A stretch of 64,000 nt of DNA. Origin: Ruegeria atlantica (lineage in GTDB: Bacteria > Pseudomonadota > Alphaproteobacteria > Rhodobacterales > Rhodobacteraceae). The stretch lies in the NCBI RefSeq assembly GCF_013032505.1, contig NZ_WQCG01000003.1, forward strand, positions 124,001-188,000. The letters run 5' to 3'. Positions within the stretch are counted from its first letter, which is position 1. Each line of letters starts with the position of its first letter. Below the pieces are notes generated by a model, which was not told where the DNA came from, did no database searches, and saw only the letters and a list, made by a program, of their open reading frames with translations. The position numbers and the translations under genes were made by a program. This document shows, piece after piece, positions 1-64,000 of the stretch.

Positions 1-108
1 GAAGCACTGTCGTTTTTGTTCGAGAATTTCAACAGCGTGATCAACGAGGACAACCTGACCCACCGCCTGCGTATCTTCAATTCGGAGCTGGATGATCGCA
101 AACGGTAA
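1..108 (+). CDS. 3' end of an unidentified gene
   Basis: The window opens inside a reading frame that supplies the last 35 codons of a protein and stops with TAA. The tail is mixed hydrophobic and charged and ends in DDRKR. It is too short for a family call. It lies just upstream of a beta-oxidation operon but is separated from it by a hairpin, so membership in that operon is uncertain. Confidence 0.55.
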   Translation, partial: EALSFLFENFNSVINEDNLTHRLRIFNSELDDRKR

Positions 109-116
109 AAACATCA

Positions 117-144
117 GCCACCTTCAATCAGGTGGGCGTGTTTT
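117..144 (+). terminator. probable intrinsic terminator
   Basis: GCCACCT and AGGTGGGC pair with one bulge around a six-base loop, followed by GTGTTTT. It sits directly after the stop of the truncated first gene. The T-tract is short, so strength is uncertain. Confidence 0.4.
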
Positions 145-243
145 CAGAAAGACAAACCCCAATGGCACTTAGCCTTATGGTTCGTCTTTCTTGAGATACG
201 CGAAATTCGACTTCGCACCATGCGCCTTGGGAGGGGCGATCAC

Positions 244-882
244 ATGACAATCAAGCTTCATTGCTTCGGAGAAAGCGGAAACAGTTACAAGGCTGCGCTG
301 GCGCTGGAAATGTCCGGGCTGGAGTGGGAACCGGTCTTTGTCGACTTCTTCAAAGGTGTAACTCGCACGCCCGAGTTTCGCGCCGAAGTGAATGAAATGG
401 GCGAAGCACCTGTCCTGATCGATGGTGATTTCCGCACGAGCCAGTCTGGCGCCATTCAGACCTATGTGACCGAGAAGTCGGGCAAGTTTGGTGGCAAGAA
501 CCGGGAAGAGAATTACGATGTTCTGCGCTGGGTGCTGTGGGATAATCACAAACTCAGCTCGATGGCCGGCCTGACCCGCTTCCTGATCAATTTCCTGCCG
601 GAACAGCACCGCAATCCCGATGTAATCGCTTTCAATCAAGGGCGCCTGAAGGCCGCGTACCAAGTGCTGAACGATCATCTGGACGGCCGCGACTGGATTG
701 TTGGCGACGATGTCACGAACGCTGATCTCAGTTGCTGCAGCTATCTGTATTACCCCGAACCATTCGGCTTTGACCGCGCCGACTGGCCCCACATCGACGC
801 CTGGCTGTCTCGCTTGTCCGAGCAACCTGGCTGGAAACACCCCTATGACCTGATGCCCGGCAACCCGTCGGATCGAGCTTGA
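244..882 (+). CDS. glutathione S-transferase family protein
   Basis: A 212-residue soluble protein with the two-domain GST layout. The N-terminal thioredoxin-like half has CFGESGNSYK, with a Ser in the glutathione-activating region, and the GEAPVL cis-Pro motif. An all-alpha C-terminal half follows (TNADLSCCSYL). I chose the ATG at 244 because GGGAGGGG lies seven bases before it; an in-frame ATG at 220 lacks such a site. The thiolase gene starts 11 bases after the stop, so the GST belongs to the fatty-acid operon. Its substrate is unknown; a role in detoxifying acyl or aldehyde by-products is only inference from context. Confidence 0.85.
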   Translation: MTIKLHCFGESGNSYKAALALEMSGLEWEPVFVDFFKGVTRTPEFRAEVNEMGEAPVLIDGDFRTSQSGAIQTYVTEKSGKFGGKNREENYDVLRWVLWDNHKLSSMAGLTRFLINFLPEQHRNPDVIAFNQGRLKAAYQVLNDHLDGRDWIVGDDVTNADLSCCSYLYYPEPFGFDRADWPHIDAWLSRLSEQPGWKHPYDLMPGNPSDRA

Positions 883-893
883 GGAGAAGACCC

Positions 894-2105
894 ATGACCG
901 AAGCTTATATTTATGACGCCCTGCGCACTCCGCGCGGCAAGGGCCGCAAGGATGGCAGCCTGCACGAGGTAACCTCGGTGCGCCTGTCCGCCCTGACCCT
1001 GAACGCGATGAAAGAGCGTAACAACCTCGAAGGCCACGCCGTAGAAGACGTGATTTGGGGCAACGTCACCCAAGTGATGGAGCAAGGCGGCTGTCTTGCG
1101 CGCTCGGCGGTTCTGGCCTCTGATCTGGATCAGTCGATCCCCGGTCTCGCAATCAACCGTTTCTGCGCCTCAGGCATGGAAGCTGTGAACCTCGCGGCGA
1201 ACCAGGTCAAAGGCGGCGCAGGTGAGGCTTACATCGCAGGTGGCGTCGAAATGATGGGCCGCGTTGCCATGGGCAGCGATGGTGCTGCAATTGCCGTTGA
1301 CCCCTCGCTGGCGATGGATACCTATTTCGTTCCGCAGGGCATCTCGGCCGACATCATTGCTACCGAGTACGGTTTCTCGCGTGATGACGCCGACGCTCTG
1401 GCGGTTGAATCGCAAAAACGCGCCGCAGAAGCATGGGCGGACAACCGGTTCGAAAAGTCGGTCATCACCGTTAAAGACCAGAACGGCCTGACCATTCTGG
1501 ACCGCGACGAATACATGCGCCCCGGCACTGACATGCAGAGCCTCGGAGCCCTGAACCCTTCCTTCCAAATGATGGGCGAGCAGATGCCCGGCTTCGACAA
1601 GGTTGCGATGCTGAAGTACCCGCATCTTGAGCGCGTGAACCACATCCACCATGCCGGCAACAGCTCAGGCATTGTGGACGGTGCGGCGGCTGTTCTGATC
1701 GGCAACAAGGAATTTGGTGAGAAGTACGGCCTCAAGCCGCGCGCGCGCATCAAGGCAACCGCCAAGATTGGCACCGACCCGACCATCATGCTGACCGGCC
1801 CGGTTCCGGTGACCGAGAAGATCCTGGCCGACAACGGCATGAAGATCGGCGACCTGGACCTGTTCGAAGTCAACGAAGCCTTCGCCTCGGTCGTGCTGCG
1901 CTTCCAGCAGGCGTTTGACGTGGATCCGGCGCTGGTCAACCCCAATGGTGGCTCGATCGCGATGGGTCACCCGCTGGGCGCAACCGGTGCGATGATCATC
2001 GGCACGCTGCTGGATGAGCTGGAGCGTCAGGACAAGGAAACCGGTCTGGCCACGCTCTGCATCGCATCCGGCATGGGTGCGGCAACCATTATCGAGCGGG
2101 TCTGA
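894..2105 (+). CDS. acetyl-CoA C-acyltransferase (thiolase)
   Basis: A 403-residue thiolase, full length for the family, which cleaves 3-ketoacyl-CoA (or condenses two acetyl-CoA). The acyl-accepting Cys is in NRFCASGME (about residue 91), the catalytic His in GHPLGATGAM (about 357), and the second Cys in CIASGMG near the C-terminus. The ATG at 894 follows GAGGAGA by a few bases; an upstream in-frame start would add only five residues. It is embedded in an operon with FadJ, which makes a beta-oxidation role (FadA/FadI-like) more likely than a PhaA role. The stop codon overlaps the start of the cupin gene by one base. Confidence 0.93.
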   Translation: MTEAYIYDALRTPRGKGRKDGSLHEVTSVRLSALTLNAMKERNNLEGHAVEDVIWGNVTQVMEQGGCLARSAVLASDLDQSIPGLAINRFCASGMEAVNLAANQVKGGAGEAYIAGGVEMMGRVAMGSDGAAIAVDPSLAMDTYFVPQGISADIIATEYGFSRDDADALAVESQKRAAEAWADNRFEKSVITVKDQNGLTILDRDEYMRPGTDMQSLGALNPSFQMMGEQMPGFDKVAMLKYPHLERVNHIHHAGNSSGIVDGAAAVLIGNKEFGEKYGLKPRARIKATAKIGTDPTIMLTGPVPVTEKILADNGMKIGDLDLFEVNEAFASVVLRFQQAFDVDPALVNPNGGSIAMGHPLGATGAMIIGTLLDELERQDKETGLATLCIASGMGAATIIERV

Positions 2106-2593
2106 TGCCCAAGCTGGATCTCTCTCAGATCCCGTTTCAGGGCGGCTCGGCCTATCCCGGCAAACTGGCCGAGGCGACCGCGGGTCGTTTTGTGCAGCGT
2201 GTGGGTGATGCAGGCGGACTTTCCCAATACGGGGTCAACATCGTGCGGCTTGAGCCGCAGGGCATGTCTTCGCTGCGCCATTACCATATGGAGCAGGACG
2301 AATTTGCCATCATGCTCAGCGGCACCTGCGTGCTGATCGATGACGATGGTGAGCATGAGATGCAGCCCGGCGATTGCGCCGCTTGGCCCGCAGGTGAGGC
2401 CAATGGTCACCACCTTGTGAACAAAACCGATGCGCCCGCGACCTTTCTGGTAGTGGGCACACGGACCCCGACCGAGACCGGCTACTACAGCGACATAGAC
2501 ATGATGGTGAAGGATGACGAGAACGGATTCGCCTTCACCCGCAAGGATGGCAGCCCGCTGACGGCTGACCAGATTGGAGATGACAATGACTGA
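2105..2593 (+). CDS. single-domain cupin protein
   Basis: A 162-residue protein with a conserved cupin barrel at about residues 45-120. The first cupin motif is HYHMEQDEFAIMLSG, with His, His and Glu in the metal-ligand positions. The second, PGDCAAWPAGEANGHH, carries the last His. Cupins of this size act as small dioxygenases, isomerases or binding proteins; nothing here fixes the reaction. It overlaps the thiolase stop by one base and the FadJ start by eight, so the three are translationally coupled. Its place between thiolase and FadJ suggests an accessory role in acyl-CoA turnover. Confidence 0.8.
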   Translation: MPKLDLSQIPFQGGSAYPGKLAEATAGRFVQRVGDAGGLSQYGVNIVRLEPQGMSSLRHYHMEQDEFAIMLSGTCVLIDDDGEHEMQPGDCAAWPAGEANGHHLVNKTDAPATFLVVGTRTPTETGYYSDIDMMVKDDENGFAFTRKDGSPLTADQIGDDND

Positions 2594-4787
2594 TTTCACT
2601 CTGAGCAAAGACGCAGACGGCGTCGCCATTATTACCTGGGACGTGCCCGGGAAAACCATGAACGTGATGTCCTTTGATGGGCTGGCGCAACTGAGCGATT
2701 GCATTGATCAGGCGCTGGCGGATGAAGATGTCAAAGGCATCGTCATCACGTCAGGCAAGGAAGGGTCATTTGCTGGGGGCATGGACCTGAACCTGTTGGC
2801 AGTGATGAAGGAACAGGCGGGCGACAACCCGGCAAAAGGTCTGTTCGAGGGCACGATGCAAATGCACGCCCTGCTGCGCAAGATCGAGATGGCGGGCATG
2901 GATCCCAAGACCAAGAAAGGCGGTAAGCCGATTGCCACCGTTCTGCCCGGCACTGCAGCGGGCATCGGTATGGAATTGCCGCTGTCCACGCACCGCATCT
3001 TTGCGGCCGAAAACCCCAAGGCGAAATACGGCCTGCCCGAGATCATGGTTGGCATCTTCCCCGGCGCAGGCGGCACCACGCGGATGGTTCGCAAGGTTGG
3101 CGCGATTGCGGCAGCTCCGCTGTTGCTGGAAGGCAAGATGCTGGACGTCAAAAAAGCCAAGGGCGCGGGTTATATTGACGAGATCGCAGCCGACCCGATG
3201 GCCGCAGCCAAGGAATGGGTGTTGAACGCCAAGGATGCCGATCTGGTCAAACCTTGGGACGCGAAGGGCTATAAGATGCCCGGCGGTGCCCCTTACCATC
3301 CTGCAGGCTTCATGAACTTCGTCGGTGCCTCGGCGATGGTGAACGGCAAGACCCAAGGCGCATTCCCTGCTGCCAAAGCTTTGCTGAGCGCGGTCTACGA
3401 AGGCGCGCTGGTCGATTTCGACACGGCGCTGAAGATCGAAGCGCGTTGGTTCACCTCCGTGCTGATGAACCCCTCTTCGGGTGCGATGATCCGTTCGCTG
3501 TTCCTGAACAAGGAAGCGCTGGAAAAAGGCGCTGTGCGTCCGGCGGGTGTTCCGGATCAGTCGGTCAAGAAGATCGGTGTTCTGGGTGCGGGCATGATGG
3601 GGGCTGGTATCGCGCTGGTGTCGGCTCAGGCCGGTATGGAAGTGGTTCTTGTGGACCGCGACCAGGAAGCTGCTGACAAGGGCAAGGCCTATACCGAGAC
3701 CTATCTGGACAAGGGCATGAAGCGCGGCAAAGTCACGGCTGAGAAGAAAGAGGCCATGCTGGCCCGCATCACCGCGACCCCGGATCTGGACAACCTCAAA
3801 GGCTGTGACCTGATCATCGAAGCTGTCTTCGAGGACGTGGGCGTCAAGGCCGAAATGACCAAGAAGGTCGAGGCGATCATCCCCGAGGACTGCATCTTTG
3901 CCTCGAACACCTCGACTCTGCCGATCACCGATCTGGCCAAAGCATCCGTGCGTCCGGATCAGTTCATCGGCATCCACTTCTTCTCGCCGGTCGAGAAGAT
4001 GTTCCTGGTCGAGATCATCAAGGGCAAGGAAACCGGTGATCGCGCGGTGGCCAAGGCGCTGGACTATGTGCGCCAGATCCGCAAGACGCCGATCGTGGTC
4101 AACGATGCACGCTTTTTCTATGCCAACCGTTGCATCATTCCTTACATCAACGAAGGTTTGCGCATGATCACCGAGGGCGTCAGCCCAGTGTTGATCGACA
4201 ACGCCGCGCGTCAGTTGGGCTTCCCCGTTGGGCCAATCCAGCTGAATGATGAGACTTCGATTGATCTGGGTGCCAAGATTGCTCGCGCGACCAAAGCCGC
4301 GATGGGCGATGCTTATCCGGAAAACCCGGGCGACGATCTGATCTTCTGGATGGAGGAAGAGGGTCGTCTGGGACGCAAAGCAAACGCGGGCTTCTTTGAC
4401 TACGACGAAAAGGGCAAGCGCACCGAATACTGGAAAGGCCTGCAAGAGAAATACCCGCATGCAGAAGACCAGCCTGATCTGATCGAAGTTCAGGAACGTC
4501 TGATGTTCGCTCAGGTTTTGGAAGCGGTCCGCGCGCTCGAAGAAGGCGTTCTGGAAGATATCCGCGAAGGTGACGTGGGCGCGATCCTTGGCTGGGGCTT
4601 TGCCCCTTGGTCAGGTGGGCCGCTCAGCTGGCTGGACATCATCGGTACGCCCTACGCGGCCGAGCGCTGTGATCAGTTGGCTGCGCAGTATGGCGAACGC
4701 TTCGCCTGCCCGCCGCTGCTGCGCGAGATGGCCGACAAAGGTCAGAGCTTCTATGGCCGCTTTGATCCCGAAGCGAAGGCTGCTTAA
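2586..4787 (+). CDS. fadJ: fatty-acid oxidation complex subunit FadJ (enoyl-CoA hydratase/3-hydroxyacyl-CoA dehydrogenase)
   Basis: A 733-residue bifunctional enzyme. Residues 5-190 are a crotonase domain that hydrates enoyl-CoA (oxyanion-hole segments SFAGGMDLN and GTAAGIGME). Residues 315-490 are the NAD-binding part of 3-hydroxyacyl-CoA dehydrogenase (GVLGAGMMGAGIA, SNTSTLPITDLA, GIHFFSPVEKM). The C-terminal dehydrogenase domains follow. The ATG at 2586 is preceded by TTGGAG at six bases; TTG 2574 and ATG 2580 are in frame but coincide with that ribosome-binding site. Together with the thiolase two genes upstream it can perform the last three steps of beta-oxidation. A strong hairpin follows the stop. 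Confidence 0.94.
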   Translation: MTDFTLSKDADGVAIITWDVPGKTMNVMSFDGLAQLSDCIDQALADEDVKGIVITSGKEGSFAGGMDLNLLAVMKEQAGDNPAKGLFEGTMQMHALLRKIEMAGMDPKTKKGGKPIATVLPGTAAGIGMELPLSTHRIFAAENPKAKYGLPEIMVGIFPGAGGTTRMVRKVGAIAAAPLLLEGKMLDVKKAKGAGYIDEIAADPMAAAKEWVLNAKDADLVKPWDAKGYKMPGGAPYHPAGFMNFVGASAMVNGKTQGAFPAAKALLSAVYEGALVDFDTALKIEARWFTSVLMNPSSGAMIRSLFLNKEALEKGAVRPAGVPDQSVKKIGVLGAGMMGAGIALVSAQAGMEVVLVDRDQEAADKGKAYTETYLDKGMKRGKVTAEKKEAMLARITATPDLDNLKGCDLIIEAVFEDVGVKAEMTKKVEAIIPEDCIFASNTSTLPITDLAKASVRPDQFIGIHFFSPVEKMFLVEIIKGKETGDRAVAKALDYVRQIRKTPIVVNDARFFYANRCIIPYINEGLRMITEGVSPVLIDNAARQLGFPVGPIQLNDETSIDLGAKIARATKAAMGDAYPENPGDDLIFWMEEEGRLGRKANAGFFDYDEKGKRTEYWKGLQEKYPHAEDQPDLIEVQERLMFAQVLEAVRALEEGVLEDIREGDVGAILGWGFAPWSGGPLSWLDIIGTPYAAERCDQLAAQYGERFACPPLLREMADKGQSFYGRFDPEAKAA

Positions 4788-4796
4788 AAAATTGAC

Positions 4797-4830
4797 GCTG
4801 GTGCGGGAAACCGCGCCAGCGCCATTCTTT
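4797..4830 (+). terminator. intrinsic terminator of the fadJ operon
   Basis: GCTGGTGCGG and CCGCGCCAGC form a ten-base-pair stem with one G-U pair and a short AAA-type loop. ATTCTTT follows. It lies nine bases after the fadJ stop. Confidence 0.75.
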
Positions 4831-4863
4831 AACCAATGATCTTTAACCAACGACTTTAAAAAA

Positions 4864-5646
4864 TTAGAATATCGGGGCAGGCCGTCCCGGCCGACCAGGT
4901 CGACGCGCGCCTTTTACAGGCCGCACCGGAAATATCGGGTGCTCCATGATCGGTGCCGGTACTGCGCCCAGTGAATTCGCCAGAACAGCAATGTCCCTGC
5001 AATGCGCGACCATATCGATTAGATCCTCGGTCCGCTCTGCATCGACCACCTTATATGAGGCGTTTGCTGGCCGGCTGTTCGACCCGAAGCGTCCCGCAGG
5101 ACAGAAGGCCCGCAGTCCACCCTCAATATAAATCACTTCGTCTTGTTCAAAGAACAGCGAACAAACCTCAAACAGAAGCGACGGCGCGCTGGACGATAGC
5201 CGGAACGTACCACTAAGTACCCGTGCAGGCACGACAGGCATGCTGATGGGCAGTGTGATTGGACCGCTGTTGAATTTGGTGTTGTCCAATGCGACGCCCT
5301 GCTCTGGCATCAACCAAACCGGGGCTCCATTATACAAAGTGTTTGATGGCACCCGTACGGGCAAGTTTTCCGGTTTCGTTTCACTGGCCGGGATTGCGAT
5401 GCAATCCGTCGAAACCCGCGAGACAGCCTTGAACCCGTTGTCCAATGTTCGGATCAAATCACCGGCTTGAAGGTTTTCAACTGTTTGCCATCCCCGATCT
5501 GTCGAGATCTTTGTACCGTGGACAAAACCGCCACGACGCGCATTCAGCGAAACAGTAGGGTTGTTCCGCATTTCACGGCTCGGAACGTCTTCATAACTCA
5601 GAACACTCTGTACTTTTAACACGTGTCGCACCCACTTCTGACACAA
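4864..5646 (-). CDS. Hint (Hedgehog/intein-type) domain protein
   Basis: About 260 residues. The central region has the Hint_2 signature: HGTKISTDRGWQTVENL followed by AGDLIRTLDNG, then a hydrophobic beta-rich stretch. Such proteins are frequent in Rhodobacterales and their role is not established. The position where self-splicing Hint domains carry a nucleophilic Cys reads Val-His here, so autoprocessing is doubtful. The start is uncertain: the frame opens at TTG 5646, and GTG codons near 5631/5622 or ATG 5571 are alternatives without a clear Shine-Dalgarno. The tail is Arg/Pro/Gly-rich. About 295 bases upstream (5647-5941) are AT-rich and hold no gene. Confidence 0.7.
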   Translation of the reverse strand: MCQKWVRHVLKVQSVLSYEDVPSREMRNNPTVSLNARRGGFVHGTKISTDRGWQTVENLQAGDLIRTLDNGFKAVSRVSTDCIAIPASETKPENLPVRVPSNTLYNGAPVWLMPEQGVALDNTKFNSGPITLPISMPVVPARVLSGTFRLSSSAPSLLFEVCSLFFEQDEVIYIEGGLRAFCPAGRFGSNSRPANASYKVVDAERTEDLIDMVAHCRDIAVLANSLGAVPAPIMEHPIFPVRPVKGARRPGRPGRPAPIF

Positions 5647-5941
5647 AACAACTACTCATAACGGCTAGCACAACGTAAGCATGGGCGACTTAATTTAGAC
5701 ACATTACGGCCCGATTTGGGCTCTTAAAGCAGTAAAAAACAACATTTCCCTGAACAACACCGCGCAAAAATGCAAAATTGGCAGAATTTTGGAAACTATA
5801 ATCAACATTTACGATCACCTGTGGCGCCGAATCTGTCTGAACTCCTGACTGAAACCGCTTGGGCGGCGTAGTGCCAATCGGTCTCTGGACTGAATGATCC
5901 GTGCAGGCCCACCCAAACTAACTATTGGCAACAGGAATTGG

Positions 5942-6877
5942 CTAAATCGGTTCTGGCCGGGCAGCCTCGCGTCCGGCACGCCACCCCAACAGGGCACCGG
6001 CAACGGCAATTAAACCAATACCGCCGATCTGCATGGGCCCAATCGCCTGTCCAAAGGCCGCGAACGCGAACAACGGGCCAAAGATCATGACCGAGTACTC
6101 AAAGACCGCGACATAAGACGGCTCGCCCACCTGATAGGCCTTGATCAGCATGAATACCGCAATCGTGGAACCAACGGCCTGTACCGCAATCCACGGCAAT
6201 GCGGGTTGCATTTGCCAGACCCATCCGCGCGTGGCAAAGCCGTCGGGACCGTCTGGCGAGATCATCGGGAACAGTTCGAGCACCAAAAGGCCGATCGCCC
6301 CGGCCGATCCCAACGTTATGATCATTGCGGCCAGCAGTGCGACGGTACTTTCCTCAGAGCAATGGCTGCGCGTGATAACTGCGCTCAGCGCATAGAAAAG
6401 ACCACCTGCGACGGGCAGTAGACTGCGGGTATCGAAATCATAGGGATCAAGTTGCAGCACGCACAGGATCCCCACAAAACCCAGCAGAACCGCAAGAATT
6501 CGCCAGGGACCAATCCGCTGTTTCATTGCAACGGCTGAGATCAAGAGAACAAAGATCGGCGACGTAAACAAACCCGCCAGCGCCTGCGCAATTGGCATGA
6601 CAGCAAGCGACGCGAAATAGAACAACATAGCCAGGGTGATCAGCACGCTGCGCAGAATCACCGGACCAAATCGTTTCGGACGCATTTCGCCCAGCCCCAA
6701 AAGCGACAGGCCAAAAATCAGCGGCAACATCAGCAACGCGCGACTCAGATGAAACTGCCAAAGGCCAATTTGTTCGGCCAGCAGGATCACTACATTGTCG
6801 ATCACCCCAATAATCGCCATCGCGCTGATCATCAGCACCGACGCCAATATGGGTGAGGTCTGATTGTCCGCCTGCAT
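5942..6877 (-). CDS. DMT-superfamily (EamA-type) transporter
   Basis: A 311-residue integral membrane protein with about ten hydrophobic segments in two EamA halves, the usual size for this family of small-molecule exporters. Features include the conserved first helix running to FHLSRALLMLPL and, in the second half, FEYSVMIFGPLFA, typical of the repeated EamA motif. The ATG at 6877 follows GAGG at about six bases; an in-frame TTG at 6907 is less likely. The substrate (amino acid, nucleotide sugar or drug) cannot be read from the sequence. It stands alone on the minus strand, divergent from the gene at 7031. Confidence 0.85.
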   Translation of the reverse strand: MQADNQTSPILASVLMISAMAIIGVIDNVVILLAEQIGLWQFHLSRALLMLPLIFGLSLLGLGEMRPKRFGPVILRSVLITLAMLFYFASLAVMPIAQALAGLFTSPIFVLLISAVAMKQRIGPWRILAVLLGFVGILCVLQLDPYDFDTRSLLPVAGGLFYALSAVITRSHCSEESTVALLAAMIITLGSAGAIGLLVLELFPMISPDGPDGFATRGWVWQMQPALPWIAVQAVGSTIAVFMLIKAYQVGEPSYVAVFEYSVMIFGPLFAFAAFGQAIGPMQIGGIGLIAVAGALLGWRAGREAARPEPI

Positions 6878-7030
6878 CTTTCGCCTCGGTAGTTCGGTTC
6901 GGCGCAAAAGAACGTCCCCTTGCGCGCCGTTGTATCCAGCACATTTACCGTAGATGGCGCAACTGGTTTGCGCCCTTGGAAATTACCATGTTAAGCTGAG
7001 ACAAAATAATAACGAGCAAACCTCACCTTG

Positions 7031-8044
7031 ATGACGGCTCTGAAACAGTTCCAGCGGATCGAAGCCACCGGTCTGTGGCGCCCCTCGCCCGACGTGCAGA
7101 GGCGAGAGGTCGTAGTGTCGATTGGCGAAGCTACGCTGACGATTTCGGATTTCAACGACCGGGCCCTGACCCATTGGTCTCTGGCTGCGCTGGAGCGTCA
7201 GAATCCCGGAAGCTATCCCGCCATCTTCAACCCGGATGGCGACCCGGACGAGACGCTCGAGCTGGAAGAATCTGAAACCACAATGATCGCAGCCATTGAT
7301 CGATTGCAAAAAGCGATTGACCGGTCGCGCCCGCATCCCGGACGTTTGCGCTGGTTAAGTGTTGCGGGTGTAGTGGCTGCAGTTGCCGCGCTATTGCTGC
7401 TCTGGGTTCCCGTCGCGTTGCAAAGCCACGTCGTTTCCGTTGTACCCGAGATTAAGCGATACGACATCGGGGACGCGATCCTGCACCGGATCGAACGGGT
7501 TTCGGGGGTCGCGTGTACATCAGAGGATGCGCAAGCCGCGTTGGACCAACTGGCGACCCGAACCGGAGTGCGTGAGGTCGTGATCCTACCCGCTGGAGTG
7601 CAAACCAGCCTTAGCTTGCCCGGTGGGATCATTCTGCTGAACCGCTCTTTGGTTGAAGATCACGAAGACCCGTCCGTAGCTGCCGGTTACATCATCGCCG
7701 AACGCGCGCGGGCCGCCGCAAAGGATCCTTTGGATGAAGTGCTGGACCGAACCGGACCAACCACGGCGTTCCGACTGCTAACGACTGGAGAGCTGACGCC
7801 CCAGATCGTTGACAGTTATAGCGAACAGGTCCTGTCAGAACCGCGCCCGTCCATATCCGATCAGGAATTGCTAGAAGTATTCGCGCAGGCGGCGCTGCCG
7901 TCAACGCCATATGCCTATGCGGTGGATGTTACCGGAGAAACCACTCTGGGCCTGATCGAGGCCGACCCGATGGCCGGGCGCCCTCTATCACAAGTGCTGC
8001 CGGACCGCGATTGGGTCCGACTTCAGAATATCTGTGGCGAATAG
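7031..8044 (+). CDS. membrane-anchored, catalytically degenerate M48-peptidase-like protein
   Basis: A 337-residue protein: a cytoplasmic N-terminal part of about 105 residues, one transmembrane helix at about 108-130, then an extracytoplasmic domain. In that domain LSLPGGIILLNRSLVED is followed by YIIAERARA (220-228). This resembles the layout of M48 metallopeptidases, where a PGG strand is followed by the zinc motif HExxH, but both histidines are absent. I therefore read it as a pseudo-peptidase. The resemblance is from recall and needs a profile search. The ATG at 7031 directly follows an in-frame TTG; no strong Shine-Dalgarno is visible. It converges on upp with a five-base gap. Confidence 0.65.
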   Translation: MTALKQFQRIEATGLWRPSPDVQRREVVVSIGEATLTISDFNDRALTHWSLAALERQNPGSYPAIFNPDGDPDETLELEESETTMIAAIDRLQKAIDRSRPHPGRLRWLSVAGVVAAVAALLLLWVPVALQSHVVSVVPEIKRYDIGDAILHRIERVSGVACTSEDAQAALDQLATRTGVREVVILPAGVQTSLSLPGGIILLNRSLVEDHEDPSVAAGYIIAERARAAAKDPLDEVLDRTGPTTAFRLLTTGELTPQIVDSYSEQVLSEPRPSISDQELLEVFAQAALPSTPYAYAVDVTGETTLGLIEADPMAGRPLSQVLPDRDWVRLQNICGE

Positions 8045-8049
8045 ACCGA

Positions 8050-8682
8050 TTACTTTGTCCCAAACATCCGGTCACCGGCATCGCCCAGACCCGGCATGAT
8101 ATAGCCCTTAGAATTCAATTCACGGTCCAGAGACGCGGTGACAATGTTCACGTCGGGATGCGCCTCTTTCATGCGGGCGACACCTTCGGGCGCGGCCAAC
8201 AGGCAGAGAAAGCGAATATCGGTCGCCCCGGCCTCTTTCAGCAGATCAATCGCCGCGGCCGAGCTGTTGCCGGTTGCCAGCATCGGATCAACCGCAATGA
8301 CCAGACGATCCTTCAAGCCCTCCGGCGCTTTGAAATAGTATTGCACAGGCTTCAGCGTTTCTTCATCCCGGTAGAGGCCAACAAAGCCCACACGAGCCGA
8401 TGGGACCAGTTCCAGCACCCCGTCCAGCATTCCATTGCCCGCCCTCAGGATCGACACCAGCGCCAGCTTCTTACCGGCCAGAATGGGAGCGTCCATCTCC
8501 TCCATCGGTGTCTCGATGTGGCGGGTGGTCAGCTTGAGTTCGCGTGTGACTTCATAGGCCAGCAACAACGTGATCTCACGCAGCAACTGTCTGAACACGG
8601 CGGTCGAGGTGCCTTTGTCTCGCATGAGCGTCAGTTTGTGCTGCACCAGCGGGTGATCAACGACGGTCAGGTGTTCGCTCAT
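8050..8682 (-). CDS. upp: uracil phosphoribosyltransferase
   Basis: A 210-residue full-length UPRTase converting uracil and PRPP to UMP. The PRPP-binding loop reads [12 protein letters not shown], and the C-terminal uracil-binding part includes [15 protein letters not shown]. The N-terminus [18 protein letters not shown] is typical. It is the last gene of the salvage operon; its ATG overlaps the add stop by four bases. Confidence 0.96.
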
Positions 8683-9665
8683 GTTCTCTCCAGTCTTTTC
8701 TTAACCCGTTCGCGGGTTTCATCATCGCAGAACGCCGCGTTCAAGGCGGTGTCGTTCAGGGCTGCAAAGTCTTCGGCGTCCCAGCCAAAGGCCTGGTTCA
8801 GCATCTCATATTCACGCCGCATGGTGGTATGGAAAAACGGCGGATCGTCAGTGGATACTGTGACCTTCACACCGTGATCGCGCAACCGGGCAATCGGATG
8901 TGCAGAAAATTCGGGGAACAGGCCCAGAACCACGTTCGAGCCGGGGCAGACCTCGAGCGTGACGTCACGATCGACAAGTTCCCGGATCAGGTCGTCGTCC
9001 TCGATGGCCCGAACGCCGTGACCGACCCGTTCAACACCGAGGTCCCGAACAGCATCGCGAACGCTTTCGGGGCCGCCAAATTCTCCGGCGTGGGTGGTTA
9101 GGCTCAGCCCCGCTTCGCGAGCGCAGTCAAAGGCCCATTTGAAATCGCCCTGCGTGCCGACGCCTTCGTTTCCGCCCATTCCAAATCCGGTGATCCAGTC
9201 ACCCGCAGTCTCGGCGGCGCAATGCGCGCTTTGTTTTGCCTGCTCGGGCCCGAAATGACGAACACAGGTGACAACCCCGCGCAAAGTAATGTCGAACTTG
9301 CGCTCGGCCTCATCCGCGGCGTCTTGAATCGCGTTCAAATAGTCGCGCCAGGCGTGCACGTCACCGCCACCGCAGAAATCAGGGCTTAGGAAGGTTTCCG
9401 AATAGACCACCCCGTTCTGAGCGCTTTCTTCCAGAATGGCCAAAGTCAGGCGACGGAAATCCTCGGGCGATTTGAGCACCTCGCAGGCCGCCTCATACAC
9501 GCTGAGGAAATGGGCGAAATCACGGAAGTCATAGCTTCCATCCGCTTTGAAAATTCCGCTCAGGTCGATGCGCTTTTCATGCGCAAGCTGACGGATGAAA
9601 TCAGGCGGCGCTGCACCTTCATGGTGTAGGTGCAGTTCGATCTTGGGTAGGTCTGCGACGGTCAT
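8679..9665 (-). CDS. add: adenosine deaminase
   Basis: A 328-residue amidohydrolase-fold enzyme that deaminates adenosine and deoxyadenosine to inosine forms. Metal ligands are in HLHHEGA near the N-terminus. [13 protein letters not shown] contains the next His and the catalytic Glu region, RVGHGVRA another His, and VSTDDPPFF the final Asp. It overlaps deoB and upp by four bases at each end, so it is translationally coupled within the nucleoside-salvage operon. Enzymes of this subgroup can act on adenine instead, but operon context favours nucleosides. Confidence 0.92.
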
Positions 9666-10873
9666 AGAAAACTCTTTCCCGGCCCTTGTGCCGGAACATT
9701 CAGGTGGTGTGCGATACTGGCGGCGACATCGGCGAAATCTACGGCCCCGATTTGGCCAGAGCCTTGCCCAGCAATTAGAACAGGCACCTGTTCACGTGTG
9801 TGGTCGGTGCCAACCCAACTGGGGTCGTTGCCGTGATCGGCGGTCAGCAACATCATATCACCAGGGCGCAGCTTATTCAGGATCTTTCCAATTTCACGGT
9901 CGAACCATTCCAAGGCGCTGGCATAGCCGCTGATATCGCGGCGATGGCCATAAAGACTGTCGAACTCAACAAAATTGGCAAAGGTCAGGCTACCCTCTTC
10001 GGCCTCTTCGACCAGATCGGACAAGTGTCCCATCAACTCAGCGTCCGAGCCTTTACGCAACGTGTCGATTCCTTGCATCGAGAAGATGTCGCCAATCTTA
10101 CCCACCGCGTGGACCCGACGCCCCGCATCCTGCACCCAGTTGGTCAGGACCGGCGCGGGGGGAAGTATGGCGAAATCCTTGCGGTTGGTCGTGCGGGTGA
10201 AGCCATCGTTGACTGAACCTACAAAGGGTCGCGCAATGACTCGGCCCACTTTCATCTCATGCAAATGTGGGGCAAGTGCCTTGCACATGTTCAGGAGACG
10301 GTCCAGGCCAAAGCTTTCCTCATGCGCGGCGATCTGGAAAACGCTGTCGGCCGAAGTATAGCAGATCGGCCAGCCGGTCCGCATATGCTCGGCCCCCAAT
10401 TCGGCAATGATGGTCGTGCCCGAGGCGTGGCAGTCGCCCAGTATATCGTCTGTACCGGCGGCCTCAGCCGCAGCGCGACGCAATTCGGCAGGGAAAGCAT
10501 GCGTCGTATCGGGGAAGTAATGCCAATCCCACGGCACCGGCAATCCGGCCAGCTCCCAATGGCCCGAAGGCGTATCCTTGCCCGGCGAATATTCGCGTGC
10601 GCTGCCCCAGAGCCCAGCCGGCTCGGCATCCAATCCCGGTGTTGTGGCCCCCGATGCCAACCGCGTTGCGGCCCCTAGCCCAAGCGCATCTAAGGTTGGC
10701 AGGTGCAGCGGACCTGAGCGCCCCTTTTCGGCGCGCCCCTCGGCACAGGCCTGTGCAATATGGGCCAGCGTATTTGCGCCAGTATCCGGTATCTCGCCAT
10801 TGAAGAAGCGATCCGCGTCCGGCGCACCCCCGATACCGACCGAGTCCATCACCACCAAGAACGCGCGGGTCAC
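9662..10873 (-). CDS. deoB: phosphopentomutase
   Basis: A 403-residue alkaline-phosphatase-superfamily enzyme that interconverts (deoxy)ribose 1-phosphate and 5-phosphate. Metal sites include VVMDSVGIGGAPD at the N-terminus and LTADHGNDPSWVGTDHTRE near the C-terminus, and the family segment SGHWEL is present. It takes the pentose phosphate released by DeoA into central metabolism. It overlaps deoA and add by four bases each. Confidence 0.96.
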   Translation of the reverse strand: MTRAFLVVMDSVGIGGAPDADRFFNGEIPDTGANTLAHIAQACAEGRAEKGRSGPLHLPTLDALGLGAATRLASGATTPGLDAEPAGLWGSAREYSPGKDTPSGHWELAGLPVPWDWHYFPDTTHAFPAELRRAAAEAAGTDDILGDCHASGTTIIAELGAEHMRTGWPICYTSADSVFQIAAHEESFGLDRLLNMCKALAPHLHEMKVGRVIARPFVGSVNDGFTRTTNRKDFAILPPAPVLTNWVQDAGRRVHAVGKIGDIFSMQGIDTLRKGSDAELMGHLSDLVEEAEEGSLTFANFVEFDSLYGHRRDISGYASALEWFDREIGKILNKLRPGDMMLLTADHGNDPSWVGTDHTREQVPVLIAGQGSGQIGAVDFADVAASIAHHLNVPAQGPGKSFL

Positions 10874-12177
10874 GGCGTGATCCTTTCGTGGATGAGTATA
10901 GGTTCCATCGGGGCGTCGTCACCAATTGTAATCGCCTTCAAAACGGCATCTGCGGCCTGTCGCGCAGCGTCTTCGCGCGCGGCATGAACCACGGCCAGTG
11001 GTGCACCCTTCTCGACTTTGTCGCCCAGACGAACGATGCCGGACAACCCAACCGCCGGGTCGATCACGTCATCTTCGACCTGTCGTCCGCCGCCCAGTGC
11101 AACAACGGTCAAGCCCAGCGCTTCGCCGTCAATCGCAGTAACGTGTCCGTTGGTCGGTGCTGTGACCTCAAGGATCACGCTGGCCTCTGGAAGATAGCGG
11201 GACCAGTTGTCGACGAACTGCAAAGGCGCGCCCACAGCCGCCATCATGCGCCCAAAGCGTTCAGCCGCGCGACCATCGCGGATGACATCTGTGATTTTGT
11301 CGCGCCCTTCCTCGGCGGTTGCAAACATCCCCGCATCCACTAGCAGAACTCCACCCAACTCGGCCGAAATTTCAGCCAGGGGCGCGTAGTGGTCTTTCGT
11401 CATGACTTTCATCACCTCGGCCACTTCCAGTGCATTCCCCAGCGCAGGAGCCAAAGGTTGGTGCATATCGGTGATCACCGCTGAGGTCCGGCAACCTGCC
11501 GCATTCGCAGTTTCCGAAAGGGCGCGCGCCAGTTTGCGCGCGTCGTCCAGCGTTTTCATGAACGCCCCGCTGCCGACTTTGACGTCCAGCACCAAAGCCT
11601 CGGGGCTGGCGGCCAGTTTCTTGGACAAGATCGAGGCTGTGATCAGGTCCAGGCTTTCAACGGTCGCCGTCACGTCGCGGATCGCATAAAGGCGTTTGTC
11701 CGCAGGGGCGATCTGTCCTGTGGCCCCGACAATAGCCGCACCCGTTTCCCGCAGAATTTGCGTCAGGCGATCCTGACCGATCTGAGTGCTGACACCGGGA
11801 ATGGACTCGAGCTTGTCCAGTGTCCCACCGGTATGACCCAGCCCCCGACCCGAGATCATGGGAACGTATGCTCCCAACTCGGCCAGTGCAGGTGCAAGCA
11901 CAAGGCTTACGCTGTCCCCCACGCCGCCGGTCGAGTGTTTGTCGATGACCGGGCCATCGAAATCCCAGTTCAGCACATCGCCGCTGTCACGCATGGCGGT
12001 CGTCAAATCGGCGCGTCCCTGCGCCCCCAATCCGCCCATGCAAACGGCCATGGCAAAAGCGCCCGCTTGCGCGTCGCTGACACCGCCATCTGCCAAACCT
12101 TGCGCGAACCAGCTTAGCTCATCGCCAGTCGGCACTTCGTTCCTACGCAGTTTTGCAATGATCGAACGGGCGTCCAT
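10870..12177 (-). CDS. deoA: thymidine phosphorylase
   Basis: A 436-residue enzyme that phosphorolyses thymidine and deoxyuridine. The glycosyltransferase family-3 signature is present (SGRGLGHTGGTLDKLES, DKHSTGGVGDSVS, and KVGSGAFMKT for phosphate and substrate contacts). The ATG at 12177 (MDARSIIAKLRRNE) matches the family N-terminus; the frame runs upstream to 12270 but those residues overlap cdd and look spurious. It lies four bases after the cdd stop and overlaps deoB by four bases. Confidence 0.95.
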   Translation of the reverse strand: MDARSIIAKLRRNEVPTGDELSWFAQGLADGGVSDAQAGAFAMAVCMGGLGAQGRADLTTAMRDSGDVLNWDFDGPVIDKHSTGGVGDSVSLVLAPALAELGAYVPMISGRGLGHTGGTLDKLESIPGVSTQIGQDRLTQILRETGAAIVGATGQIAPADKRLYAIRDVTATVESLDLITASILSKKLAASPEALVLDVKVGSGAFMKTLDDARKLARALSETANAAGCRTSAVITDMHQPLAPALGNALEVAEVMKVMTKDHYAPLAEISAELGGVLLVDAGMFATAEEGRDKITDVIRDGRAAERFGRMMAAVGAPLQFVDNWSRYLPEASVILEVTAPTNGHVTAIDGEALGLTVVALGGGRQVEDDVIDPAVGLSGIVRLGDKVEKGAPLAVVHAAREDAARQAADAVLKAITIGDDAPMEPILIHERITP

Positions 12178-12181
12178 GAGG

Positions 12182-12574
12182 TCACACGTCCTCCATATGG
12201 GAGGCGTCGAATGCGCCCGGCAGCAATTGTCCAATCGTGGTTTCGAACTCAGCGCCGTCAACGGTCGCAAGGGTCACCTTGACGTCCCGCTTGCCAAATT
12301 CGGCCAGTTTCTGTCTGCACCCGCCACATGGGGGAACGGGTTGCGGGCTTGAGGCGACGACATAAACCTCGGACAGTTCCTGTTCGCCCGCGGCCACCAT
12401 CGCGGCGATTGCCCCGGCCTCGGCACAGGTGCCTTCGGGATAAGCCACGTTTTCCACGTTGCAGCCCGAGAATACCTCGCCGTTGGCAGACCGGATTGCG
12501 GCCCCAACTTTGAAGTTGGAATAAGGCGCATACGCATTTTCCCGGACAGACAGAGCTGCATCTTTCAAAGTCAT
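12182..12574 (-). CDS. cdd: cytidine deaminase
   Basis: A 130-residue homotetrameric-type cytidine deaminase. Zinc and proton-relay residues are in GTCAEAGAIAA (Cys-Ala-Glu) and PPCGGCRQ (two zinc Cys). The substrate-binding GCNVENVAYPE motif is conserved. It converts cytidine and deoxycytidine to uridine forms for DeoA and Upp. It is the first gene of the operon cdd-deoA-deoB-add-upp; the next upstream gene ends about 100 bases away. Confidence 0.95.
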   Translation of the reverse strand: MTLKDAALSVRENAYAPYSNFKVGAAIRSANGEVFSGCNVENVAYPEGTCAEAGAIAAMVAAGEQELSEVYVVASSPQPVPPCGGCRQKLAEFGKRDVKVTLATVDGAEFETTIGQLLPGAFDASHMEDV

Positions 12575-12678
12575 GACGAATCCCCATTTTTGATCAACTG
12601 GTCAGAAAACCATACCCTAAATGAAACTGCCCGCAGAGTTGAACCCCCGGTGTACAAGTTTCCTAGGCAAAAACGCAC

Positions 12679-13782
12679 TTAATCCAGATTGGTGTTGAAG
12701 ACACCCGGCAGGGTGACCTCAAGCAATTCGACATCATCCGAAGGATCGGACAGTTTGGTGCGCATACCCGGCGGGATCACGAAGGCATCCCCTTGCTCCA
12801 GAGGGTAAGGATCGCGCCCTTCACCTTCCAGCGTCACTTCGCCCGCCATGACAAAAGTGAAATGGATATCCGTGTCATGTGTCGCCCAAACCGGATCACC
12901 CTGCCCTTTGCGCACGACCTGCACGCCCGCAACACCCTTTGTATTCTCGGCAATCGTTGTATCACGGCAGATATAACCCGGCAGGCGGAACGCGACCCAT
13001 TCCGCATCATCACCTTTGTTATAGACGAACCGCTGCCCCTGCCATTCACGCTCGGGACGGAGGTGTGGTGTCGGCAGCTTCATATCGTGGTCGATTTCGG
13101 TGACGTGTTCGGCAGGAACACCAATTTCGATCACCTGAACATTGTCCGATGCTTCTAGAACACGGTGGCGAATTTCAGGGGGTTGAATAAAGCAATCCCC
13201 GGCCGTCAGGCGCAGTTTGTCACCCTGATCCTCGTAAACTACGTCGACCCAGCCATGAATGCAGAAAATCAGTTGAAACCCGACCCTGTGAAAATGCACC
13301 ATATCCGGCACCGGGCCGCCATCGGGGATGCGGATATGGCTGGCGATGATCGAACCACCCAGCCGATCCGGTACCAGATCGCGGTAATGCATCCCTGCCC
13401 GCCCGATGATCCAGGGGGCCTGATCTTTGAGCCTGCGCACCACGAAGGAATGCACCGTTTCGGGCATCACCATCGGCGGGTTCAGTTCATCAATCTCAAC
13501 CCGCGTGCCGTTGGGCGCGACCAAAATTCGCTGCCCTTCAGCAAAACCGTCAGGGTCCTCTGTCAGGATGCGGATCGAACCAGCAGCCTCGGGCGCGTCC
13601 TTCTCGACCCGAAGGCGCAACCCGTGGCCGGAAAACACGGCAACACGCGGATCGTCGGCGGGATAGATCATATCCATCCTCATACCGAGCACCTTCGTGT
13701 AAAATGGGATGTCGTCGCGCAGTTCGCTTGTCGGCAGGCGGATTTCAGCGCGCGTCTGGCTGTTGTTCAAGGTCGAGGTCAT
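12679..13782 (-). CDS. VOC-bicupin fusion protein
   Basis: A 367-residue protein. Residues 10-100 resemble a glyoxalase/VOC half (EIRLPTSELRDDIPFYTKVL). Two cupin barrels follow, at about 160-240 (HFHRVGFQLIFCIHG and later GDCFIQPPEIRH) and 285-360 (HDTDIHFTFVMAGEVTLEG and GDAFVIPPGM). The first cupin keeps several possible His ligands; the second keeps fewer. A ring-cleavage dioxygenase or a sensor of small carboxylates are both possible. The ATG at 13782 lies inside the end of the upstream membrane-protein gene (38-base overlap), so the two are probably cotranscribed. Confidence 0.72.
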   Translation of the reverse strand: MTSTLNNSQTRAEIRLPTSELRDDIPFYTKVLGMRMDMIYPADDPRVAVFSGHGLRLRVEKDAPEAAGSIRILTEDPDGFAEGQRILVAPNGTRVEIDELNPPMVMPETVHSFVVRRLKDQAPWIIGRAGMHYRDLVPDRLGGSIIASHIRIPDGGPVPDMVHFHRVGFQLIFCIHGWVDVVYEDQGDKLRLTAGDCFIQPPEIRHRVLEASDNVQVIEIGVPAEHVTEIDHDMKLPTPHLRPEREWQGQRFVYNKGDDAEWVAFRLPGYICRDTTIAENTKGVAGVQVVRKGQGDPVWATHDTDIHFTFVMAGEVTLEGEGRDPYPLEQGDAFVIPPGMRTKLSDPSDDVELLEVTLPGVFNTNLD

Positions 13783-14503
13783 TCAGAGTCTCTTCGGCAT
13801 CGGTTTTTGGCCATCCGATCAGAACAGACGCCAAAATGCCAATCGAAAAGAACATCTCAAGCGTTTCTTCGAGAACAAAAAACCGCACCGCCATGATAGC
13901 AGACAGGTCGGCTTGATAGATTCCGGAAACTTCCTCAAGCAGTTGGGCGATCACCGCCAGCAGTCCTGCCAGTACGAAAATCACGAAATAGGGCGCTCGG
14001 CGCTTTACCGCCTGCCAAGCGGTCGGAATGCCATGCCACAGAGCACCTCCAATCACGACGACGGCCAAAACGATCCGGACCAGCGTCATATCAAGCAAAT
14101 TGTCCAGACCATTCAGAGCCCAATAAGGCAGGCTATCCACTGGGTAAATTTCGGCCTCAAGTTCTCGTTCTGCCAGCAACAGACAGACCAGCGCGATGTA
14201 AAGGCGGGTTATCCCGGGATAACGCCACAGCGCGGCCACGCCCGAGGCAATTAGTGCAGCGGCCGAGATCGTTTCGAACAAGCCTCCTTCATCGTTCAAT
14301 GCAAGGGCTTGAACGGGCCAAATACTAACGGCGACAAGGACAAGGGTGGCAATCAGCAAGACCGAAACGTAAACGGCACGCTTCGGGCCAAGTGAAACCT
14401 GACCCGCCGGGAAAACGGCCCCGGCCTGAAATTCATCTTTATAGCTCATATATGGTTTTCGCTGCTCGACAGGTCTAGGCTGGCTCCAAAGTTTCCGGAA
14501 CAT
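13745..14503 (-). CDS. multi-pass membrane protein of unknown function
   Basis: About 250 residues with roughly six hydrophobic helices (VYVSVLLIATLVLVAVSI, the YIALVCLLLAERELE region, the VRIVLAVVVIGGALW region and others) and a short acidic cytoplasmic tail. I do not recognise the family. The start is uncertain: ATG 14503 has GGAG twelve bases upstream; ATG 14449 (MSYKDEFQAG) is a shorter alternative with no clear ribosome-binding site; the frame itself opens at 14581. It is probably cotranscribed with the VOC-bicupin gene and divergent from maeB. Confidence 0.6.
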   Translation of the reverse strand: MFRKLWSQPRPVEQRKPYMSYKDEFQAGAVFPAGQVSLGPKRAVYVSVLLIATLVLVAVSIWPVQALALNDEGGLFETISAAALIASGVAALWRYPGITRLYIALVCLLLAERELEAEIYPVDSLPYWALNGLDNLLDMTLVRIVLAVVVIGGALWHGIPTAWQAVKRRAPYFVIFVLAGLLAVIAQLLEEVSGIYQADLSAIMAVRFFVLEETLEMFFSIGILASVLIGWPKTDAEETLNDLDLEQQPDAR

Positions 14504-14635
14504 AAAATCTTTGTGCTCCGTTTCAAAGGATGGCTTGCGAAGTTTTAGCGAAACTGTTGCAAAATGACGTAGCGTAGCCAAGGTCAGAGAAATAGTTTAA
14601 CACTAAATCAAATTTTCTGAGGAGTTGAATCGCCG

Positions 14636-16909
14636 ATGTCGGATACACCCAGCCTGCGGCAGGCCGCGCTTGAATATCACGCTCATCCAAAGCCCGGTAA
14701 GCTTGAAATCAAAGCGACAAAACCAATGGCGAACGGTCGCGATCTGGCGCGCGCATATTCGCCCGGCGTAGCCGAGGCCAGCCTTGAAATCAAAGCGGAT
14801 CCGGCCAATGCCGAGCTTTATACCGCCCGCGGGAACCTGGTAGCGGTCGTCTCAAACGGGACAGCTGTTCTGGGGTTGGGAAACATCGGCGCGCTTGCCT
14901 CTAAACCTGTGATGGAGGGCAAAGCCGTTCTGTTCAAGAAATTCGCCGGGATCGATTGCTTTGACATCGAGGTCGACCAACCCGACCCCGAGAGACTGGC
15001 AGATATCGTTTGCGCGCTTGAACCGACCTTTGGCGCGATCAACCTTGAAGACATTAAGGCACCCGATTGTTTTGTCGTAGAAAAGCTGTGCCGGGAACGG
15101 ATGAACATCCCGGTCTTTCACGACGATCAGCATGGGACTGCCATTGTCGTAGGCGCTGCGGCCAAGAATGCGCTGCACGTTGCGGGCAAGAACTTTGAAG
15201 ACGTCAAAGTGGTCTCAACCGGTGGTGGCGCAGCGGGAATTGCCTGCCTAATGATGCTGGTTAAACTGGGCGTCAAGCGCGAGAACATCTGGCTGTGCGA
15301 CATTCACGGGCTTGTCTACGAAGGCCGTGAAGAGGATATGAACCCGCACAAAGACCAATTCGCGCAAAAGTCGGACCTGCGTACATTGGACGATGTGATT
15401 GACGATGCAGACTTGTTCCTTGGCCTCAGCGGACCGAACGTCCTGAAACCCGAGATGGTCGAGAAAATGGCCAAGAGCCCGATCATCTTCGCTCTGGCCA
15501 ACCCGACACCGGAAATCCTGCCGCAGGCGGCGCGTGAAGTTGCACCGGATGCCATCATCGCCACCGGCCGCAGCGACTTTCCCAATCAGGTCAACAACGT
15601 TTTGTGTTTCCCCTTTATCTTCAGGGGCGCACTGGATGTGGGCGCGACTGAGATCAACGACGAAATGCAGATCGCCTGCGTGGATGGGATTGCTGAAATG
15701 GCACGCGCAACCACCAGCGCCGAAGCGGCTGCGGCGTATAAGGGCGAACAACTGACTTTTGGCCCCGACTATCTGATCCCCAAACCCTTTGATCCACGTC
15801 TTGTTGGTGTCGTGTCCTCGGCCGTTGCCAAAGCCGCGATGAAAAGTGATGTGGCCAAGCGCCCGATCGATGACATCGAGGCATATAAAGAGCGGTTGAA
15901 TCAGTCCGTATTCAAGTCTGCCCTGCTGATGCGCCCGGTCTTTGAGGCTGCGGCCGTGGCCTCGCGCCGGATCGTGTTTGCCGAAGGCGAGGACGAGCGC
16001 GTTTTACGTGCTGCGCAGGCCATTCTCGAAGAAACAACTGAAACCCCGATCCTGATTGGCCGCCCCGAGGTGATCAACGCCCGGTGCGAGCGGTTGGGGC
16101 TGACCGTCCGTCCCGGCAAAGATTTCCAGATCGTGAACCCGCAAGACGACCCGCGCTACTATGACTACTGGAACTCGTATCACGAAATCATGCAGCGCCG
16201 CGGTGTTACGCCCGATCTGGCAAAGGCCATCATGCGCACGAACAACACCGCAATTGCCGCGATCATGGTGCAAAGGGGCGAGGCAGACAGCATGATCTGT
16301 GGCACTTTTGGCGAGTATCGTTGGCACCTGAACTACGTCAATCAGGTTCTGGGCGATGGCGATCTGCGTCCACATGGAGCGCTGTCGCTGATGATCCTCG
16401 AGGACGGCCCCCTGTTCATCGCCGATACCCATGTTCGACAGCTACCAACTCCGGAAGAGCTGGCCGAGTCGACTATTGGCGCTGCGCGCCATGTACGGCG
16501 GTTTGGAATCGAACCCAATATCGCTTTCTGTTCTCAGTCCCAGTTTGGAAATCAGGCCGAAGGATCCGGAAAAAGGTTGCGAGCCGCGCTTGAGATCCTC
16601 GACGCCGAGCCTCGTGATTTCACGTATGAAGGTGAAATGAACCTGGATCTGGCGCTCGATCCCGAGCTGCGTTCGCGGATTTTCCCCAATTCGCGCTTGA
16701 AAGGGACGGCAAACGTTCTGATCTTTGCTCACGCAGATGCGGCGAGCGGAGTGCGCAATATCCTGAAAATGAAGGCTGATGGTCTGGAAGTTGGACCGAT
16801 CCTGATGGGCATGGGCAATAAGGCGCATATCGTGACTCCGTCGATAACAGCGCGTGGATTACTGAACATGGCGGCAATCGCAGGCACCCCCGTCGCGCAT
16901 TACGGCTAA
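14636..16909 (+). CDS. maeB: NADP-dependent malic enzyme with C-terminal phosphotransacetylase-like domain
   Basis: A 757-residue protein. Residues 15-150 are the malic N-terminal domain ([11 protein letters not shown], with the catalytic Lys in the [10 protein letters not shown] region). Residues 165-400 are the NADP-binding domain ([12 protein letters not shown]). Residues 430-755 resemble phosphate acetyltransferase ([14 protein letters not shown]) but in MaeB proteins act as an acetyl-CoA-responsive regulatory module. It decarboxylates malate to pyruvate plus NADPH, which fits growth on acyl-CoA-yielding substrates. GAGGAG lies 11 bases before the ATG. It is monocistronic. Confidence 0.93.
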
Positions 16910-16929
16910 ATTAACCGAAACACGCTATT

Positions 16930-16953
16930 CAGGGCGCTAGCATCGGCGCCCTG
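16930..16953 (+). terminator. hairpin after maeB
   Basis: CAGGGCGC and GCGCCCTG form a perfect eight-base-pair stem with an eight-base loop 20 bases after the maeB stop. There is no clear T-tract, so it may be a weak or Rho-assisted terminator. Confidence 0.45.
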
Positions 16954-16999
16954 CTCGCTTCAAAGCCGACAGGAAAATTTGCACGTCAAATTATTCAAC

Positions 17000-17096
17000 T
17001 TTGCAAAAACGCAAAAATAGTCAAAAAAAGCAGCCAAAAAGTGATGATTTGCAAAAATTTGCAGGCTCAAACGCGGATTCTTGCAAATTTTTCGCG
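17000..17096 (+). promoter_or_regulatory. cluster of TTTGCAAA-type operator sites upstream of prpE
   Basis: Three variants occur within 100 bases: TTTGCAAA at 17000-17007 followed by AACGCAAA; TTTGCAAA at 17048-17055 followed two bases later by TTTGCAGG; and CTTGCAAATTT at 17080-17090. Regulators of the RamB/PrpR/ScfR family are known to bind such motifs, and the window encodes one at 50671-51966. Binding to prpE is inference. The whole 17000-17120 stretch is unusually AT-rich for this genome. Confidence 0.5.
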
Positions 17097-17185
17097 ATAA
17101 AGTGACGCTCCGTCACAGCGCTCGCTTGTGCGGTGTCTTTTAGCCACCTAACACACTTCTCAAGAAGTTTCAGGAGGAGTTCACC

Positions 17186-19075
17186 GTGGCATATCAGGAC
17201 ATCTATGAAGGCTGGAAATCGGACCCGGAGGCGTTTTGGCTGGACGCTGCAAAGACGATTGACTGGGTCCAGCCGCCGACCAAGGCCCTGTTTGACGACA
17301 ACGCCCCTTTGTATGAGTGGTTCAGCGATGCCAAGGTCAACACCTGCTGGAACGCAGTGGATCGACATGTTGAAAATGGGCGGGGCGAGCAGACCGCCAT
17401 TATCTATGACAGCCCTATCACCCACACCAAGCGCGAGATTTCTTACGTGGAGCTGCGCAATCGTGTCGCCACCTTGGCTGGGGCATTGCGAGCCAAGGGC
17501 GTTCAAAAAGGCGACCGTGTCATCATCTATATGCCGATGATCCCCGAAGCGCTGGAGGCCATGCTCGCCTGTGCCCGACTGGGCGCCATACATTCGGTCG
17601 TATTCGGCGGCTTTGCCAGCAACGAACTGGCCGTACGGATCGACGACGCCAAGCCCAAGGCTATCATCGCAGCCTCCTGCGGGATGGAACCGGGCCGGGT
17701 GGTGCACTACAAACCACTGCTGGACGGGGCCATCGATTTGGCCAACCATAAGCCCGAGTTCTGCGTGATCTTTCAGCGCGAACAGGAAGTGGCCCAGCTG
17801 GTCGAAGGCCGCGACTATAACTGGCACGGCTTTCAATATGGTGTTGAACCAGCAGAATGCGTACCGGTCGACGGCAATCACCCGGCGTATATCCTCTACA
17901 CGTCCGGCACGACCGGAGCGCCCAAAGGCGTCGTGCGCCCAACCGCAGGCCATTTAGTCGCTCTGAACTGGACGATGAAGAACATCTACGACGTCGATCC
18001 GGGCGATGTCTTCTGGGCGGCCTCAGACGTGGGCTGGGTCGTAGGGCATTCCTATATCTGCTACGCTCCGCTGATCCACGGCAACACGACGATTGTGTTT
18101 GAAGGCAAGCCCGTCGGCACCCCCGATGCAGGCACGTTCTGGCGGGTGATTTCCGAGCATAAGGTCAAAAGCTTCTTCACGGCCCCGACCGCAATTCGCG
18201 CGGTCAAACGCGAAGACCCAAAAGGCGAAATGCTGGCGAAGTATGACCTGTCCTGTCTGCGCGCCTTGTATCTGGCAGGTGAGCGCGCCGACCCCGACAC
18301 GATCGAATGGGCTCAGGACGCTTTGAAGGTTCCGGTGATCGACCACTGGTGGCAAACCGAAACCGGCTGGACCATCGCCGGCAATCCGCTGGGCATCGAG
18401 GAACTGCCGATCAAACTGGGCTCACCCGCCAAACCGATGCCGGGCTATGATGTGCAGATTTTGGATGAGGGCGGTCACCCGATGAAACCCGGCGAACTGG
18501 GTGCGATTGCCGTAAAGCTTCCCCTGCCCCCCGGCACTCTCCCGACGCTTTGGAATGCCGAGGAGCGGTTCAAAAGTTCGTACCTGAATCAGTTCCCCGG
18601 ATTCTACGAAACCGGCGACGCAGGCATGATTGATGAGGATGGGTATCTCTACATTATGGCGCGCACCGATGACGTGATTAACGTCGCGGGTCACCGTCTG
18701 TCGACCGGCGGGATGGAAGAGGTTCTGGCTGCTCACCCCGACGTCGCTGAATGTGCAGTGATCGGCGTGACGGATCAGTTGAAAGGTCAAATGCCGGTGG
18801 GCTTTCTTTGCCTGAACGCGGGCTGCGACCGCGACCATGGCGAAGTCGTTCAGGACGTGGTCAAACTGGTGCGCGAAAAGATCGGACCAGTTGCAGCGTT
18901 CAAACTGGCCGTTGTGGTCGACCGCCTTCCCAAGACACGGTCAGGCAAGATCCTGCGTGGAACGATGGTATCGATTGCAGACAGTAAGGAATACAAGATG
19001 CCAGCGACCATTGATGATCCCGCCATTCTGGATGAAATCACTGACGCGTTGAAATCTATTGGCTACGCGCAATAA
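17186..19075 (+). CDS. prpE: propionyl-CoA synthetase (short-chain acyl-CoA synthetase)
   Basis: A 629-residue AMP-forming acyl-CoA synthetase. The adenylation P-loop reads YTSGTTGAPKG, the A5-type motif HWWQTETGW, the A8 hinge area GHRLSTGGMEE, and the C-terminal catalytic Lys sits in TRSGKILRG (about residue 590). Length and the N-terminal YEGWKSDPEAFW segment fit PrpE better than Acs (about 650). The GTG start at 17186 follows AGGAGGAG at a normal distance. It activates propionate, and probably acetate less well. Its promoter carries TTTGCAAA sites, suggesting control by an acyl-CoA-sensing regulator. Confidence 0.9.
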   Translation: MAYQDIYEGWKSDPEAFWLDAAKTIDWVQPPTKALFDDNAPLYEWFSDAKVNTCWNAVDRHVENGRGEQTAIIYDSPITHTKREISYVELRNRVATLAGALRAKGVQKGDRVIIYMPMIPEALEAMLACARLGAIHSVVFGGFASNELAVRIDDAKPKAIIAASCGMEPGRVVHYKPLLDGAIDLANHKPEFCVIFQREQEVAQLVEGRDYNWHGFQYGVEPAECVPVDGNHPAYILYTSGTTGAPKGVVRPTAGHLVALNWTMKNIYDVDPGDVFWAASDVGWVVGHSYICYAPLIHGNTTIVFEGKPVGTPDAGTFWRVISEHKVKSFFTAPTAIRAVKREDPKGEMLAKYDLSCLRALYLAGERADPDTIEWAQDALKVPVIDHWWQTETGWTIAGNPLGIEELPIKLGSPAKPMPGYDVQILDEGGHPMKPGELGAIAVKLPLPPGTLPTLWNAEERFKSSYLNQFPGFYETGDAGMIDEDGYLYIMARTDDVINVAGHRLSTGGMEEVLAAHPDVAECAVIGVTDQLKGQMPVGFLCLNAGCDRDHGEVVQDVVKLVREKIGPVAAFKLAVVVDRLPKTRSGKILRGTMVSIADSKEYKMPATIDDPAILDEITDALKSIGYAQ

Positions 19076-19082
19076 CAGATCA

Positions 19083-19121
19083 GCGGGCGACGATCCGTCG
19101 CCCGCCGCCTGTCTTTCTCTT
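19083..19121 (+). terminator. intrinsic terminator of prpE
   Basis: GCGGGCGAC and GTCGCCCGC form a perfect nine-base-pair stem seven bases after the prpE stop, followed by a pyrimidine-rich stretch with TCTTTCTCTT. Confidence 0.75.
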
Positions 19122-19169
19122 GCAACCTGAAACAAGCCCCCTACTGTCGTCCCAAGACAGCGAGGGCCC

Positions 19170-20603
19170 ATGACACAAACCGATATCTGGCGTTTGAACG
19201 CCACCGACCTGACCGCCTTGACCCGCAGCGGTGAGTTGAGCGCGCTGGAGGTCACTCAGAATGCAGTCGACCGAATGCATCAGGCCAACCCAGACCTGAA
19301 CGCGGTGGTCGAAGACCTGAGCACCGAGGCGCTGGAGCGTGCGCGGGAACTGGATACGGCCGTGGCGGGCGGTGCACCTGCAGGGCCGTTGCATGGCGTT
19401 CCCGTCACTATCAAGATCAACGTCGACCAAAAGGGGCATGCGACCTCGAACGGTGTTGTTGCCCTGAAGGATGTGATCGCACCCGACGACGCGCCGGTTG
19501 TGCGCAATCTGCAGAATGCCGGGGCCATCGTGATCGGGCGGACCAACACGCCCGAATTCTCATTCCGTGCCGATACTGACAACCCGCTGCATGGCCGGAC
19601 ACACAACCCTTGGGGACGACATATCTCTCCCGGCGGGTCTTCGGGCGGGGCTGGTGCAGGAGTAATGGCCGGGATCGGCGCGCTGGCGCATGGCAACGAC
19701 ATCGGCGGCAGCCTGCGGTTTCCAGCGGCGGCCAATGGTGCGGTCACGGTGAAACCCGGATTGGGGCGTGTCCCTGCGTGGAACCCCAGCCAGCAAGCCG
19801 AGCGCGGAATTCTGGCTCAATCAATGTCGGTGCAAGGGCTGATCACACGATCAGCTGCCGACCTGCATCTGTCTATGCCCAGCCTGATCGCACCCGACCC
19901 GCGCGATCCGTTCCATGTTTCAAGGCCGTGGCGCGGAGAGGCCGCGGAAGCCCCGATCAAAGTGGCATTCACCAAGAACACTTTCGGCTATGCGCTGCAC
20001 CCCGAGGTCGACAAAGCGCTGGATACGGCCCGTGACGCATTGGTCGACGCAGGTTATCAGGTGGAAGAGATCGACCCGCCCGACGTCTTCGAATGCGGGC
20101 GGTCAGGCTATCGCGCCCTGATGGGCGAAGTGCTGACCTTGATGCAAAAAGACATCAAAGCAGCGGGGTCCGAGACCATCCGCGAAATCTTTGACGTCTA
20201 TTTTCAGGAGTTTCCGCCGATAGTGGAAACCGACCTGATCCGGATGTTGGCCAGGCGCAGCCATTTCGCCCGTGAATGGTCATTATTTATGGAAGACTAT
20301 GCTTTGGTTTTGTCGCCTTTCCTGCCGCAACCGTTCTTCAAGCCGGATCGGGATACGGAAGGCGCTGAAGGCGTACATGAGGTACTTGGCTGCGCCGTCT
20401 ACTCCTATGCGATGAACTTCCTTGGGCTGCCTGCTGCTTGTGTTCCGGCCAGACTGGCGGATTTGCCCAAGGGGCCGCAACCGATCAACGTTCAGATCGC
20501 GGCCCGCCGCTGGCGCGAAGACATGGCCGTAGACGCTGCCGCCGCGATTGAGGTGCGTGTCGGTCAGATGTGCCTGCCATTGTGGGAGAAGATGGGCGTG
20601 TAA
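19170..20603 (+). CDS. amidase (amidase-signature family)
   Basis: A 477-residue amidase-signature enzyme with the full Ser-cisSer-Lys triad: Lys82 (VTIKINVDQKG), Ser157 (SPGGSSGGAGAG) and nucleophile Ser181 (DIGGSLRFPA). These enzymes hydrolyse amides in the cytoplasm; the substrate is not readable. Length and lack of gatB/gatC neighbours argue against GatA. It is transcribed alone, between the prpE terminator and a strong hairpin at 20625. Confidence 0.9.
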   Translation: MTQTDIWRLNATDLTALTRSGELSALEVTQNAVDRMHQANPDLNAVVEDLSTEALERARELDTAVAGGAPAGPLHGVPVTIKINVDQKGHATSNGVVALKDVIAPDDAPVVRNLQNAGAIVIGRTNTPEFSFRADTDNPLHGRTHNPWGRHISPGGSSGGAGAGVMAGIGALAHGNDIGGSLRFPAAANGAVTVKPGLGRVPAWNPSQQAERGILAQSMSVQGLITRSAADLHLSMPSLIAPDPRDPFHVSRPWRGEAAEAPIKVAFTKNTFGYALHPEVDKALDTARDALVDAGYQVEEIDPPDVFECGRSGYRALMGEVLTLMQKDIKAAGSETIREIFDVYFQEFPPIVETDLIRMLARRSHFAREWSLFMEDYALVLSPFLPQPFFKPDRDTEGAEGVHEVLGCAVYSYAMNFLGLPAACVPARLADLPKGPQPINVQIAARRWREDMAVDAAAAIEVRVGQMCLPLWEKMGV

Positions 20604-20624
20604 ACCGACTCCTGAACGAAAATA

Positions 20625-20650
20625 GACCCCGGGTTATTGTGCCCGGGGTC
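20625..20650 (+). terminator. strong hairpin after the amidase gene
   Basis: GACCCCGGG and CCCGGGGTC form a perfect nine-base-pair stem 21 bases after the amidase stop. The T-tract is poor. The following bases up to 20862 hold no supported gene. Confidence 0.6.
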
Positions 20651-20862
20651 CGCATACTAAAATATGCCTGGATATCATTAACGAGCGTAGCACCACCTAC
20701 CCTCGCCAGCGCTAAAACTGCGCAGTCGTTCGAAAACGCCGTTTGGTGGCCACTCACTCCCACCGAGACGTGTTCTCCAGGCAAGATCAGGTTAGCGGAA
20801 AGTTAATGAACCTCATGTGAACTGCTTCACACAAGTTCTAAAAATTTCGTAAGTCCGATAAT

Positions 20863-21624
20863 TTAGGTGAATTGCTCGGAAATCAGGCGCTCTTCCAACC
20901 CATGGCCGGGGTCAAACAAGATGCGATGCTGGATTGAAGGTTCAGAACGAATCTCGACCCAGTCGATATCCGCAAAAGACACCGAATCTGCATCTGCCAT
21001 TACCGGGCGTTTGTCCGCATCCAGAACGTCGAAACGTACTTTGGCAATCTTGGGCAACAGCGCTCCGCGCCAACGGCGCGGCCTGAACGCGGCAATCGCC
21101 GTCAAGGCAAGAACATCCGATCCGATCGGCAAAATCGGGCCGTGGGCCGAATAGTTGTAGGCGGTCGATCCGGCGGGCGTGGACAGCAAAGCACCATCGC
21201 AGACCAGTTCATCCATGCGCACCCGTCCATCAACGCTAATCCTGAGGCGCGCTGCCTGTGGCCCGGCGCGCAGCAGCGACACCTCGTTGATCGCCAGCGC
21301 CTCGTGCGTCTTGCCGGACTGATCCATTGCGCGCATGGCCAGTGGGTTGATGACTTCTTCTTCGGCTTCACCAAGACGAGCCATCAGGTCCTCTTCGTGG
21401 AATTCGTTCATAAGAAAGCCGATCGTGCCACGATTCATGCCATAAACCGGCGTATCCAGGTGTTGCATGTTGTGCAGCGTATGCAACATGAACCCGTCAC
21501 CGCCCAAGGCCACAACTACATCTGCATCACGCGGAGCGGCGTTGCCATAACGTTTCACCAAAACGTCGCGGGCGGTTTGGGCCACTTTGACGTCACTGGC
21601 AAGAAAAGCGATTCTCTGAATCAT
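20863..21624 (-). CDS. nadK: NAD kinase
   Basis: A 253-residue NAD kinase that phosphorylates NAD to NADP. The GGDGF motif is in VVALGGDGFMLHTLH, the NE-type motif in LAINEVSLLR, and the substrate region is STPAGSTAYNYSAHGPI. The ATG at 21624 (MIQRIAFLAS) fits the family start; the frame extends upstream to 21711 without support. It is divergent from glyA, with about 170 bases between. Confidence 0.93.
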   Translation of the reverse strand: MIQRIAFLASDVKVAQTARDVLVKRYGNAAPRDADVVVALGGDGFMLHTLHNMQHLDTPVYGMNRGTIGFLMNEFHEEDLMARLGEAEEEVINPLAMRAMDQSGKTHEALAINEVSLLRAGPQAARLRISVDGRVRMDELVCDGALLSTPAGSTAYNYSAHGPILPIGSDVLALTAIAAFRPRRWRGALLPKIAKVRFDVLDADKRPVMADADSVSFADIDWVEIRSEPSIQHRILFDPGHGLEERLISEQFT

Positions 21625-21792
21625 TTGTTGTGGTTTCCGGTCTTGCACATTTGGTTCCGAAACAACCATACCTTTCCCCGATAGGCCAGACTTGACGCCG
21701 CAGCGGGCCAAATCGTCGCTTTACAGCTTTTGCGCATGTGCCGTTTCCGATAGGAAATCCGCAATATTGTTACCCAGCCATGTGGAGCGCCC

Positions 21793-23088
21793 ATGAACGC
21801 CAATCTCCGTGATACCGGATTTTTCACCCAGTCCCTCGCCGACCGTGATCCCGAGCTGTTCGGCTCGATCACATCCGAGCTGGGTCGTCAGCGCGACGAG
21901 ATCGAACTGATTGCATCCGAGAACATCGTCTCTGCCGCCGTGATGGAAGCGCAGGGCTCGGTTATGACCAACAAATACGCCGAAGGCTATCCCGGGCGTC
22001 GCTACTATGGCGGATGCCAGTACGTGGACATCGCCGAAAATCTGGCCATCGACCGCGCCAAGGAACTGTTCGGCTGCGAGTTCGCCAACGTACAGCCAAA
22101 CTCGGGCAGCCAAGCCAATCAGGGTGTATTTCAGGCGTTGATCCAACCCGGCGACACCATTCTGGGCATGTCGCTGGACGCAGGCGGTCACCTGACCCAC
22201 GGCGCCCGCCCCAACCAGTCGGGCAAGTGGTTCAATGCGGTGCAATACGGCGTCCGCAAGGAAGACAACATGCTGGACTACGATCAGGTCGAGGCGCTGG
22301 CGAAAGAGCACCAGCCCAAGCTGATCATCGCCGGTGGTTCGGCCATCCCCCGCCAGATCGACTTTGCCCGCATGCGTCAGATCGCCGATATGGTCGGTGC
22401 CTACCTGCACGTGGACATGGCGCACTTTGCTGGTCTGGTTGCAGCAGGTGAACACCCCTCGCCCTTCCCGCATGCGCATGTGGCAACCACCACCACGCAC
22501 AAGACACTTCGCGGTCCACGTGGCGGCATGATCCTGACCAACGATGAAGACATCGCCAAGAAAGTGAACTCGGCCATCTTCCCTGGCATTCAGGGCGGCC
22601 CGCTAATGCACGTGATCGCAGGCAAGGCGGTGGCCTTTGGCGAAGCGCTGCGTCCCGAATTCAAAAGCTACATCCAGCAGGTTGTGACCAACGCGCAGGC
22701 GTTGTCGGATCAGCTGATCAAGGGCGGTCTGGACACGGTGACCCACGGTACCGACACCCACGTGGTGTTGGTCGACCTGCGCCCCAAAGGCGTCAAGGGC
22801 AACGCGACCGAAAAGGCTCTGGGCCGGGCGCATATCACCTGCAATAAAAACGGCGTGCCGTTTGACCCTGAAAAACCAACCATCACCAGCGGTATCCGTC
22901 TGGGCAGCCCCGCGGGCACCACGCGCGGCTTTGGCGAGATCGAGTTCCGTCAGATCGCGGACTGGATCATCGAAGTGGTCGACGGTCTGGCTGCCAATGG
23001 CGAAGACGGCAACGGCGCGGTCGAAGCCAAGGTCAAAGCCGAAGTCGCAGACCTTTGCGCGAAGTTCCCGATCTATCCGAACCTGTAG
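21793..23088 (+). CDS. glyA: serine hydroxymethyltransferase
   Basis: A 431-residue PLP enzyme converting serine and tetrahydrofolate to glycine and methylene-THF. The PLP Lys is in [13 protein letters not shown], the N-terminal [11 protein letters not shown] motif is present, and [13 protein letters not shown] is the substrate-binding segment. It is full length. A TGGAG sits just upstream of the ATG. A clear terminator follows; the gene is monocistronic. Confidence 0.97.
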
Positions 23089-23108
23089 TCTACACGATGA
23101 TCACAAAT

Positions 23109-23137
23109 CAAAACGGCGTCCAATGGGCGCCGTTTTT
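23109..23137. terminator. bidirectional intrinsic terminator
   Basis: AAAACGGCG and CGCCGTTTTT pair around a short loop between convergent glyA and the gene at 23161. The A-tract on one side and T-tract on the other allow it to serve both strands. Confidence 0.8.
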
Positions 23138-23160
23138 CGTTGGGATTGCCGCAAACGCGA

Positions 23161-23535
23161 TCAGATATAGCCGCGCCAGCGCAGGACAATAACCGCCAAC
23201 GCTGCCAGCGCCAAAAAACCCAATGCCAGCGAAGCCAGAAAGCTCAGGAACCAGCCCCAGCGGCGATCGGCCAGGTTAATGCCGCTCAAATGTGTCTGAA
23301 CCTCTTCAGAAGCTTTAACCAATTTCGGTGTGTCCAGCACCAACCGCAATTTGGGATGTGAGGCCATCTGTTCGGCACCGGCCAGCATCATTGCCTGTTT
23401 GTAGATTCGGCGTGGCAACCGGCGCTTGGCCTTGCGCACCGAAGCTGTCAGCGTCTGGTCCTTTACACCCAGCTTTTGACGCAACAATTCCACCGTCTGC
23501 GCGATCTGGCTTTGGATATCTGTGTTTTGCGACAT
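23161..23535 (-). CDS. small protein with C-terminal membrane anchor
   Basis: A 124-residue protein. A hydrophilic N-terminal part has a basic patch (KAKRRLPRRIYKQA), and a single transmembrane helix lies at about residues 95-117 before a short RWRGYI tail. This is a tail-anchored layout. AGGAGG lies six bases before the ATG at 23535, fixing the start. The family is recurrent in Rhodobacteraceae as far as I recall, with no known function. It is divergent from the hydrolase at 23625. Confidence 0.78.
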   Translation of the reverse strand: MSQNTDIQSQIAQTVELLRQKLGVKDQTLTASVRKAKRRLPRRIYKQAMMLAGAEQMASHPKLRLVLDTPKLVKASEEVQTHLSGINLADRRWGWFLSFLASLALGFLALAALAVIVLRWRGYI

Positions 23536-23624
23536 AACGGCCTCCTGTCGGCGCAATCTAACCTCAGCCCGCAGGGGCGACAATGGGGCTGGTCGTTTGA
23601 AACGCGCGCAGGTATCAAACCAAA

Positions 23625-24383
23625 ATGCTGAACACGATTATTCACGGTGAACCGACCTCGAACCCTCCTCTGCTGATCGCCCACGGGCTGTATGGATCAG
23701 CCCGAAACTGGGGAGTTATTGCGCGCCGGTTATCTGATGAGAGGCAGGTCATTGCAGTTGATATGCGTAATCACGCCTACAGCGAGTGGACCGATCAGCA
23801 TGGCTACCCCGACCTGGCCGAGGATCTGGCTGAGGTAATCCGACACCATGGCGGCAAGGCAGATATTGTCGGCCATTCAATGGGCGGCAAAGCAGCGATG
23901 ACGCTGGCGCTGCGTCACGGCGACTTGGTGCGAAAACTGATCGTGGCCGACATCGCGCCGGTCACATATTCGCACAGTCAAATACAGTTCATCGAAGCCA
24001 TGCGCGCCGTAGACTTTTCAACGATCACAAGGCGCTCGGACGCCGAGGGACAGTTGGCCGCGCAGGGCGTGGAAAAGGCACTGCAGAGCTTTTTTACCCA
24101 ATCTTTGGATATCAAAGGCAAACGCTGGCTTCTGAACCTCGACACGCTGGCGACCGAGATGCCAAAGATCATGGGGTTTCCGGAAACGGACGCGACCTGG
24201 GAAGGCCCGGCCCTGTTTTTGTCGGGCGGAGACTCCGATTACGTCCTACCCGAGTATCGCAGCACAATCCGCGCACTGTTTCCCGCGGCACGATTTGCGA
24301 AAATCCCCGGCGCGGGCCATTGGCTGCACGCCGAGAAACCTCGTGAGTTTGAAGCCGCTGTCAGGACCTATCTGAACGCCTGA
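23625..24383 (+). CDS. alpha/beta-fold hydrolase (YbfF-like esterase)
   Basis: A 252-residue serine hydrolase. The oxyanion region reads LIAHGLYGSARNW, the nucleophile elbow GHSMGG, an acidic residue lies in the SGGDSDYV segment, and the catalytic His is in GAGHWLHAEKP. Size and the opening match YbfF-type acyl esterases. The physiological substrate is unknown. The TGA is followed directly by the reversed stop of a convergent small gene. Confidence 0.88.
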   Translation: MLNTIIHGEPTSNPPLLIAHGLYGSARNWGVIARRLSDERQVIAVDMRNHAYSEWTDQHGYPDLAEDLAEVIRHHGGKADIVGHSMGGKAAMTLALRHGDLVRKLIVADIAPVTYSHSQIQFIEAMRAVDFSTITRRSDAEGQLAAQGVEKALQSFFTQSLDIKGKRWLLNLDTLATEMPKIMGFPETDATWEGPALFLSGGDSDYVLPEYRSTIRALFPAARFAKIPGAGHWLHAEKPREFEAAVRTYLNA

Positions 24384-24572
24384 TCAGGCCGCGTTCTGGT
24401 ACAGTCGCTTCGCGATCAACCAGGACACCGGTATAGCGGCCACACTGCCCGCAGCGGCTGCTGATACGATCGCGACTGTCGACATCAGGCCCGCCGACAA
24501 CACCGCAACTACGGCTGACCCGGCCAAAGCAGTTGCGATCAAAGTATACAGAATAGAGGCAAGGCGTATCAT
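24384..24572 (-). CDS. 62-residue two-helix membrane protein
   Basis: Nearly the whole protein is hydrophobic, with two predicted helices (residues 3-25 and 30-53) and a basic C-terminal end. From recall, homologues in Rhodobacterales are often labelled CTP synthetase in databases; nothing here resembles that 540-residue enzyme, so the label looks like an error. Its stop is adjacent to the stop of the convergent hydrolase gene. Confidence 0.72.
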   Translation of the reverse strand: MIRLASILYTLIATALAGSAVVAVLSAGLMSTVAIVSAAAAGSVAAIPVSWLIAKRLYQNAA

Positions 24573-24670
24573 CGTCCGTCTTTCTTTGTTGAAGCCTGAC
24601 GATCACATTAAACAACTGGGAATTGATACGCCTTGATCTGCGTCAGAATTTGACGGTACGAGGCCAAAAA

Positions 24671-25042
24671 TCAGGATACTTCGCCGCCGCCATTGACCCA
24701 ATCCACCAGACCACCGACGTTATAGACGTTTTCATACCCCATATCTTTCAACAACTTGCCCGCCAGCGCCGCTCGACCACCTGCCGCGCAATACAGCACG
24801 ATTGCGCGGTCTTTTCGTAACTCAGGGTCATGAGACTGCAAGGCGTCATCTGCGCGGAATTCGAGCATACCGCGCGGGATATGATACGCGCCCTGTGCGC
24901 GGCCCGATTGCTGCAGCTCGACCGCGTCGCGCACGTCCAGCAACAACGCGCCCTGGCCGATAAGGTCTTTTGCGGTGTTTGTATCGATCCGTTCAACGGC
25001 AGCGTTTGCTGCTTCCATCATCTGACTTACGGTCAATGGCAT
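24671..25042 (-). CDS. rhodanese-like sulfurtransferase
   Basis: A 123-residue single-domain rhodanese. The active-site loop YCAAGGRAALAG has the persulfide-carrying Cys; upstream are LLLDVRDAVEL (CH2A-like) and the IPRGMLEF segment. The ATG at 25042 is preceded by GGGGG; a longer frame to 25081 is less likely. It probably handles sulfane sulfur, but no sulfur genes are adjacent. Confidence 0.88.
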   Translation of the reverse strand: MPLTVSQMMEAANAAVERIDTNTAKDLIGQGALLLDVRDAVELQQSGRAQGAYHIPRGMLEFRADDALQSHDPELRKDRAIVLYCAAGGRAALAGKLLKDMGYENVYNVGGLVDWVNGGGEVS

Positions 25043-25114
25043 AAAGTGCCCCCTTTGGTGAATTTCACCAGAGGCTAACACGCTTATTCGGGAAAGAGCA
25101 GACCGATAAGGCGG

Positions 25115-26467
25115 TCAATGCTCGCGGAACGCGCGCGACATACTGTCTGTCACAGGTTTTGCGATATAGGCCGCAAAGGTGCGTTCCTCGGTCTGGATCA
25201 TGATTTCAGCAGGCATGCCGGGTGTGGGAACAAACCCACGTACACGGTCCATCTCGTCGGGTTCCAACGAGATGCGTGCCAGATAGACCTCTTGGATGAC
25301 GCCTGCCGAATCTTCGACCAACGCGTCCGCCGAGACATAGTAGACCTCGCCGCTGAGTACAGGAGTGGTTCGCTGATTCAGTGCGACCAGTCGAACCGTT
25401 GCCTGCTGACCGGTCACGACACTGTCGATTTCGGTCCGGGGGATCTGCGCTTCGATAATCAGCGGCGCATCCTTAGGCAGGATTTCCGCGATCGGTTCAC
25501 CAGTTTCGATTACGCCACCAGCAGTGTGATAGTGCAATCGCACTACAGTGCCTGTCACCGGAGCCCGTACAACCGCACGGTTCAAAACGCTGCGGGCTTG
25601 CCGGGATTTTTCGCGAACGCTTTCCAAATCAGCGGCAATCACGCCCAATTCGTCCAGCGCCGCCTCGCGATAGGCGGACCGTGTGCGGGAAATCTGTTCT
25701 TCGTATTTTAGGATCATCTGATTGATTTCAGCCGTTTCAGCCGTCAATCGCGCCTGCTGGCCTTCGGCCTCGGCCTGCACACGGCGAATCGTGTTGATAT
25801 CGCCCTTGCGCACCAATCCCTTTTCGAACAGGGCTTGTTTGGTTTCAAACTCTTCCTGCAGGATTTCCGAGCGCCGCACCATGCTTTCCAGCTGTGCTTC
25901 AAACCCGCTTGAGCGTATTTTTAGCGCTTCCATATTGCGTTGCAACAAAGCGATATCGTTCAACAATGTTTTGCGGGATACATCAAAGCTGATCTTTTGC
26001 CCGTCCAGGATTGCCATCACTTCGACATCGTCTGATGCTTCAATCAGTTCAGGAGAAAACTCAAGCCGATCAAGCTCATTGTTTTCAGCGGACAGGCGTT
26101 CAGACATGGCTTGCAGACGGGTCATGCGGATGAACAGTTCGCGTTCATTTGACTCGGCCGAGGTCTGGTCGAGGGTCATAATCACCTGCCCTTTGATAAC
26201 GGACTGACCTTCAATAACCTTGATATCCTCGATAATCCCACCTTCGAGGTGCTGTACGATCTTGTTCTGGCCTGTCGCAACAAAGCTGCCTTGTGCGATC
26301 ACCGCCGCAGCCAACGGCGCACGGAAGGACCAGATGCCAAATCCGCCAAAGCAAACCACCAGCATGATTATTCCGATGACAACAAAGCGGTGGATCGTAC
26401 GCGGTACCTCGGCATACCAAACAGTTGGGTCCTTGGGATCGTTGTTTACGGGTACAAGTTCGTTCAT
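25115..26467 (-). CDS. type I secretion membrane-fusion (HlyD/PrtE-family) adaptor
   Basis: A 450-residue periplasmic adaptor. A short cytoplasmic N-terminus is followed by one transmembrane helix at about 28-50. Next come a lipoyl-like half (GGIIEDIKVIEGQSV), a long coiled coil at about 110-290, the second lipoyl half (VRAPVTGTVVRLHYH), and a beta-barrel end. It bridges the inner-membrane exporter to an outer-membrane TolC protein, which is not in this window. The start overlaps the stop of the ABC exporter gene by four bases, so they are coupled. Confidence 0.92.
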   Translation of the reverse strand: MNELVPVNNDPKDPTVWYAEVPRTIHRFVVIGIIMLVVCFGGFGIWSFRAPLAAAVIAQGSFVATGQNKIVQHLEGGIIEDIKVIEGQSVIKGQVIMTLDQTSAESNERELFIRMTRLQAMSERLSAENNELDRLEFSPELIEASDDVEVMAILDGQKISFDVSRKTLLNDIALLQRNMEALKIRSSGFEAQLESMVRRSEILQEEFETKQALFEKGLVRKGDINTIRRVQAEAEGQQARLTAETAEINQMILKYEEQISRTRSAYREAALDELGVIAADLESVREKSRQARSVLNRAVVRAPVTGTVVRLHYHTAGGVIETGEPIAEILPKDAPLIIEAQIPRTEIDSVVTGQQATVRLVALNQRTTPVLSGEVYYVSADALVEDSAGVIQEVYLARISLEPDEMDRVRGFVPTPGMPAEIMIQTEERTFAAYIAKPVTDSMSRAFREH

Positions 26468-28719
26468 GCCGGTCCCCCCTGCTGTGACTGAATGCCGGGT
26501 CTGTTCCCGCGAGAGGCATTCAACTGTTGCAGCACCTGTTCACGTTGACCAAACAGCGCCACGCGACCATCCGTCAGCAGCATGATCTTGTCGACGACGC
26601 TCAGCAGCGTCGGTTTCTGAGTGATCACCACAACGGTAATCTTGTTTTCCTTGGCCTGTGCAATTGCCCGCGACAGCGCCTGATCACCGGCAACGTCCAG
26701 GTTCGAATTCGGCTCGTCCAGAACCACCATGCGCGGATTGCCAAAGAACGCGCGCGCCAGTGCGATCCGTTGCTTTTGGCCGCCCGACAACGGCGAACCA
26801 TCCGCCGCAACAACGGTTTCATAGCCTTGCGGCAGCGTGGCGATCATGTTGTGTACATCAGCCAGAACAGCGGCGTCGTGGATTTGCTCATCTGTCGCAT
26901 CTGCACGCATCCGACCGATATTGTCTTTGATCGTCCCGGGGAACAGTTGAACGTCCTGCGGCAGGTAACCGATACTTTCACCAAACTGGCGCGGATCCCA
27001 ATTTCGGATATCCATCAGATCCAGACGGACACTGCCGGATGTCGGCAGGATCGACCCAACCAGCGTTTTGCCCAATGTGGTTTTGCCGGCCCCGGAATTA
27101 CCGATTACGGCAAGTGTTTCACCAGGGTTGAGCGAAAAGCTAATCCCGTTCAGGACAACACGTTTGGTGCCACCCGGAACATAGAGCAAACGTTCCACAT
27201 CCATGCGTCCTTCGGGACGCGGCAGGCGCAGCTTTTCAAACTGCAGCGCCGAATTGGACAGAAGGTTCTTGATGCGCCCGAAGGCTGCGCGCGTCAGTAG
27301 GAATGTATTCCAGCCTTCGATCGACCCTTCGATGGGTGCAAATGCGCGCCCGGCGATGATCGAGGCAGCAATTACCATACCACCTGTTATCTCACCCTGC
27401 AGAGCTAAAAACGCGCCCCAGCCCAGGATGGCAATCTGTGTCAACAGGCGAACAGCGCGTGAGATGGCCGCAAAAATCACGTTACGGTCCTGCGCCCGCA
27501 CCTGCCATGTCAGGGATTGAGCCGTGTCGCGACCCCAGATGCGCACCGCCTCTGGGATCATTGCCAGAGCATTAATGATCTGGCTGTTACGTGCCATAGA
27601 GTCGAGGTGCAGATTCGCCATGGATTGGGACCTGTTCGCCTCAGCAAATGGTTTGGCGGTCATTTTCTGGTTAATCAACGCGATAATCATCAGCAACAGC
27701 GCCGTGACAATAACGATTGATCCCAGCTGCGGATGCACCAGGAAGATCATCAGGATGAACAGCGGCGCGAATGGCACGTCTAGAAATGAGATCAGCGTAC
27801 CTGACACCAGAAACCCGCGCACTTGCTGCAGATCGCCCAGCGTCTGGTATTCGCGGCCGTTGCCATGTAGCGACGCGTGGGCTGCCGCACTCAACACGGG
27901 TGCACCCAACCGCGCGGCAACCTCGACCGCTGTGCGCATCAGAATAAAGCGACGCACCGCGTCAAAGGCCGCCTGGAAGATCACTGCCCCCGCAACAATA
28001 GCGGTCAGCATGATGAGCGTATCCAGTGACCGGCTGGTCAGCACCCGGTCGCTGATTTGAAACAGGTAGATCGGGATCGCAAGGATCAGGATGTTGGTTG
28101 CACAGGTCAGAACTAAAACAAATGCTAAATTGCGCCAAATCGCCTTTAAAGAGGTACGCAGAGTGTTCTGAAAATCCTCTGGCGGCGTGCGTTTGTGAAA
28201 TGTCTGGGGTGGCCCGTTGCCGTCACCTCCGCCCGTTTTTCGGAGTTGCATCGGCTCGTTCGCCTTAGCCTCGATAGTGGCACCTATGCGTTCACCACCC
28301 TTCGAGCGCGTTTGGGGGGTCACCCGCGCTGTCGTCTCCGTGGCGGTGTTAGGATCGGGGCTTTGGGCTTCTTCGGCCACCCCAGCGTCGCGGCCCTGGG
28401 CATTCTGATCTTGAGCGGGCTGCGACTGTTCGCGCCGGGGGGAAGCTGCGGCACGAATTGGTGGTTCCGATCTGGGTTTGGTCGCCGACTTATTGGGCTT
28501 CACAGCTTTTGCGGCGACCGCATCATCCTTTTTCGCAGTCATCTGGGGACTGTCCTTTGGATCTGGCACACGCATTTCTTTGTTCAGACGCAAACATTGC
28601 GCTTTAGCTGTTTTTGGTTGGGGGCCATCGCTGCCATTTGGCTGCGTTGGTGCACCAACGCCCTCAATATCAAGCGGGCTGGCATCAAGAGAACGACGCG
28701 ACGAAAAAACAATCGACAT
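26464..28719 (-). CDS. type I secretion ABC exporter (PrtD/LapB-like) with long N-terminal extension
   Basis: A 751-residue permease-ATPase. Residues 195-490 form the six-helix membrane domain. The nucleotide-binding domain has Walker A GNSGAGKTTLGKT, signature LSGGQKQRIALARA and Walker B MVVLDEP. The first 190 residues are a low-complexity, charged and Pro/Ala/Gln-rich extension, absent from typical PrtD proteins of about 580 residues; it is not a C39-peptidase-like domain. It probably exports the acidic repeat proteins encoded directly upstream in the same orientation. Confidence 0.9.
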   Translation of the reverse strand: MSIVFSSRRSLDASPLDIEGVGAPTQPNGSDGPQPKTAKAQCLRLNKEMRVPDPKDSPQMTAKKDDAVAAKAVKPNKSATKPRSEPPIRAAASPRREQSQPAQDQNAQGRDAGVAEEAQSPDPNTATETTARVTPQTRSKGGERIGATIEAKANEPMQLRKTGGGDGNGPPQTFHKRTPPEDFQNTLRTSLKAIWRNLAFVLVLTCATNILILAIPIYLFQISDRVLTSRSLDTLIMLTAIVAGAVIFQAAFDAVRRFILMRTAVEVAARLGAPVLSAAAHASLHGNGREYQTLGDLQQVRGFLVSGTLISFLDVPFAPLFILMIFLVHPQLGSIVIVTALLLMIIALINQKMTAKPFAEANRSQSMANLHLDSMARNSQIINALAMIPEAVRIWGRDTAQSLTWQVRAQDRNVIFAAISRAVRLLTQIAILGWGAFLALQGEITGGMVIAASIIAGRAFAPIEGSIEGWNTFLLTRAAFGRIKNLLSNSALQFEKLRLPRPEGRMDVERLLYVPGGTKRVVLNGISFSLNPGETLAVIGNSGAGKTTLGKTLVGSILPTSGSVRLDLMDIRNWDPRQFGESIGYLPQDVQLFPGTIKDNIGRMRADATDEQIHDAAVLADVHNMIATLPQGYETVVAADGSPLSGGQKQRIALARAFFGNPRMVVLDEPNSNLDVAGDQALSRAIAQAKENKITVVVITQKPTLLSVVDKIMLLTDGRVALFGQREQVLQQLNASRGNRPGIQSQQGGPA

Positions 28720-28793
28720 TTTAAAACTTTCGGAGCACTCGTAACAAATACAATCTTTACGCTAACACGGATTGACCAAAACGGATAGAAAAT

Positions 28794-30740
28794 TCACGCC
28801 AACATGCTTTGCATCGCATCATCGGTGCTTGCAATCTCGGAAGGCGTAAGGTCCGATTGGGCCTGAGCAATAGCGTTTTCGCCAGCCGCTGCTGTCTCTT
28901 CCATAAGTATGGCAATGGCTTCATTGGCCAACTCAGAAGCGTCTGGCACTTCAGGGATGTCCAGCAACTCAGCCTGGTGCAACAGCAGTTCCGAATACTC
29001 GCCACCAGCCGCCATGACGGTTGAATCGACACCAACCTTGGTGACGTTGGCCGCATTCAACAGCGCGTTTCCGGCACCGTTGACCACCGCATCAACGGCG
29101 GCAGCACCATCAACCGAAAGATCGTCCTGATCCTGCAGCAATGTAACCTGTTCGACCGAGTTGATCTGCACCAGATCCCCTTCGATCTTCAGTACGCGGA
29201 TCAATTCCATACCGGCATAGTCGGGATTGGATGTCAGAGCGTCCTCAAACGCTTCGCGATCAATCTGCTGCAGCGGCATGGCCTCGGCATGGGCCATGTC
29301 CAGCTCTTCAACCGTGTCTTCGCCGGTCGTCGTCAGAGAAGCCTGGTTCATGACCAGATTGTCGTCACCTTCTTCCGGCGTGTTGCCATTTCCATATACG
29401 TCGTCATCCAACAACGCGATGGTCTGGTGCAGCATATCGACCGAAACCATGTTTCCGCCGATCATGATCAGATCATAGAAGTTACCCAACTGAACGATGT
29501 TGGTCACGTTGGACAAGACGTTGTCACCCAGCGTGAACAAGCTGGTCGAAGCTGAGATTTCCGTGCTGATTTTGTCGATATCAGTGGCGTCGATCACCTG
29601 CTTTATAAAGTTCGTGACCCATAAATCGCCTTGTATCCATGTAACCGAGACAATCGGATCCGCACCCGGCTCCGCTACACTGTCGTCTTGCCACCATTCT
29701 TCGCTGGATTCCGTCCCGATATATGAGGCCTGAACCACATTGGTATCGCTTTGAACGCCGGGGCCACCCTGATCGATGTCAGAAACGACTGCCACCTGGC
29801 TGACCACCGTAAGGTTAACGGATTTTCCGCCCACTGCGATAACAGGAGCATCCACCCATGCCACCGTGATGGCGACTTGGTTCACGGCGAGGTTTCCGCC
29901 CGCGATAACTGTGTGGCCCTCGCCGAACTCATCGTCATCCGAACGATCCCATTCGGCCGGCATCATGTCCGGCGCATCATTCTCTTCTTCGTCTTCATCT
30001 TCAGTCTGATGGTGCGCCGGCAGAAGGTCGTTCCAGTCCGGGATTTCTTCGACGACTTCGCCATTCACGATAACGCCCAGCGCGTCCTCGCCGTGGAACT
30101 GGTGGATGGTTACGCCTTCGATTTGAGAAATCATCGGCGACTGCATCTGATCAGCCAGGCTTTCGAGGTATTCCAGCGACTTATAGTCTTCAATGTTCAA
30201 AGATGGCGTTGCAATTGCATGCATCGACAAGGCGACATCCAGCATCTGCTGGCCTTGCGCAATCTGGATTTCGACATCGCGGAAATCGCCATGCCCAACC
30301 ACGTCGTTGTCGCTCATGACAATTGTCTGGAAGTTATAGGTTACGGCTGATCCGATGATGAGCGGCGGGACCTGTGGGTCCAAAATCAATATAGCTGTCT
30401 GCGCTTCACCAAACTGCGCATCGGGGATGTATGAGGCTGGTCCAAAAGCCTGACCGGAAAACATCTCGCTCGTTTCAAGTGGCCCATCAGGTATGGGCGG
30501 CAGGGGAAGATCAGGAGGCGGCGGCAGAAGTTTATACGGAAGTGGTTCGTACTGACCCGGATCGAGTTTCAGATCTGCCTTGACCTTGATGGTGATCGGG
30601 TCTTCGAGTTCGTCCAGATCGTTCTTGCGCCGTAGCGCGGTAAATTCTTCGTACTGCTCCCGCAGACGGACTTGTTCAATAGTAAGCTCAAAGGTTCCAA
30701 CAAAATGCGCAATCGTTTCTGTAATACTGTCGAGAGACAT
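28794..30740 (-). CDS. acidic repeat-containing probable type I secretion substrate
   Basis: A 648-residue, strongly acidic protein with no signal peptide or transmembrane helix. After a charged N-terminal part and a Pro-rich linker (PPPPDLPLPPIPD, near residues 73-86), the rest is made of beta-type repeats. One pattern is GDLxxxNxxxQVxxxxD (IQGDLWVTNFIKQVIDATD, IEGDLVQINSVEQVTLLQD); another is NxxxNxAxV (NLVMNQASL, NALLNAANV). No RTX nonapeptides are seen. Position between an exporter and a Gly/Asp-rich protein suggests secretion by that exporter. The function is unknown; a surface-matrix or anchoring role is inference. About 128 bases separate it from the upstream gene. Confidence 0.7.
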   Translation of the reverse strand: MSLDSITETIAHFVGTFELTIEQVRLREQYEEFTALRRKNDLDELEDPITIKVKADLKLDPGQYEPLPYKLLPPPPDLPLPPIPDGPLETSEMFSGQAFGPASYIPDAQFGEAQTAILILDPQVPPLIIGSAVTYNFQTIVMSDNDVVGHGDFRDVEIQIAQGQQMLDVALSMHAIATPSLNIEDYKSLEYLESLADQMQSPMISQIEGVTIHQFHGEDALGVIVNGEVVEEIPDWNDLLPAHHQTEDEDEEENDAPDMMPAEWDRSDDDEFGEGHTVIAGGNLAVNQVAITVAWVDAPVIAVGGKSVNLTVVSQVAVVSDIDQGGPGVQSDTNVVQASYIGTESSEEWWQDDSVAEPGADPIVSVTWIQGDLWVTNFIKQVIDATDIDKISTEISASTSLFTLGDNVLSNVTNIVQLGNFYDLIMIGGNMVSVDMLHQTIALLDDDVYGNGNTPEEGDDNLVMNQASLTTTGEDTVEELDMAHAEAMPLQQIDREAFEDALTSNPDYAGMELIRVLKIEGDLVQINSVEQVTLLQDQDDLSVDGAAAVDAVVNGAGNALLNAANVTKVGVDSTVMAAGGEYSELLLHQAELLDIPEVPDASELANEAIAILMEETAAAGENAIAQAQSDLTPSEIASTDDAMQSMLA

Positions 30741-30868
30741 ATCGGTTTCCTTTTCCCCGCCCCGGCCTAAAATTTCCGCTTTGGGTTTGTTGTACCGAGG
30801 CCGCCTGTCGCGGCCTCGGCAGTTTCGTCAGATGGTCGGGGCCCGATAATTCGGGCCCTGACTGCAAC

Positions 30869-33517
30869 TTACACGTCAGTGTCGTCGCTGTTGTGGGTTG
30901 CGGTCATCGCGCCACCAACCATGGTCGTATCGACCGAGTTACCAAGCACGTTGGCACCCATGACGATCGACTGGTTGAATGCCGATGTGTCCACCACGGC
31001 CGCTGCCGAAGCATAGGACTCACCGTTGACGATACCGTCTCCGGCATTGCCCGAGCCCCACGATCCAGCGTCACCGCCAGCACCGCCAGCACCCGAGTAT
31101 GCACCCGAGGCCGCGCCACCATCGACGTCAGCGCCGTAGGTTTCACCACCGTTAGCCGTGCCTGCTGCACTGCCAGAGGTTCCACCGTATCCGGCACCGG
31201 CACCGCCGCCGCCACCGACACCTGATTGTGCTGCACCAGTGGCGCTGCCCGTTCCGGTCGAGGTTGCGTCGTTGTCGGACATCGCGTCACCGCCATACCC
31301 GGCAATGGCCTCTGCCATGCTGTCAGCCGAACCATCAGTGTCAGCTTCCGAGAAGACGTCGGACATTCCACCGTCACCGGCGGTGTTCACCGCATCTGCA
31401 GAACCGGCACCTGTGCCCGTGGACGTCGCGTCCTGCTGGACAGCACCGCCGCCTCCACCAACACCGTCAGCGGTCGCAGTACCGGTACCATTGGACTGTG
31501 CCCAACCATCGACATCGTTGGTTCCACCGTCACCGGCATTGTTTTCCGCACTCTGGTTGTTGTCGGCTTCACCGTTGGCGTCGCCTGGCGATTGTGTAAC
31601 GACCGGACCTTTGGCGTCCTGATCACCTACGCCCTGAGCATCGGCTTGCGAGTCAGCTTCACCGCCGTCTGCACCAGCATCGCCTCCGGCACCACCGACA
31701 CCAGCTGCGCCTGTGCCGTCGCCACCGTCGCCGTTGCCACCGTCAGCTGCACCGCCGACACCTGTAGCACCGGCACCGCCGACACCAGTACCACCGGTAC
31801 CCGTACCGCCTGGGCCGTTGCCACCGTTGGCAGCGCCGCCAACGCCAGTAGCACCGTCACCACCGTCGCCGTCGCCGCCATCACCACCAGGGCCGTTGCC
31901 GCCGTCACCAGCACCACCAACACCAGGGTTACCACCATTGGTGTCACCACCGCCGTTGCTTGCGCCAGCTGCGCCATTGTTCTGACCAATCAGACCGTTC
32001 TGCTGGTTCAGAGCTGCAAGCGCACCGTCGACTTGACCGGACGTTCCGCCAGTTCCGTCGCCGCCGTCACCGTCGCCGCCGTCACCGTCGCCGCCTTCGT
32101 CACCGTCGCCGCCGTCACCGTCGCCGCCATCGCCTTCACCGGCAGTTACTTCACCAGCGTCGCCGTCGCCACCTGGGCCATTGCCGCCGTCACCGTCGCC
32201 GCCGTTGCCGCCGTCGCCGTTGCCGCTGTCGGCATCACCGCCGTCACCGCCGTCGCCATCGCCGTCCCCGCCGTCGCCGTCGCCGCCATCAGCGTCACCA
32301 CCGTCAGCATCTGCATCTGCTTCCGAACCTGCACCCGCAAGGCCAAGACCGATGTTACCACCAGATGTGGAGTCACCGTTTTCGGCTTCGGTTTCGCTTT
32401 CGTTCAAAGCACCGCCAAGGTTGCCAGCCAGACCGCTTCCGCCGTTTGCGTCATCGGCTTCCGATTCATTGTCAGCTTCGGAATCGACTTCAGTGTCGGC
32501 TTCGGAGTCGTTGTCTCCACCTTCCGAAGAACCGTCATTGCTTGCTCCGGAGAGACCAAGCCCAACGCCAAGTCCGATCGAACCAGCGTTGCCGCCGTCG
32601 CCACCATCGCTATCGATGTCGACTTCGGTTTCGCTTTCATTTTCGGCATCCGATTCAGCGTCTGCGTCGCCACCTTCACCGCCGGTGCTGTCGCCATCCG
32701 CATCTGCTGCAGAATGTCCGACTCCCAGACCGAAGTTCAGTGCGTCACCGGAGTCACCACCGTTTCCGCCATCGCCGTCACCGTCGGCATCACCGCTATG
32801 ACCACCAAAGGCCGCTGTGTGCCCGCCGTAGGTTTCGCCATAAGCGTCACCGGCAGTGGTCTCGCCACCATCGCCAGAGTTTCCGCCATCAGCACCTGCG
32901 CTGATGCCGTCGCCAGAAGTTGCGTCGCCGCCTTTGGCATCGCCCATCTGCTTGAAGGTACCGTCGTTGTTCACTTCGGCGTTTTCAAGAGTATCGTCAT
33001 CGCTCAGGTTGGCATACTGGCTGTTGATCGCCGACATTGCGGTTGTTGTACCGCTCATGTCGATGTTCAGGTTCAGATCATCGCCGGGATCGTAGTCGAT
33101 ATCGCCACCAGCGGTGATCACATCACCAAATTCTGAACCGTTAGCGTCGATGTCAACGACATCATCATCGCTCGGCATACCTTCTTCGCCGAAATCGATG
33201 TGAACCCAGTTTGAGTTGTCATTTTCGTTGTCACCGTTGGTCTGACCTTGACCCTGGTGCTGGCCTTGATCCTGACCCTGGCCTTGTTCCTGGTCCTGAC
33301 CTTGGCCTTGCTCATTGTCGACCTTGGTCTTCTGAGCTTGCTCTTGATCCTGACCTTGGCCCTGTTCGTTGTCGACCTTGGTCTTCTGTTCGGTGTTTTC
33401 AAGTTCGATGTCGGCTTCTTTAATGTTGACATCTTCTACCGGAATATAGACATCGCCGGTGTTAATTTCTTCTACGTCTACAACGTTGTTCTGATTGTTG
33501 TTACGTCCACGTGACAT
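30869..33517 (-). CDS. giant Gly/Asp-rich repeat protein, probable secreted matrix or adhesin protein
   Basis: An 882-residue, extremely acidic, low-complexity protein. Residues 44-96 hold Gln/Glu repeats. About 200-800 is dominated by GGDGDGG, GGNGG and SEAD-type acidic repeats with almost no aromatic or Cys residues. The C-terminus ([18 protein letters not shown], then [16 protein letters not shown]) resembles modules of the neighbouring 648-residue protein. No signal peptide is present; the classic RTX consensus is not clear. The ATG at 33517 is eight bases after GGA; an in-frame GTG at 33529 is an alternative. Proximity to a type I exporter suggests secretion, possibly with divalent-cation-dependent folding. 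Confidence 0.7.
31690..32330. repeat. GC-rich short-unit repeat tract encoding Gly/Asp repeats
   Basis: On the plus strand the sequence is a degenerate array of CCGTCACCGTCGCCG-type units, most regular between about 32045 and 32310. Units are multiples of three bases and keep the frame open in the gene on the minus strand. The array also keeps other frames open, giving long false reading frames. Such a tract is prone to length change. Confidence 0.75.
33281..33388 (-). repeat. tandem 18-residue (54-base) duplication
   Basis: Residues 44-61 and 62-79 of the Gly/Asp-rich protein are near-identical copies ([17 protein letters not shown] plus Ala or Gly), followed by a degenerating QGQGQDQG tail. 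This is a recent in-frame duplication inside the gene. Confidence 0.75.
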
Positions 33518-34117
33518 ATTATTTTCCACTTATAAAGCGCACGGGCCATCATTCATCTACAAAACGGCTACTGGCGCGGTTGAACTAGGAAAAACACACA
33601 GGCGCAAAACGCGCTTGGTGCGGTCTCGTTTAGTGAAGTATCTCCCACCCTCCTTTCTCGGCTTAGCCGACTTCGTGTCTGCAGAAATGGCTCGCGTTAA
33701 TGCGCGATTCGCCGACACTTCAGGAATTATGACTTCAAAATAGAAGCAGCCTCATGTTTGCAGGCCGAGGGCGAGCTGAATAGCTACCCTAAAGCACTAG
33801 AACGCTCAGTGCCTTGTTTTCATTGCCCTAAAACTTCAGTGGATGAAAAAGCCCGCTTTGCCAGCCTGCGCGGCAAGAATGAAACCAGCAGTTTAGGAAA
33901 GCTAACGATTTCTTCTACTTAAGCGGGAAGCGGTATAAGTAACCTAATCGAAAGTATTAGAACTGTTTTGACACGATTACCGACGGCGTTGATGAAACTT
34001 GTACTTTCCGCTATAGTCACAGCTCTATACTGTTAATCACTTCAAATTCTGCACTACGTGTACTGGTTACAATTTCGCCGCATTTTTTCGCGGTGTGGGT
34101 AAATTAAGGGGGGAATA
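33518..34117. other. 600-base divergent promoter region
   Basis: This AT-richer gap separates the secretion locus (minus strand) from the LuxR-type regulator (plus strand). I found no supported gene or RNA. A frame at 33495-33743 has no ribosome-binding site and overlaps the start of the repeat gene. Long upstream regions are common for matrix genes under complex control, so regulator sites are likely here, but none can be named. Confidence 0.5.
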
Positions 34118-34867
34118 ATGGGCATTCCGTTTCAGGATAGTGCTGTTCCAAACAATTCTAATCCCGAAGAATTCTCGATCAATTTCGTCGGCAAAGAACT
34201 CTTCTATTCAGACCAAACCATTCATGGTGTTCAAACCGAATTCGGCGTGATCACACGCCGGATCGAAACAATTGACGCGCTGCCTGCGTCAAGCGGCTCG
34301 GACGTAGGGGCCGGAAAGGTGGTTGTCGTCGATCAGATGATGCTGGACGACCTGCTAAACCGACCGAAGGCCTATACGGAAATTGCTGGATCAGGAAGCC
34401 TGGCCTTTGCCTATCGCAAAGAGGAAGCGGCCCGACTGGCGTTTGAAAAATGGGATCGCGGCAAATTCGGCGACATCGGATACCTGCCGATGAACGTCGC
34501 ACCGGATGTGTGGCGATCCATATTGCGGCTGCTGTTGCATGAAGAGCTTTATCTTCCATGTTTTCTTGCAGATTGCGTTGCGCACGCCCCCACGTCTTCA
34601 AATAGCGTTGCGGCAGCGGCATCTACTCCAAGCGATCTTCACCCGACATACTCAAAACTTACGCGCCGGGAAAAACAGGTGCTGAAACTGGTGTCGAAAG
34701 GTCAAAGCAACAAGATCATCGCATCAAACCTCGGCATCACCGAACACACAGTCAAACTTCATATGCATAATGTGGCGGGCAAGATCGGTGTCAGCAACCG
34801 GACCGCAGCCGCACAATTCTATTTCGAGGTCGCGTCGGATGAAGCGCGAGAATTGCCCGTTGACTGA
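34118..34867 (+). CDS. LuxR-family transcriptional regulator (CsgD/VpsT-like layout)
   Basis: A 249-residue protein. The C-terminal residues 180-240 are a LuxR/GerE helix-turn-helix (LTRREKQVLKLVSKGQSNK, then ITEHTVKLHMHNVAGKIG). The N-terminal 150 residues look like a divergent receiver-type fold without a clear phospho-Asp pocket, the arrangement of biofilm regulators such as CsgD and VpsT. AGGGGGGAATA before the ATG is a strong ribosome-binding site. Being divergent from the secretion and matrix genes, it is a good candidate for their regulator; that link is inference. Its 3' end overlaps the next gene by 29 bases. Confidence 0.82.
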   Translation: MGIPFQDSAVPNNSNPEEFSINFVGKELFYSDQTIHGVQTEFGVITRRIETIDALPASSGSDVGAGKVVVVDQMMLDDLLNRPKAYTEIAGSGSLAFAYRKEEAARLAFEKWDRGKFGDIGYLPMNVAPDVWRSILRLLLHEELYLPCFLADCVAHAPTSSNSVAAAASTPSDLHPTYSKLTRREKQVLKLVSKGQSNKIIASNLGITEHTVKLHMHNVAGKIGVSNRTAAAQFYFEVASDEARELPVD

Positions 34868-35357
34868 CGATTTCGAAGCCCGTTTTGACCGCCTGATCCT
34901 AATGGTCGGCAAGTTGAACTACATGTGGACCAACACGGAAAGCCTGTTGATCCACCTGATTGCCGGGTTGACCCGAACTAGTAAGGATATTTCGGTCATC
35001 ATTTTTCTGACGCTGAACACGACCCGCGCGAGAATCGATCTGGTCGAACGGCTGGCCAAGATGGAAGGTCGCCCGCCAGACATACGTGACCCGATCCTTA
35101 AGCACACGCAGCGCCTCAGCAAGCTGTCGGGCATTCGGAACAGATACAACCATTGCATCTATTCCTTCGACCCCGACAGCGGGAACCCCAAAACCATCCT
35201 GATGCGCATTGCAGATCGGAAGACGGACATCAAACTGGGTCGTCAGGATACCGTTGATGAGGTCGCGATGAAGGAAATCGAAAAAGTGGTCGATCAGCTA
35301 TCCGTGGCAAACCGGGATATGTGGAAACTAATCAACGATCTTGGGTTTCCGACCTAA
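34839..35357 (+). CDS. all-alpha protein with HEPN-like R-x4-H motif
   Basis: 172 residues, helical throughout, no membrane segment. RNRYNH at residues 100-105 fits the R-x4-6-H motif of HEPN ribonuclease-fold proteins, in the expected place near the start of a late helix. I do not recognise the family. The ATG at 34839 has GAGG nine bases upstream and lies inside the LuxR gene, so the two are translationally coupled. A TTG at 34860 is a second possible start. It could modulate the regulator or act on RNA. Confidence 0.6.
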   Translation: MKRENCPLTDDFEARFDRLILMVGKLNYMWTNTESLLIHLIAGLTRTSKDISVIIFLTLNTTRARIDLVERLAKMEGRPPDIRDPILKHTQRLSKLSGIRNRYNHCIYSFDPDSGNPKTILMRIADRKTDIKLGRQDTVDEVAMKEIEKVVDQLSVANRDMWKLINDLGFPT

Positions 35358-35368
35358 AAGTTGTGCGC

Positions 35369-35454
35369 TGGTGCGGGCGGTGGGACTCGAACCCACACGG
35401 GCGTACGCCCTTCAGATTTTAAGTCTGATATGTCTACCATTCCATCACGCCCGC
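35369..35454 (-). tRNA. tRNA-Leu (anticodon TAA)
   Basis: The reverse complement folds as a class II tRNA of 86 bases including an encoded CCA. Acceptor stem GCGGGCG pairs with CGCCCGC. The anticodon stem-loop CAGACTTAAAATCTG reads TAA (UUA codon). The long variable arm is GC-rich, and the T-arm contains GGTTCGAGTCC. Confidence 0.93.
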
Positions 35455-35691
35455 TCAGCGTGCCGGGCCGACGTTGGACCTCAGGAACTCAGTAAGGCCA
35501 TCAGGTGATGAATACAATGTGTTTCGCCCGGGAAAATTCGGATTCAAAACGTTGAGGCATTGCTAGACTTTTTCCTTCTTACGCATCCCAATAACACCTC
35601 GATCACTTTCTTTTGGGTTGCATGACACTTGCCTAACATCCGCTTACGGTTAAGTTCGTGCCGCAGAGCAGAAAAGTAATTGAGTCTAATC

Positions 35692-36174
35692 GTGAGCACC
35701 GAGCACAAGTCCTTTGAGGATCGTATCGCGCAAATTAACAAACGCACGGAAGAAACAGCCAGCCAGAGACCCAAACCCAAAACCGAAAGCGTCTGGAAAC
35801 GCCTCGCGTATCCTGGCGCGTTCGTGGGTGCATTTGCACTAGGGTCCGTGGTGGTTTTCCTGACCCGCTTCATTCAATTTCAAATGGTGGGCGTGCCGGA
35901 AGCTGGCAACGTGAACGCGCAGGATTTCATCGGTATCGCAATGGCCAGCTTGGCGGGGATGGTCATTTCTATGTTTCTGAGAGACAAACAAAAAGAGTTC
36001 GCAAGTGCCAGCACCGTTGGAGTCTTGCTGACAACCTTCACTTTTCACAACCTGGTTTGGGCCTACCCTGTTCATTTCGAACAGATGTATAGTGAGGACT
36101 GGGTCGAGTTCATGCAAAAGATCACTGAGCCCTCCAGTCTTTACGTCTTTGGAATCACTATAGGCTTAAGCTGA
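35692..36174 (+). CDS. small three-helix membrane protein of unknown function
   Basis: 160 residues: a charged N-terminal tail of about 35, then three hydrophobic segments (AFVGAFALGSVVVFLTRF, FIGIAMASLAGMVISMFL, STVGVLLTTFTFHNLVW) and a hydrophilic loop. I do not recognise it. The GTG at 35692 has GAG eight bases upstream; a TTG at 35680 is also possible. It stands between tRNA-Leu and the genomic island and may belong to either. Confidence 0.55.
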   Translation: MSTEHKSFEDRIAQINKRTEETASQRPKPKTESVWKRLAYPGAFVGAFALGSVVVFLTRFIQFQMVGVPEAGNVNAQDFIGIAMASLAGMVISMFLRDKQKEFASASTVGVLLTTFTFHNLVWAYPVHFEQMYSEDWVEFMQKITEPSSLYVFGITIGLS

Positions 36175-36583
36175 TCCGCAAGTATCGAACTGGGCGACTT
36201 TGTAGCCAAACGGCTCCTGTCAGAATTCAATGCGGCAATACATTTATTTGTTGCGCCGCGTCAGTCAATGCCCTGCAAATTTCCCAGAACCCGGGAGCCT
36301 TGGCGCCGTGGGACCTCAGATCAGAACCAACCACCATGAATGAACATGTTTCGCGCTATGCAACCGGGACCGGTTCGTTAGCATGGTCAGGCCGGTAAGC
36401 CTCAGCGTTTTTAAGTTTGGAGATTTAGTGGTGCACCTAAAGGGAGAAACATCGAACTCGCTATTCATAGAATTGGCCCGATGTGAGGCGTCGCTTTCGC
36501 TAGTTATGAATTCTAGATAGGCGTCCGTTCTGGTGACAGGTTTCTGTCGCCTGCAAAGTGTATAGGCGAGGCTTGCAAGCAGG
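36175..36583. other. gene-free stretch with possible left island boundary
   Basis: No supported gene. AGTGGTGC at 36427-36434 matches the bases spanning the 3' end of tRNA-Thr (41583-41590), and the next bases agree at two of three positions (ACC against CCC). This short identity fits a serine-recombinase attachment core, but eight bases could be chance. Confidence 0.4.
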
Positions 36584-37549
36584 CTAGTCTCGCATAGCCC
36601 TTGCCATCCCATAAGAACAGGAACCACAGTATCCGTTGTCGAGCATAGTATACTCTTCCAGCGTGAGACTCGTCCCGCAAATCGAACAGGATTCATCCAG
36701 AACGAAACCGCAATCGAAACACATGTTGACCTCACTGTTCTGCACGAAGGTGTTGCTGGAGTCACAGTATGGGCAATCGTGGATTACTGGTTCTAGGCCC
36801 TCTTTTGCGGCGATATAGTCATCCGCCCCGAAAGAGGCGACGACAGCCATCGCAATAGAGGCCTCAGAGCTATGCACTTCTCCACATTGAGCGCACTTGG
36901 CGTTGAAGTTCTCTGGGTTTTTATTGGTGGGGTCTTCTTGGCCGACTAGAGATGATCCGCAGTTGTCGCAAATCATTCTATCAATGCCAGTAACTTGCTT
37001 AGGCCAATTGATAGACGCTAGCTCACTTAGGCAACGCTTTTGAACCTTTTCATATGCTGTGCGCTTTTCAAGAATAACGTCCCATGCATCACCAAGTTCT
37101 TCTTTCGGATCCTCTTCAAGAATATCGAAGAAATCGACTACCATCGGGAATGAAGAGGCAATTGCTTCCGCCAAAGCCTCAACAGGTTGGGTAAGGTGGT
37201 GGTGCTCTGCTTCGTTTCTGAGTTTTCGAAGCTTATCAAAGTCACCCTCTGGCCATTTGAGACCAAAATCCTTGAAACGGCCCTTCATTTCCTGAAAATC
37301 GACGGTCTTCCATCCGACCACGGCGATGTTCACACCTCCAGCGCCGTCCGAGACTGGCTTTACCTTTGCACCGATTACGTGCAGTGGGTCCGCTACTGGG
37401 GCAGCACGCACCAAACACTCTTTGGCAAGTAAAAGAACACCGGCGTAGTAGTTGCGAGCCGCCGAAATCATTCGGTCGTCTTCACCAGTTTCAAAATCCT
37501 CTATCCCTAAACGAATTGAAGTAACGGCATTCTCAAACAAAGCAGACAC
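36584..37549 (-). CDS. HEPN-like domain plus three zinc ribbons (candidate effector)
   Basis: 321 residues. The N-terminal 145 are helical and carry RNEAEH (Arg111, His116), fitting the R-x4-6-H active site of HEPN ribonucleases. The C-terminal part has three CxxC pairs of pairs (Cys194/197 with 219/222; 259/262 with 277/280; 288/291 with 308/311), that is, three zinc ribbons that could bind nucleic acid. The GTG start follows GGAG at six bases. It begins 24 bases after the reverse-transcriptase stop and is probably cotranscribed. I infer a toxic RNase effector controlled by the reverse transcriptase; no homologue is known to me. Confidence 0.65.
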   Translation of the reverse strand: MSALFENAVTSIRLGIEDFETGEDDRMISAARNYYAGVLLLAKECLVRAAPVADPLHVIGAKVKPVSDGAGGVNIAVVGWKTVDFQEMKGRFKDFGLKWPEGDFDKLRKLRNEAEHHHLTQPVEALAEAIASSFPMVVDFFDILEEDPKEELGDAWDVILEKRTAYEKVQKRCLSELASINWPKQVTGIDRMICDNCGSSLVGQEDPTNKNPENFNAKCAQCGEVHSSEASIAMAVVASFGADDYIAAKEGLEPVIHDCPYCDSSNTFVQNSEVNMCFDCGFVLDESCSICGTSLTLEEYTMLDNGYCGSCSYGMARAMRD

Positions 37550-37573
37550 TTGAGTCTCCGGTAAGGTATTTGA

Positions 37574-38629
37574 CTAGAAGGGGATATTCTCCTTTTCGTT
37601 ATCGGGATCAACCCTACTAATCTCCTGAGCCGCAGCTTTCTCTTCTGCTAGTCTTGCTTTGTTTTCACGCCGTGCCTTTGAAAGCTTTTGACGAATGGAG
37701 TTCATTTCGCTGGCAAGTTTTTGACCGCGATGACTGGAGGCCCCCACAACCGCTCGGATACCGCCTAAGTGCGAAAGAAGTCGGACCGAGCAAGCTTCCA
37801 TTTCTTCTTGTGTCTGCGCGGCTTTTAGTTCGGTCCAAAGTTCCTTTGAACGCAACTCAAGCCTCTTCGGTACAATCAGATTCGCACCAACAATCCCAAT
37901 TCCGGTAACAAAGACTGGCCGATTGCCGGTCTGGGTTCTGAGTTTGTGAGATTTGAGACCGCTCTGCGCCACGAGTTTCCTCACGTCGGCACGAAAGTTT
38001 CCCGTGATCCTCAAACCAGAAATGGTCAAATCATCAACCCAAACTGTGTAGCTTAGGTCATCTTCAACGCAACGATCCGCAATTCTGTCGAACATCGGGC
38101 GGTGTACCAGCGAAGCAAGCACGGGCGTTAGAGGTGAGCCGAAACAGGCGCGGTCGTCTGCTGTCGCAACGTGTGCGATAAGCCCCGCCACATCCGCCTC
38201 CATCTTAAACTGTTCCATTAGCGAGTTTCGGATCATCTGCCGTGTAGTCGAGGGGTAAAACTGTTTCAGATCGAGTGTGAGAAACTGCGCCGCTTCCAGA
38301 TGTGCAACTGCATTGTCTCGCTGAGCACGTCCCTTACGTGGACTCATGAGGTAACTAGGTTGGGCAATCTTGGACAGATGGTACTTTAATCGTTCGTGTA
38401 CGGAACGTAGCCTTCCTTCCGGATAGACCAAATCACGCGTTTTTCCATTCGTCTCGATAGTTCGCCGGACTAGAAATTGCTCCTTATAACGCGGTGTCGC
38501 CAGTCTATTTAAATCGTCCTTGCTTTCCCGAACCAGCTCAGCAATGTCTCGTTGCGAGGGTTTTTGAGCAAATGGGGATCGTTCAAGAGGATATTTCTCT
38601 CCGGACTTGAGCCTATACCGTTTCCGCAT
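37574..38629 (-). CDS. retron-type reverse transcriptase
   Basis: 351 residues, the usual retron RT size, with no extra domain. RT motifs in order: LTLDLKQFYPS (117-127, first catalytic Asp), GSPLTPVLAS (164-173), WVDDLTISG (catalytic DD at 199-200; Val replaces the common Ala), and VTGIGI (241-246), the VTG element typical of retron RTs. No maturase or endonuclease domain is present, which argues against a group II intron. The ATG at 38629 lies inside the XRE gene with GGAG eight bases upstream; a longer start at 38677 is less likely. The C-terminal tail is charged. Confidence 0.85.
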   Translation of the reverse strand: MRKRYRLKSGEKYPLERSPFAQKPSQRDIAELVRESKDDLNRLATPRYKEQFLVRRTIETNGKTRDLVYPEGRLRSVHERLKYHLSKIAQPSYLMSPRKGRAQRDNAVAHLEAAQFLTLDLKQFYPSTTRQMIRNSLMEQFKMEADVAGLIAHVATADDRACFGSPLTPVLASLVHRPMFDRIADRCVEDDLSYTVWVDDLTISGLRITGNFRADVRKLVAQSGLKSHKLRTQTGNRPVFVTGIGIVGANLIVPKRLELRSKELWTELKAAQTQEEMEACSVRLLSHLGGIRAVVGASSHRGQKLASEMNSIRQKLSKARRENKARLAEEKAAAQEISRVDPDNEKENIPF

Positions 38630-38942
38630 CAACTGGCTCCACAGGCTTGAGCTTTCGAAGAACGCGCAACGCTGCATCAGCGACTATCAATCGCCCTTTG
38701 CGAACAGGCCCTTGCCCTTCGATCTCCTCTGCGAAGAACATCAATTGAGATTTCTTGACTCCGAGGGCTACGGCATACCGATCAAGTGTTTCGAGCGTAA
38801 CAGACTTCGTTCCACGCTCTATCTCTGAAACCATGGCTTGCGACATACCCAAGGCGTCTGCCATCTCTTGCTGGGAATAGCCCCAATACATACGAGCAAG
38901 CGCAAGTGCTTCGTTGATCATCTGTTTGTGAGGATCAGCCAT
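38613..38942 (-). CDS. XRE-family helix-turn-helix protein
   Basis: 109 residues. Residues 10-65 are a Cro/C1-type HTH (GYSQQEMADALGMSQAMVSE). A short C-terminal region of about 40 residues follows. GGA lies eight bases before the ATG. It overlaps the reverse-transcriptase start by 17 bases. It could autoregulate the operon or, as in some retrons with small HTH partners, be part of the retron complex. Confidence 0.82.
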   Translation of the reverse strand: MADPHKQMINEALALARMYWGYSQQEMADALGMSQAMVSEIERGTKSVTLETLDRYAVALGVKKSQLMFFAEEIEGQGPVRKGRLIVADAALRVLRKLKPVEPVDAETV

Positions 38943-38978
38943 TTGAGTTTCCAGTAAGGGCTATAAAGGGGTCATCAC

Positions 38979-39104
38979 TTACTCCCACCATGACATCAAC
39001 AGGTCCAGGACCCGAAGGATGTTGACGACAGCGATCCAAATGTATCGCCGCCAAGATGGTTTTTTGCGATGCCGCCGCTGGCGATGAACTTTCTTTTCTC
39101 GCAT
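38979..39104 (-). CDS. 41-residue cationic single-span membrane peptide
   Basis: The peptide begins MREKKVHRQRRHRKKPSWRR, with more than ten basic residues, then a hydrophobic segment of about 20 residues (YIWIAVVNILRVLDLLM) and ends SWWE. GAGGAG lies eight bases before the ATG, an excellent ribosome-binding site. It is followed after 36 bases by the XRE gene in the same direction. The layout resembles small membrane toxins or holin-like peptides, but no homologue is recognised. The same DNA can also fold into hairpins, so it could be part of a structured RNA instead. Confidence 0.5.
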   Translation of the reverse strand: MREKKVHRQRRHRKKPSWRRYIWIAVVNILRVLDLLMSWWE

Positions 39105-39124
39105 GCTTACTGCTCCTCTGTTCC

Positions 39125-39289
39125 GGCCAACACAAGCGTTGGCCCCCGTGGGAACGAGGAATGCGATCAGCGACGTTTGACCCCTTCCATGCCGCGCCCG
39201 GTCCCGGGCGGGCGCGGCGCGCTGCCACGGTCCATCCAGAGACACAGGAACTAGACGAAGGCTCTAAGCCTTCACAGGGCCTCTGGCCC
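39125..39289 (-). ncRNA. candidate structured RNA (possible msr-msd) upstream of the reverse-transcriptase operon
   Basis: Read on the minus strand, four perfect stem-loops follow each other: GGGCC/GGCCC with a 3-base loop (39289-39277), GAAGGCT/AGCCTTC (39273-39257), a ten-pair GC stem GCCGCGCCCG/CGGGCGCGGC (39218-39191), and GGCCAAC/GTTGGCC (39144-39125). Short loops followed by a longer stem beside a retron-type RT is what msr-msd looks like. I could not find convincing flanking a1/a2 repeats, so this is tentative. Confidence 0.3.
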
Positions 39290-39431
39290 CAGCCTTTGTC
39301 GGGTTCTGCACATGCAAGTTTCATCACGCCTTCAACGTAGGCGGTGGCGAGGTCGACTTCAAGTCAATTATTGCTCTCAGCGATAATTAAATTTTCGAGC
39401 CAAAAAATGAAGCGATTCGCTGCAACAGGAG

Positions 39432-39571
39432 TGTCACGGAAAGTGACATGTGAGTTTTTCCGAAATTTCAAATGTGCGTTTTTCCAGTTCGCAACTTGAG
39501 TGCCTCAAGAAACGTTGAGTTCGAACGCTCAAAATGTGCGTTTTTCCAGATTCCCCGATGTGCTATTTTCC
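39432..39571. repeat. array of direct and inverted repeats between divergent island genes
   Basis: Four copies of ATGTGCGTTTTTCC-like sequence start at 39448, 39472, 39534 and 39558: two pairs, each with a 24-base period. Interspersed are inverted repeats TGTCAC-N5-GTGACA (39432-39448), CTTGAG-N3-CTCAAG (39495-39509) and TTGAG-N8-CTCAA (39515-39532). This resembles operators or iterons. The region 39290-39689 holds no other supported gene. Confidence 0.6.
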
Positions 39572-39689
39572 AAAATTCGTGTCATTTATTCTAACCTTTT
39601 CAGTAGCTTAATCTTCGAACTATTCTGATCGTATCCCTCGGACGTCAGCCGAGAGAGTACTGAAGTCAGCAAATAAGGAGAGTTCGAAC

Positions 39690-39971
39690 ATGTCAAACAT
39701 CGCCAATAGCTCAAACGTTATCCCATTCCCTACAGCAAAGGGCGTTAATCCCTGCGCCCGGCCTGATTTGAGCCAATACGAAGACCATCTTCGCAATTTC
39801 GACCTGACGTCTAAGCAACGAAAAGAGTTTCTTGATGCCCTTTGGACTCTGCTCTCGGGATTCATCGACTTGGGCTACGGACTGCACCCGACCCAGTTCC
39901 CCGACATACCTAATGACCTTGATGCAACAACAGTCGGTTCAATTGAACAGCATTTCAAAGATGCGGCTTAG
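39690..39971 (+). CDS. small protein upstream of the serine recombinase
   Basis: 93 residues, soluble, opening with SNVIPFPTAKG; the rest is helical and acidic. AAGGAG lies eight bases before the ATG. It is followed after 82 bases by the recombinase gene in the same direction. A role as a recombination directionality or accessory factor is possible from position only. Confidence 0.65.
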   Translation: MSNIANSSNVIPFPTAKGVNPCARPDLSQYEDHLRNFDLTSKQRKEFLDALWTLLSGFIDLGYGLHPTQFPDIPNDLDATTVGSIEQHFKDAA

Positions 39972-40053
39972 CGTCGGACGATCGGTTTCGAAGGCCTACG
40001 AGCAGCGGGCGCAATCTGCTGTTCGTCTCCAAGCAATAAAGGGTGAATGAGTT

Positions 40054-41622
40054 ATGGACAAAAATGATGTTGAACCAACAAAACAGAAATGCGCAATCTA
40101 CGTACGCGTATCCTCTGCGAAACAAGTTAACGAAGGGTCCGGTCTATCTAGTCAGGAGCAAAGCTGCCGCTCGTACGCGAAAGAGAACGGCTATGAGGTC
40201 GTAGAAGTCTTCAGTGACATAGTCTCGGGTACGGCAGGGGAACGTACCGGTACGAAAGCGTTGGTTCGGTACCTCAGAATGCATCGATCCGAAAAGCTAG
40301 TTGTGGTGGTGGATGATATTGATCGCTTTGCGCGCGACGTGTCCGTCTATAGTGATTTGCACAAGCAAATTGTTGCCGCAGGTGCACGCCTTGAAAGCCC
40401 AAAGTTCAAAATGTCTGAGGAAGCACATTCGATATTCGAACTGAAGCTTCGCGTTCTGTTGGGAGAGTTGGAAGTCGGAAAAAACAAAGAACGTTCACGA
40501 GACAGGGTCATTGCGCGTCTCCAAACAGGGTATTGGACATTTTCAGCCCCAGTTGGCTACGAATACAAAAGACGTGGTCCTGAGGGCAAAGTTCTTGTTC
40601 GTGTTGAGCCAACGGCATCAATTCTTGCCGAAGCGCTTGAGGGCTATGCAAGCGGTCGCTTTCAATCCCAAGCCGAAGTTAAGCGATTTCTGGACTCCAA
40701 AAGCGAGTTTCCGAAGGACTACAGGGGTACTGAAGTCAAATATGACAGAGTAAAACAGTTTCTGACGAACTTGCTGTATGCCGGTTATCTGGAACGGCCG
40801 GAGAGAAACATTCCATTGACCAAAGCAGTGCATGAGCCGCTCATCTCCTATGATACTTACCTGATCATCCAAGACCGCCTCAAATCTTCTGCGGTCGCGC
40901 CAGCAAGAAAAGACATCGACTTGGACTTCCCACTGCGTGGATTCATCAAATGCGCAAAGTGCGGTCGAAAACTCACGTCCTGTTGGTCCAGAAGCGGAAC
41001 CGGGGTCCGATATCCGTATTACCTTTGCCAATATCGTTCCTGCTCAGAGAGGGGAAAGTCAGTTCCTCGCGACCGACTTGAAGGCTACTTTGAAACGCTT
41101 CTGCAGTCTGTAGAGCCATCGCCCGCTACATTTGAAGTCGCTGAGAGAGTATTTCGTGATGCTTGGGAGCGGCGAGGAACGTGGGCAAAGACAGAAGCCG
41201 GACGGCTAAAGCAACGCATCACCCAAATTGAAAAAGAGTGTTCGAACTATCTCAGTCGTGCCGCTCGAACTCAAAATGACGAATTTGCTGCGGCATATGA
41301 ATCCAAAGTTATGGGATTGCGAACTGAAAAGGCCAAAATCGAAGCAGAAATCGACAGAATGACATTTCCAGAGCGTTCATTTGATGAAATGTTCGAACTC
41401 GCCATGCAATTTCTCTCAAACCCCTTTAAAATATGGGAGAAAGCTAGCTGTACGTTGAAACGAGTAGTCCTTAGGCTCGTATTTTCCGGCCCAATAGAGT
41501 TTGACAGAACTGATGGTGTTCGAACTCCAAATACTACCTTACCTTTCAAGGCGTTAGGCTTCATTGAGAGTAGTGATTTGAAAGTGGTGCCCCCACACGG
41601 ACTCGAACCGCGGACCTACTGA
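40054..41622 (+). CDS. large serine recombinase (site-specific integrase)
   Basis: 522 residues. The resolvase domain (13-160) has the nucleophile Ser20 in YVRVSSAKQ, and VDDIDRFARD carries conserved Arg and Asp residues. A Recombinase domain spans about 170-280, a zinc ribbon with CAKC and a later Cys pair about 305-340, and a coiled coil about 385-430. The frame runs into tRNA-Thr on the opposite strand, so the last dozen residues (ending PPHGLEPRTY) are read from the tRNA antisense strand. This fits integration at the tRNA 3' end creating the present C-terminus. It probably mobilises the island. Confidence 0.9.
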   Translation: MDKNDVEPTKQKCAIYVRVSSAKQVNEGSGLSSQEQSCRSYAKENGYEVVEVFSDIVSGTAGERTGTKALVRYLRMHRSEKLVVVVDDIDRFARDVSVYSDLHKQIVAAGARLESPKFKMSEEAHSIFELKLRVLLGELEVGKNKERSRDRVIARLQTGYWTFSAPVGYEYKRRGPEGKVLVRVEPTASILAEALEGYASGRFQSQAEVKRFLDSKSEFPKDYRGTEVKYDRVKQFLTNLLYAGYLERPERNIPLTKAVHEPLISYDTYLIIQDRLKSSAVAPARKDIDLDFPLRGFIKCAKCGRKLTSCWSRSGTGVRYPYYLCQYRSCSERGKSVPRDRLEGYFETLLQSVEPSPATFEVAERVFRDAWERRGTWAKTEAGRLKQRITQIEKECSNYLSRAARTQNDEFAAAYESKVMGLRTEKAKIEAEIDRMTFPERSFDEMFELAMQFLSNPFKIWEKASCTLKRVVLRLVFSGPIEFDRTDGVRTPNTTLPFKALGFIESSDLKVVPPHGLEPRTY

Positions 41623-41660
41623 TTACAAATCAGTTGCTCTACCAGCTGAGCTATAGGGGC
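41585..41660 (-). tRNA. tRNA-Thr (anticodon TGT)
   Basis: The reverse complement is a 76-base class I tRNA with encoded CCA. GCCCCTA pairs with TGGGGGC (one G-U), D-arm AGCTCAGCTGGTAGAGC, anticodon stem-loop CTGATTTGTAATCAG (TGT), T-arm with GGTTCGAGTCC. It is complete, so the island insertion preserved it. Confidence 0.95.
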
Positions 41661-41845
41661 GCTGGGTGTCGATTACTTTCTCTTTTGACGGACTGCAAGC
41701 CTCAATTTTCATCCAAACTTAGGGATTTTGGATTTTCCTTGCGATGCGGCCGTTCACCCTTAAGTGGTGGGTGTGGATTTGACTGTCTCCGGCACAGCCT
41801 GTAACTCGACAGGCGGGTTCAGGAATGCAAGGACAAGAACCAAAC

Positions 41846-42721
41846 ATGCAGTTTGCTATCCACGCAGGTGCGGCTTTTACCGATGAAGGGCGGCTGCTCA
41901 GGTCGTTGCAAGTCAATGGGGACTTACTGACTCAAAATGGCGTGGCTGTCTTCGGTCCTCGCCGTTTCCGGCAAGTGTTCAAACCAGCATTTCAGGCGTT
42001 GAATACACGCCCCCCGTTGCCTGATGAGGTTGAAAGTATTCGGAGCAATCTGCCAATCCAACCTTGGGTGAAGCGGGCCATATTCGTCAGCGAAGACTTT
42101 ATCGGCGAGAAAGACGTGGTACTTTCGGATGGGCAATTCTATCCTTTTGCAGGCAAACGCCTTTCTGTTTTGGAAGAGTCCTTTGGCGATTGTCAGCTGG
42201 AATTGTTTCTGGCCCTCAGAAACCCCGGCAGTTTTATCCCCAAGCACCTGATGTCCCTGCCAGAACAGGCGCGCGAGGGCGTGATCCGCAACAATGATAT
42301 AAGTCACCTCAGCTGGGTCAGGATGATCGAAGACATTCTCGACTTTGCCCCAGGAGTGCAGATCACCTTGTGGTGCAATGAGGACATCCCGCTTATCTGG
42401 GGTGACGTTGTTCGCAGCGTCGGCGGACTATCTTCCGATGTTCCGATCAAAGATGAGTATGACCTGCTGATCTCGTTGCTGACCGAGGAAGGTCAAGCGG
42501 AAGCGCAAGCAGTCCTAAACCAGGAAGCGACGCTTTCACGGACTGAGATTCGGGATACACTTTCCGATGTTCTGGAAAACCATGCCCAACCGGAAAAAAT
42601 GGAAGAAGAATTGAACCTGCCCGGATGGAGCGATGAGATCATCGACGCGTTTTCCGAACTGTACGAACAGGATCTCACCAAGCTGGAAACGATGGCCGGG
42701 GTGAAGGTTCTAAAACCCTGA
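41846..42721 (+). CDS. conserved hypothetical protein
   Basis: About 291 residues, soluble, acidic. The N-terminus (MQFAIHAGAAFTDEG, then LLTQNGVAVFGP) vaguely recalls the layout of sulfotransferase-like proteins, where a beta strand, a phosphate-binding loop and a helix come first, but the loop lacks the usual GTHKTGTT form. I do not assign a function. The start could also be the ATG at 41825; neither has a strong ribosome-binding site. It converges on gapR with a 12-base gap. Confidence 0.7.
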   Translation: MQFAIHAGAAFTDEGRLLRSLQVNGDLLTQNGVAVFGPRRFRQVFKPAFQALNTRPPLPDEVESIRSNLPIQPWVKRAIFVSEDFIGEKDVVLSDGQFYPFAGKRLSVLEESFGDCQLELFLALRNPGSFIPKHLMSLPEQAREGVIRNNDISHLSWVRMIEDILDFAPGVQITLWCNEDIPLIWGDVVRSVGGLSSDVPIKDEYDLLISLLTEEGQAEAQAVLNQEATLSRTEIRDTLSDVLENHAQPEKMEEELNLPGWSDEIIDAFSELYEQDLTKLETMAGVKVLKP

Positions 42722-42733
42722 CCCCGGGGCGAC

Positions 42734-43000
42734 TTACATGCCCAGCGCTTCCTTATACATTTCAAGCACCGCTTCTTCTTCGGCGATATCGTCCTTGTCG
42801 CGCTTGCGCAGCGCGATGACCTTACGCATCACTTTTGTGTCGTATCCGCGCGCTTTGGCTTCAGCCATGACCTCTTTCTGCTGTTCCGCCAAATCTTTTT
42901 TTTCGGCATCCAAGCGTTCGATCCGTTCGACGAACTGACGCAGCTCACCCGCTGTTACACGGTAGTTGGCGGCGGCCTGATCTTCGGTCACGTCTTCCAT
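42734..43000 (-). CDS. gapR: GapR-family nucleoid-associated protein (DUF2312)
   Basis: 88 residues matching DUF2312 over the full length (VTAGELRQFVERIERL, then KARGYDTKVMRKVIALRK and an acidic C-terminal helix ending YKEALGM). In Caulobacter GapR binds overtwisted, AT-rich DNA ahead of polymerases and supports replication and topoisomerases. It is a single gene here. The family is a hallmark of Alphaproteobacteria. Confidence 0.92.
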   Translation of the reverse strand: MEDVTEDQAAANYRVTAGELRQFVERIERLDAEKKDLAEQQKEVMAEAKARGYDTKVMRKVIALRKRDKDDIAEEEAVLEMYKEALGM

Positions 43001-43160
43001 AATTATCTCTCCAAAAGGCTGCGATCTGATGCATTAGCAATGGCAGTTAGCCGGATACATTGCCGCCGCGTGGGCTGCAAGCATCCAATCCTCGATGGGC
43101 TTGTGTGCGCCCGGCCGATCCGCTAAGCGCAAGCAGCATTTGCAGGAAATGTGGGGAACC

Positions 43161-43379
43161 ATGTTCGAATTCATCACCTGGGGCGGTGCCGCCCTTTCGC
43201 TTGCCGGCCTACTAGGCCTGGTTTGGTGTATTCTGCGTGTGATGAAAGCGCGCAAGTCCGGCCTGACGGACGAAGAGTTGCGCGCTGCTGTTCAAAGCGT
43301 TCTGCCGTGGAATCTGGCGTCGCTTTTTCTTTCTGTGATTGGCCTGATGCTGGTGATCCTGGGAATTTCGTTCAGCTGA
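43161..43379 (+). CDS. 72-residue two-helix membrane protein
   Basis: Two hydrophobic segments (about 7-27 and 50-70) flank a charged loop (VMKARKSGLTDEELRA). The ATG at 43161 follows GGGGAA at five to six bases; in-frame ATG 43149 is closer to an AGGA and less likely. Function unknown. It converges on the gene at 43389. Confidence 0.65.
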   Translation: MFEFITWGGAALSLAGLLGLVWCILRVMKARKSGLTDEELRAAVQSVLPWNLASLFLSVIGLMLVILGISFS

Positions 43380-43388
43380 CGCGTTGCC

Positions 43389-43604
43389 TTAGACAGGCAT
43401 ATTGTCGAACTGCGCTTCCATCACATCTTCACACAGCGCGGCATCCAGATGTCGCAGTCGCGAAGGCACATGTACGCCCTGTTGACGCATCCGATCAATC
43501 ACTTTGGTTACACTGGGCTGAAGCGCCAATCGGGTCTCAAGACAGGCATTCTGCAGCTTTTGCTCAAGGTGTTCGGCTTCGGAGTACAAACTACTTGCAG
43601 ACAT
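43389..43604 (-). CDS. 71-residue hypothetical soluble protein
   Basis: Helical, Leu-rich N-terminal half (SSLYSEAEHLEQKLQNA) and an acidic C-terminus. GGGAGG lies seven bases before the ATG at 43604, so the start is secure; the frame runs upstream to 43718 without support. No family recognised. Confidence 0.68.
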   Translation of the reverse strand: MSASSLYSEAEHLEQKLQNACLETRLALQPSVTKVIDRMRQQGVHVPSRLRHLDAALCEDVMEAQFDNMPV

Positions 43605-43849
43605 AATAATCCTCCCAATTGCTATCACTGTCGCCGATATAGGTAACGGTTTTAAGACCTGCTTATCCTGACGAAGAAACGCGCGGAAACCTGCCTGCCA
43701 CCTACCCCGCATCGGCAACCTGAGGCAGAATGATTAAATTCTACTCGGATTCGGATTAACTTGCCTTGACACGCATCAAATCGAAGATTGCCAGTTGCGT
43801 CATATTCTGAAAAACATATATGACTAAAGGCACGCTGACGGAGACCCAG

Positions 43850-44713
43850 ATGACACCAATTGTGAAAGCGTTTTTTGACCCTGACACCAATACGGTCTCG
43901 TACCTCGTACAGGAACCCGAGGGGACGGCCTGCGCAATCATCGACAGCGTTCTGGACTTCGATCACGCTTCGGGTCGAACCAAAACCAGCTCGGCAGATC
44001 AGATCGTCGCTTACGTACGCGACAATGAACTGAGGGTGGAGTGGATTCTGGAAAGCCATGTGCATGCCGACCACCTCTCGGCTGCCCCCTATCTGCAGCA
44101 AGAACTGGGGGGAAAGATCGGCATCGGTGAACAGATCGTTACGATCCAGGAGACCTTTGGGAAGATCTTCAATGAAGGAACCGAGTTCCAGCGCGACGGC
44201 AGCCAGTTTGATGCCCTGTTTCGCGACGGCGACAGCTTTCACGTCGGACAGATGCGCGGTGATGTACTTCACACGCCCGGCCACACGCCTGCCTGCATGA
44301 CATATGTCATTGGAGACGCAGCATTTGTGGGCGATACGTTATTCATGCCCGATTTCGGCACAGCGCGATGCGATTTCCCCGGCGGGTCTTCGGAGAAGTT
44401 ATTCGAGTCGATTCAGAAAATCCTGAGCCTGCCGGATGAAACCCGCATCTTCGTTGGTCATGACTACAAGGCTCCGGGGCGTGATGAATTTGCGTGGGAG
44501 ACAACGGTCGGCGAACAAAAAGCCCTGAACGTCCATATCGGACAGGGCAAGTCCATCGAGGAGTTTGTAGAGATGCGCGACGCGCGCGATGCGACGTTAC
44601 CCATGCCGCGCCTGATTCTGCCGTCTCTGCAGGTCAACATGCGGGCCGGGCAGATGCCTCCTGCGGACGAACAGGGCGATGTGTTCCTTAAGGTGCCGAT
44701 CAACAAGTTGTGA
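43850..44713 (+). CDS. blh: MBL-fold persulfide dioxygenase-like protein (Blh)
   Basis: 287 residues of metallo-beta-lactamase fold. Iron ligands: HVHADH (residues 70-75), the His in TPGHTPACM, the Asp in FVGDTLF, and the His in VGHDYKAPG. This matches ETHE1/Blh enzymes that oxidise glutathione persulfide to sulfite. GGAG lies seven bases before the ATG. It heads an operon with two YeeE/YedE proteins and a sulfurtransferase, the set controlled by BigR/SqrR-type repressors in related bacteria. A candidate regulator lies at 59438. Confidence 0.88.
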   Translation: MTPIVKAFFDPDTNTVSYLVQEPEGTACAIIDSVLDFDHASGRTKTSSADQIVAYVRDNELRVEWILESHVHADHLSAAPYLQQELGGKIGIGEQIVTIQETFGKIFNEGTEFQRDGSQFDALFRDGDSFHVGQMRGDVLHTPGHTPACMTYVIGDAAFVGDTLFMPDFGTARCDFPGGSSEKLFESIQKILSLPDETRIFVGHDYKAPGRDEFAWETTVGEQKALNVHIGQGKSIEEFVEMRDARDATLPMPRLILPSLQVNMRAGQMPPADEQGDVFLKVPINKL

Positions 44714-44745
44714 CGCGGACCCATCAGGCAAACTGAGGACAACAA

Positions 44746-45168
44746 ATGTACACAGAATGGATTTGGGGACTGGCAGGTGGCCTGCTTATCGGGTTGGGCG
44801 CTGCGGTCTACCTTTTGGGCAATGGGCGCATCATGGGGGCAAGCGGAATTCTGGGGGGTCTTGTCGATGGCAGTGACCGGACCCTTGAACGCATAAGCTT
44901 CATTGCCGGTGTCGTTGCAACTCCACTTGTTTTAAGCCCTCTGCTCTCTTCTGCGCCCAAGACCCATCTAACCAGCAATTTCGCGGTGATTGTACTCGCC
45001 GGAGTTCTAGTTGGAGCAGGAACGCGCATTGCAAACGGATGCACCTCGGGGCACGGGGTTTGCGGAATCTCTCGGTTTTCTTTCAGGGGCATCATCGCGA
45101 CGTTGATCTATATCGCCGCGGGAGGTGCAACAATTGCACTTATGCGGCATCTATGGGGGCTGATTTGA
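44746..45168 (+). CDS. YeeE/YedE (sulfur transport) family membrane protein, first copy
   Basis: 140 residues with four hydrophobic segments. The motif ANGCTSGHGVCGISR contains the Cys pair typical of YeeE/YedE half-proteins, which move thiosulfate or sulfane sulfur across the inner membrane. It overlaps the second copy by one base and follows blh by 32 bases, so they are one operon. The two half-size proteins probably work as a pair. Confidence 0.88.
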   Translation: MYTEWIWGLAGGLLIGLGAAVYLLGNGRIMGASGILGGLVDGSDRTLERISFIAGVVATPLVLSPLLSSAPKTHLTSNFAVIVLAGVLVGAGTRIANGCTSGHGVCGISRFSFRGIIATLIYIAAGGATIALMRHLWGLI

Positions 45169-45599
45169 TGCGGATTCTCATTTCTTTGCTGGCTGGCTCG
45201 CTGTTTGGTGCTGGTCTTTTAATCTCGGGCATGACCGATACCACCAAGGTTCAAGGGTGGCTGGACGTGTTCGGCAACTGGGACCCCACCCTGGCATTTG
45301 TGATGGGCGGCGCGATCCTGCCCATGCTCGTCGCGTGGAGGATGACGGCCCACCGCAAGCCGCTGACCGGCGGCCAGTTTCCCAAGGCTACCCCGCCTCA
45401 GTTGGATCGCCGCCTGGTTATCGGATCCATAATGTTTGGCATGGGCTGGGGTTTATCCGGGCTCTGCCCGGGGCCAGCCATCGCGTCCATCACCTATGGG
45501 GGTCTTGGCGGAATCGTGTTTCTTGCCGCGATGCTCGCGGGAATGATTGCGGCGCCCAGGCTTGGTGTGCAACTGGACAGATCCGCAAACGCGGCCTAA
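45168..45599 (+). CDS. YeeE/YedE family membrane protein, second copy
   Basis: 143 residues with about four hydrophobic segments. The conserved GWGLSGLCPGPAI motif carries the single Cys of this half. The ATG at 45168 overlaps the TGA of the first copy. An upstream in-frame extension from 45039 lies within the first copy and is spurious. Confidence 0.88.
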   Translation: MRILISLLAGSLFGAGLLISGMTDTTKVQGWLDVFGNWDPTLAFVMGGAILPMLVAWRMTAHRKPLTGGQFPKATPPQLDRRLVIGSIMFGMGWGLSGLCPGPAIASITYGGLGGIVFLAAMLAGMIAAPRLGVQLDRSANAA

Positions 45600-45608
45600 G
45601 CAATTGCC

Positions 45609-46037
45609 ATGGAGATTCGACCAATAACCCCCCGCTATGCCGTCTCGCCCCAGATCACGGTCGAGGATGTACCAGCCATCGCCGCTGCAGGTTTCGTTAA
45701 GGTCATCTGTAACCGCCCCAATGCCGAAGTTCCGCCCAACATGCAGTCGGATGCAATCGGTCAGGCTGTTCTTGCGGCAGGGATGCAATATGAGGTTCTG
45801 GAACTGACCCACCAGACCATGACACCCGGCAATGTTGCCCTGCAACGGGAATTGGCCGAAAGCTGTTCTGGCCCCGTTTTGGCCTATTGCGCGTCGGGTA
45901 CCCGCTGTTCGGTTGTATGGGCCTTGGGCCAGTGCGACCACATGAGCACGGATGAAATACTCGAGGCCACTACCAAAGCTGGTTACATGTTGGACAACTT
46001 GCGCCCTGCGCTGGATCATATGCGCGATTCAGACTGA
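45609..46037 (+). CDS. TIGR01244-type sulfurtransferase/phosphatase-fold protein
   Basis: 142 residues of dual-specificity-phosphatase-like fold. The loop YCASGTRCS carries a nucleophilic Cys and the Arg of the CxxGxR type. In Blh-containing organisms this domain stands beside or is fused to the MBL domain and handles sulfane sulfur. It is the last gene of the operon, nine bases after the second YeeE/YedE gene. Confidence 0.85.
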   Translation: MEIRPITPRYAVSPQITVEDVPAIAAAGFVKVICNRPNAEVPPNMQSDAIGQAVLAAGMQYEVLELTHQTMTPGNVALQRELAESCSGPVLAYCASGTRCSVVWALGQCDHMSTDEILEATTKAGYMLDNLRPALDHMRDSD

Positions 46038-46053
46038 TAATGGCCTCAAGCGA

Positions 46054-47160
46054 TCAGTTTTGCTCAGGCTCGTTGCCAAGGCCCGTCAAACCAGCAAGTT
46101 GCGAAATCTCGGCCATCACCTGATCCGGGTTTCCAAGGCCCAGATCGCCCTCCAAATCATTCAATGCCGCTGAACTTATAGGCACAACGTCATGTGCTGC
46201 GTTTGATGGCATCGGGTCTGTCAGATCGTCCGGCACCGGCGCGTCGCTACGCGCCTCGAAAAACTCAGGCATTTCGGATTGTTCCAGTGCCTCAACCGAA
46301 ACACATTCGTTCAGCCGAACTGCGCGCATCCCTCCGCATTGTCCCAGACGTCCGATTGCAGCCCGGTTTCTATCGATGGTCAGGATTTCCGAGCGATCCA
46401 ACCGCGATCCGGCCAGAGGCAGAACATCCCCCACCGTCAGCCCGGACAGGGTTGCCAACGGCACTGACATCCGGCTGATCACTGTGTTTAATTCAGCTCG
46501 AAGAACCCCCGATGCTTGCTCGAGGTTCGGGCCGGCAGCAATCTGAATTGCATCGTCCGCCTCCTGCTCTGCCGGCATATCGGGCAACAGGACCGTGATC
46601 TGTCCCTGCCGCAGCCCACCGCCAAGCTCAACCGTCAGTTCAAACACGCGATATACGTCCTCGATCATAGCCAAAAACAAGGATCGTTGATCCGGTAACC
46701 GCGCCTGAAACTCAAACCCGGTAAGGCTGGATTGTTCGGCGGTCGTGTCAACCAACCCCGCGGCCTTGGTCAAAGCATCTTCGACCAGCGGCGCCACCAT
46801 AGCTGCATCCGTATCGGTGAATTCGCGCGCTGTTGGTGGGCTGGCCATAACCTCACCAATTGTCTGCACTTGTACGATCGCTGATGCGACCCCCAAATCT
46901 ACGCAAATCGCTGCGGACATTCCGTCCGCATTGCCCAGATGCAGCAACATCCAATCCACGTCAATCACTTCTGCCAGCGCGTCCGGATTTCTGTGAGACT
47001 GCTTGGCGCCGATCACCGACAGCGGCAACTGGAACCGATCTCCTGCAGATCTCGCAAAGGCCAGCCGAAGGGCCCGCAGAACAGAACGCGGCTTTTCACC
47101 CTGCTCTTCCTGTCCCGCGGAAAGTTTGCGCGCCAAAGCTGTACTGACGGACTGCGTCAT
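46054..47160 (-). CDS. FliM/FliN (SpoA-domain) family protein
   Basis: 368 residues. A SpoA/FliN-like region lies at about 220-300 (SRMSVPLATLSGLTVGDVL, then LAGSRLDRSEILTID), with a FliM-middle-like helical and sheet part before it and an acidic, Pro-rich tail. FliM/FliN form the cytoplasmic switch ring of the flagellar motor; no other flagellar genes are nearby, so its role as a motor part is inferred only from the domain. It converges on the sulfur operon (16-base gap). Confidence 0.72.
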   Translation of the reverse strand: MTQSVSTALARKLSAGQEEQGEKPRSVLRALRLAFARSAGDRFQLPLSVIGAKQSHRNPDALAEVIDVDWMLLHLGNADGMSAAICVDLGVASAIVQVQTIGEVMASPPTAREFTDTDAAMVAPLVEDALTKAAGLVDTTAEQSSLTGFEFQARLPDQRSLFLAMIEDVYRVFELTVELGGGLRQGQITVLLPDMPAEQEADDAIQIAAGPNLEQASGVLRAELNTVISRMSVPLATLSGLTVGDVLPLAGSRLDRSEILTIDRNRAAIGRLGQCGGMRAVRLNECVSVEALEQSEMPEFFEARSDAPVPDDLTDPMPSNAAHDVVPISSAALNDLEGDLGLGNPDQVMAEISQLAGLTGLGNEPEQN

Positions 47161-47237
47161 GCCGGATACCGAATTGAGTTTCTAAACCTGTTATCCGGTC
47201 TAACCCGTGGCGGGTTACCAATGTCTTTATGGCCGCG

Positions 47238-49916
47238 TCATTGCGCAGCTTGCCGATGCGCCATCGGAAGGCGGACGCGAAAGGCCGCTCCGCCCTGCCC
47301 GGGAAGATAGCTGATCTCACCACCCAAACGCTGCATGATCTCGCGACAGATGGCCAATCCCAGACCGGCACCACCCGCCTTGTCGCCACCGACACGGGCA
47401 AACTTTTCGAACACCATTGACTGCGCATCGGGTGGAATACCGCTGCCATTGTCCGCGAAATCGATGACAATCTGCCCCCCGACATCATGGGCCGAGATGG
47501 TCAGAACGGGTTCGTCCGCGTCGCAGTATTTCTGCGCGTTCGAAATCAGATTGATGAAAACCTGTCCAAGACGATCAAGGTCAGTGTGCAGCGGAATGCG
47601 CTCGGAAGGTCGCGAGCGGCGTACCTTGAGTTTCGGGTGCGACCCCGCCAAAGCGCTGGAGACCGCCCGATCCAGGATCGAACTCAAGGTATCCCCGCCC
47701 ATGTTCAGGTTTACACGGCCGCTTTCCAGTACACTCAGGTCCAGCAAATCGTCCAGCAAACGCGTCAACCGCAAAGCCTCATCATGGATGATCGCTGCGT
47801 AACGCGTTTGCTCTTCGGCACTCAGACCATCTGTATCGCGCATGATCTCGGAAAAGGCCCGAATTGAGGTCATCGGCGTCCTCAATTCATGACTGACTTG
47901 ACTGAGAAAGCCGTCCTTCTGTTCGGAAATCTGCGTCAGCTTGGTGTTTGCTTCTTGCAGTTGTCGCGCCGTGCGGCTGAGCTCGGCAGATTTGACTTCA
48001 AGCTGGCTGGAATACTCTAACAGTTCGGCCGACTCGTCCGCCACCGCAAGCAGGTCCTCGACAGAAACGGACGATCCACCGACAATCTGCCCGATCATCG
48101 CATGGGCCGTGGCTGCGCCGACCGAGCCGCTAAGTTCACGTTCCAGTCTTTCCAAAAACCCCGGCGTTGGCTCAGGCAGGCTTGACCGTCCACCTTGCGC
48201 TTCCGCCTCGTGCTGAAAGAACTCCTGCGCCGGGCCGGAGCCCAGAATGCGCTGTGTCATGATCATTAGGTCTTCGCTTTGCGCCACCGACCCGGTCCAG
48301 CCAGCCGGCGAGACCGAGTGATCAAAAACGTTGACGAACTGCGCACCCTGAAGGCGTTCCAACGGGCTGGGGAAGCTCAGCAAGGACGTGACGCAAAACG
48401 CGGCCGTATTCAAAGCCAACGACCACATAACCGAATGGACCATCGGGTCCATGCCTTCGATCCCGAACAGGGCACGCGGACGCAGCCAACCCCAACCGAA
48501 AAGGCCATTCTGCAACACCGAGTCGGGCATTATGGCGCCCCCCATCCCCGGCAGCAATAAAGTGTAGATCCACAGCACAAAGCCTACCGTCAGCCCGACC
48601 AACGCCCCGGTTCGAGTAGCCCCGCGCCAGAACAATCCGCCAACCAGCGCCGGCAAGATCTGAGAAATACCTGCAAAGGCCACAAGCCCTATCGACGCAA
48701 GAGCTGCCCCACCGCCCGACAAACGATAGTAGTAGTAACCCAACGCCATGATGACCGCGATGGACACGCGCCGCGCCAGCAGTACCACGTTTCGTACGTC
48801 ACCCGAGACGGAACCCGACCCCTCTTGCGTGCTTAGCCAGATCGGCATGACCAGATGGTTCGACACCATGGTCGACAAGGCCATGGCGGTCACGATGACC
48901 ATCGACGTTGCCGACGAAAACCCACCGATAAAGGACAGCATCGCAAGCCAGTCATTGCCTTGCGAAAGCGGCACTGTCAGGACGAACAGGTCAGGGTTCG
49001 ACCCTTCTGGCATCAAATCCAGGCCTACAACGGCGATGGGAACAACGAACAGGCTCATCAACAACAGATACAGCGGAAAGGCCCACGCAGCGGTTCTCAG
49101 ATGCCCTTCATCCGCATTCTCAACCACCATCACCTGAAACATCCTTGGCAAGCAGATGAAAGCAGCAGCGGACAGGAAGATAAATGTGGTCCAACGTCCG
49201 GCATCAACATTCCATTGCCCAATCTCTGAGGCGTCGATGCGATCCATAATCGGGCCAACCCCACCCGCAACGCCCCAAACGACAAAGATACCAACCGCAA
49301 GCAAGGCAAACAGCTTTACGACCGATTCCAGCGCAATGGCGGTGACGACACCGTGGTGCCGTTCGTTTGCGTCCAGATTTCGGGTGCCGAATAGAATCGC
49401 AAAGACCGCCAGACCTGCAGCCACCCAAAATACGCTGGAGCCTTCACGATAAAGGCCAGAAGGGTCAGCCTCGGCAAAGATGGAAAAGGAAAGGGTAATG
49501 GATTGCAGCTGCAGCGCGATGTAAGGCGTCCCACCCAATACGGCCAGAATTGTCACGCAAATGGCCAGCGTATTTGACTTCCCGTATCGCGATGAAATCA
49601 GGTCCGCGATGGATGTGACGCGCTGAGTACGCCCGACCCGCACCAGCTTGCGCAAACCCCACCACCAACTCAGCATCACCAGTGTTGGCCCAAGGTAAAT
49701 CGTAACGAACTCTAACCCGGACCGCGCAGCGTTTCCAACCGCGCCATAAAAAGTCCAGGCCGTGCAATAGATCGACAGGGACAACGTGTAGATCAACGGC
49801 GACCTTAACCAGGCCCCCCGGCCAGCAGCCGCCATCCGGTCCGCGGCAAATGCCACTCCGAACAACAGCACGACATAGCCGAGGCAAACAAGGATCAGGA
49901 CGTTTAGTGTGGCCAT
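47238..49916 (-). CDS. SLC5-type (sodium/solute symporter) sensor histidine kinase with STAC domain
   Basis: 892 residues. Residues 1-510 are a sodium:solute symporter domain with about 13 helices. Near 600-640 is a STAC-like helical bundle (LERELSGSVGAATAHAMI), then a coiled coil, HisKA with phospho-His 676 (SQVSHELRTP), and an HATPase domain (SNAQKY, DNGSGIP, GAGLGLAICRE). The layout is that of CrbS/CbrA kinases, which couple transport or acetate/histidine sensing to transcription. It is downstream of a small membrane protein, a receiver and a ScfR regulator, in that order. The start overlaps the small gene by 13 bases. Confidence 0.9.
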   Translation of the reverse strand: MATLNVLILVCLGYVVLLFGVAFAADRMAAAGRGAWLRSPLIYTLSLSIYCTAWTFYGAVGNAARSGLEFVTIYLGPTLVMLSWWWGLRKLVRVGRTQRVTSIADLISSRYGKSNTLAICVTILAVLGGTPYIALQLQSITLSFSIFAEADPSGLYREGSSVFWVAAGLAVFAILFGTRNLDANERHHGVVTAIALESVVKLFALLAVGIFVVWGVAGGVGPIMDRIDASEIGQWNVDAGRWTTFIFLSAAAFICLPRMFQVMVVENADEGHLRTAAWAFPLYLLLMSLFVVPIAVVGLDLMPEGSNPDLFVLTVPLSQGNDWLAMLSFIGGFSSATSMVIVTAMALSTMVSNHLVMPIWLSTQEGSGSVSGDVRNVVLLARRVSIAVIMALGYYYYRLSGGGAALASIGLVAFAGISQILPALVGGLFWRGATRTGALVGLTVGFVLWIYTLLLPGMGGAIMPDSVLQNGLFGWGWLRPRALFGIEGMDPMVHSVMWSLALNTAAFCVTSLLSFPSPLERLQGAQFVNVFDHSVSPAGWTGSVAQSEDLMIMTQRILGSGPAQEFFQHEAEAQGGRSSLPEPTPGFLERLERELSGSVGAATAHAMIGQIVGGSSVSVEDLLAVADESAELLEYSSQLEVKSAELSRTARQLQEANTKLTQISEQKDGFLSQVSHELRTPMTSIRAFSEIMRDTDGLSAEEQTRYAAIIHDEALRLTRLLDDLLDLSVLESGRVNLNMGGDTLSSILDRAVSSALAGSHPKLKVRRSRPSERIPLHTDLDRLGQVFINLISNAQKYCDADEPVLTISAHDVGGQIVIDFADNGSGIPPDAQSMVFEKFARVGGDKAGGAGLGLAICREIMQRLGGEISYLPGQGGAAFRVRLPMAHRQAAQ

Positions 49917-50218
49917 CGATCCGTCTCTGCCTCGGAATTGTCACTTCCAGCCATTCGTCTGGCCGCAAATCCAAAGATAAGGCTGATCACAATTAGCAAG
50001 GCCCAGCATGTGAAGATATACAGGATTGCCGAAGACAGCGGTACGCCGCCTTCAGGCGCGCCCTGGCTGGGCCAGAGCAGCGGAATAGCAACCAAAGCGG
50101 CCCCCAGAATGGGCAACAAGCGTGCCGCATCCATCAGCCTGCGGCGGCGATAGCCTTGACGCTCGAGAAATAGCGAAGGTCGGACCCCTGTGGGTTTACG
50201 ATCTTCGCCCGAATTCAT
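49904..50218 (-). CDS. small two-helix membrane protein beside the kinase
   Basis: 104 residues. A basic N-terminal 30 residues is followed by two transmembrane helices (about 32-50 and 62-88). Its size and place directly before an SLC5-type protein recall the small partner subunits of some SSS transporters, but the sequence does not prove it. It overlaps the receiver by four bases and the kinase by 13, so translation is coupled. Confidence 0.72.
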   Translation of the reverse strand: MNSGEDRKPTGVRPSLFLERQGYRRRRLMDAARLLPILGAALVAIPLLWPSQGAPEGGVPLSSAILYIFTCWALLIVISLIFGFAARRMAGSDNSEAETDRWPH

Positions 50219-50595
50219 GACCGGGTTGCCTGCGCGTGCAGGTCTCGCACTGCTGTCAGCACTTCGGCATTCGAAAACGGTTTTGTCATAAAGCGGCTGA
50301 CCCCGGCATTTTCGGCCATTTCCCGATCTCGCGATTGCCCGCGTGCAGTCAGCATCAATACTGGCAAATGTTGCATACCCTCAAGCTCGCGCAGGTCGCG
50401 CAGAATCTCCATTCCGCTCTTGCCGGGCAGCATAACGTCCAGAATGACCAGATCAGGGTCCGCCCCCTGAATGACCTGTAGTGCATCCGACCCTTCTGCG
50501 TGCGTTTCTACGTGCCACCCCTCTCGGGTCAGCAAAAATCGAATGGCCTCTGCGATGTTGGGCTCATCCTCAATTAACAGAACCTTGCGGCTCAT
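50215..50595 (-). CDS. stand-alone response-regulator receiver protein
   Basis: 126 residues, one CheY-like domain. Acidic pocket LLIEDEPN, phospho-Asp in LVILDVMLPGKSG, Thr in LMLTARG and Lys in FMTKPFS. No output domain. The kinase two genes downstream is its likely partner; output may be through protein contacts. It starts about 75 bases after the ScfR stop. Confidence 0.92.
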   Translation of the reverse strand: MSRKVLLIEDEPNIAEAIRFLLTREGWHVETHAEGSDALQVIQGADPDLVILDVMLPGKSGMEILRDLRELEGMQHLPVLMLTARGQSRDREMAENAGVSRFMTKPFSNAEVLTAVRDLHAQATRS

Positions 50596-50670
50596 ATGTT
50601 CCTTCCTCCCCGTGACGGGTTCCGTCCATGAACCTGTCGGCGTCAGCTTACGCGTTCTGTCAGGAAACTG

Positions 50671-51966
50671 TCAAAAACCTTCGCTCAAAATCGACGGCTC
50701 GCGGCGCGAAGTGCACGCGTCATTTGGGCAGACCCGGCAACTCGGGCCGACACGCGTCACAGGTTGCGCGTTCTGTGCCCCCTCATCCACCGACCGAACA
50801 AGCATAACCGAATGGTAAACAGGCGCATCGTCATAGCCCGAAACCATCTGCGGCCACGCGTAAGCATAACAGTCGAACTCGGCCGCCGTTCGCCCTAACT
50901 GAACAACGCGTTTGCGGATCGGGACCAATGGCCTGTTCAGCGCCTGAAAGACAGGCCAGAACGGGCACGCTTCGCCGAATCTCGGCATGGCGAAGCCCGG
51001 AACGGATTTACTGAACAGGATACTCCCAGAAGCGTCACAAACCACCAGCCCGGTTGGTCTGCTCAGATATCCGTCGGGCAATGTCGCCAGCCGCCGCAGA
51101 ACCGTGCCAACATCTACTGAAAACCGCGCGGCCAGAGCCAGCGGATCGGGGTCGGCCTCGGTCAGAGCCTTCTGCACTTCTTCCAGGGGCATGGCCCTGG
51201 CATCGGCCGCATAGATTTCCAGATGTCCTTTGGCCACGGTTCGCGCCGCGGCCGAATCCAGCGAGCTCAGGTCAATATCCGCGTCGGTTCCGCCGGTTTC
51301 GATGTGAGGAAAATGATAGCCGTTGGCCTGAAAGAACGCCTCGACATCCTCGGAGGGTACACCACGCCGGTCTTCAGCCATTTCAGAATCATCCAGATAC
51401 GCCACCAAAGACTTGGAACTGTCGGCCAGGCGTTCAGCATCCTGGTGCAGGTTGCGATGAAACCGATCGCGCCACTCGGGTTCGATTTCCTGCGTGTCGG
51501 CCAAAATTGCCGCCGTTGAACGAATCGCTGCAGCTGTGGACAGCACTTCATGCATCGACGCGGCAAGATGAGGGTCATGCGTCAGCCGGTCGGACAGGGT
51601 CTCGACCGTGCGCTCCAACGAGACGACCCGGCGGTGCATTTGGGCCAGCACGCCCGCCCATCCGGGAAACCGTCCTGCGAATTCCTCCAGCGCATCCACT
51701 TCGGCTTGCTGCCCCACTGCGTCTGCAGCTGCTTCGCGCAGCGCTGAGATCAGCGTCGCCTCAATCCCTTGGGTCAGCAGCGAAGGCTCAACAGCCAGCG
51801 CATTGGCGATATCCACCAGCAGCTTACCCCCAATCCGACGGCGATTGTGTTCGATCAGATTCAGATAAGATGCCGAGATGCCGACCTGCCTTGCAAGTTC
51901 GGCCTGCCGCAAACCTGCGATCTGGCGTCGTTCACGAATGCGGCTACCCGTCAGCGTATCGCGCAT
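50671..51966 (-). CDS. short-chain acyl-CoA regulator (RamB/PrpR/ScfR family)
   Basis: 431 residues. XRE-type HTH at about 8-62 (LRQAELARQVGISASYLN). A central all-alpha region follows, then the DUF2083-type C-terminal domain with conserved Cys (ACPFWPVFQ and CRVCPNDACTS), the place of the acyl-CoA-sensing and Fe-S-like region in PrpR. Family members (PccR of Rhodobacter, RamB and PrpR of mycobacteria) control propionate, acetate and glyoxylate genes through TTTGCAAA motifs. The prpE promoter in this window has such motifs. It seems to lead the operon with the receiver and kinase. Confidence 0.88.
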   Translation of the reverse strand: MRDTLTGSRIRERRQIAGLRQAELARQVGISASYLNLIEHNRRRIGGKLLVDIANALAVEPSLLTQGIEATLISALREAAADAVGQQAEVDALEEFAGRFPGWAGVLAQMHRRVVSLERTVETLSDRLTHDPHLAASMHEVLSTAAAIRSTAAILADTQEIEPEWRDRFHRNLHQDAERLADSSKSLVAYLDDSEMAEDRRGVPSEDVEAFFQANGYHFPHIETGGTDADIDLSSLDSAAARTVAKGHLEIYAADARAMPLEEVQKALTEADPDPLALAARFSVDVGTVLRRLATLPDGYLSRPTGLVVCDASGSILFSKSVPGFAMPRFGEACPFWPVFQALNRPLVPIRKRVVQLGRTAAEFDCYAYAWPQMVSGYDDAPVYHSVMLVRSVDEGAQNAQPVTRVGPSCRVCPNDACTSRREPSILSEGF

Positions 51967-52170
51967 GTTTTTTCACCCAATTCGCTCAATCGTTTTCAAA
52001 ACTCCCTTTAGATTTCTAGTTTTTAACTGGTAATTTTCATAGCCTATTTACAATCTTCACAGGCTTGACCACAAAATACCAAGACCTTTTGCCCCTGCGA
52101 CCGGCGCGCAATCCGCCAAATCTGCGTCCACCCTCTTCTAATTTTCCTGAAATCCTTGCACGATAGGCGA

Positions 52171-52707
52171 ATGAGCGATCCAGCTTTCGAATATGCCCCC
52201 ATCGGATTGGTCGAGTTGGAAAACCGCATCATCCGACGCTGCAATTTGCAATTCGCCCGCACCTTTGGCGGCGAAGAAGCAGAGTATCGCAACATGCCCC
52301 TATTGCACCTCTACCCTTCGGTCGCGGATTGGGAGAGGATCGGACAGCGCAGCCTCAAAGTTATGCAGGATACGGGATACTACACCGACGAACGGGTCAT
52401 GCGCCGACGCGACGGTGACCTCTTCTGGTGTCGGGCACGGGGTCGGTCTCTGACACCGGATGACCCGTTTCGCCACGGGATCTGGAGCTTCTCCGACATT
52501 TCGGAAGAACGCCCGTTGGTCGAGCTGACGACCCGCGAACGTGAAGTTGCCATCCTGTCGTGTCGCGGTTTGTCGGCCAAGGAAATCGGCGTCGAATTGG
52601 GGTTGAGTTACCGCACGATTGAAGCCTACCGAGCGCGTTTGCTCGAGAAGTTCGGCGCGCGCAAACTACCGGAACTTGTAGCAAAACTCTCGGGGATGCC
52701 GCTTTAA
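52171..52707 (+). CDS. PAS-LuxR transcriptional regulator
   Basis: 178 residues. The N-terminal 100 form a PAS fold (YAPIGLVELENRIIRRCN to the GIWSFSDISEE end); the C-terminal 60 are a LuxR HTH (LTTREREVAILSCRGLSAKE, then YRTIEAYRARLLEKF). PAS ligand unknown. The ATG at 52171 is preceded by a weak AGG; TTG 52156 is an alternative. Divergent from the ScfR gene with about 200 bases between. Confidence 0.82.
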   Translation: MSDPAFEYAPIGLVELENRIIRRCNLQFARTFGGEEAEYRNMPLLHLYPSVADWERIGQRSLKVMQDTGYYTDERVMRRRDGDLFWCRARGRSLTPDDPFRHGIWSFSDISEERPLVELTTREREVAILSCRGLSAKEIGVELGLSYRTIEAYRARLLEKFGARKLPELVAKLSGMPL

Positions 52708-52857
52708 TCCCCTTCCCCCTCGAAATATTGGTTAAAACCGTTATCTGACAGGCCGAGACTGCGCTTTTCATGACCGTGCGCATAGCTTATAACGCTGCGT
52801 AATCAGACCAAAGCCCGCGAGAACAGACGGGCCAAAGGGGAACCGTCGAGGACACTC

Positions 52858-53358
52858 ATGACAGATACCAAACACGAAGCGGATGTGGCATTCATCAAGG
52901 CACTGGCCGAACTGCTGCGCGAAAACGACCTGACCGAACTGGAAGTCATGCGCGAATATGGCGACGACGACAGCCTCAATGTCCGCGTCAGTCGCATGTC
53001 GCAAGTCGCACCCGCCCCTGTTCAGGTGGCCGTACCCGCAGCGGCACCAGCACCGGCAGCCGCGCCCGCGGCAGCAGCTGCACCTGTCGAGGCCCCGGCA
53101 GCACAGGAAGATCCAGCCAGCCACCCGGGTGCTGTCACCTCGCCCATGGTTGGAACCGTTTATATGCAGCCCGAACCTGGCGCACCTTCCTTCATCAGCG
53201 TCGGCGCATCGGTGTCCGAAGGTGACACCCTGCTGATCGTCGAAGCGATGAAAACCATGAACCACATTCACGCACCTAAATCCGGAACCATCAAACGCAT
53301 TCTGGTTGGTGATGGTGACGCGGTGGAATTCGGCACCCCTCTGGTCATCGTTGAGTAA
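52858..53358 (+). CDS. accB: acetyl-CoA carboxylase biotin carboxyl carrier protein
   Basis: 166 residues. An N-terminal helical region, then a Pro/Ala linker at about 50-85, then the biotinyl domain with the biotin Lys in VEAMKTMNH near residue 132. It carries carboxybiotin between AccC and the carboxyltransferase for malonyl-CoA synthesis. AccC follows after nine bases. The 150-base upstream gap has no gene. Confidence 0.96.
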
Positions 53359-53367
53359 GGCAGTCCC

Positions 53368-54717
53368 ATGTTCGACAAGATCCTGATTGCCAACCGAGGC
53401 GAGATCGCCCTGCGCGTCATCCGCGCCGCGCGCGAGATGGGGATTAAGACGGTTGCCGTCCATTCCACCGCCGACAGCGACGCAATGCACGTACGCATGG
53501 CCGACGAATCGGTCTGCATCGGTCCTCCGCCCAGCCCGCAAAGCTACCTATCGGTGCCCGCGATCATCTCGGCCTGCGAAATTACGGGCGCACAGGCGAT
53601 CCACCCCGGCTATGGCTTCCTGTCTGAGAATGCCGAGTTCGTTCAGATCGTCGAAGATCACGGCATCACTTTCATCGGCCCCACCGCCGAACATATCCGT
53701 GTCATGGGAGACAAAATCACCGCCAAGGACACGATGAAAGCGCTGGGCGTTCCTTGCGTCCCAGGCTCGGACGGAGGCGTTCCCACGCTGGAGGATGCCA
53801 AGCGCATCGGTGAAGAATTCGGCTATCCCGTCATCATCAAAGCCACGGCAGGCGGCGGTGGTCGCGGCATGAAAGTCGCGCAGACCGCTGATGAGATGGA
53901 AAGCGCGTTCATGACCGCGCGGGCCGAAGGCAAAGCCGCCTTTGGTAATGACGAGGTCTATATCGAGAAATACCTGACCACGCCGCGGCATATCGAAATT
54001 CAGGTCTTTGGCGATGGCAAAGGAAAGGCCGTCCATCTGGGCGAACGCGACTGTTCGCTGCAACGTCGCCATCAGAAGGTGTTTGAAGAGGCTCCCGGCC
54101 CCAGCATCACCCCGGAAGAGCGTGCCAAGATCGGTAAAATCTGTGCAGATGCGGTTGCCAAGATCAACTATATTGGCGCAGGAACCATTGAGTTCCTGTA
54201 CGAGAATGGCGAGTTTTACTTCATCGAGATGAACACTCGTCTGCAGGTGGAACACCCTGTGACCGAAGGCATCTTCGGCGTCGATCTGGTGCGTGAGCAA
54301 ATCCGTGTTGCCGCAGGCGAGCCGATGTCGTTTGGTCAGGACGATCTTGTGATCAACGGCCACGCCATCGAAGTTCGGATCAACGCCGAAAAGCTGCCGA
54401 ACTTCTCGCCCTGTCCGGGCAAGATATCGGCCTATCATGCCCCCGGCGGTCTGGGAGTGCGTATGGATTCGGCGCTGTATGACGGGTATTCGATTCCGCC
54501 CTACTATGACTCGCTGATTGCCAAGCTGATCGTACAGGGCCGCGACCGGGCCGAGGCCTTGGCACGTCTTGAACGCGCACTGGGTGAGTTGATCGTGGAC
54601 GGTATCGACACAACTGTGCCGCTGTTTCACGCGCTGCTGCAAGAGCCGGATATCCACAACGGTGACTACAATATTCACTGGCTGGAACACTGGCTCGCGG
54701 CGAATATGGCCCAATAA
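53368..54717 (+). CDS. accC: acetyl-CoA carboxylase biotin carboxylase subunit
   Basis: 449 residues of ATP-grasp fold, full length. N-terminus [23 protein letters not shown] loop [12 protein letters not shown], catalytic [12 protein letters not shown] and the [14 protein letters not shown] motif. It carboxylates biotin on AccB using ATP and bicarbonate. A hairpin at 54725 separates it from aat, which may still be read through. Confidence 0.97.
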
Positions 54718-54724
54718 TACCACT

Positions 54725-54752
54725 GGACCAGAGGGCACTTGCGCTCTGGTCC
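54725..54752 (+). terminator. hairpin between accC and aat
   Basis: GGACCAGAG and CTCTGGTCC form a perfect nine-base-pair stem with a ten-base loop, followed by CCCAAG rather than a T-tract. It may attenuate rather than stop transcription, since aat begins 14 bases later without an evident promoter. Confidence 0.5.
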
Positions 54753-54765
54753 CCAAGTATCGCGC

Positions 54766-55398
54766 ATGAGCCTGACCCCTGAACTTTTGCTACACGGCTA
54801 CTCCATCGGAATTTTCCCGATGGCCGAACACAGGGATGACCCGGAATTGTTTTGGGTCGATCCAAAGTATCGTGGCGTCTTTCCGTTAGATGGCTTTCAT
54901 ATATCGCGCAGCCTTGCACGCCGCATTCGAAAGTCAGACTTTTCCATAACCATCAACCGCGATTTCGCCGGAGTGGTGGATGGATGCGCCGATCGGGCGG
55001 ACACATGGATCAATGCCGAATTGCGTGGTCTGTACCAGAAACTCCACCTCGCCGGTCGGGCCCATTCTCTAGAGGTCTGGGACGAAGACGCATTGGTCGG
55101 TGGCGTCTACGGCGTTGCGCTGGGCGCTGCGTTTTTTGGCGAAAGCATGTTTTCACGCCGAAAAGACACTTCAAAGATCGCTCTGGCCTATCTGGTAGAT
55201 CGCCTGCGCCAAACCGGATTTCGCCTGTTTGACACGCAGTTTTTGACCGCTCATCTGGCTTCTTTAGGAGCCATTGAAATTCCGCGATCGCAATACCGAA
55301 ACGCATTGGAAGAAGCGATCAACGCAAGTGCAGATTTCGCGGCAGAGGTGCCTCAATCACCCGACGGAGTGATACAGCGGATCACCCAGACGTCATAA
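54766..55398 (+). CDS. aat: leucyl/phenylalanyl-tRNA-protein transferase
   Basis: 210 residues. Family N-terminus LLLHGYSIGIFPM, then WVDPKYRGVFPLD and VYGVALGAAFFGESMFSR. It adds Leu or Phe to Arg/Lys N-termini for ClpAP degradation (N-end rule). The ATG at 54766 lies inside a slightly longer frame from 54739. Its 3' end overlaps the end of the convergent DUF2155 gene by 46 bases. Confidence 0.94.
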   Translation: MSLTPELLLHGYSIGIFPMAEHRDDPELFWVDPKYRGVFPLDGFHISRSLARRIRKSDFSITINRDFAGVVDGCADRADTWINAELRGLYQKLHLAGRAHSLEVWDEDALVGGVYGVALGAAFFGESMFSRRKDTSKIALAYLVDRLRQTGFRLFDTQFLTAHLASLGAIEIPRSQYRNALEEAINASADFAAEVPQSPDGVIQRITQTS

Positions 55399-55721
55399 CG
55401 CGCGTGGTCCAGCGCGTTCAAAGCGGGCGACGTGGCGATCATCCAACCGTCAAACAGTTGATCCGTCCTGCCTTTTTCCCAGATAGTCAGATACGCAAAC
55501 GCATCACCGGTCGGGTTGTCCGCCGGGTAACGGCAATCACCCAAGGCCACATCCAAGCCAAAAACCGGCTGTGTTTGACCATTCCGCATTTCAACATCAA
55601 CCGTCTGACCGCTGACCTTGTCCAGACCGCGCAGCATTGCACCCGGGCCAGACTGGGCTTTTTGCTGGCCCGTGGCCCCCGTCGCGGCCAGCAACGCGGC
55701 AATCAGGGCAATCCTCTTCAT
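55353..55721 (-). CDS. DUF2155 secreted protein
   Basis: 122 residues with a signal peptide (RIALIAALLAATGATGQ). The DUF2155 core includes LRGLDKVSGQTVDVEM, a paired Cys in GDCRYP and VIRCI, and FDGWMIATSPALNALDH. Function unknown; the gene is regularly beside mlaD/NDUFA12-like genes in Alphaproteobacteria. Start overlaps the mlaD stop by four bases. Confidence 0.88.
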   Translation of the reverse strand: MKRIALIAALLAATGATGQQKAQSGPGAMLRGLDKVSGQTVDVEMRNGQTQPVFGLDVALGDCRYPADNPTGDAFAYLTIWEKGRTDQLFDGWMIATSPALNALDHARYDVWVIRCITPSGD

Positions 55722-56170
55722 TCGCTTCCGTCCCCGGCGACGAATTTGACCAACAGGGAAATCAGACTGACGGCACCTTGCGTATCCTCGACCTGATCAC
55801 CCGCCTCGAAATAGAATGGCGAACCACCCGGCATGACCTCGACAAAGTTACCGCCCAGAAGTCCTTCGGAGGAGATGACAATAGCGCTGTCATCCGGCAC
55901 CAGAATCCCGTCAGAGATCGTAAAGGTGGTGTCGGCCCTATATGTTTCAGAGTTCAGCGTTACACCGGTCACGGTGCCAATCTTGACACCTGCAAGGCGC
56001 ACGTCGGTGCCGACCCCGACCCCTTCCAGGGAACGGAAAGAAGCCCCCAATTCGTACCCGTCACCGCCTTGCGACAGGCCTGTGGACTGGCTGGCGTAAA
56101 CGCCAAATGCGACGGCACAGGCCAAAACGACCCCACCGACCAGAACTTCGGTTGCATTATAGCTCGACAT
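55718..56170 (-). CDS. mlaD: MlaD-family substrate-binding protein
   Basis: 150 residues. One N-terminal transmembrane helix (TEVLVGGVVLACAVAFGVY) anchors an MCE domain (GASFRSLEGVGVGTDVRLAG, IGTVTGVTL, SSEGLLGGNFVEV). It binds phospholipid in the periplasm for retrograde outer-membrane lipid transport. The ATG at 56170 has GAGG at six bases. The ABC partners MlaEF are not in this window. Confidence 0.88.
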   Translation of the reverse strand: MSSYNATEVLVGGVVLACAVAFGVYASQSTGLSQGGDGYELGASFRSLEGVGVGTDVRLAGVKIGTVTGVTLNSETYRADTTFTISDGILVPDDSAIVISSEGLLGGNFVEVMPGGSPFYFEAGDQVEDTQGAVSLISLLVKFVAGDGSE

Positions 56171-56183
56171 TGCTCGCCTCGTG

Positions 56184-56567
56184 TTATTCCGGGCTCCAGG
56201 CTTCATAGTCTTTTCGCTCGACCGGGTCCGGGCGGCGCAAAGACCCTGCCGGCGTATATGCCAAAGCTGAGCCTGTCAGGTTTTCCTGATGCGGTTTTTC
56301 CCAAGATTTATGATTAAGCGGTTTGTCCGTCGGCGGTTCATCCCAAGTGCGGTGCAGCCAGCCATGCCAGTCCGGGTCAACGCGGCTTGCCTCGGCCTCA
56401 CCATTGAAAATCACCCAACGTCTGCTGTCGTCGGCATTGCGGTAAAACACGTTGCCTTCATCGTCTTCGCCGACCTTGATACCCTTACGCGATGTGTAAA
56501 TCTGCGTGTTCAATGTGGCTCCGTTCCACCAGGTTACGGCCCGCAAAAGACTGTTTAGGATTCCCAT
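56184..56567 (-). CDS. NDUFA12-family complex I accessory subunit
   Basis: 127 residues. Opening [19 protein letters not shown], then [15 protein letters not shown] and [13 protein letters not shown], are diagnostic of NDUFA12/B17.2, a supernumerary subunit of respiratory complex I shared by Alphaproteobacteria and mitochondria. It is 13 bases upstream of mlaD and probably cotranscribed. Confidence 0.93.
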
Positions 56568-56646
56568 CGGCTGCCTCCGGCATTTCTGTACCCGCAGATA
56601 TGGACCAAAGGCGGGCTAAGGTCCAGTGTCACAAGGCGCGCACCTT

Positions 56647-57009
56647 CTATTCCGGCAGAAAGGCGGTCACCTCAATCTCGATGCGGTATTTTGGGTCAAT
56701 CAACCCGCATTCGATCATTGTCGTCGCAGGTGGATTTGCCCCGAATGTTTCGCGCAAAATGGGCCAGCACGGTTCAAACTCGAACCGATCCGGCAACATA
56801 TACGTAACACGCACCACATCGGCAAAGCTGGCACCCGCGTTGGCAAGCGCTTTTTCGATTGTACCCAACGCCGAGCGGCATTGTTCGGTAACGTCATCGC
56901 CCTGCCCGACTGTACCAGCGACATGAACCCAGCCCCCGGCGACAACAGCCCGGCAATAGCCGATCTTTTCTTCGAATTCTCCGCCAGATGAAATCCGTTT
57001 GATTGCCAT
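56647..57009 (-). CDS. Rid-family (RidA/YjgF-like) protein
   Basis: 120 residues, one Rid domain (GGWVHVAGTVGQG, ALGTIEKALANAGASFADVV, RIEIEVTAFLPE). The Arg of canonical RidA imine deaminases (usually near residue 105) is not evident in the expected IEV segment, so it may belong to an Rid subfamily with another role. The ATG at 57009 follows GGGGTGA; an in-frame GTG is two codons upstream. Confidence 0.82.
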   Translation of the reverse strand: MAIKRISSGGEFEEKIGYCRAVVAGGWVHVAGTVGQGDDVTEQCRSALGTIEKALANAGASFADVVRVTYMLPDRFEFEPCWPILRETFGANPPATTMIECGLIDPKYRIEIEVTAFLPE

Positions 57010-57020
57010 TGTCACCCCAT

Positions 57021-57052
57021 AAGAAAACGGCGCGGTGAATGCCGCGCCGTGT
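57021..57052 (-). terminator. intrinsic terminator of clpX
   Basis: ACGGCGCGG and CCGCGCCGT form a nine-base-pair stem 20 bases after the clpX stop, with TTTTCTT following on the minus strand. Confidence 0.75.
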
Positions 57053-57071
57053 TTTTGAATTCCGACTTGTC

Positions 57072-58337
57072 TTAACCCGCGGACGCTGATTCCGCCGCAT
57101 CGGCGTAGATGATGAGCGGTTGCTTGTCCGACGACACAGCCTCTTCGTTCACAACAACCTCTGTCACGTTTTTCATGCCCGGCAGTTCGAACATCGTGTC
57201 CAGCAGGATATCTTCCAGAATCGAGCGCAATCCGCGCGCGCCGGTCTTGCGTTCGATAGCCTTCTTGGCGATCGACTTGAGCGCGTCATCCGTAAAGGCC
57301 AGCTCAGCGTCTTCAAGTTCGAACAGGCGCTGATATTGCTTGACCAGAGCGTTTTTGGGCTTGGTCAGGATGGTCACCAGCGCATCTTCGTCCAGATCTT
57401 CCAGCGTCGCCAGAACCGGCAGTCGGCCGACGAATTCCGGAATCAGACCGAACCGCAGCAGATCTTCGGGCTCTAGATCCTTGAAGATCTCACCAACGCC
57501 GCGTTCGTCATTGTCCCGCACGTCGGCACCGAAACCCATCGCCGAGCCTTTGCCGCGCTGTGCGATGATCTTGTCCAGACCTGCAAACGCACCACCGCAG
57601 ATGAACAGGATATTCGTGGTGTCCACTTGCAGGAACTCCTGCTGCGGATGCTTGCGTCCACCTTGCGGCGGCACACTGGCAACGGTGCCTTCCATCAGTT
57701 TCAGCAGCGCTTGCTGCACACCCTCACCCGACACGTCGCGTGTGATCGAGGGGTTTTCGGACTTGCGGGTGATCTTGTCGACCTCGTCAATATAGACGAT
57801 GCCGCGCTGCGCCCGCTCCACGTTGTATTCGCTGGCTTGCAGCAGCTTAAGGATGATGTTCTCAACATCCTCACCCACATACCCGGCTTCGGTCAGTGTG
57901 GTTGCGTCTGCCATGGTGAACGGTACGTCCAGAATACGTGCCAGAGTCTGAGCCAGCAGCGTCTTACCGCAACCGGTCGGACCAATCAGCAGGATGTTGG
58001 ACTTGGCCAGTTCAATATCGCTGCCAGCCTTTTGCGCATGGTTCAGACGTTTGTAGTGGTTGTGAACCGCAACCGACAGAACGCGTTTGGCGGTTGCCTG
58101 TCCGATTACATAATCGTCCAGCACTTCGCAAATATCTTTGGGTGTCGGCACGCCATCGCTGGACTTCAGGCCGCTGGCCTTTGTCTCCTCACGGATGATG
58201 TCCATACACAGCTCGACGCACTCGTCGCAGATGAAAACGGTCGGGCCGGCAATCAGCTTGCGTACCTCATGCTGACTCTTGCCGCAGAAGCTGCAGTAGA
58301 GCGTGTTTTTGCCGTCGCCGCCTGAATTCGTCGCCAT
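57072..58337 (-). CDS. clpX: ATP-dependent Clp protease ATP-binding subunit ClpX
   Basis: 421 residues. N-terminal zinc-binding domain (CSFCGK and CDECVELC), Walker [14 protein letters not shown], Walker [11 protein letters not shown], sensor motifs and the ClpP-binding IGF-type loop (AMGFGAD). It unfolds substrates for ClpP. It is downstream of clpP but separated by a terminator, so it has its own promoter. Confidence 0.97.
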
Positions 58338-58429
58338 GTTCTACCTTTCGGGCTTCGTCCCTGCAGCCCGAACCGGACCGCGCTTGCCGCATGTTGGTGC
58401 AGCTTAGGCCACCACTGGGGCGGCTACAA

Positions 58430-58463
58430 TCTCAAAAATGGCCCCCACGCCCGGGACGTGGGG
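58430..58463 (-). terminator. intrinsic terminator of clpP
   Basis: CCCCACG and CGTGGGG form a seven-base-pair stem just after the clpP stop, with ATTTTTGAG following on the minus strand. Confidence 0.7.
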
Positions 58464-58471
58464 ACAAATTC

Positions 58472-59104
58472 TTAGGCCTCATCACCATCCATTTTGGCGC
58501 GATTTTCGACGATCTCGTCGATGTGCCCCCAGTCCTTTGCCTCTTCCGGGCTCATGAAATTGTCACGATCCAGAGCTTTTTCAACCGCCTTTTTAGTCTG
58601 GCCGGTATGACGCACGTAGATGTCATAAAGGCGATCCTTCAACTTTTGTGTCTCGGCTGCGTGAATCATGATGTCGCTGGCCTGGCCCTGATAACCGCCA
58701 CTGGGCTGGTGCACCATGATCCGGCTGTTGGGCAGAGAAAAGCGCATTCCCTTCTCGCCACCGGCCAGCAAAACCGACCCCATCGAAGCCGCCTGACCGA
58801 TTACCAATGTCGAACATTTCGGCTTGATGTACTGCATTGTATCGTAAATCGACAAACCGCTGGTCACGACGCCGCCGGGCGAATTGATGTAAATCGAGAT
58901 TTCCTTGTTCGGATTCTCTGCCTCAAGATGTAGCAATTGCGCGACGACCAGGTGGCTCATCCCGTCGTGGATTGGGCCATTGATGAAAATGATCCGCTCT
59001 TTGAGAAGGCGCGAGAAAATGTCGTACGCCCGTTCACCCCGGCTGGTCTGTTCGACGACCATGGGAACGAGCGTATTCATATAGGTATCAACGGGATCGA
59101 ACAT
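58472..59104 (-). CDS. clpP: ATP-dependent Clp protease proteolytic subunit
   Basis: 210 residues. Catalytic Ser in GQAASMGS, His in IMVHQPSGG and Asp in the [10 protein letters not shown] region. Length is normal. It forms the proteolytic chamber with ClpX or ClpA. The 333 bases upstream (59105-59437) hold no supported gene and contain the divergent promoters of clpP and the ArsR-family gene. Confidence 0.97.
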
Positions 59105-59437
59105 GAGAACCTGCCTGTTTTGCTATGGATCGGGACATTACCCGAAGAAACGTTACCCGAGTCTTAGTGTCGCCACGGGGGGGCTGCAAGGGGGGCACAA
59201 CAGATCGCGCTTTAACCGACAAATTTAGGTGGATTATCGGATCCCAAATGCAAAGATGCAGTAAAGGTTGAAATCCAGATTGACGCACTTGGGCACAAGT
59301 TCCCCTTTTCCCATCACATCATTTTGATCCATGCATATGGAAATTCATGCTCAGAACGTGTAGCAAAACTCACCGCAATTTCGCGGACCACTCGAAAAAA
59401 TCACGCGCCCGCCTCAGGGCCCGAAAGGAAAACACCA

Positions 59438-59779
59438 ATGGCATTGCCGCAGATTTCACCCAACATGACATCTGACGATTTCGATCGGATGGCGGGAAAT
59501 GCGACCCGCGCATCGAATTTCCTCAAGGCAATCAGTCACGAAGGCCGCTTGATGATCCTGTGCCATCTGGTCTCTGGCGAGAAATCCGTGACCGAGCTTG
59601 AGGACCTTCTTTCCGCGCGTCAGGCGGCGGTATCGCAGCAACTGTCCCGTCTTCGCCTTGAAGGTCTGGTGATTCCTCGACGCGAAGGCAAGGCGATTTA
59701 CTATCGACTCGCTGATGATAGACCGCGCCGGATGCTGGAAGTTGTGTACGAACTGTTTTGCGGTGACGAGAAGAGCTGA
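59438..59779 (+). CDS. ArsR-family regulator of SqrR/BigR type
   Basis: 113 residues, one winged-helix domain (LKAISHEGRLMILCHL, AAVSQQLSRLRLEGLV, GKAIYYRLAD). Two Cys, at residues 42 (ILCHL) and 108 (ELFCGD), match in spacing and context the pair that forms a polysulfide bridge in SqrR/BigR persulfide sensors. GGAAA lies before the ATG at 59438; the frame extends upstream without support. It is probably a repressor of sulfide-response genes, for example the blh operon at 43850. Confidence 0.87.
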   Translation: MALPQISPNMTSDDFDRMAGNATRASNFLKAISHEGRLMILCHLVSGEKSVTELEDLLSARQAAVSQQLSRLRLEGLVIPRREGKAIYYRLADDRPRRMLEVVYELFCGDEKS

Positions 59780-59992
59780 TTTCGCTTTCCCTTCCACCGC
59801 ATCTGATGCGTAACTCACGTCTTTCTGACCCAAACACCGCTTGAGGGTGCTGCAATACTTTTTGCCTATCACCCAGGCGGTCAATTGGTCTGCAGTTTCG
59901 CAACATCAGGCCCGATTCAAGACACCGTAAAATACTGGTTCCAGCCAATAAAAGCTGATACGCCATATTCAGATAATCCAATGGAGGTACTG

Positions 59993-60130
59993 ATGATCCG
60001 AGCAATTCTGGTAGGACTAGCGCTGTTTTCTCTCGCCGCATGCGAGACCGCCAAAGGCGCAGGCAAAGATATCGAAAAAGCGGGTGACGCCATTCAAGGC
60101 GCAGCGACGGACGTCCAGGAAAACCTCTGA
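59993..60130 (+). CDS. entericidin-like small lipoprotein
   Basis: 45 residues. Signal sequence with lipobox LAAC (Cys17 or so) and the entericidin core ETAKGAGKDIEKAGDAIQ. GGAGG lies a few bases before the ATG. Entericidins are small membrane lipoproteins of debated role, often stress induced. Confidence 0.85.
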   Translation: MIRAILVGLALFSLAACETAKGAGKDIEKAGDAIQGAATDVQENL

Positions 60131-61231
60131 CGCGCTTCAGGATGTAGCGAATGAGCAACATCCATCCACAAGATGTGGTTGAAAATCGTGGCCATCCAAG
60201 GTACCCTCCTTGGTACAGGTGCATAGACGCGGCATTGCATTTCTGACAAAACCTCGGGGTTCTTGTGAACACACAAGAACCCCGTTCCCATTTTGAGTGG
60301 GGGTAGAGTGGCAGCCCATAAGGCAGGGAATTTGAAAAAGGAAAAGGCGTCAGGTGCGCAGACGCGGTCCATGCATGTACCCTTACGGATACTCCTGACG
60401 CCTTGCCGGGTCGATACGTCCGAGGGACGCGCCGATCCAGTTGCCCCAACCCTAAAGCGGGTCACGGCTGCTGCACCGCACCCTGAGGTGCTTTACAGCA
60501 CGCATCAACCTTCTGAGAGTCTGATCATTTGATCCGGGTCTGACACCCAGCTCAACTAACCATCCACCGGTAAGCCTTTGCATATAAAAGCCAATCCTAA
60601 GACTTGCCTCTATTGCGTCGACCCCCTTGGTCTTTGCGCCCCACCCTGGTTCCTAAGAACCGTTGCGGTGAACAAACTGTTACATCTGGGCTTTGATCCG
60701 ACAAGAAAATAGCACTGCAGCATGAGATTTTGTCGGGGATAACGTGTTGATATCCGCCGGGAGAATTTTGTGGATAACTCCGGAAACCGAAACGCCATGC
60801 GGTCTTGCGGACGGAAAACACTAGAGGCCTTGAAACAGGCGTGTATTCCCTACTTTCTGCACCTGCAAAGGCCGGTTTACTGCAATTGATGGGGTTTCAA
60901 AGCCGCGGAGCATAGAATCAGCCGCATCCAAGTTTGCCGCAGCCTGCCCAGAGTCATTCGGAATAATCGGGGTCGGACAGCCCTCAGGCCGCAAGTGAAG
61001 CCGCGCTGAAGGTTCGCGGTTCCGGAGCCACCTGTGCCAAGGAACGCGGCAATCCGGCATGTTTTGTTCCGTCTCTGTCACTCGCGGCCAAGACGCCGCC
61101 CGACCCGCCTCCACTCTGTGGAGACGCTGGGTCCGTTTATGAGAAGCGTTCCGACCCGACCGAGATTACCTACTACGCGCTGCAACACGGTGCAGCCAGT
61201 ACCCCCTACGGCCGGTCGGGCCGGAGACGCT
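60131..61231. other. 1.1-kb stretch without a supported gene
   Basis: No frame here has a ribosome-binding site together with family-like sequence. It holds a perfect 13-base-pair inverted repeat (60255-60284), an inverted repeat GGCGTCAGG/CCTGACGCC (60346-60402) and one perfect DnaA box on the minus strand (60769-60777, read TTATCCACA). A small RNA or decayed gene could lie here. Confidence 0.5.
60255..60284. repeat. perfect 13-base inverted repeat
   Basis: CGGGGTTCTTGTG and CACAAGAACCCCG with a four-base loop AACA. T-rich sequence is present on the minus-strand side (AGGTTTTGTC) and, more weakly, on the plus side. It could be a terminator or part of a small RNA; the nearest plus-strand gene ends 125 bases upstream. 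Confidence 0.7.
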
Positions 61232-61684
61232 TCAGTTCACCTGTCGTTCGAGCACAACGCTGTACGTTGTCCCGCGACGCAGGCTACGGAAATCCGCGTA
61301 AATCTTGCCGTCCTGATAGCGCGCATCCACCAGCGCATTCACACCAACCTGCGGATCGGCCGAGCTTTCGACGATGCCGATAGTGTTGGAACCATCCAGG
61401 CTGATGGTTCCGGTGGCGTCAAACACACGCCAATCCGTACTTGCATCCGGCCGCCACATGCTGGGGCCCCAGAACAGGTTGTCCTGCTGCTGCTGGATGT
61501 CCAACACCCACTCTCCCTGATGAAAGCGCGGTGCGTCTCCGGTGGCCACCCGAGACGGCGAAACCTTGGTATAAGTGCCGCTCCAGGCACCACGCAGATC
61601 AGGTGTGGTCTCGGCCATCGAGGCCGTTGCAAGGGTTAGGCTCGTGGCCAGAGCGGCTGCTCCGGCAGTCATATATCTGGTCAT
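61232..61684 (-). CDS. secreted protein of unknown function
   Basis: 150 residues with a clear signal peptide (AGAAALATSLTLATASMA). The mature part is beta-rich with many Trp (LRGAWSGTYTKV, EWVLDIQQQQDN, FWGPSMWRP), suggesting a small barrel. No family recognised. It is followed upstream by another secreted protein gene on the same strand. Confidence 0.72.
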   Translation of the reverse strand: MTRYMTAGAAALATSLTLATASMAETTPDLRGAWSGTYTKVSPSRVATGDAPRFHQGEWVLDIQQQQDNLFWGPSMWRPDASTDWRVFDATGTISLDGSNTIGIVESSADPQVGVNALVDARYQDGKIYADFRSLRRGTTYSVVLERQVN

Positions 61685-61866
61685 GGGCTCTCCTCCAAAA
61701 TTCAGGGCCGTTGCTGGCCTGTTGAACAGATTGGGAGAGGGTGCCCGGGTTGCAACTTACCTAAGGGAAACTTCACAATGGGTTAACCTGACCCTCAGAC
61801 AAACCCCGCGTAGGAAGGGCGCACGAACTCGTACGCCCTGTTCTAAGTCGTTGTGACACAATACAA

Positions 61867-62352
61867 CTATTCGATCGTAATACTGCCGCTGATCGTGTTG
61901 ACGAACTTCTTGGTGTCAGGATCGGTCAGCGAAGAAAATGCGCCACTACCTGTTGCACTTGCCCAGCCGCCCGTGCCTCCGGACACGGTCCAGTCACCGG
62001 TCAGAGCGCCATCCGAACCAAATCCGGTGGCCGTCCAGCTCATCACCGCCTTTTCCCCCGATGCGGTGTCGAACACGCAGTTACCGGTGCCTGAGACCCC
62101 GGCCCCATTCACCAGCAATGCGCCAAAACAAGCCCCGCTCGCCCCTTCCAGCGGGTGGCCAGCGGCAACTTCGAAACTGTCATAATTGGTCTGCGTCTTC
62201 ACCACGGCATGACCGTCCGAGATGCCATAAACCTCGTTGGCGTTCTCCCCCATACCCTTGCCTGCGGCGTCATGGGTTTCCGCATCGGCCGAGGCGGCGG
62301 ACAGGCCGATGGCAAAGATTGTGACGGCGGTCGTTTGAAAGAACTTGTGCAT
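61867..62352 (-). CDS. secreted Gly/Ser/Thr-rich protein of unknown function
   Basis: 161 residues with a signal peptide (TTAVTIFAIGLSAASADA). The mature part has two Cys (GACFGALL, GNCVFDT) that may form a disulfide, and the C-terminus is Gly/Ser/Thr-rich. GAGAGGGT lies before the ATG at 62352, fixing the start. Family not recognised. The 274 bases upstream hold no gene. Confidence 0.72.
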   Translation of the reverse strand: MHKFFQTTAVTIFAIGLSAASADAETHDAAGKGMGENANEVYGISDGHAVVKTQTNYDSFEVAAGHPLEGASGACFGALLVNGAGVSGTGNCVFDTASGEKAVMSWTATGFGSDGALTGDWTVSGGTGGWASATGSGAFSSLTDPDTKKFVNTISGSITIE

Positions 62353-62626
62353 AATACCCTCTCTTTTCTGAGGCTCGGGCGTTGCAAGCGTCTGATCATG
62401 CATCGAACCCGCTTGAACGCGGCTCCCCGTGGTCACAATAACACATCGCGATGTGAGCGTCTAAACTGCGCCCCTGACCTCAACCCGCAAGAGCATTGGC
62501 AGCCTTACAAATACCAATCTGAGCTTTATTGGATTGTCCATTGGAATAATCGCCCGCAGATTTGCGTCGATGGTTCACCCCGCTTAATATTCAAAAATTC
62601 CAATGTTAGCAAAGGGGGGGACTATC

Positions 62627-63571
62627 ATGGACAGTCAGGAAATTGGCAAAACGGGAATTCGAGTTCCGCATATCGGTTTTGGCTCAACGGGCATTGGCAG
62701 CATCCCGCAAATCTACGGGTACGAGGTTGATGAAGAACGCGCGCGCGAGACCTTGCGGACAATCCTGGCTCAGCCCGGCGGCTTTATTGATACTGCCCGC
62801 GGCTATGCACTTGGGCGTAGCGAAGAACGCATTGGGGATGTCATTCGCGAGCTGGGCGGTTGGCCCGAAGGTCGAATACTTTCTACGAAAATCGACCGCA
62901 ACATGGAAACCAGCGTTTTCGATGCCTCTCAGGCCCGGCGGTCTCTTGAACAAAGTTTTAAAGCGCTTGGTGTTGACCGCGTGGACATCCTCCACTTACA
63001 TGATCCGGAATATGCTGTTGACGTGTCCGAGATCACGCGCAACGGAGGCGCGCTGGACGAGTTGTTCCGGATGAAAGAGGAAGGTCTGGCAACCGCCGTC
63101 GGACTGGCAGGCGGAAAGCTGGATGTTCTCATGCCTATGCTCCGCGACCGAGATTTCGACGTTGTGATGACGCATAACCGGCATACACTTGTGAACGTCA
63201 ACGCAGCACCATTGATTCAACTGGCCAATTCAAAGGGGGTCTCGGTTCTAAATGCCGCGCCCTACGCAGGGGGCGTTCTGGCAAAGGGCAGCGCACTGCA
63301 TCACTTCTATGTCTACCGGCCGGCAACAGAAGAAACGCTTGCCCCGGTGCGCGAGATTGAGAAAATTTGTGCTCTCCACGACGTCCCGATGGGCGCGCTA
63401 GCGCTGCAGTTTTCACTTAGGGACGATAGCATTGCCTCAACGGTGTGTGGAGTCACTTGGCCACAACACGTTCGGCAGACAATAGAATGGGCGGAATGGG
63501 ATATTCCAGAAGTGGTCTGGAATGCGCTTGTCGACCTCAGGCAGTCGGACGCTGATCCAGAGGCCACCTAA
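62627..63571 (+). CDS. aldo/keto reductase family oxidoreductase
   Basis: 314 residues, TIM barrel. Catalytic tetrad: Asp and Tyr in FIDTARGYALGRSE, Lys in LSTKIDRN, His in ILHLHDPE. The opening (EIGKTGIRVPHIGFGSTGIG) fits the D-threo-aldose/L-galactose dehydrogenase and pyridoxal-4-dehydrogenase branch. GGGGGG before the ATG at 62627 supports that start. Substrate uncertain. It converges on lepA. Confidence 0.88.
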   Translation: MDSQEIGKTGIRVPHIGFGSTGIGSIPQIYGYEVDEERARETLRTILAQPGGFIDTARGYALGRSEERIGDVIRELGGWPEGRILSTKIDRNMETSVFDASQARRSLEQSFKALGVDRVDILHLHDPEYAVDVSEITRNGGALDELFRMKEEGLATAVGLAGGKLDVLMPMLRDRDFDVVMTHNRHTLVNVNAAPLIQLANSKGVSVLNAAPYAGGVLAKGSALHHFYVYRPATEETLAPVREIEKICALHDVPMGALALQFSLRDDSIASTVCGVTWPQHVRQTIEWAEWDIPEVVWNALVDLRQSDADPEAT

Positions 63572-63606
63572 TATGCGTCAAAAAAGAAGGGAGAGAACGG
63601 ACAGCC

Positions 63607-64000
63607 TTAGCTGTCCATCTTCAACGCAGAGATAAACGCCTCCTGCGGGATATCTACCTTCCCGAACTGGCGCATCTTCTTCTTACCCGCCTTCTGCTTG
63701 TCCAGCAGTTTGCGTTTCCGCGTAGCGTCGCCGCCGTAGCATTTGGCGGTCACGTCCTTGCGCAGGGCCGAGAGGGTCTCGCGCGCGATGACCTTGCCTC
63801 CGATGGCGGCCTGAATCGGGATTTTGAACATGTGGCGCGGAATCAGGTCCTTGAGCTTTTCGCACATCGCCCGGCCCCGCATCTCGGCCCGGTCGCGGTG
63901 AACCATGGTTGACAGCGCATCGACCGGTTCGTCATTCACCAGCACCGACATCTTGACCAGATTGTCCTCGGTATAGCCGGTCATCTGGTAGTCGAACGAG
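63607..64000 (-). CDS. lepA: elongation factor 4 (LepA), 3' part
   Basis: The last about 131 residues of LepA, beginning inside the gene (SFDYQMTGY) and continuing to the family C-terminus ([50 protein letters not shown]). LepA is a translational GTPase that acts on ribosomes under stress. The GTPase part lies outside the window. Confidence 0.96.

Follow-up and report, generated by a model that had tools for sequence, protein, structure and literature searches.

A type VI retron transcript from Ruegeria atlantica that probably carries a locked mini-ORF for a toxic membrane effector

The 64,000-nucleotide stretch of Ruegeria atlantica DNA analyzed here (the window) harbors, on its minus strand, a compact series of elements centered on a reverse transcriptase (RT) gene. 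In the direction of transcription, an operator-like palindrome and promoter-like boxes precede a structured leader and a 41-aa mini-ORF with its own Shine-Dalgarno (SD) sequence, 3′ of which follow a helix-turn-helix (HTH) gene, the RT gene, and a gene for a 321-aa CxxC protein:

39368-39386, minus strand: operator-like palindrome TTATCGCTGAGAGCAATAA, adjoining the −35 box on its 5′ side, one mismatch to TCGCN5GCGA
39334-39367, minus strand: putative promoter read from the sequence, with −35 TTGACT (39367-39362) and −10-like TACGTT (39339-39334)
38979-39104, minus strand: mini-ORF of 41 aa, MREKKVHRQRRHRKKPSWRRYIWIAVVNILRVLDLLMSWWE, recognized by its SD sequence and by conservation
38613-38942, minus strand: XRE-type HTH gene (HTH_VI), probable autorepressor; PADLOC HTH_VI, 4.3e-25
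37574-38677, minus strand: type VI retron RT; PADLOC RT_VI, 5.3e-55 (next best RT_III-A, 1.9e-30)
36584-37549, minus strand: 321-aa CxxC zinc-ribbon-like protein, directly 3′ of the RT gene; PADLOC candidate PDC-S64, 1e-38

These features mark the locus as a type VI retron and, judged by its sequence, a new member of that type: the RT falls in the type VI clade, the HTH gene lies directly upstream of the RT gene and overlaps its start by coordinates, and a conserved structured RNA and a small auxiliary ORF are found upstream. The QRDNAxxH, WVDDLTISG, and TG blocks, which we take to be retron RT motifs, are kept across the six RTs compared. Because most homologues begin near residue 17, the RT probably starts at 38629 rather than 38677. 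The structured leader RNA would presumably be the template of this enzyme. Rfam returned, at the gathering threshold, two tRNAs only in the whole window, and no RNA family in 38500-39800 up to an E value of 10.

The surroundings of the retron hold a large serine recombinase gene (40054-41622, plus strand) whose 3′ end overlaps a tRNA-Thr gene (41585-41660). The retron may thus be part of an integrated island; a clear att repeat was not found. Elsewhere in the window, an 886-aa ORF (30869-33529, minus strand) that is very rich in Gly, Asp, and Ala repeats adjoins a 648-aa ORF (28794-30740).

Loci with the same layout recur, at 44-67% RT identity, on plasmids of Leisingera, Agrobacterium vitis, and Rhizobium rhizogenes (L022-L024), in three family genomes (L025, L026, L044), and on two IMG/VR contigs (L042, L043); a third such contig (L041) breaks off where the HTH gene begins. 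More distant relatives, at about 25-33% RT identity, reside in P2-like and other phages, in bacterial genomes, and on plasmids, from Aeromonas to the cyanobacterium Scytonema. Among viral contigs, an RT search with a single protein retrieved none, and one with an RT alignment (A1) retrieved three loci; a scan of genome contigs for relatives gave one distant locus. A model of the leader (R1) scored above 200 bits, under strict filters, in 3 of 394 family genomes (G000, G192, G361), the same three that carry a close RT. Weak matches of 22-35 bits in G068, G298, and G359 have neither an HTH nor an RT match within the 3.1 kb examined; the best of them, in G298, is a decayed leader stub (L057, 1484-1546), sharing 81% identity with the window across 63 nt and lying about 300 nt from a tRNA-Lys gene. 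Decay is also evident in G927, where a leader remnant (L045, 3869-4061) accompanies a broken RT with no HTH match. Among 24 distant type VI loci, R1 matches four weakly (L018, L034, L046, L048; E 0.003-0.02), each match either ending no more than 2 nt from the start of the mini-ORF or reaching 2 nt into it, and that in L018 having the expected strand and position. It misses the other 20, and it matches none of six loci with other RT types.

The leader drew attention through a sequence-only reading that described four consecutive stems of 5, 7, 10, and 7 bp just upstream of the RT operon and likened them to msr followed by msd. The four stems are present as described, between 39289 and 39125 of the minus strand, in what appears to be the leader RNA of a retron with a type VI RT and HTH gene. 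That interval is too narrow, the element extending from about 39327, the presumed transcript start included, to about 38959. Its RNA segments are as follows:

39300-39303, minus strand: a1-like segment CCCG, inside an invariant AACCCG; pairs with 39148-39145
39276-39290, minus strand: stem-loop 1 (msr part), GGGCC/GGCCC, 39289-39285 with 39281-39277
39257-39273, minus strand: stem-loop 2 (msr part), GAAGGCT/AGCCTTC; double changes at 6 of 7 pairs
39191-39218, minus strand: long GC hairpin (probable msd), GCCGCGCCCG/CGGGCGCGGC; all cells paired, double changes at 2 of 10 pairs
39178-39186, minus strand: x, AAGGGGTCA; pairs with y on the far side of the mini-ORF (swap tests)
39151-39159, minus strand: anti-SD strand, CCTCGTTCC
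39145-39148, minus strand: a2-like segment CGGG, located within the masking hairpin's internal loop (swap test and alignment A3)
39125-39144, minus strand: fourth stem, probably the top of the SD-masking hairpin, GGCCAAC/GTTGGCC; double changes at 4 of 7 pairs
39113-39124, minus strand: SD strand of the masking hairpin, GGAACAGAGGAG, containing the SD sequence
38966-38974, minus strand: y, TGACCCCTT; pairs with x (swap tests)

By itself, the folding energy of the leader is only mildly unusual. The interval 39125-39289 folds at −82.3 kcal/mol against −71.8 ± 4.5 for dinucleotide shuffles (z −2.3, 7 of 200 at least as good), and 39306-39105 reaches z −2.6, with 1 of 200 shuffles at least as good. 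A z of only −2.3 would accord with chance hairpins in a GC-rich spacer, an explanation made scarcely credible by comparison with homologous loci, as the sequence-only reading had proposed. In alignment A3, comprising nine close leaders and a model of the window's four stems plus three newly proposed helices, the covariation score is 0.270 against 0.160 ± 0.015, none of 500 shuffles scores as high, and partners slid out of register reach at most 0.113. Pairing extends to 92.2% of cells (86.3 ± 0.8 when shuffled), and 17 of the 43 pairs are changed on both sides, where 8.7 ± 2.0 are expected; the count of further pair types, one of the five measures, shows no excess (25 vs. 26.5).

The individual helices contribute unequally to this signal. 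The five outer pairs of stem 1 are invariant in A3 and hence uninformative, and its innermost pair fails in four of nine sequences. The SD-masking stem has two lower parts, where 82% and 76% of cells pair and double changes occur at 2 of 4 and 2 of 5 pairs; the a1/a2-like helix is paired in 94% of cells with no double change. Distant type VI loci, where some of the stem-loop 1 anchors were chosen by hand, repeat the series of stem 1, a G(U/C) spacer, and stem 2, and in their folds a GC-rich hairpin comes next. Taken together, these comparisons assign the four hairpins to the RNA of a type VI retron. The likeness to msr and msd suits stems 1-3; the fourth stem is probably not msd but the top of a hairpin that masks the SD sequence of the mini-ORF.

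For the distant loci, where alignment is unsafe, pairing was assessed by swap tests, which compare the pairing of a strand with its own partner to its pairing with partners from other loci. These tests covered 28 nonredundant loci, 25 of them with a stem-loop 1 anchor (L021, L047, and L049 being dropped). The SD-masking stem averages −20.7 kcal/mol with its own partners against −16.2 ± 0.6 with swapped ones (z −8.0, 25 loci). The SD core can pair in 24 of the 25, a survey that describes positions and has the swap test as its control, given that RNAduplex finds some pairing for any two strands; those 24 loci also have the a2-like segment on the 3′ side of the anti-SD strand, and L031 is without SD pairing. 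Counting against the masking model, the minimum-energy fold of the window joins the SD strand to another stretch. Across the mini-ORF, helix x.y gives −30.1 against −26.0 ± 0.7 (p < 5e-5, 28 loci); its ungapped form yields z 5.2 over 25 loci and, when each clade is represented by a single locus (19 loci), z 4.7. Locus by locus, it ranks among the best 5% of swaps in 3 of 28 only.

With SD masking the strongest covarying feature and the mini-ORF enclosed by x.y, the hairpins might serve solely in translational control of the mini-ORF, as in a type I toxin-like mRNA, while the RT uses another RNA. We consider this quite unlikely: the tandem of stem-loop 1, G(U/C), and stem-loop 2 and the GC hairpin are kept though unneeded for SD masking, and among the 394 genomes intact leaders occur only alongside an RT.

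The flanking a1/a2 repeats, which had not been found in the sequence-only reading, are now represented by a candidate, a short helix suggested by comparison between loci. Its partner is the 5′ strand of the masking hairpin, and in the window it amounts to CCCG/CGGG, 4 bp. The swap test gives z 4.2 over 25 loci and z 3.5 with one per clade, for a leader segment 6-17 nt before stem 1 that was picked by scanning 12 leader windows, on which pick the claim rests. The signal is limited to windows near −18 to −4; three of the 12 carry signal (z 4.2, 3.7, and 2.1) and two are low (z −1.9 and −2.7). Broad searches for an a1/a2 helix were not significant (p 0.13 and 0.15, 0.10, 0.11, 0.29), and a control pairing the leader with the region 3′ of stem-loop 2 gave p 0.81.

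The mini-ORF, unreported in the sequence-only reading, makes up the 3′ part of a longer frame of 88 aa that opens with a GTG at 39245; its ATG start was picked for its SD sequence and for conservation. Of 45 loci examined, 36 are testable, eight being without an HTH match (L011-L016, L045, L053) and one (L041) being cut at the HTH start; repeats of loci already included (L002-L004, L027, L036-L040) were left out. Across all 36, which range from alphaproteobacterial loci to P2-like phages and the plasmid of a cyanobacterium, a mini-ORF of 33-67 aa stops 24-57 nt short of the HTH gene; its start was chosen by the analyst from the candidates at each locus. Under a fixed rule, it is found in 26 of the 28 nonredundant loci (L001 and L006 miss the rule), compared with 2.1% in shuffles.

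This position before the HTH start would also suit a leader peptide, one that couples or attenuates HTH translation without an activity of its own. We regard this alternative as very improbable in view of evidence for selection on the protein and the cationic-hydrophobic design common to the mini-proteins. Six of the nine close loci have a second frame that is also stop-free, so an open frame is by itself weak evidence there. Values of dN/dS were calculated for nine close pairs, of 36 possible, and are defined for eight, seven of which fall at 0.21-0.52: L025/L026 0.25, L025/L044 0.52, L026/L044 0.21, window/L022 0.31, L023/L024 0.41, L023/L025 0.25, and L024/L025 0.50. The eighth, window/L025, is 0.79, and L025/L043 has zero synonymous changes and thus an undefined ratio. 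Because dS exceeds 1 in four of the pairs, L025/L026, L025/L044, L026/L044, and L024/L025 weigh most. These values indicate that the mini-ORF is under protein-level selection.

Across clades the mini-proteins share character rather than sequence. They have a mean net charge of +7.9 and 2.75 Trp each; the mini-protein of the window has an Arg/Lys-rich N-terminal half and a Trp-rich helix of 23 residues. Their most hydrophobic 18-mer scores 1.51 against 0.59 ± 0.54 in shuffles, hydrophobicity being weak in 4 of 28 (0.67-0.96). AlphaFold2, run on six sequences, renders the window protein as one helix at residues 18-40, with a mean pLDDT of 92-94 over residues 21-40 and 77 overall. PADLOC holds RT and HTH models for type VI retrons; for the 10 of 36 mini-proteins searched, none of its families matched and Pfam gave chance-like rows only. 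PHROGs 15287 and 5826, of unknown function, match the phage-type mini-proteins L028 and L031, and L051 weakly. The mini-protein is most likely the toxic, membrane-acting effector.

The most serious alternative, itself unlikely, accepts the retron RNA as proposed and makes the mini-protein an RNA- or msDNA-binding partner, with the HTH protein or a third gene as effector. The N-terminal half is net positive in 27 of 28 mini-proteins (neutral in L005), and Arg-rich N-terminal halves are found in RNA-binding peptides. Third genes do exist, PDC-S64 here and a TIR-domain gene in L033, L046, and L050, and either could be the effector in its own locus; no third gene runs through the whole set of relatives. 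For a mere RNA-binding partner, it would also seem unusual to have a conserved hydrophobic helix and a masked SD sequence, and the conserved palindrome at the HTH protein's own promoter is regulator-like. The PDC-S64 gene is not among the genes listed beside the RT in three close plasmid relatives. The TIR-domain genes lie directly 3′ of the type VI RT on Celeribacter, Microvirga, and Pseudosulfitobacter plasmids, perhaps as an interchangeable third gene. On the Aeromonas caviae plasmid of L031, a Hok/Gef family-annotated gene (3904-4056) lies beyond the type VI RT on the other strand and is probably an unrelated plasmid toxin-antitoxin gene.

The palindrome TCGCN5GCGA precedes the leader exactly in 17 of 25 loci and with at most one mismatch in 22, compared with 0.12% and 2.6%, respectively, in mononucleotide shuffles. 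TTGA or TTGT follows within 10 nt in 18 of those 22, a count made without a control. Given a conserved palindrome in this position, the HTH protein is more likely an autorepressor than an effector; we consider it probably an autorepressor on the strength of this motif. The idea of msDNA as a decoy for the HTH protein was considered and is unsupported, the leader showing no enrichment of the operator motif (3 of 25 loci have it with at most one mismatch, against 13% in shuffles). Upstream of the retron promoter, three iteron-like direct repeats around AAATGTGCGTTTTTCCAG occupy 39446-39549, two identical and one at 78%, with start-to-start distances of 24 and 62 nt.

We therefore favor, at a probability of just under 0.6, a type VI retron transcript with a locked mini-ORF for a toxic membrane effector. 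A promoter under the palindromic operator, probably bound by the HTH protein, would produce one RNA that carries, in order, the a1-like strand, stem-loops 1 and 2 (msr), the GC hairpin (msd), x, the masking hairpin, the mini-ORF, y, and the HTH and RT genes. Toxin mRNAs of the hok type are locked by fold-back pairing; by analogy, helix x.y and the masking hairpin would lock the mini-ORF off. The RT, the noncoding RNA, and msDNA, if made, would keep the mini-protein off, and phage interference with any of them might cause it to be made or freed, stopping the infected cell.

How the lock would be opened can be sketched tentatively. In canonical retrons, copying by the RT begins from the a1/a2 helix and proceeds 5′-wards, and both locking strands would therefore be copied first. 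The window order, 5′ to 3′, is x (39186-39178), the anti-SD strand (39159-39151), and the a2-like segment (39148-39145); x lies further 5′ than the anti-SD strand in the window and its close relatives, at the start of the stretch predicted to be copied. Were this stretch copied, with RNase H acting as well, neither x.y nor the SD-masking stem would survive and the mini-ORF would be freed; in the alternative direction, an RT stalled there would hold it shut. That reverse transcription or its stalling switches translation of a built-in toxin, with no binding of an effector protein needed, is a speculative proposal that we rate as somewhat unlikely in either direction.

We know of no toxin in type VI retrons. 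In retrons with protein effectors, the RT and msDNA are thought to hold back a toxic effector; here, by contrast, the effector would be a 41-aa peptide encoded on the retron RNA's own transcript. Type VI retrons have been described as having small auxiliary proteins (PMC8541194, citing Mestre et al., 2020), and in two phages the same paper notes short ORFs that precede the HTH gene (PMC8541194). The locus shares with type VI retrons the RT clade, an HTH gene overlapping the RT start, an upstream structured RNA, and a small auxiliary ORF, and the portions of the published description available to us hold nothing against membership. The SD-masked mini-ORF, x.y, and the operator are absent from those portions, and in the open-access literature neither these features nor a toxin role for type VI retrons was found in print. 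As far as those sources extend, the small ORF as such is already known, and the value of the present analysis lies in the shared, apparently locked architecture. The conserved mini-ORF with its masked SD sequence supplies, within the retron transcript, a concrete candidate effector together with a control mechanism, and suggests how type VI retrons, as bacterial anti-phage elements, may keep a poison in check.

There is a likeness to the type I toxin mRNAs of the hok/sok kind, which also combine a small hydrophobic peptide, a masked SD sequence, and long-range pairing around the ORF. The likeness is one of features, with an antisense RNA in those systems and an RT and retron RNA here. A masked SD sequence and long-range pairing on the mRNA of a small protein, the marks of a hok-like lock, are found at this locus as pairing, from which a translational block would presumably follow. 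If the anti-SD strand truly lies in the msDNA template, retrons and hok-like locked toxin mRNAs would be joined in one device.
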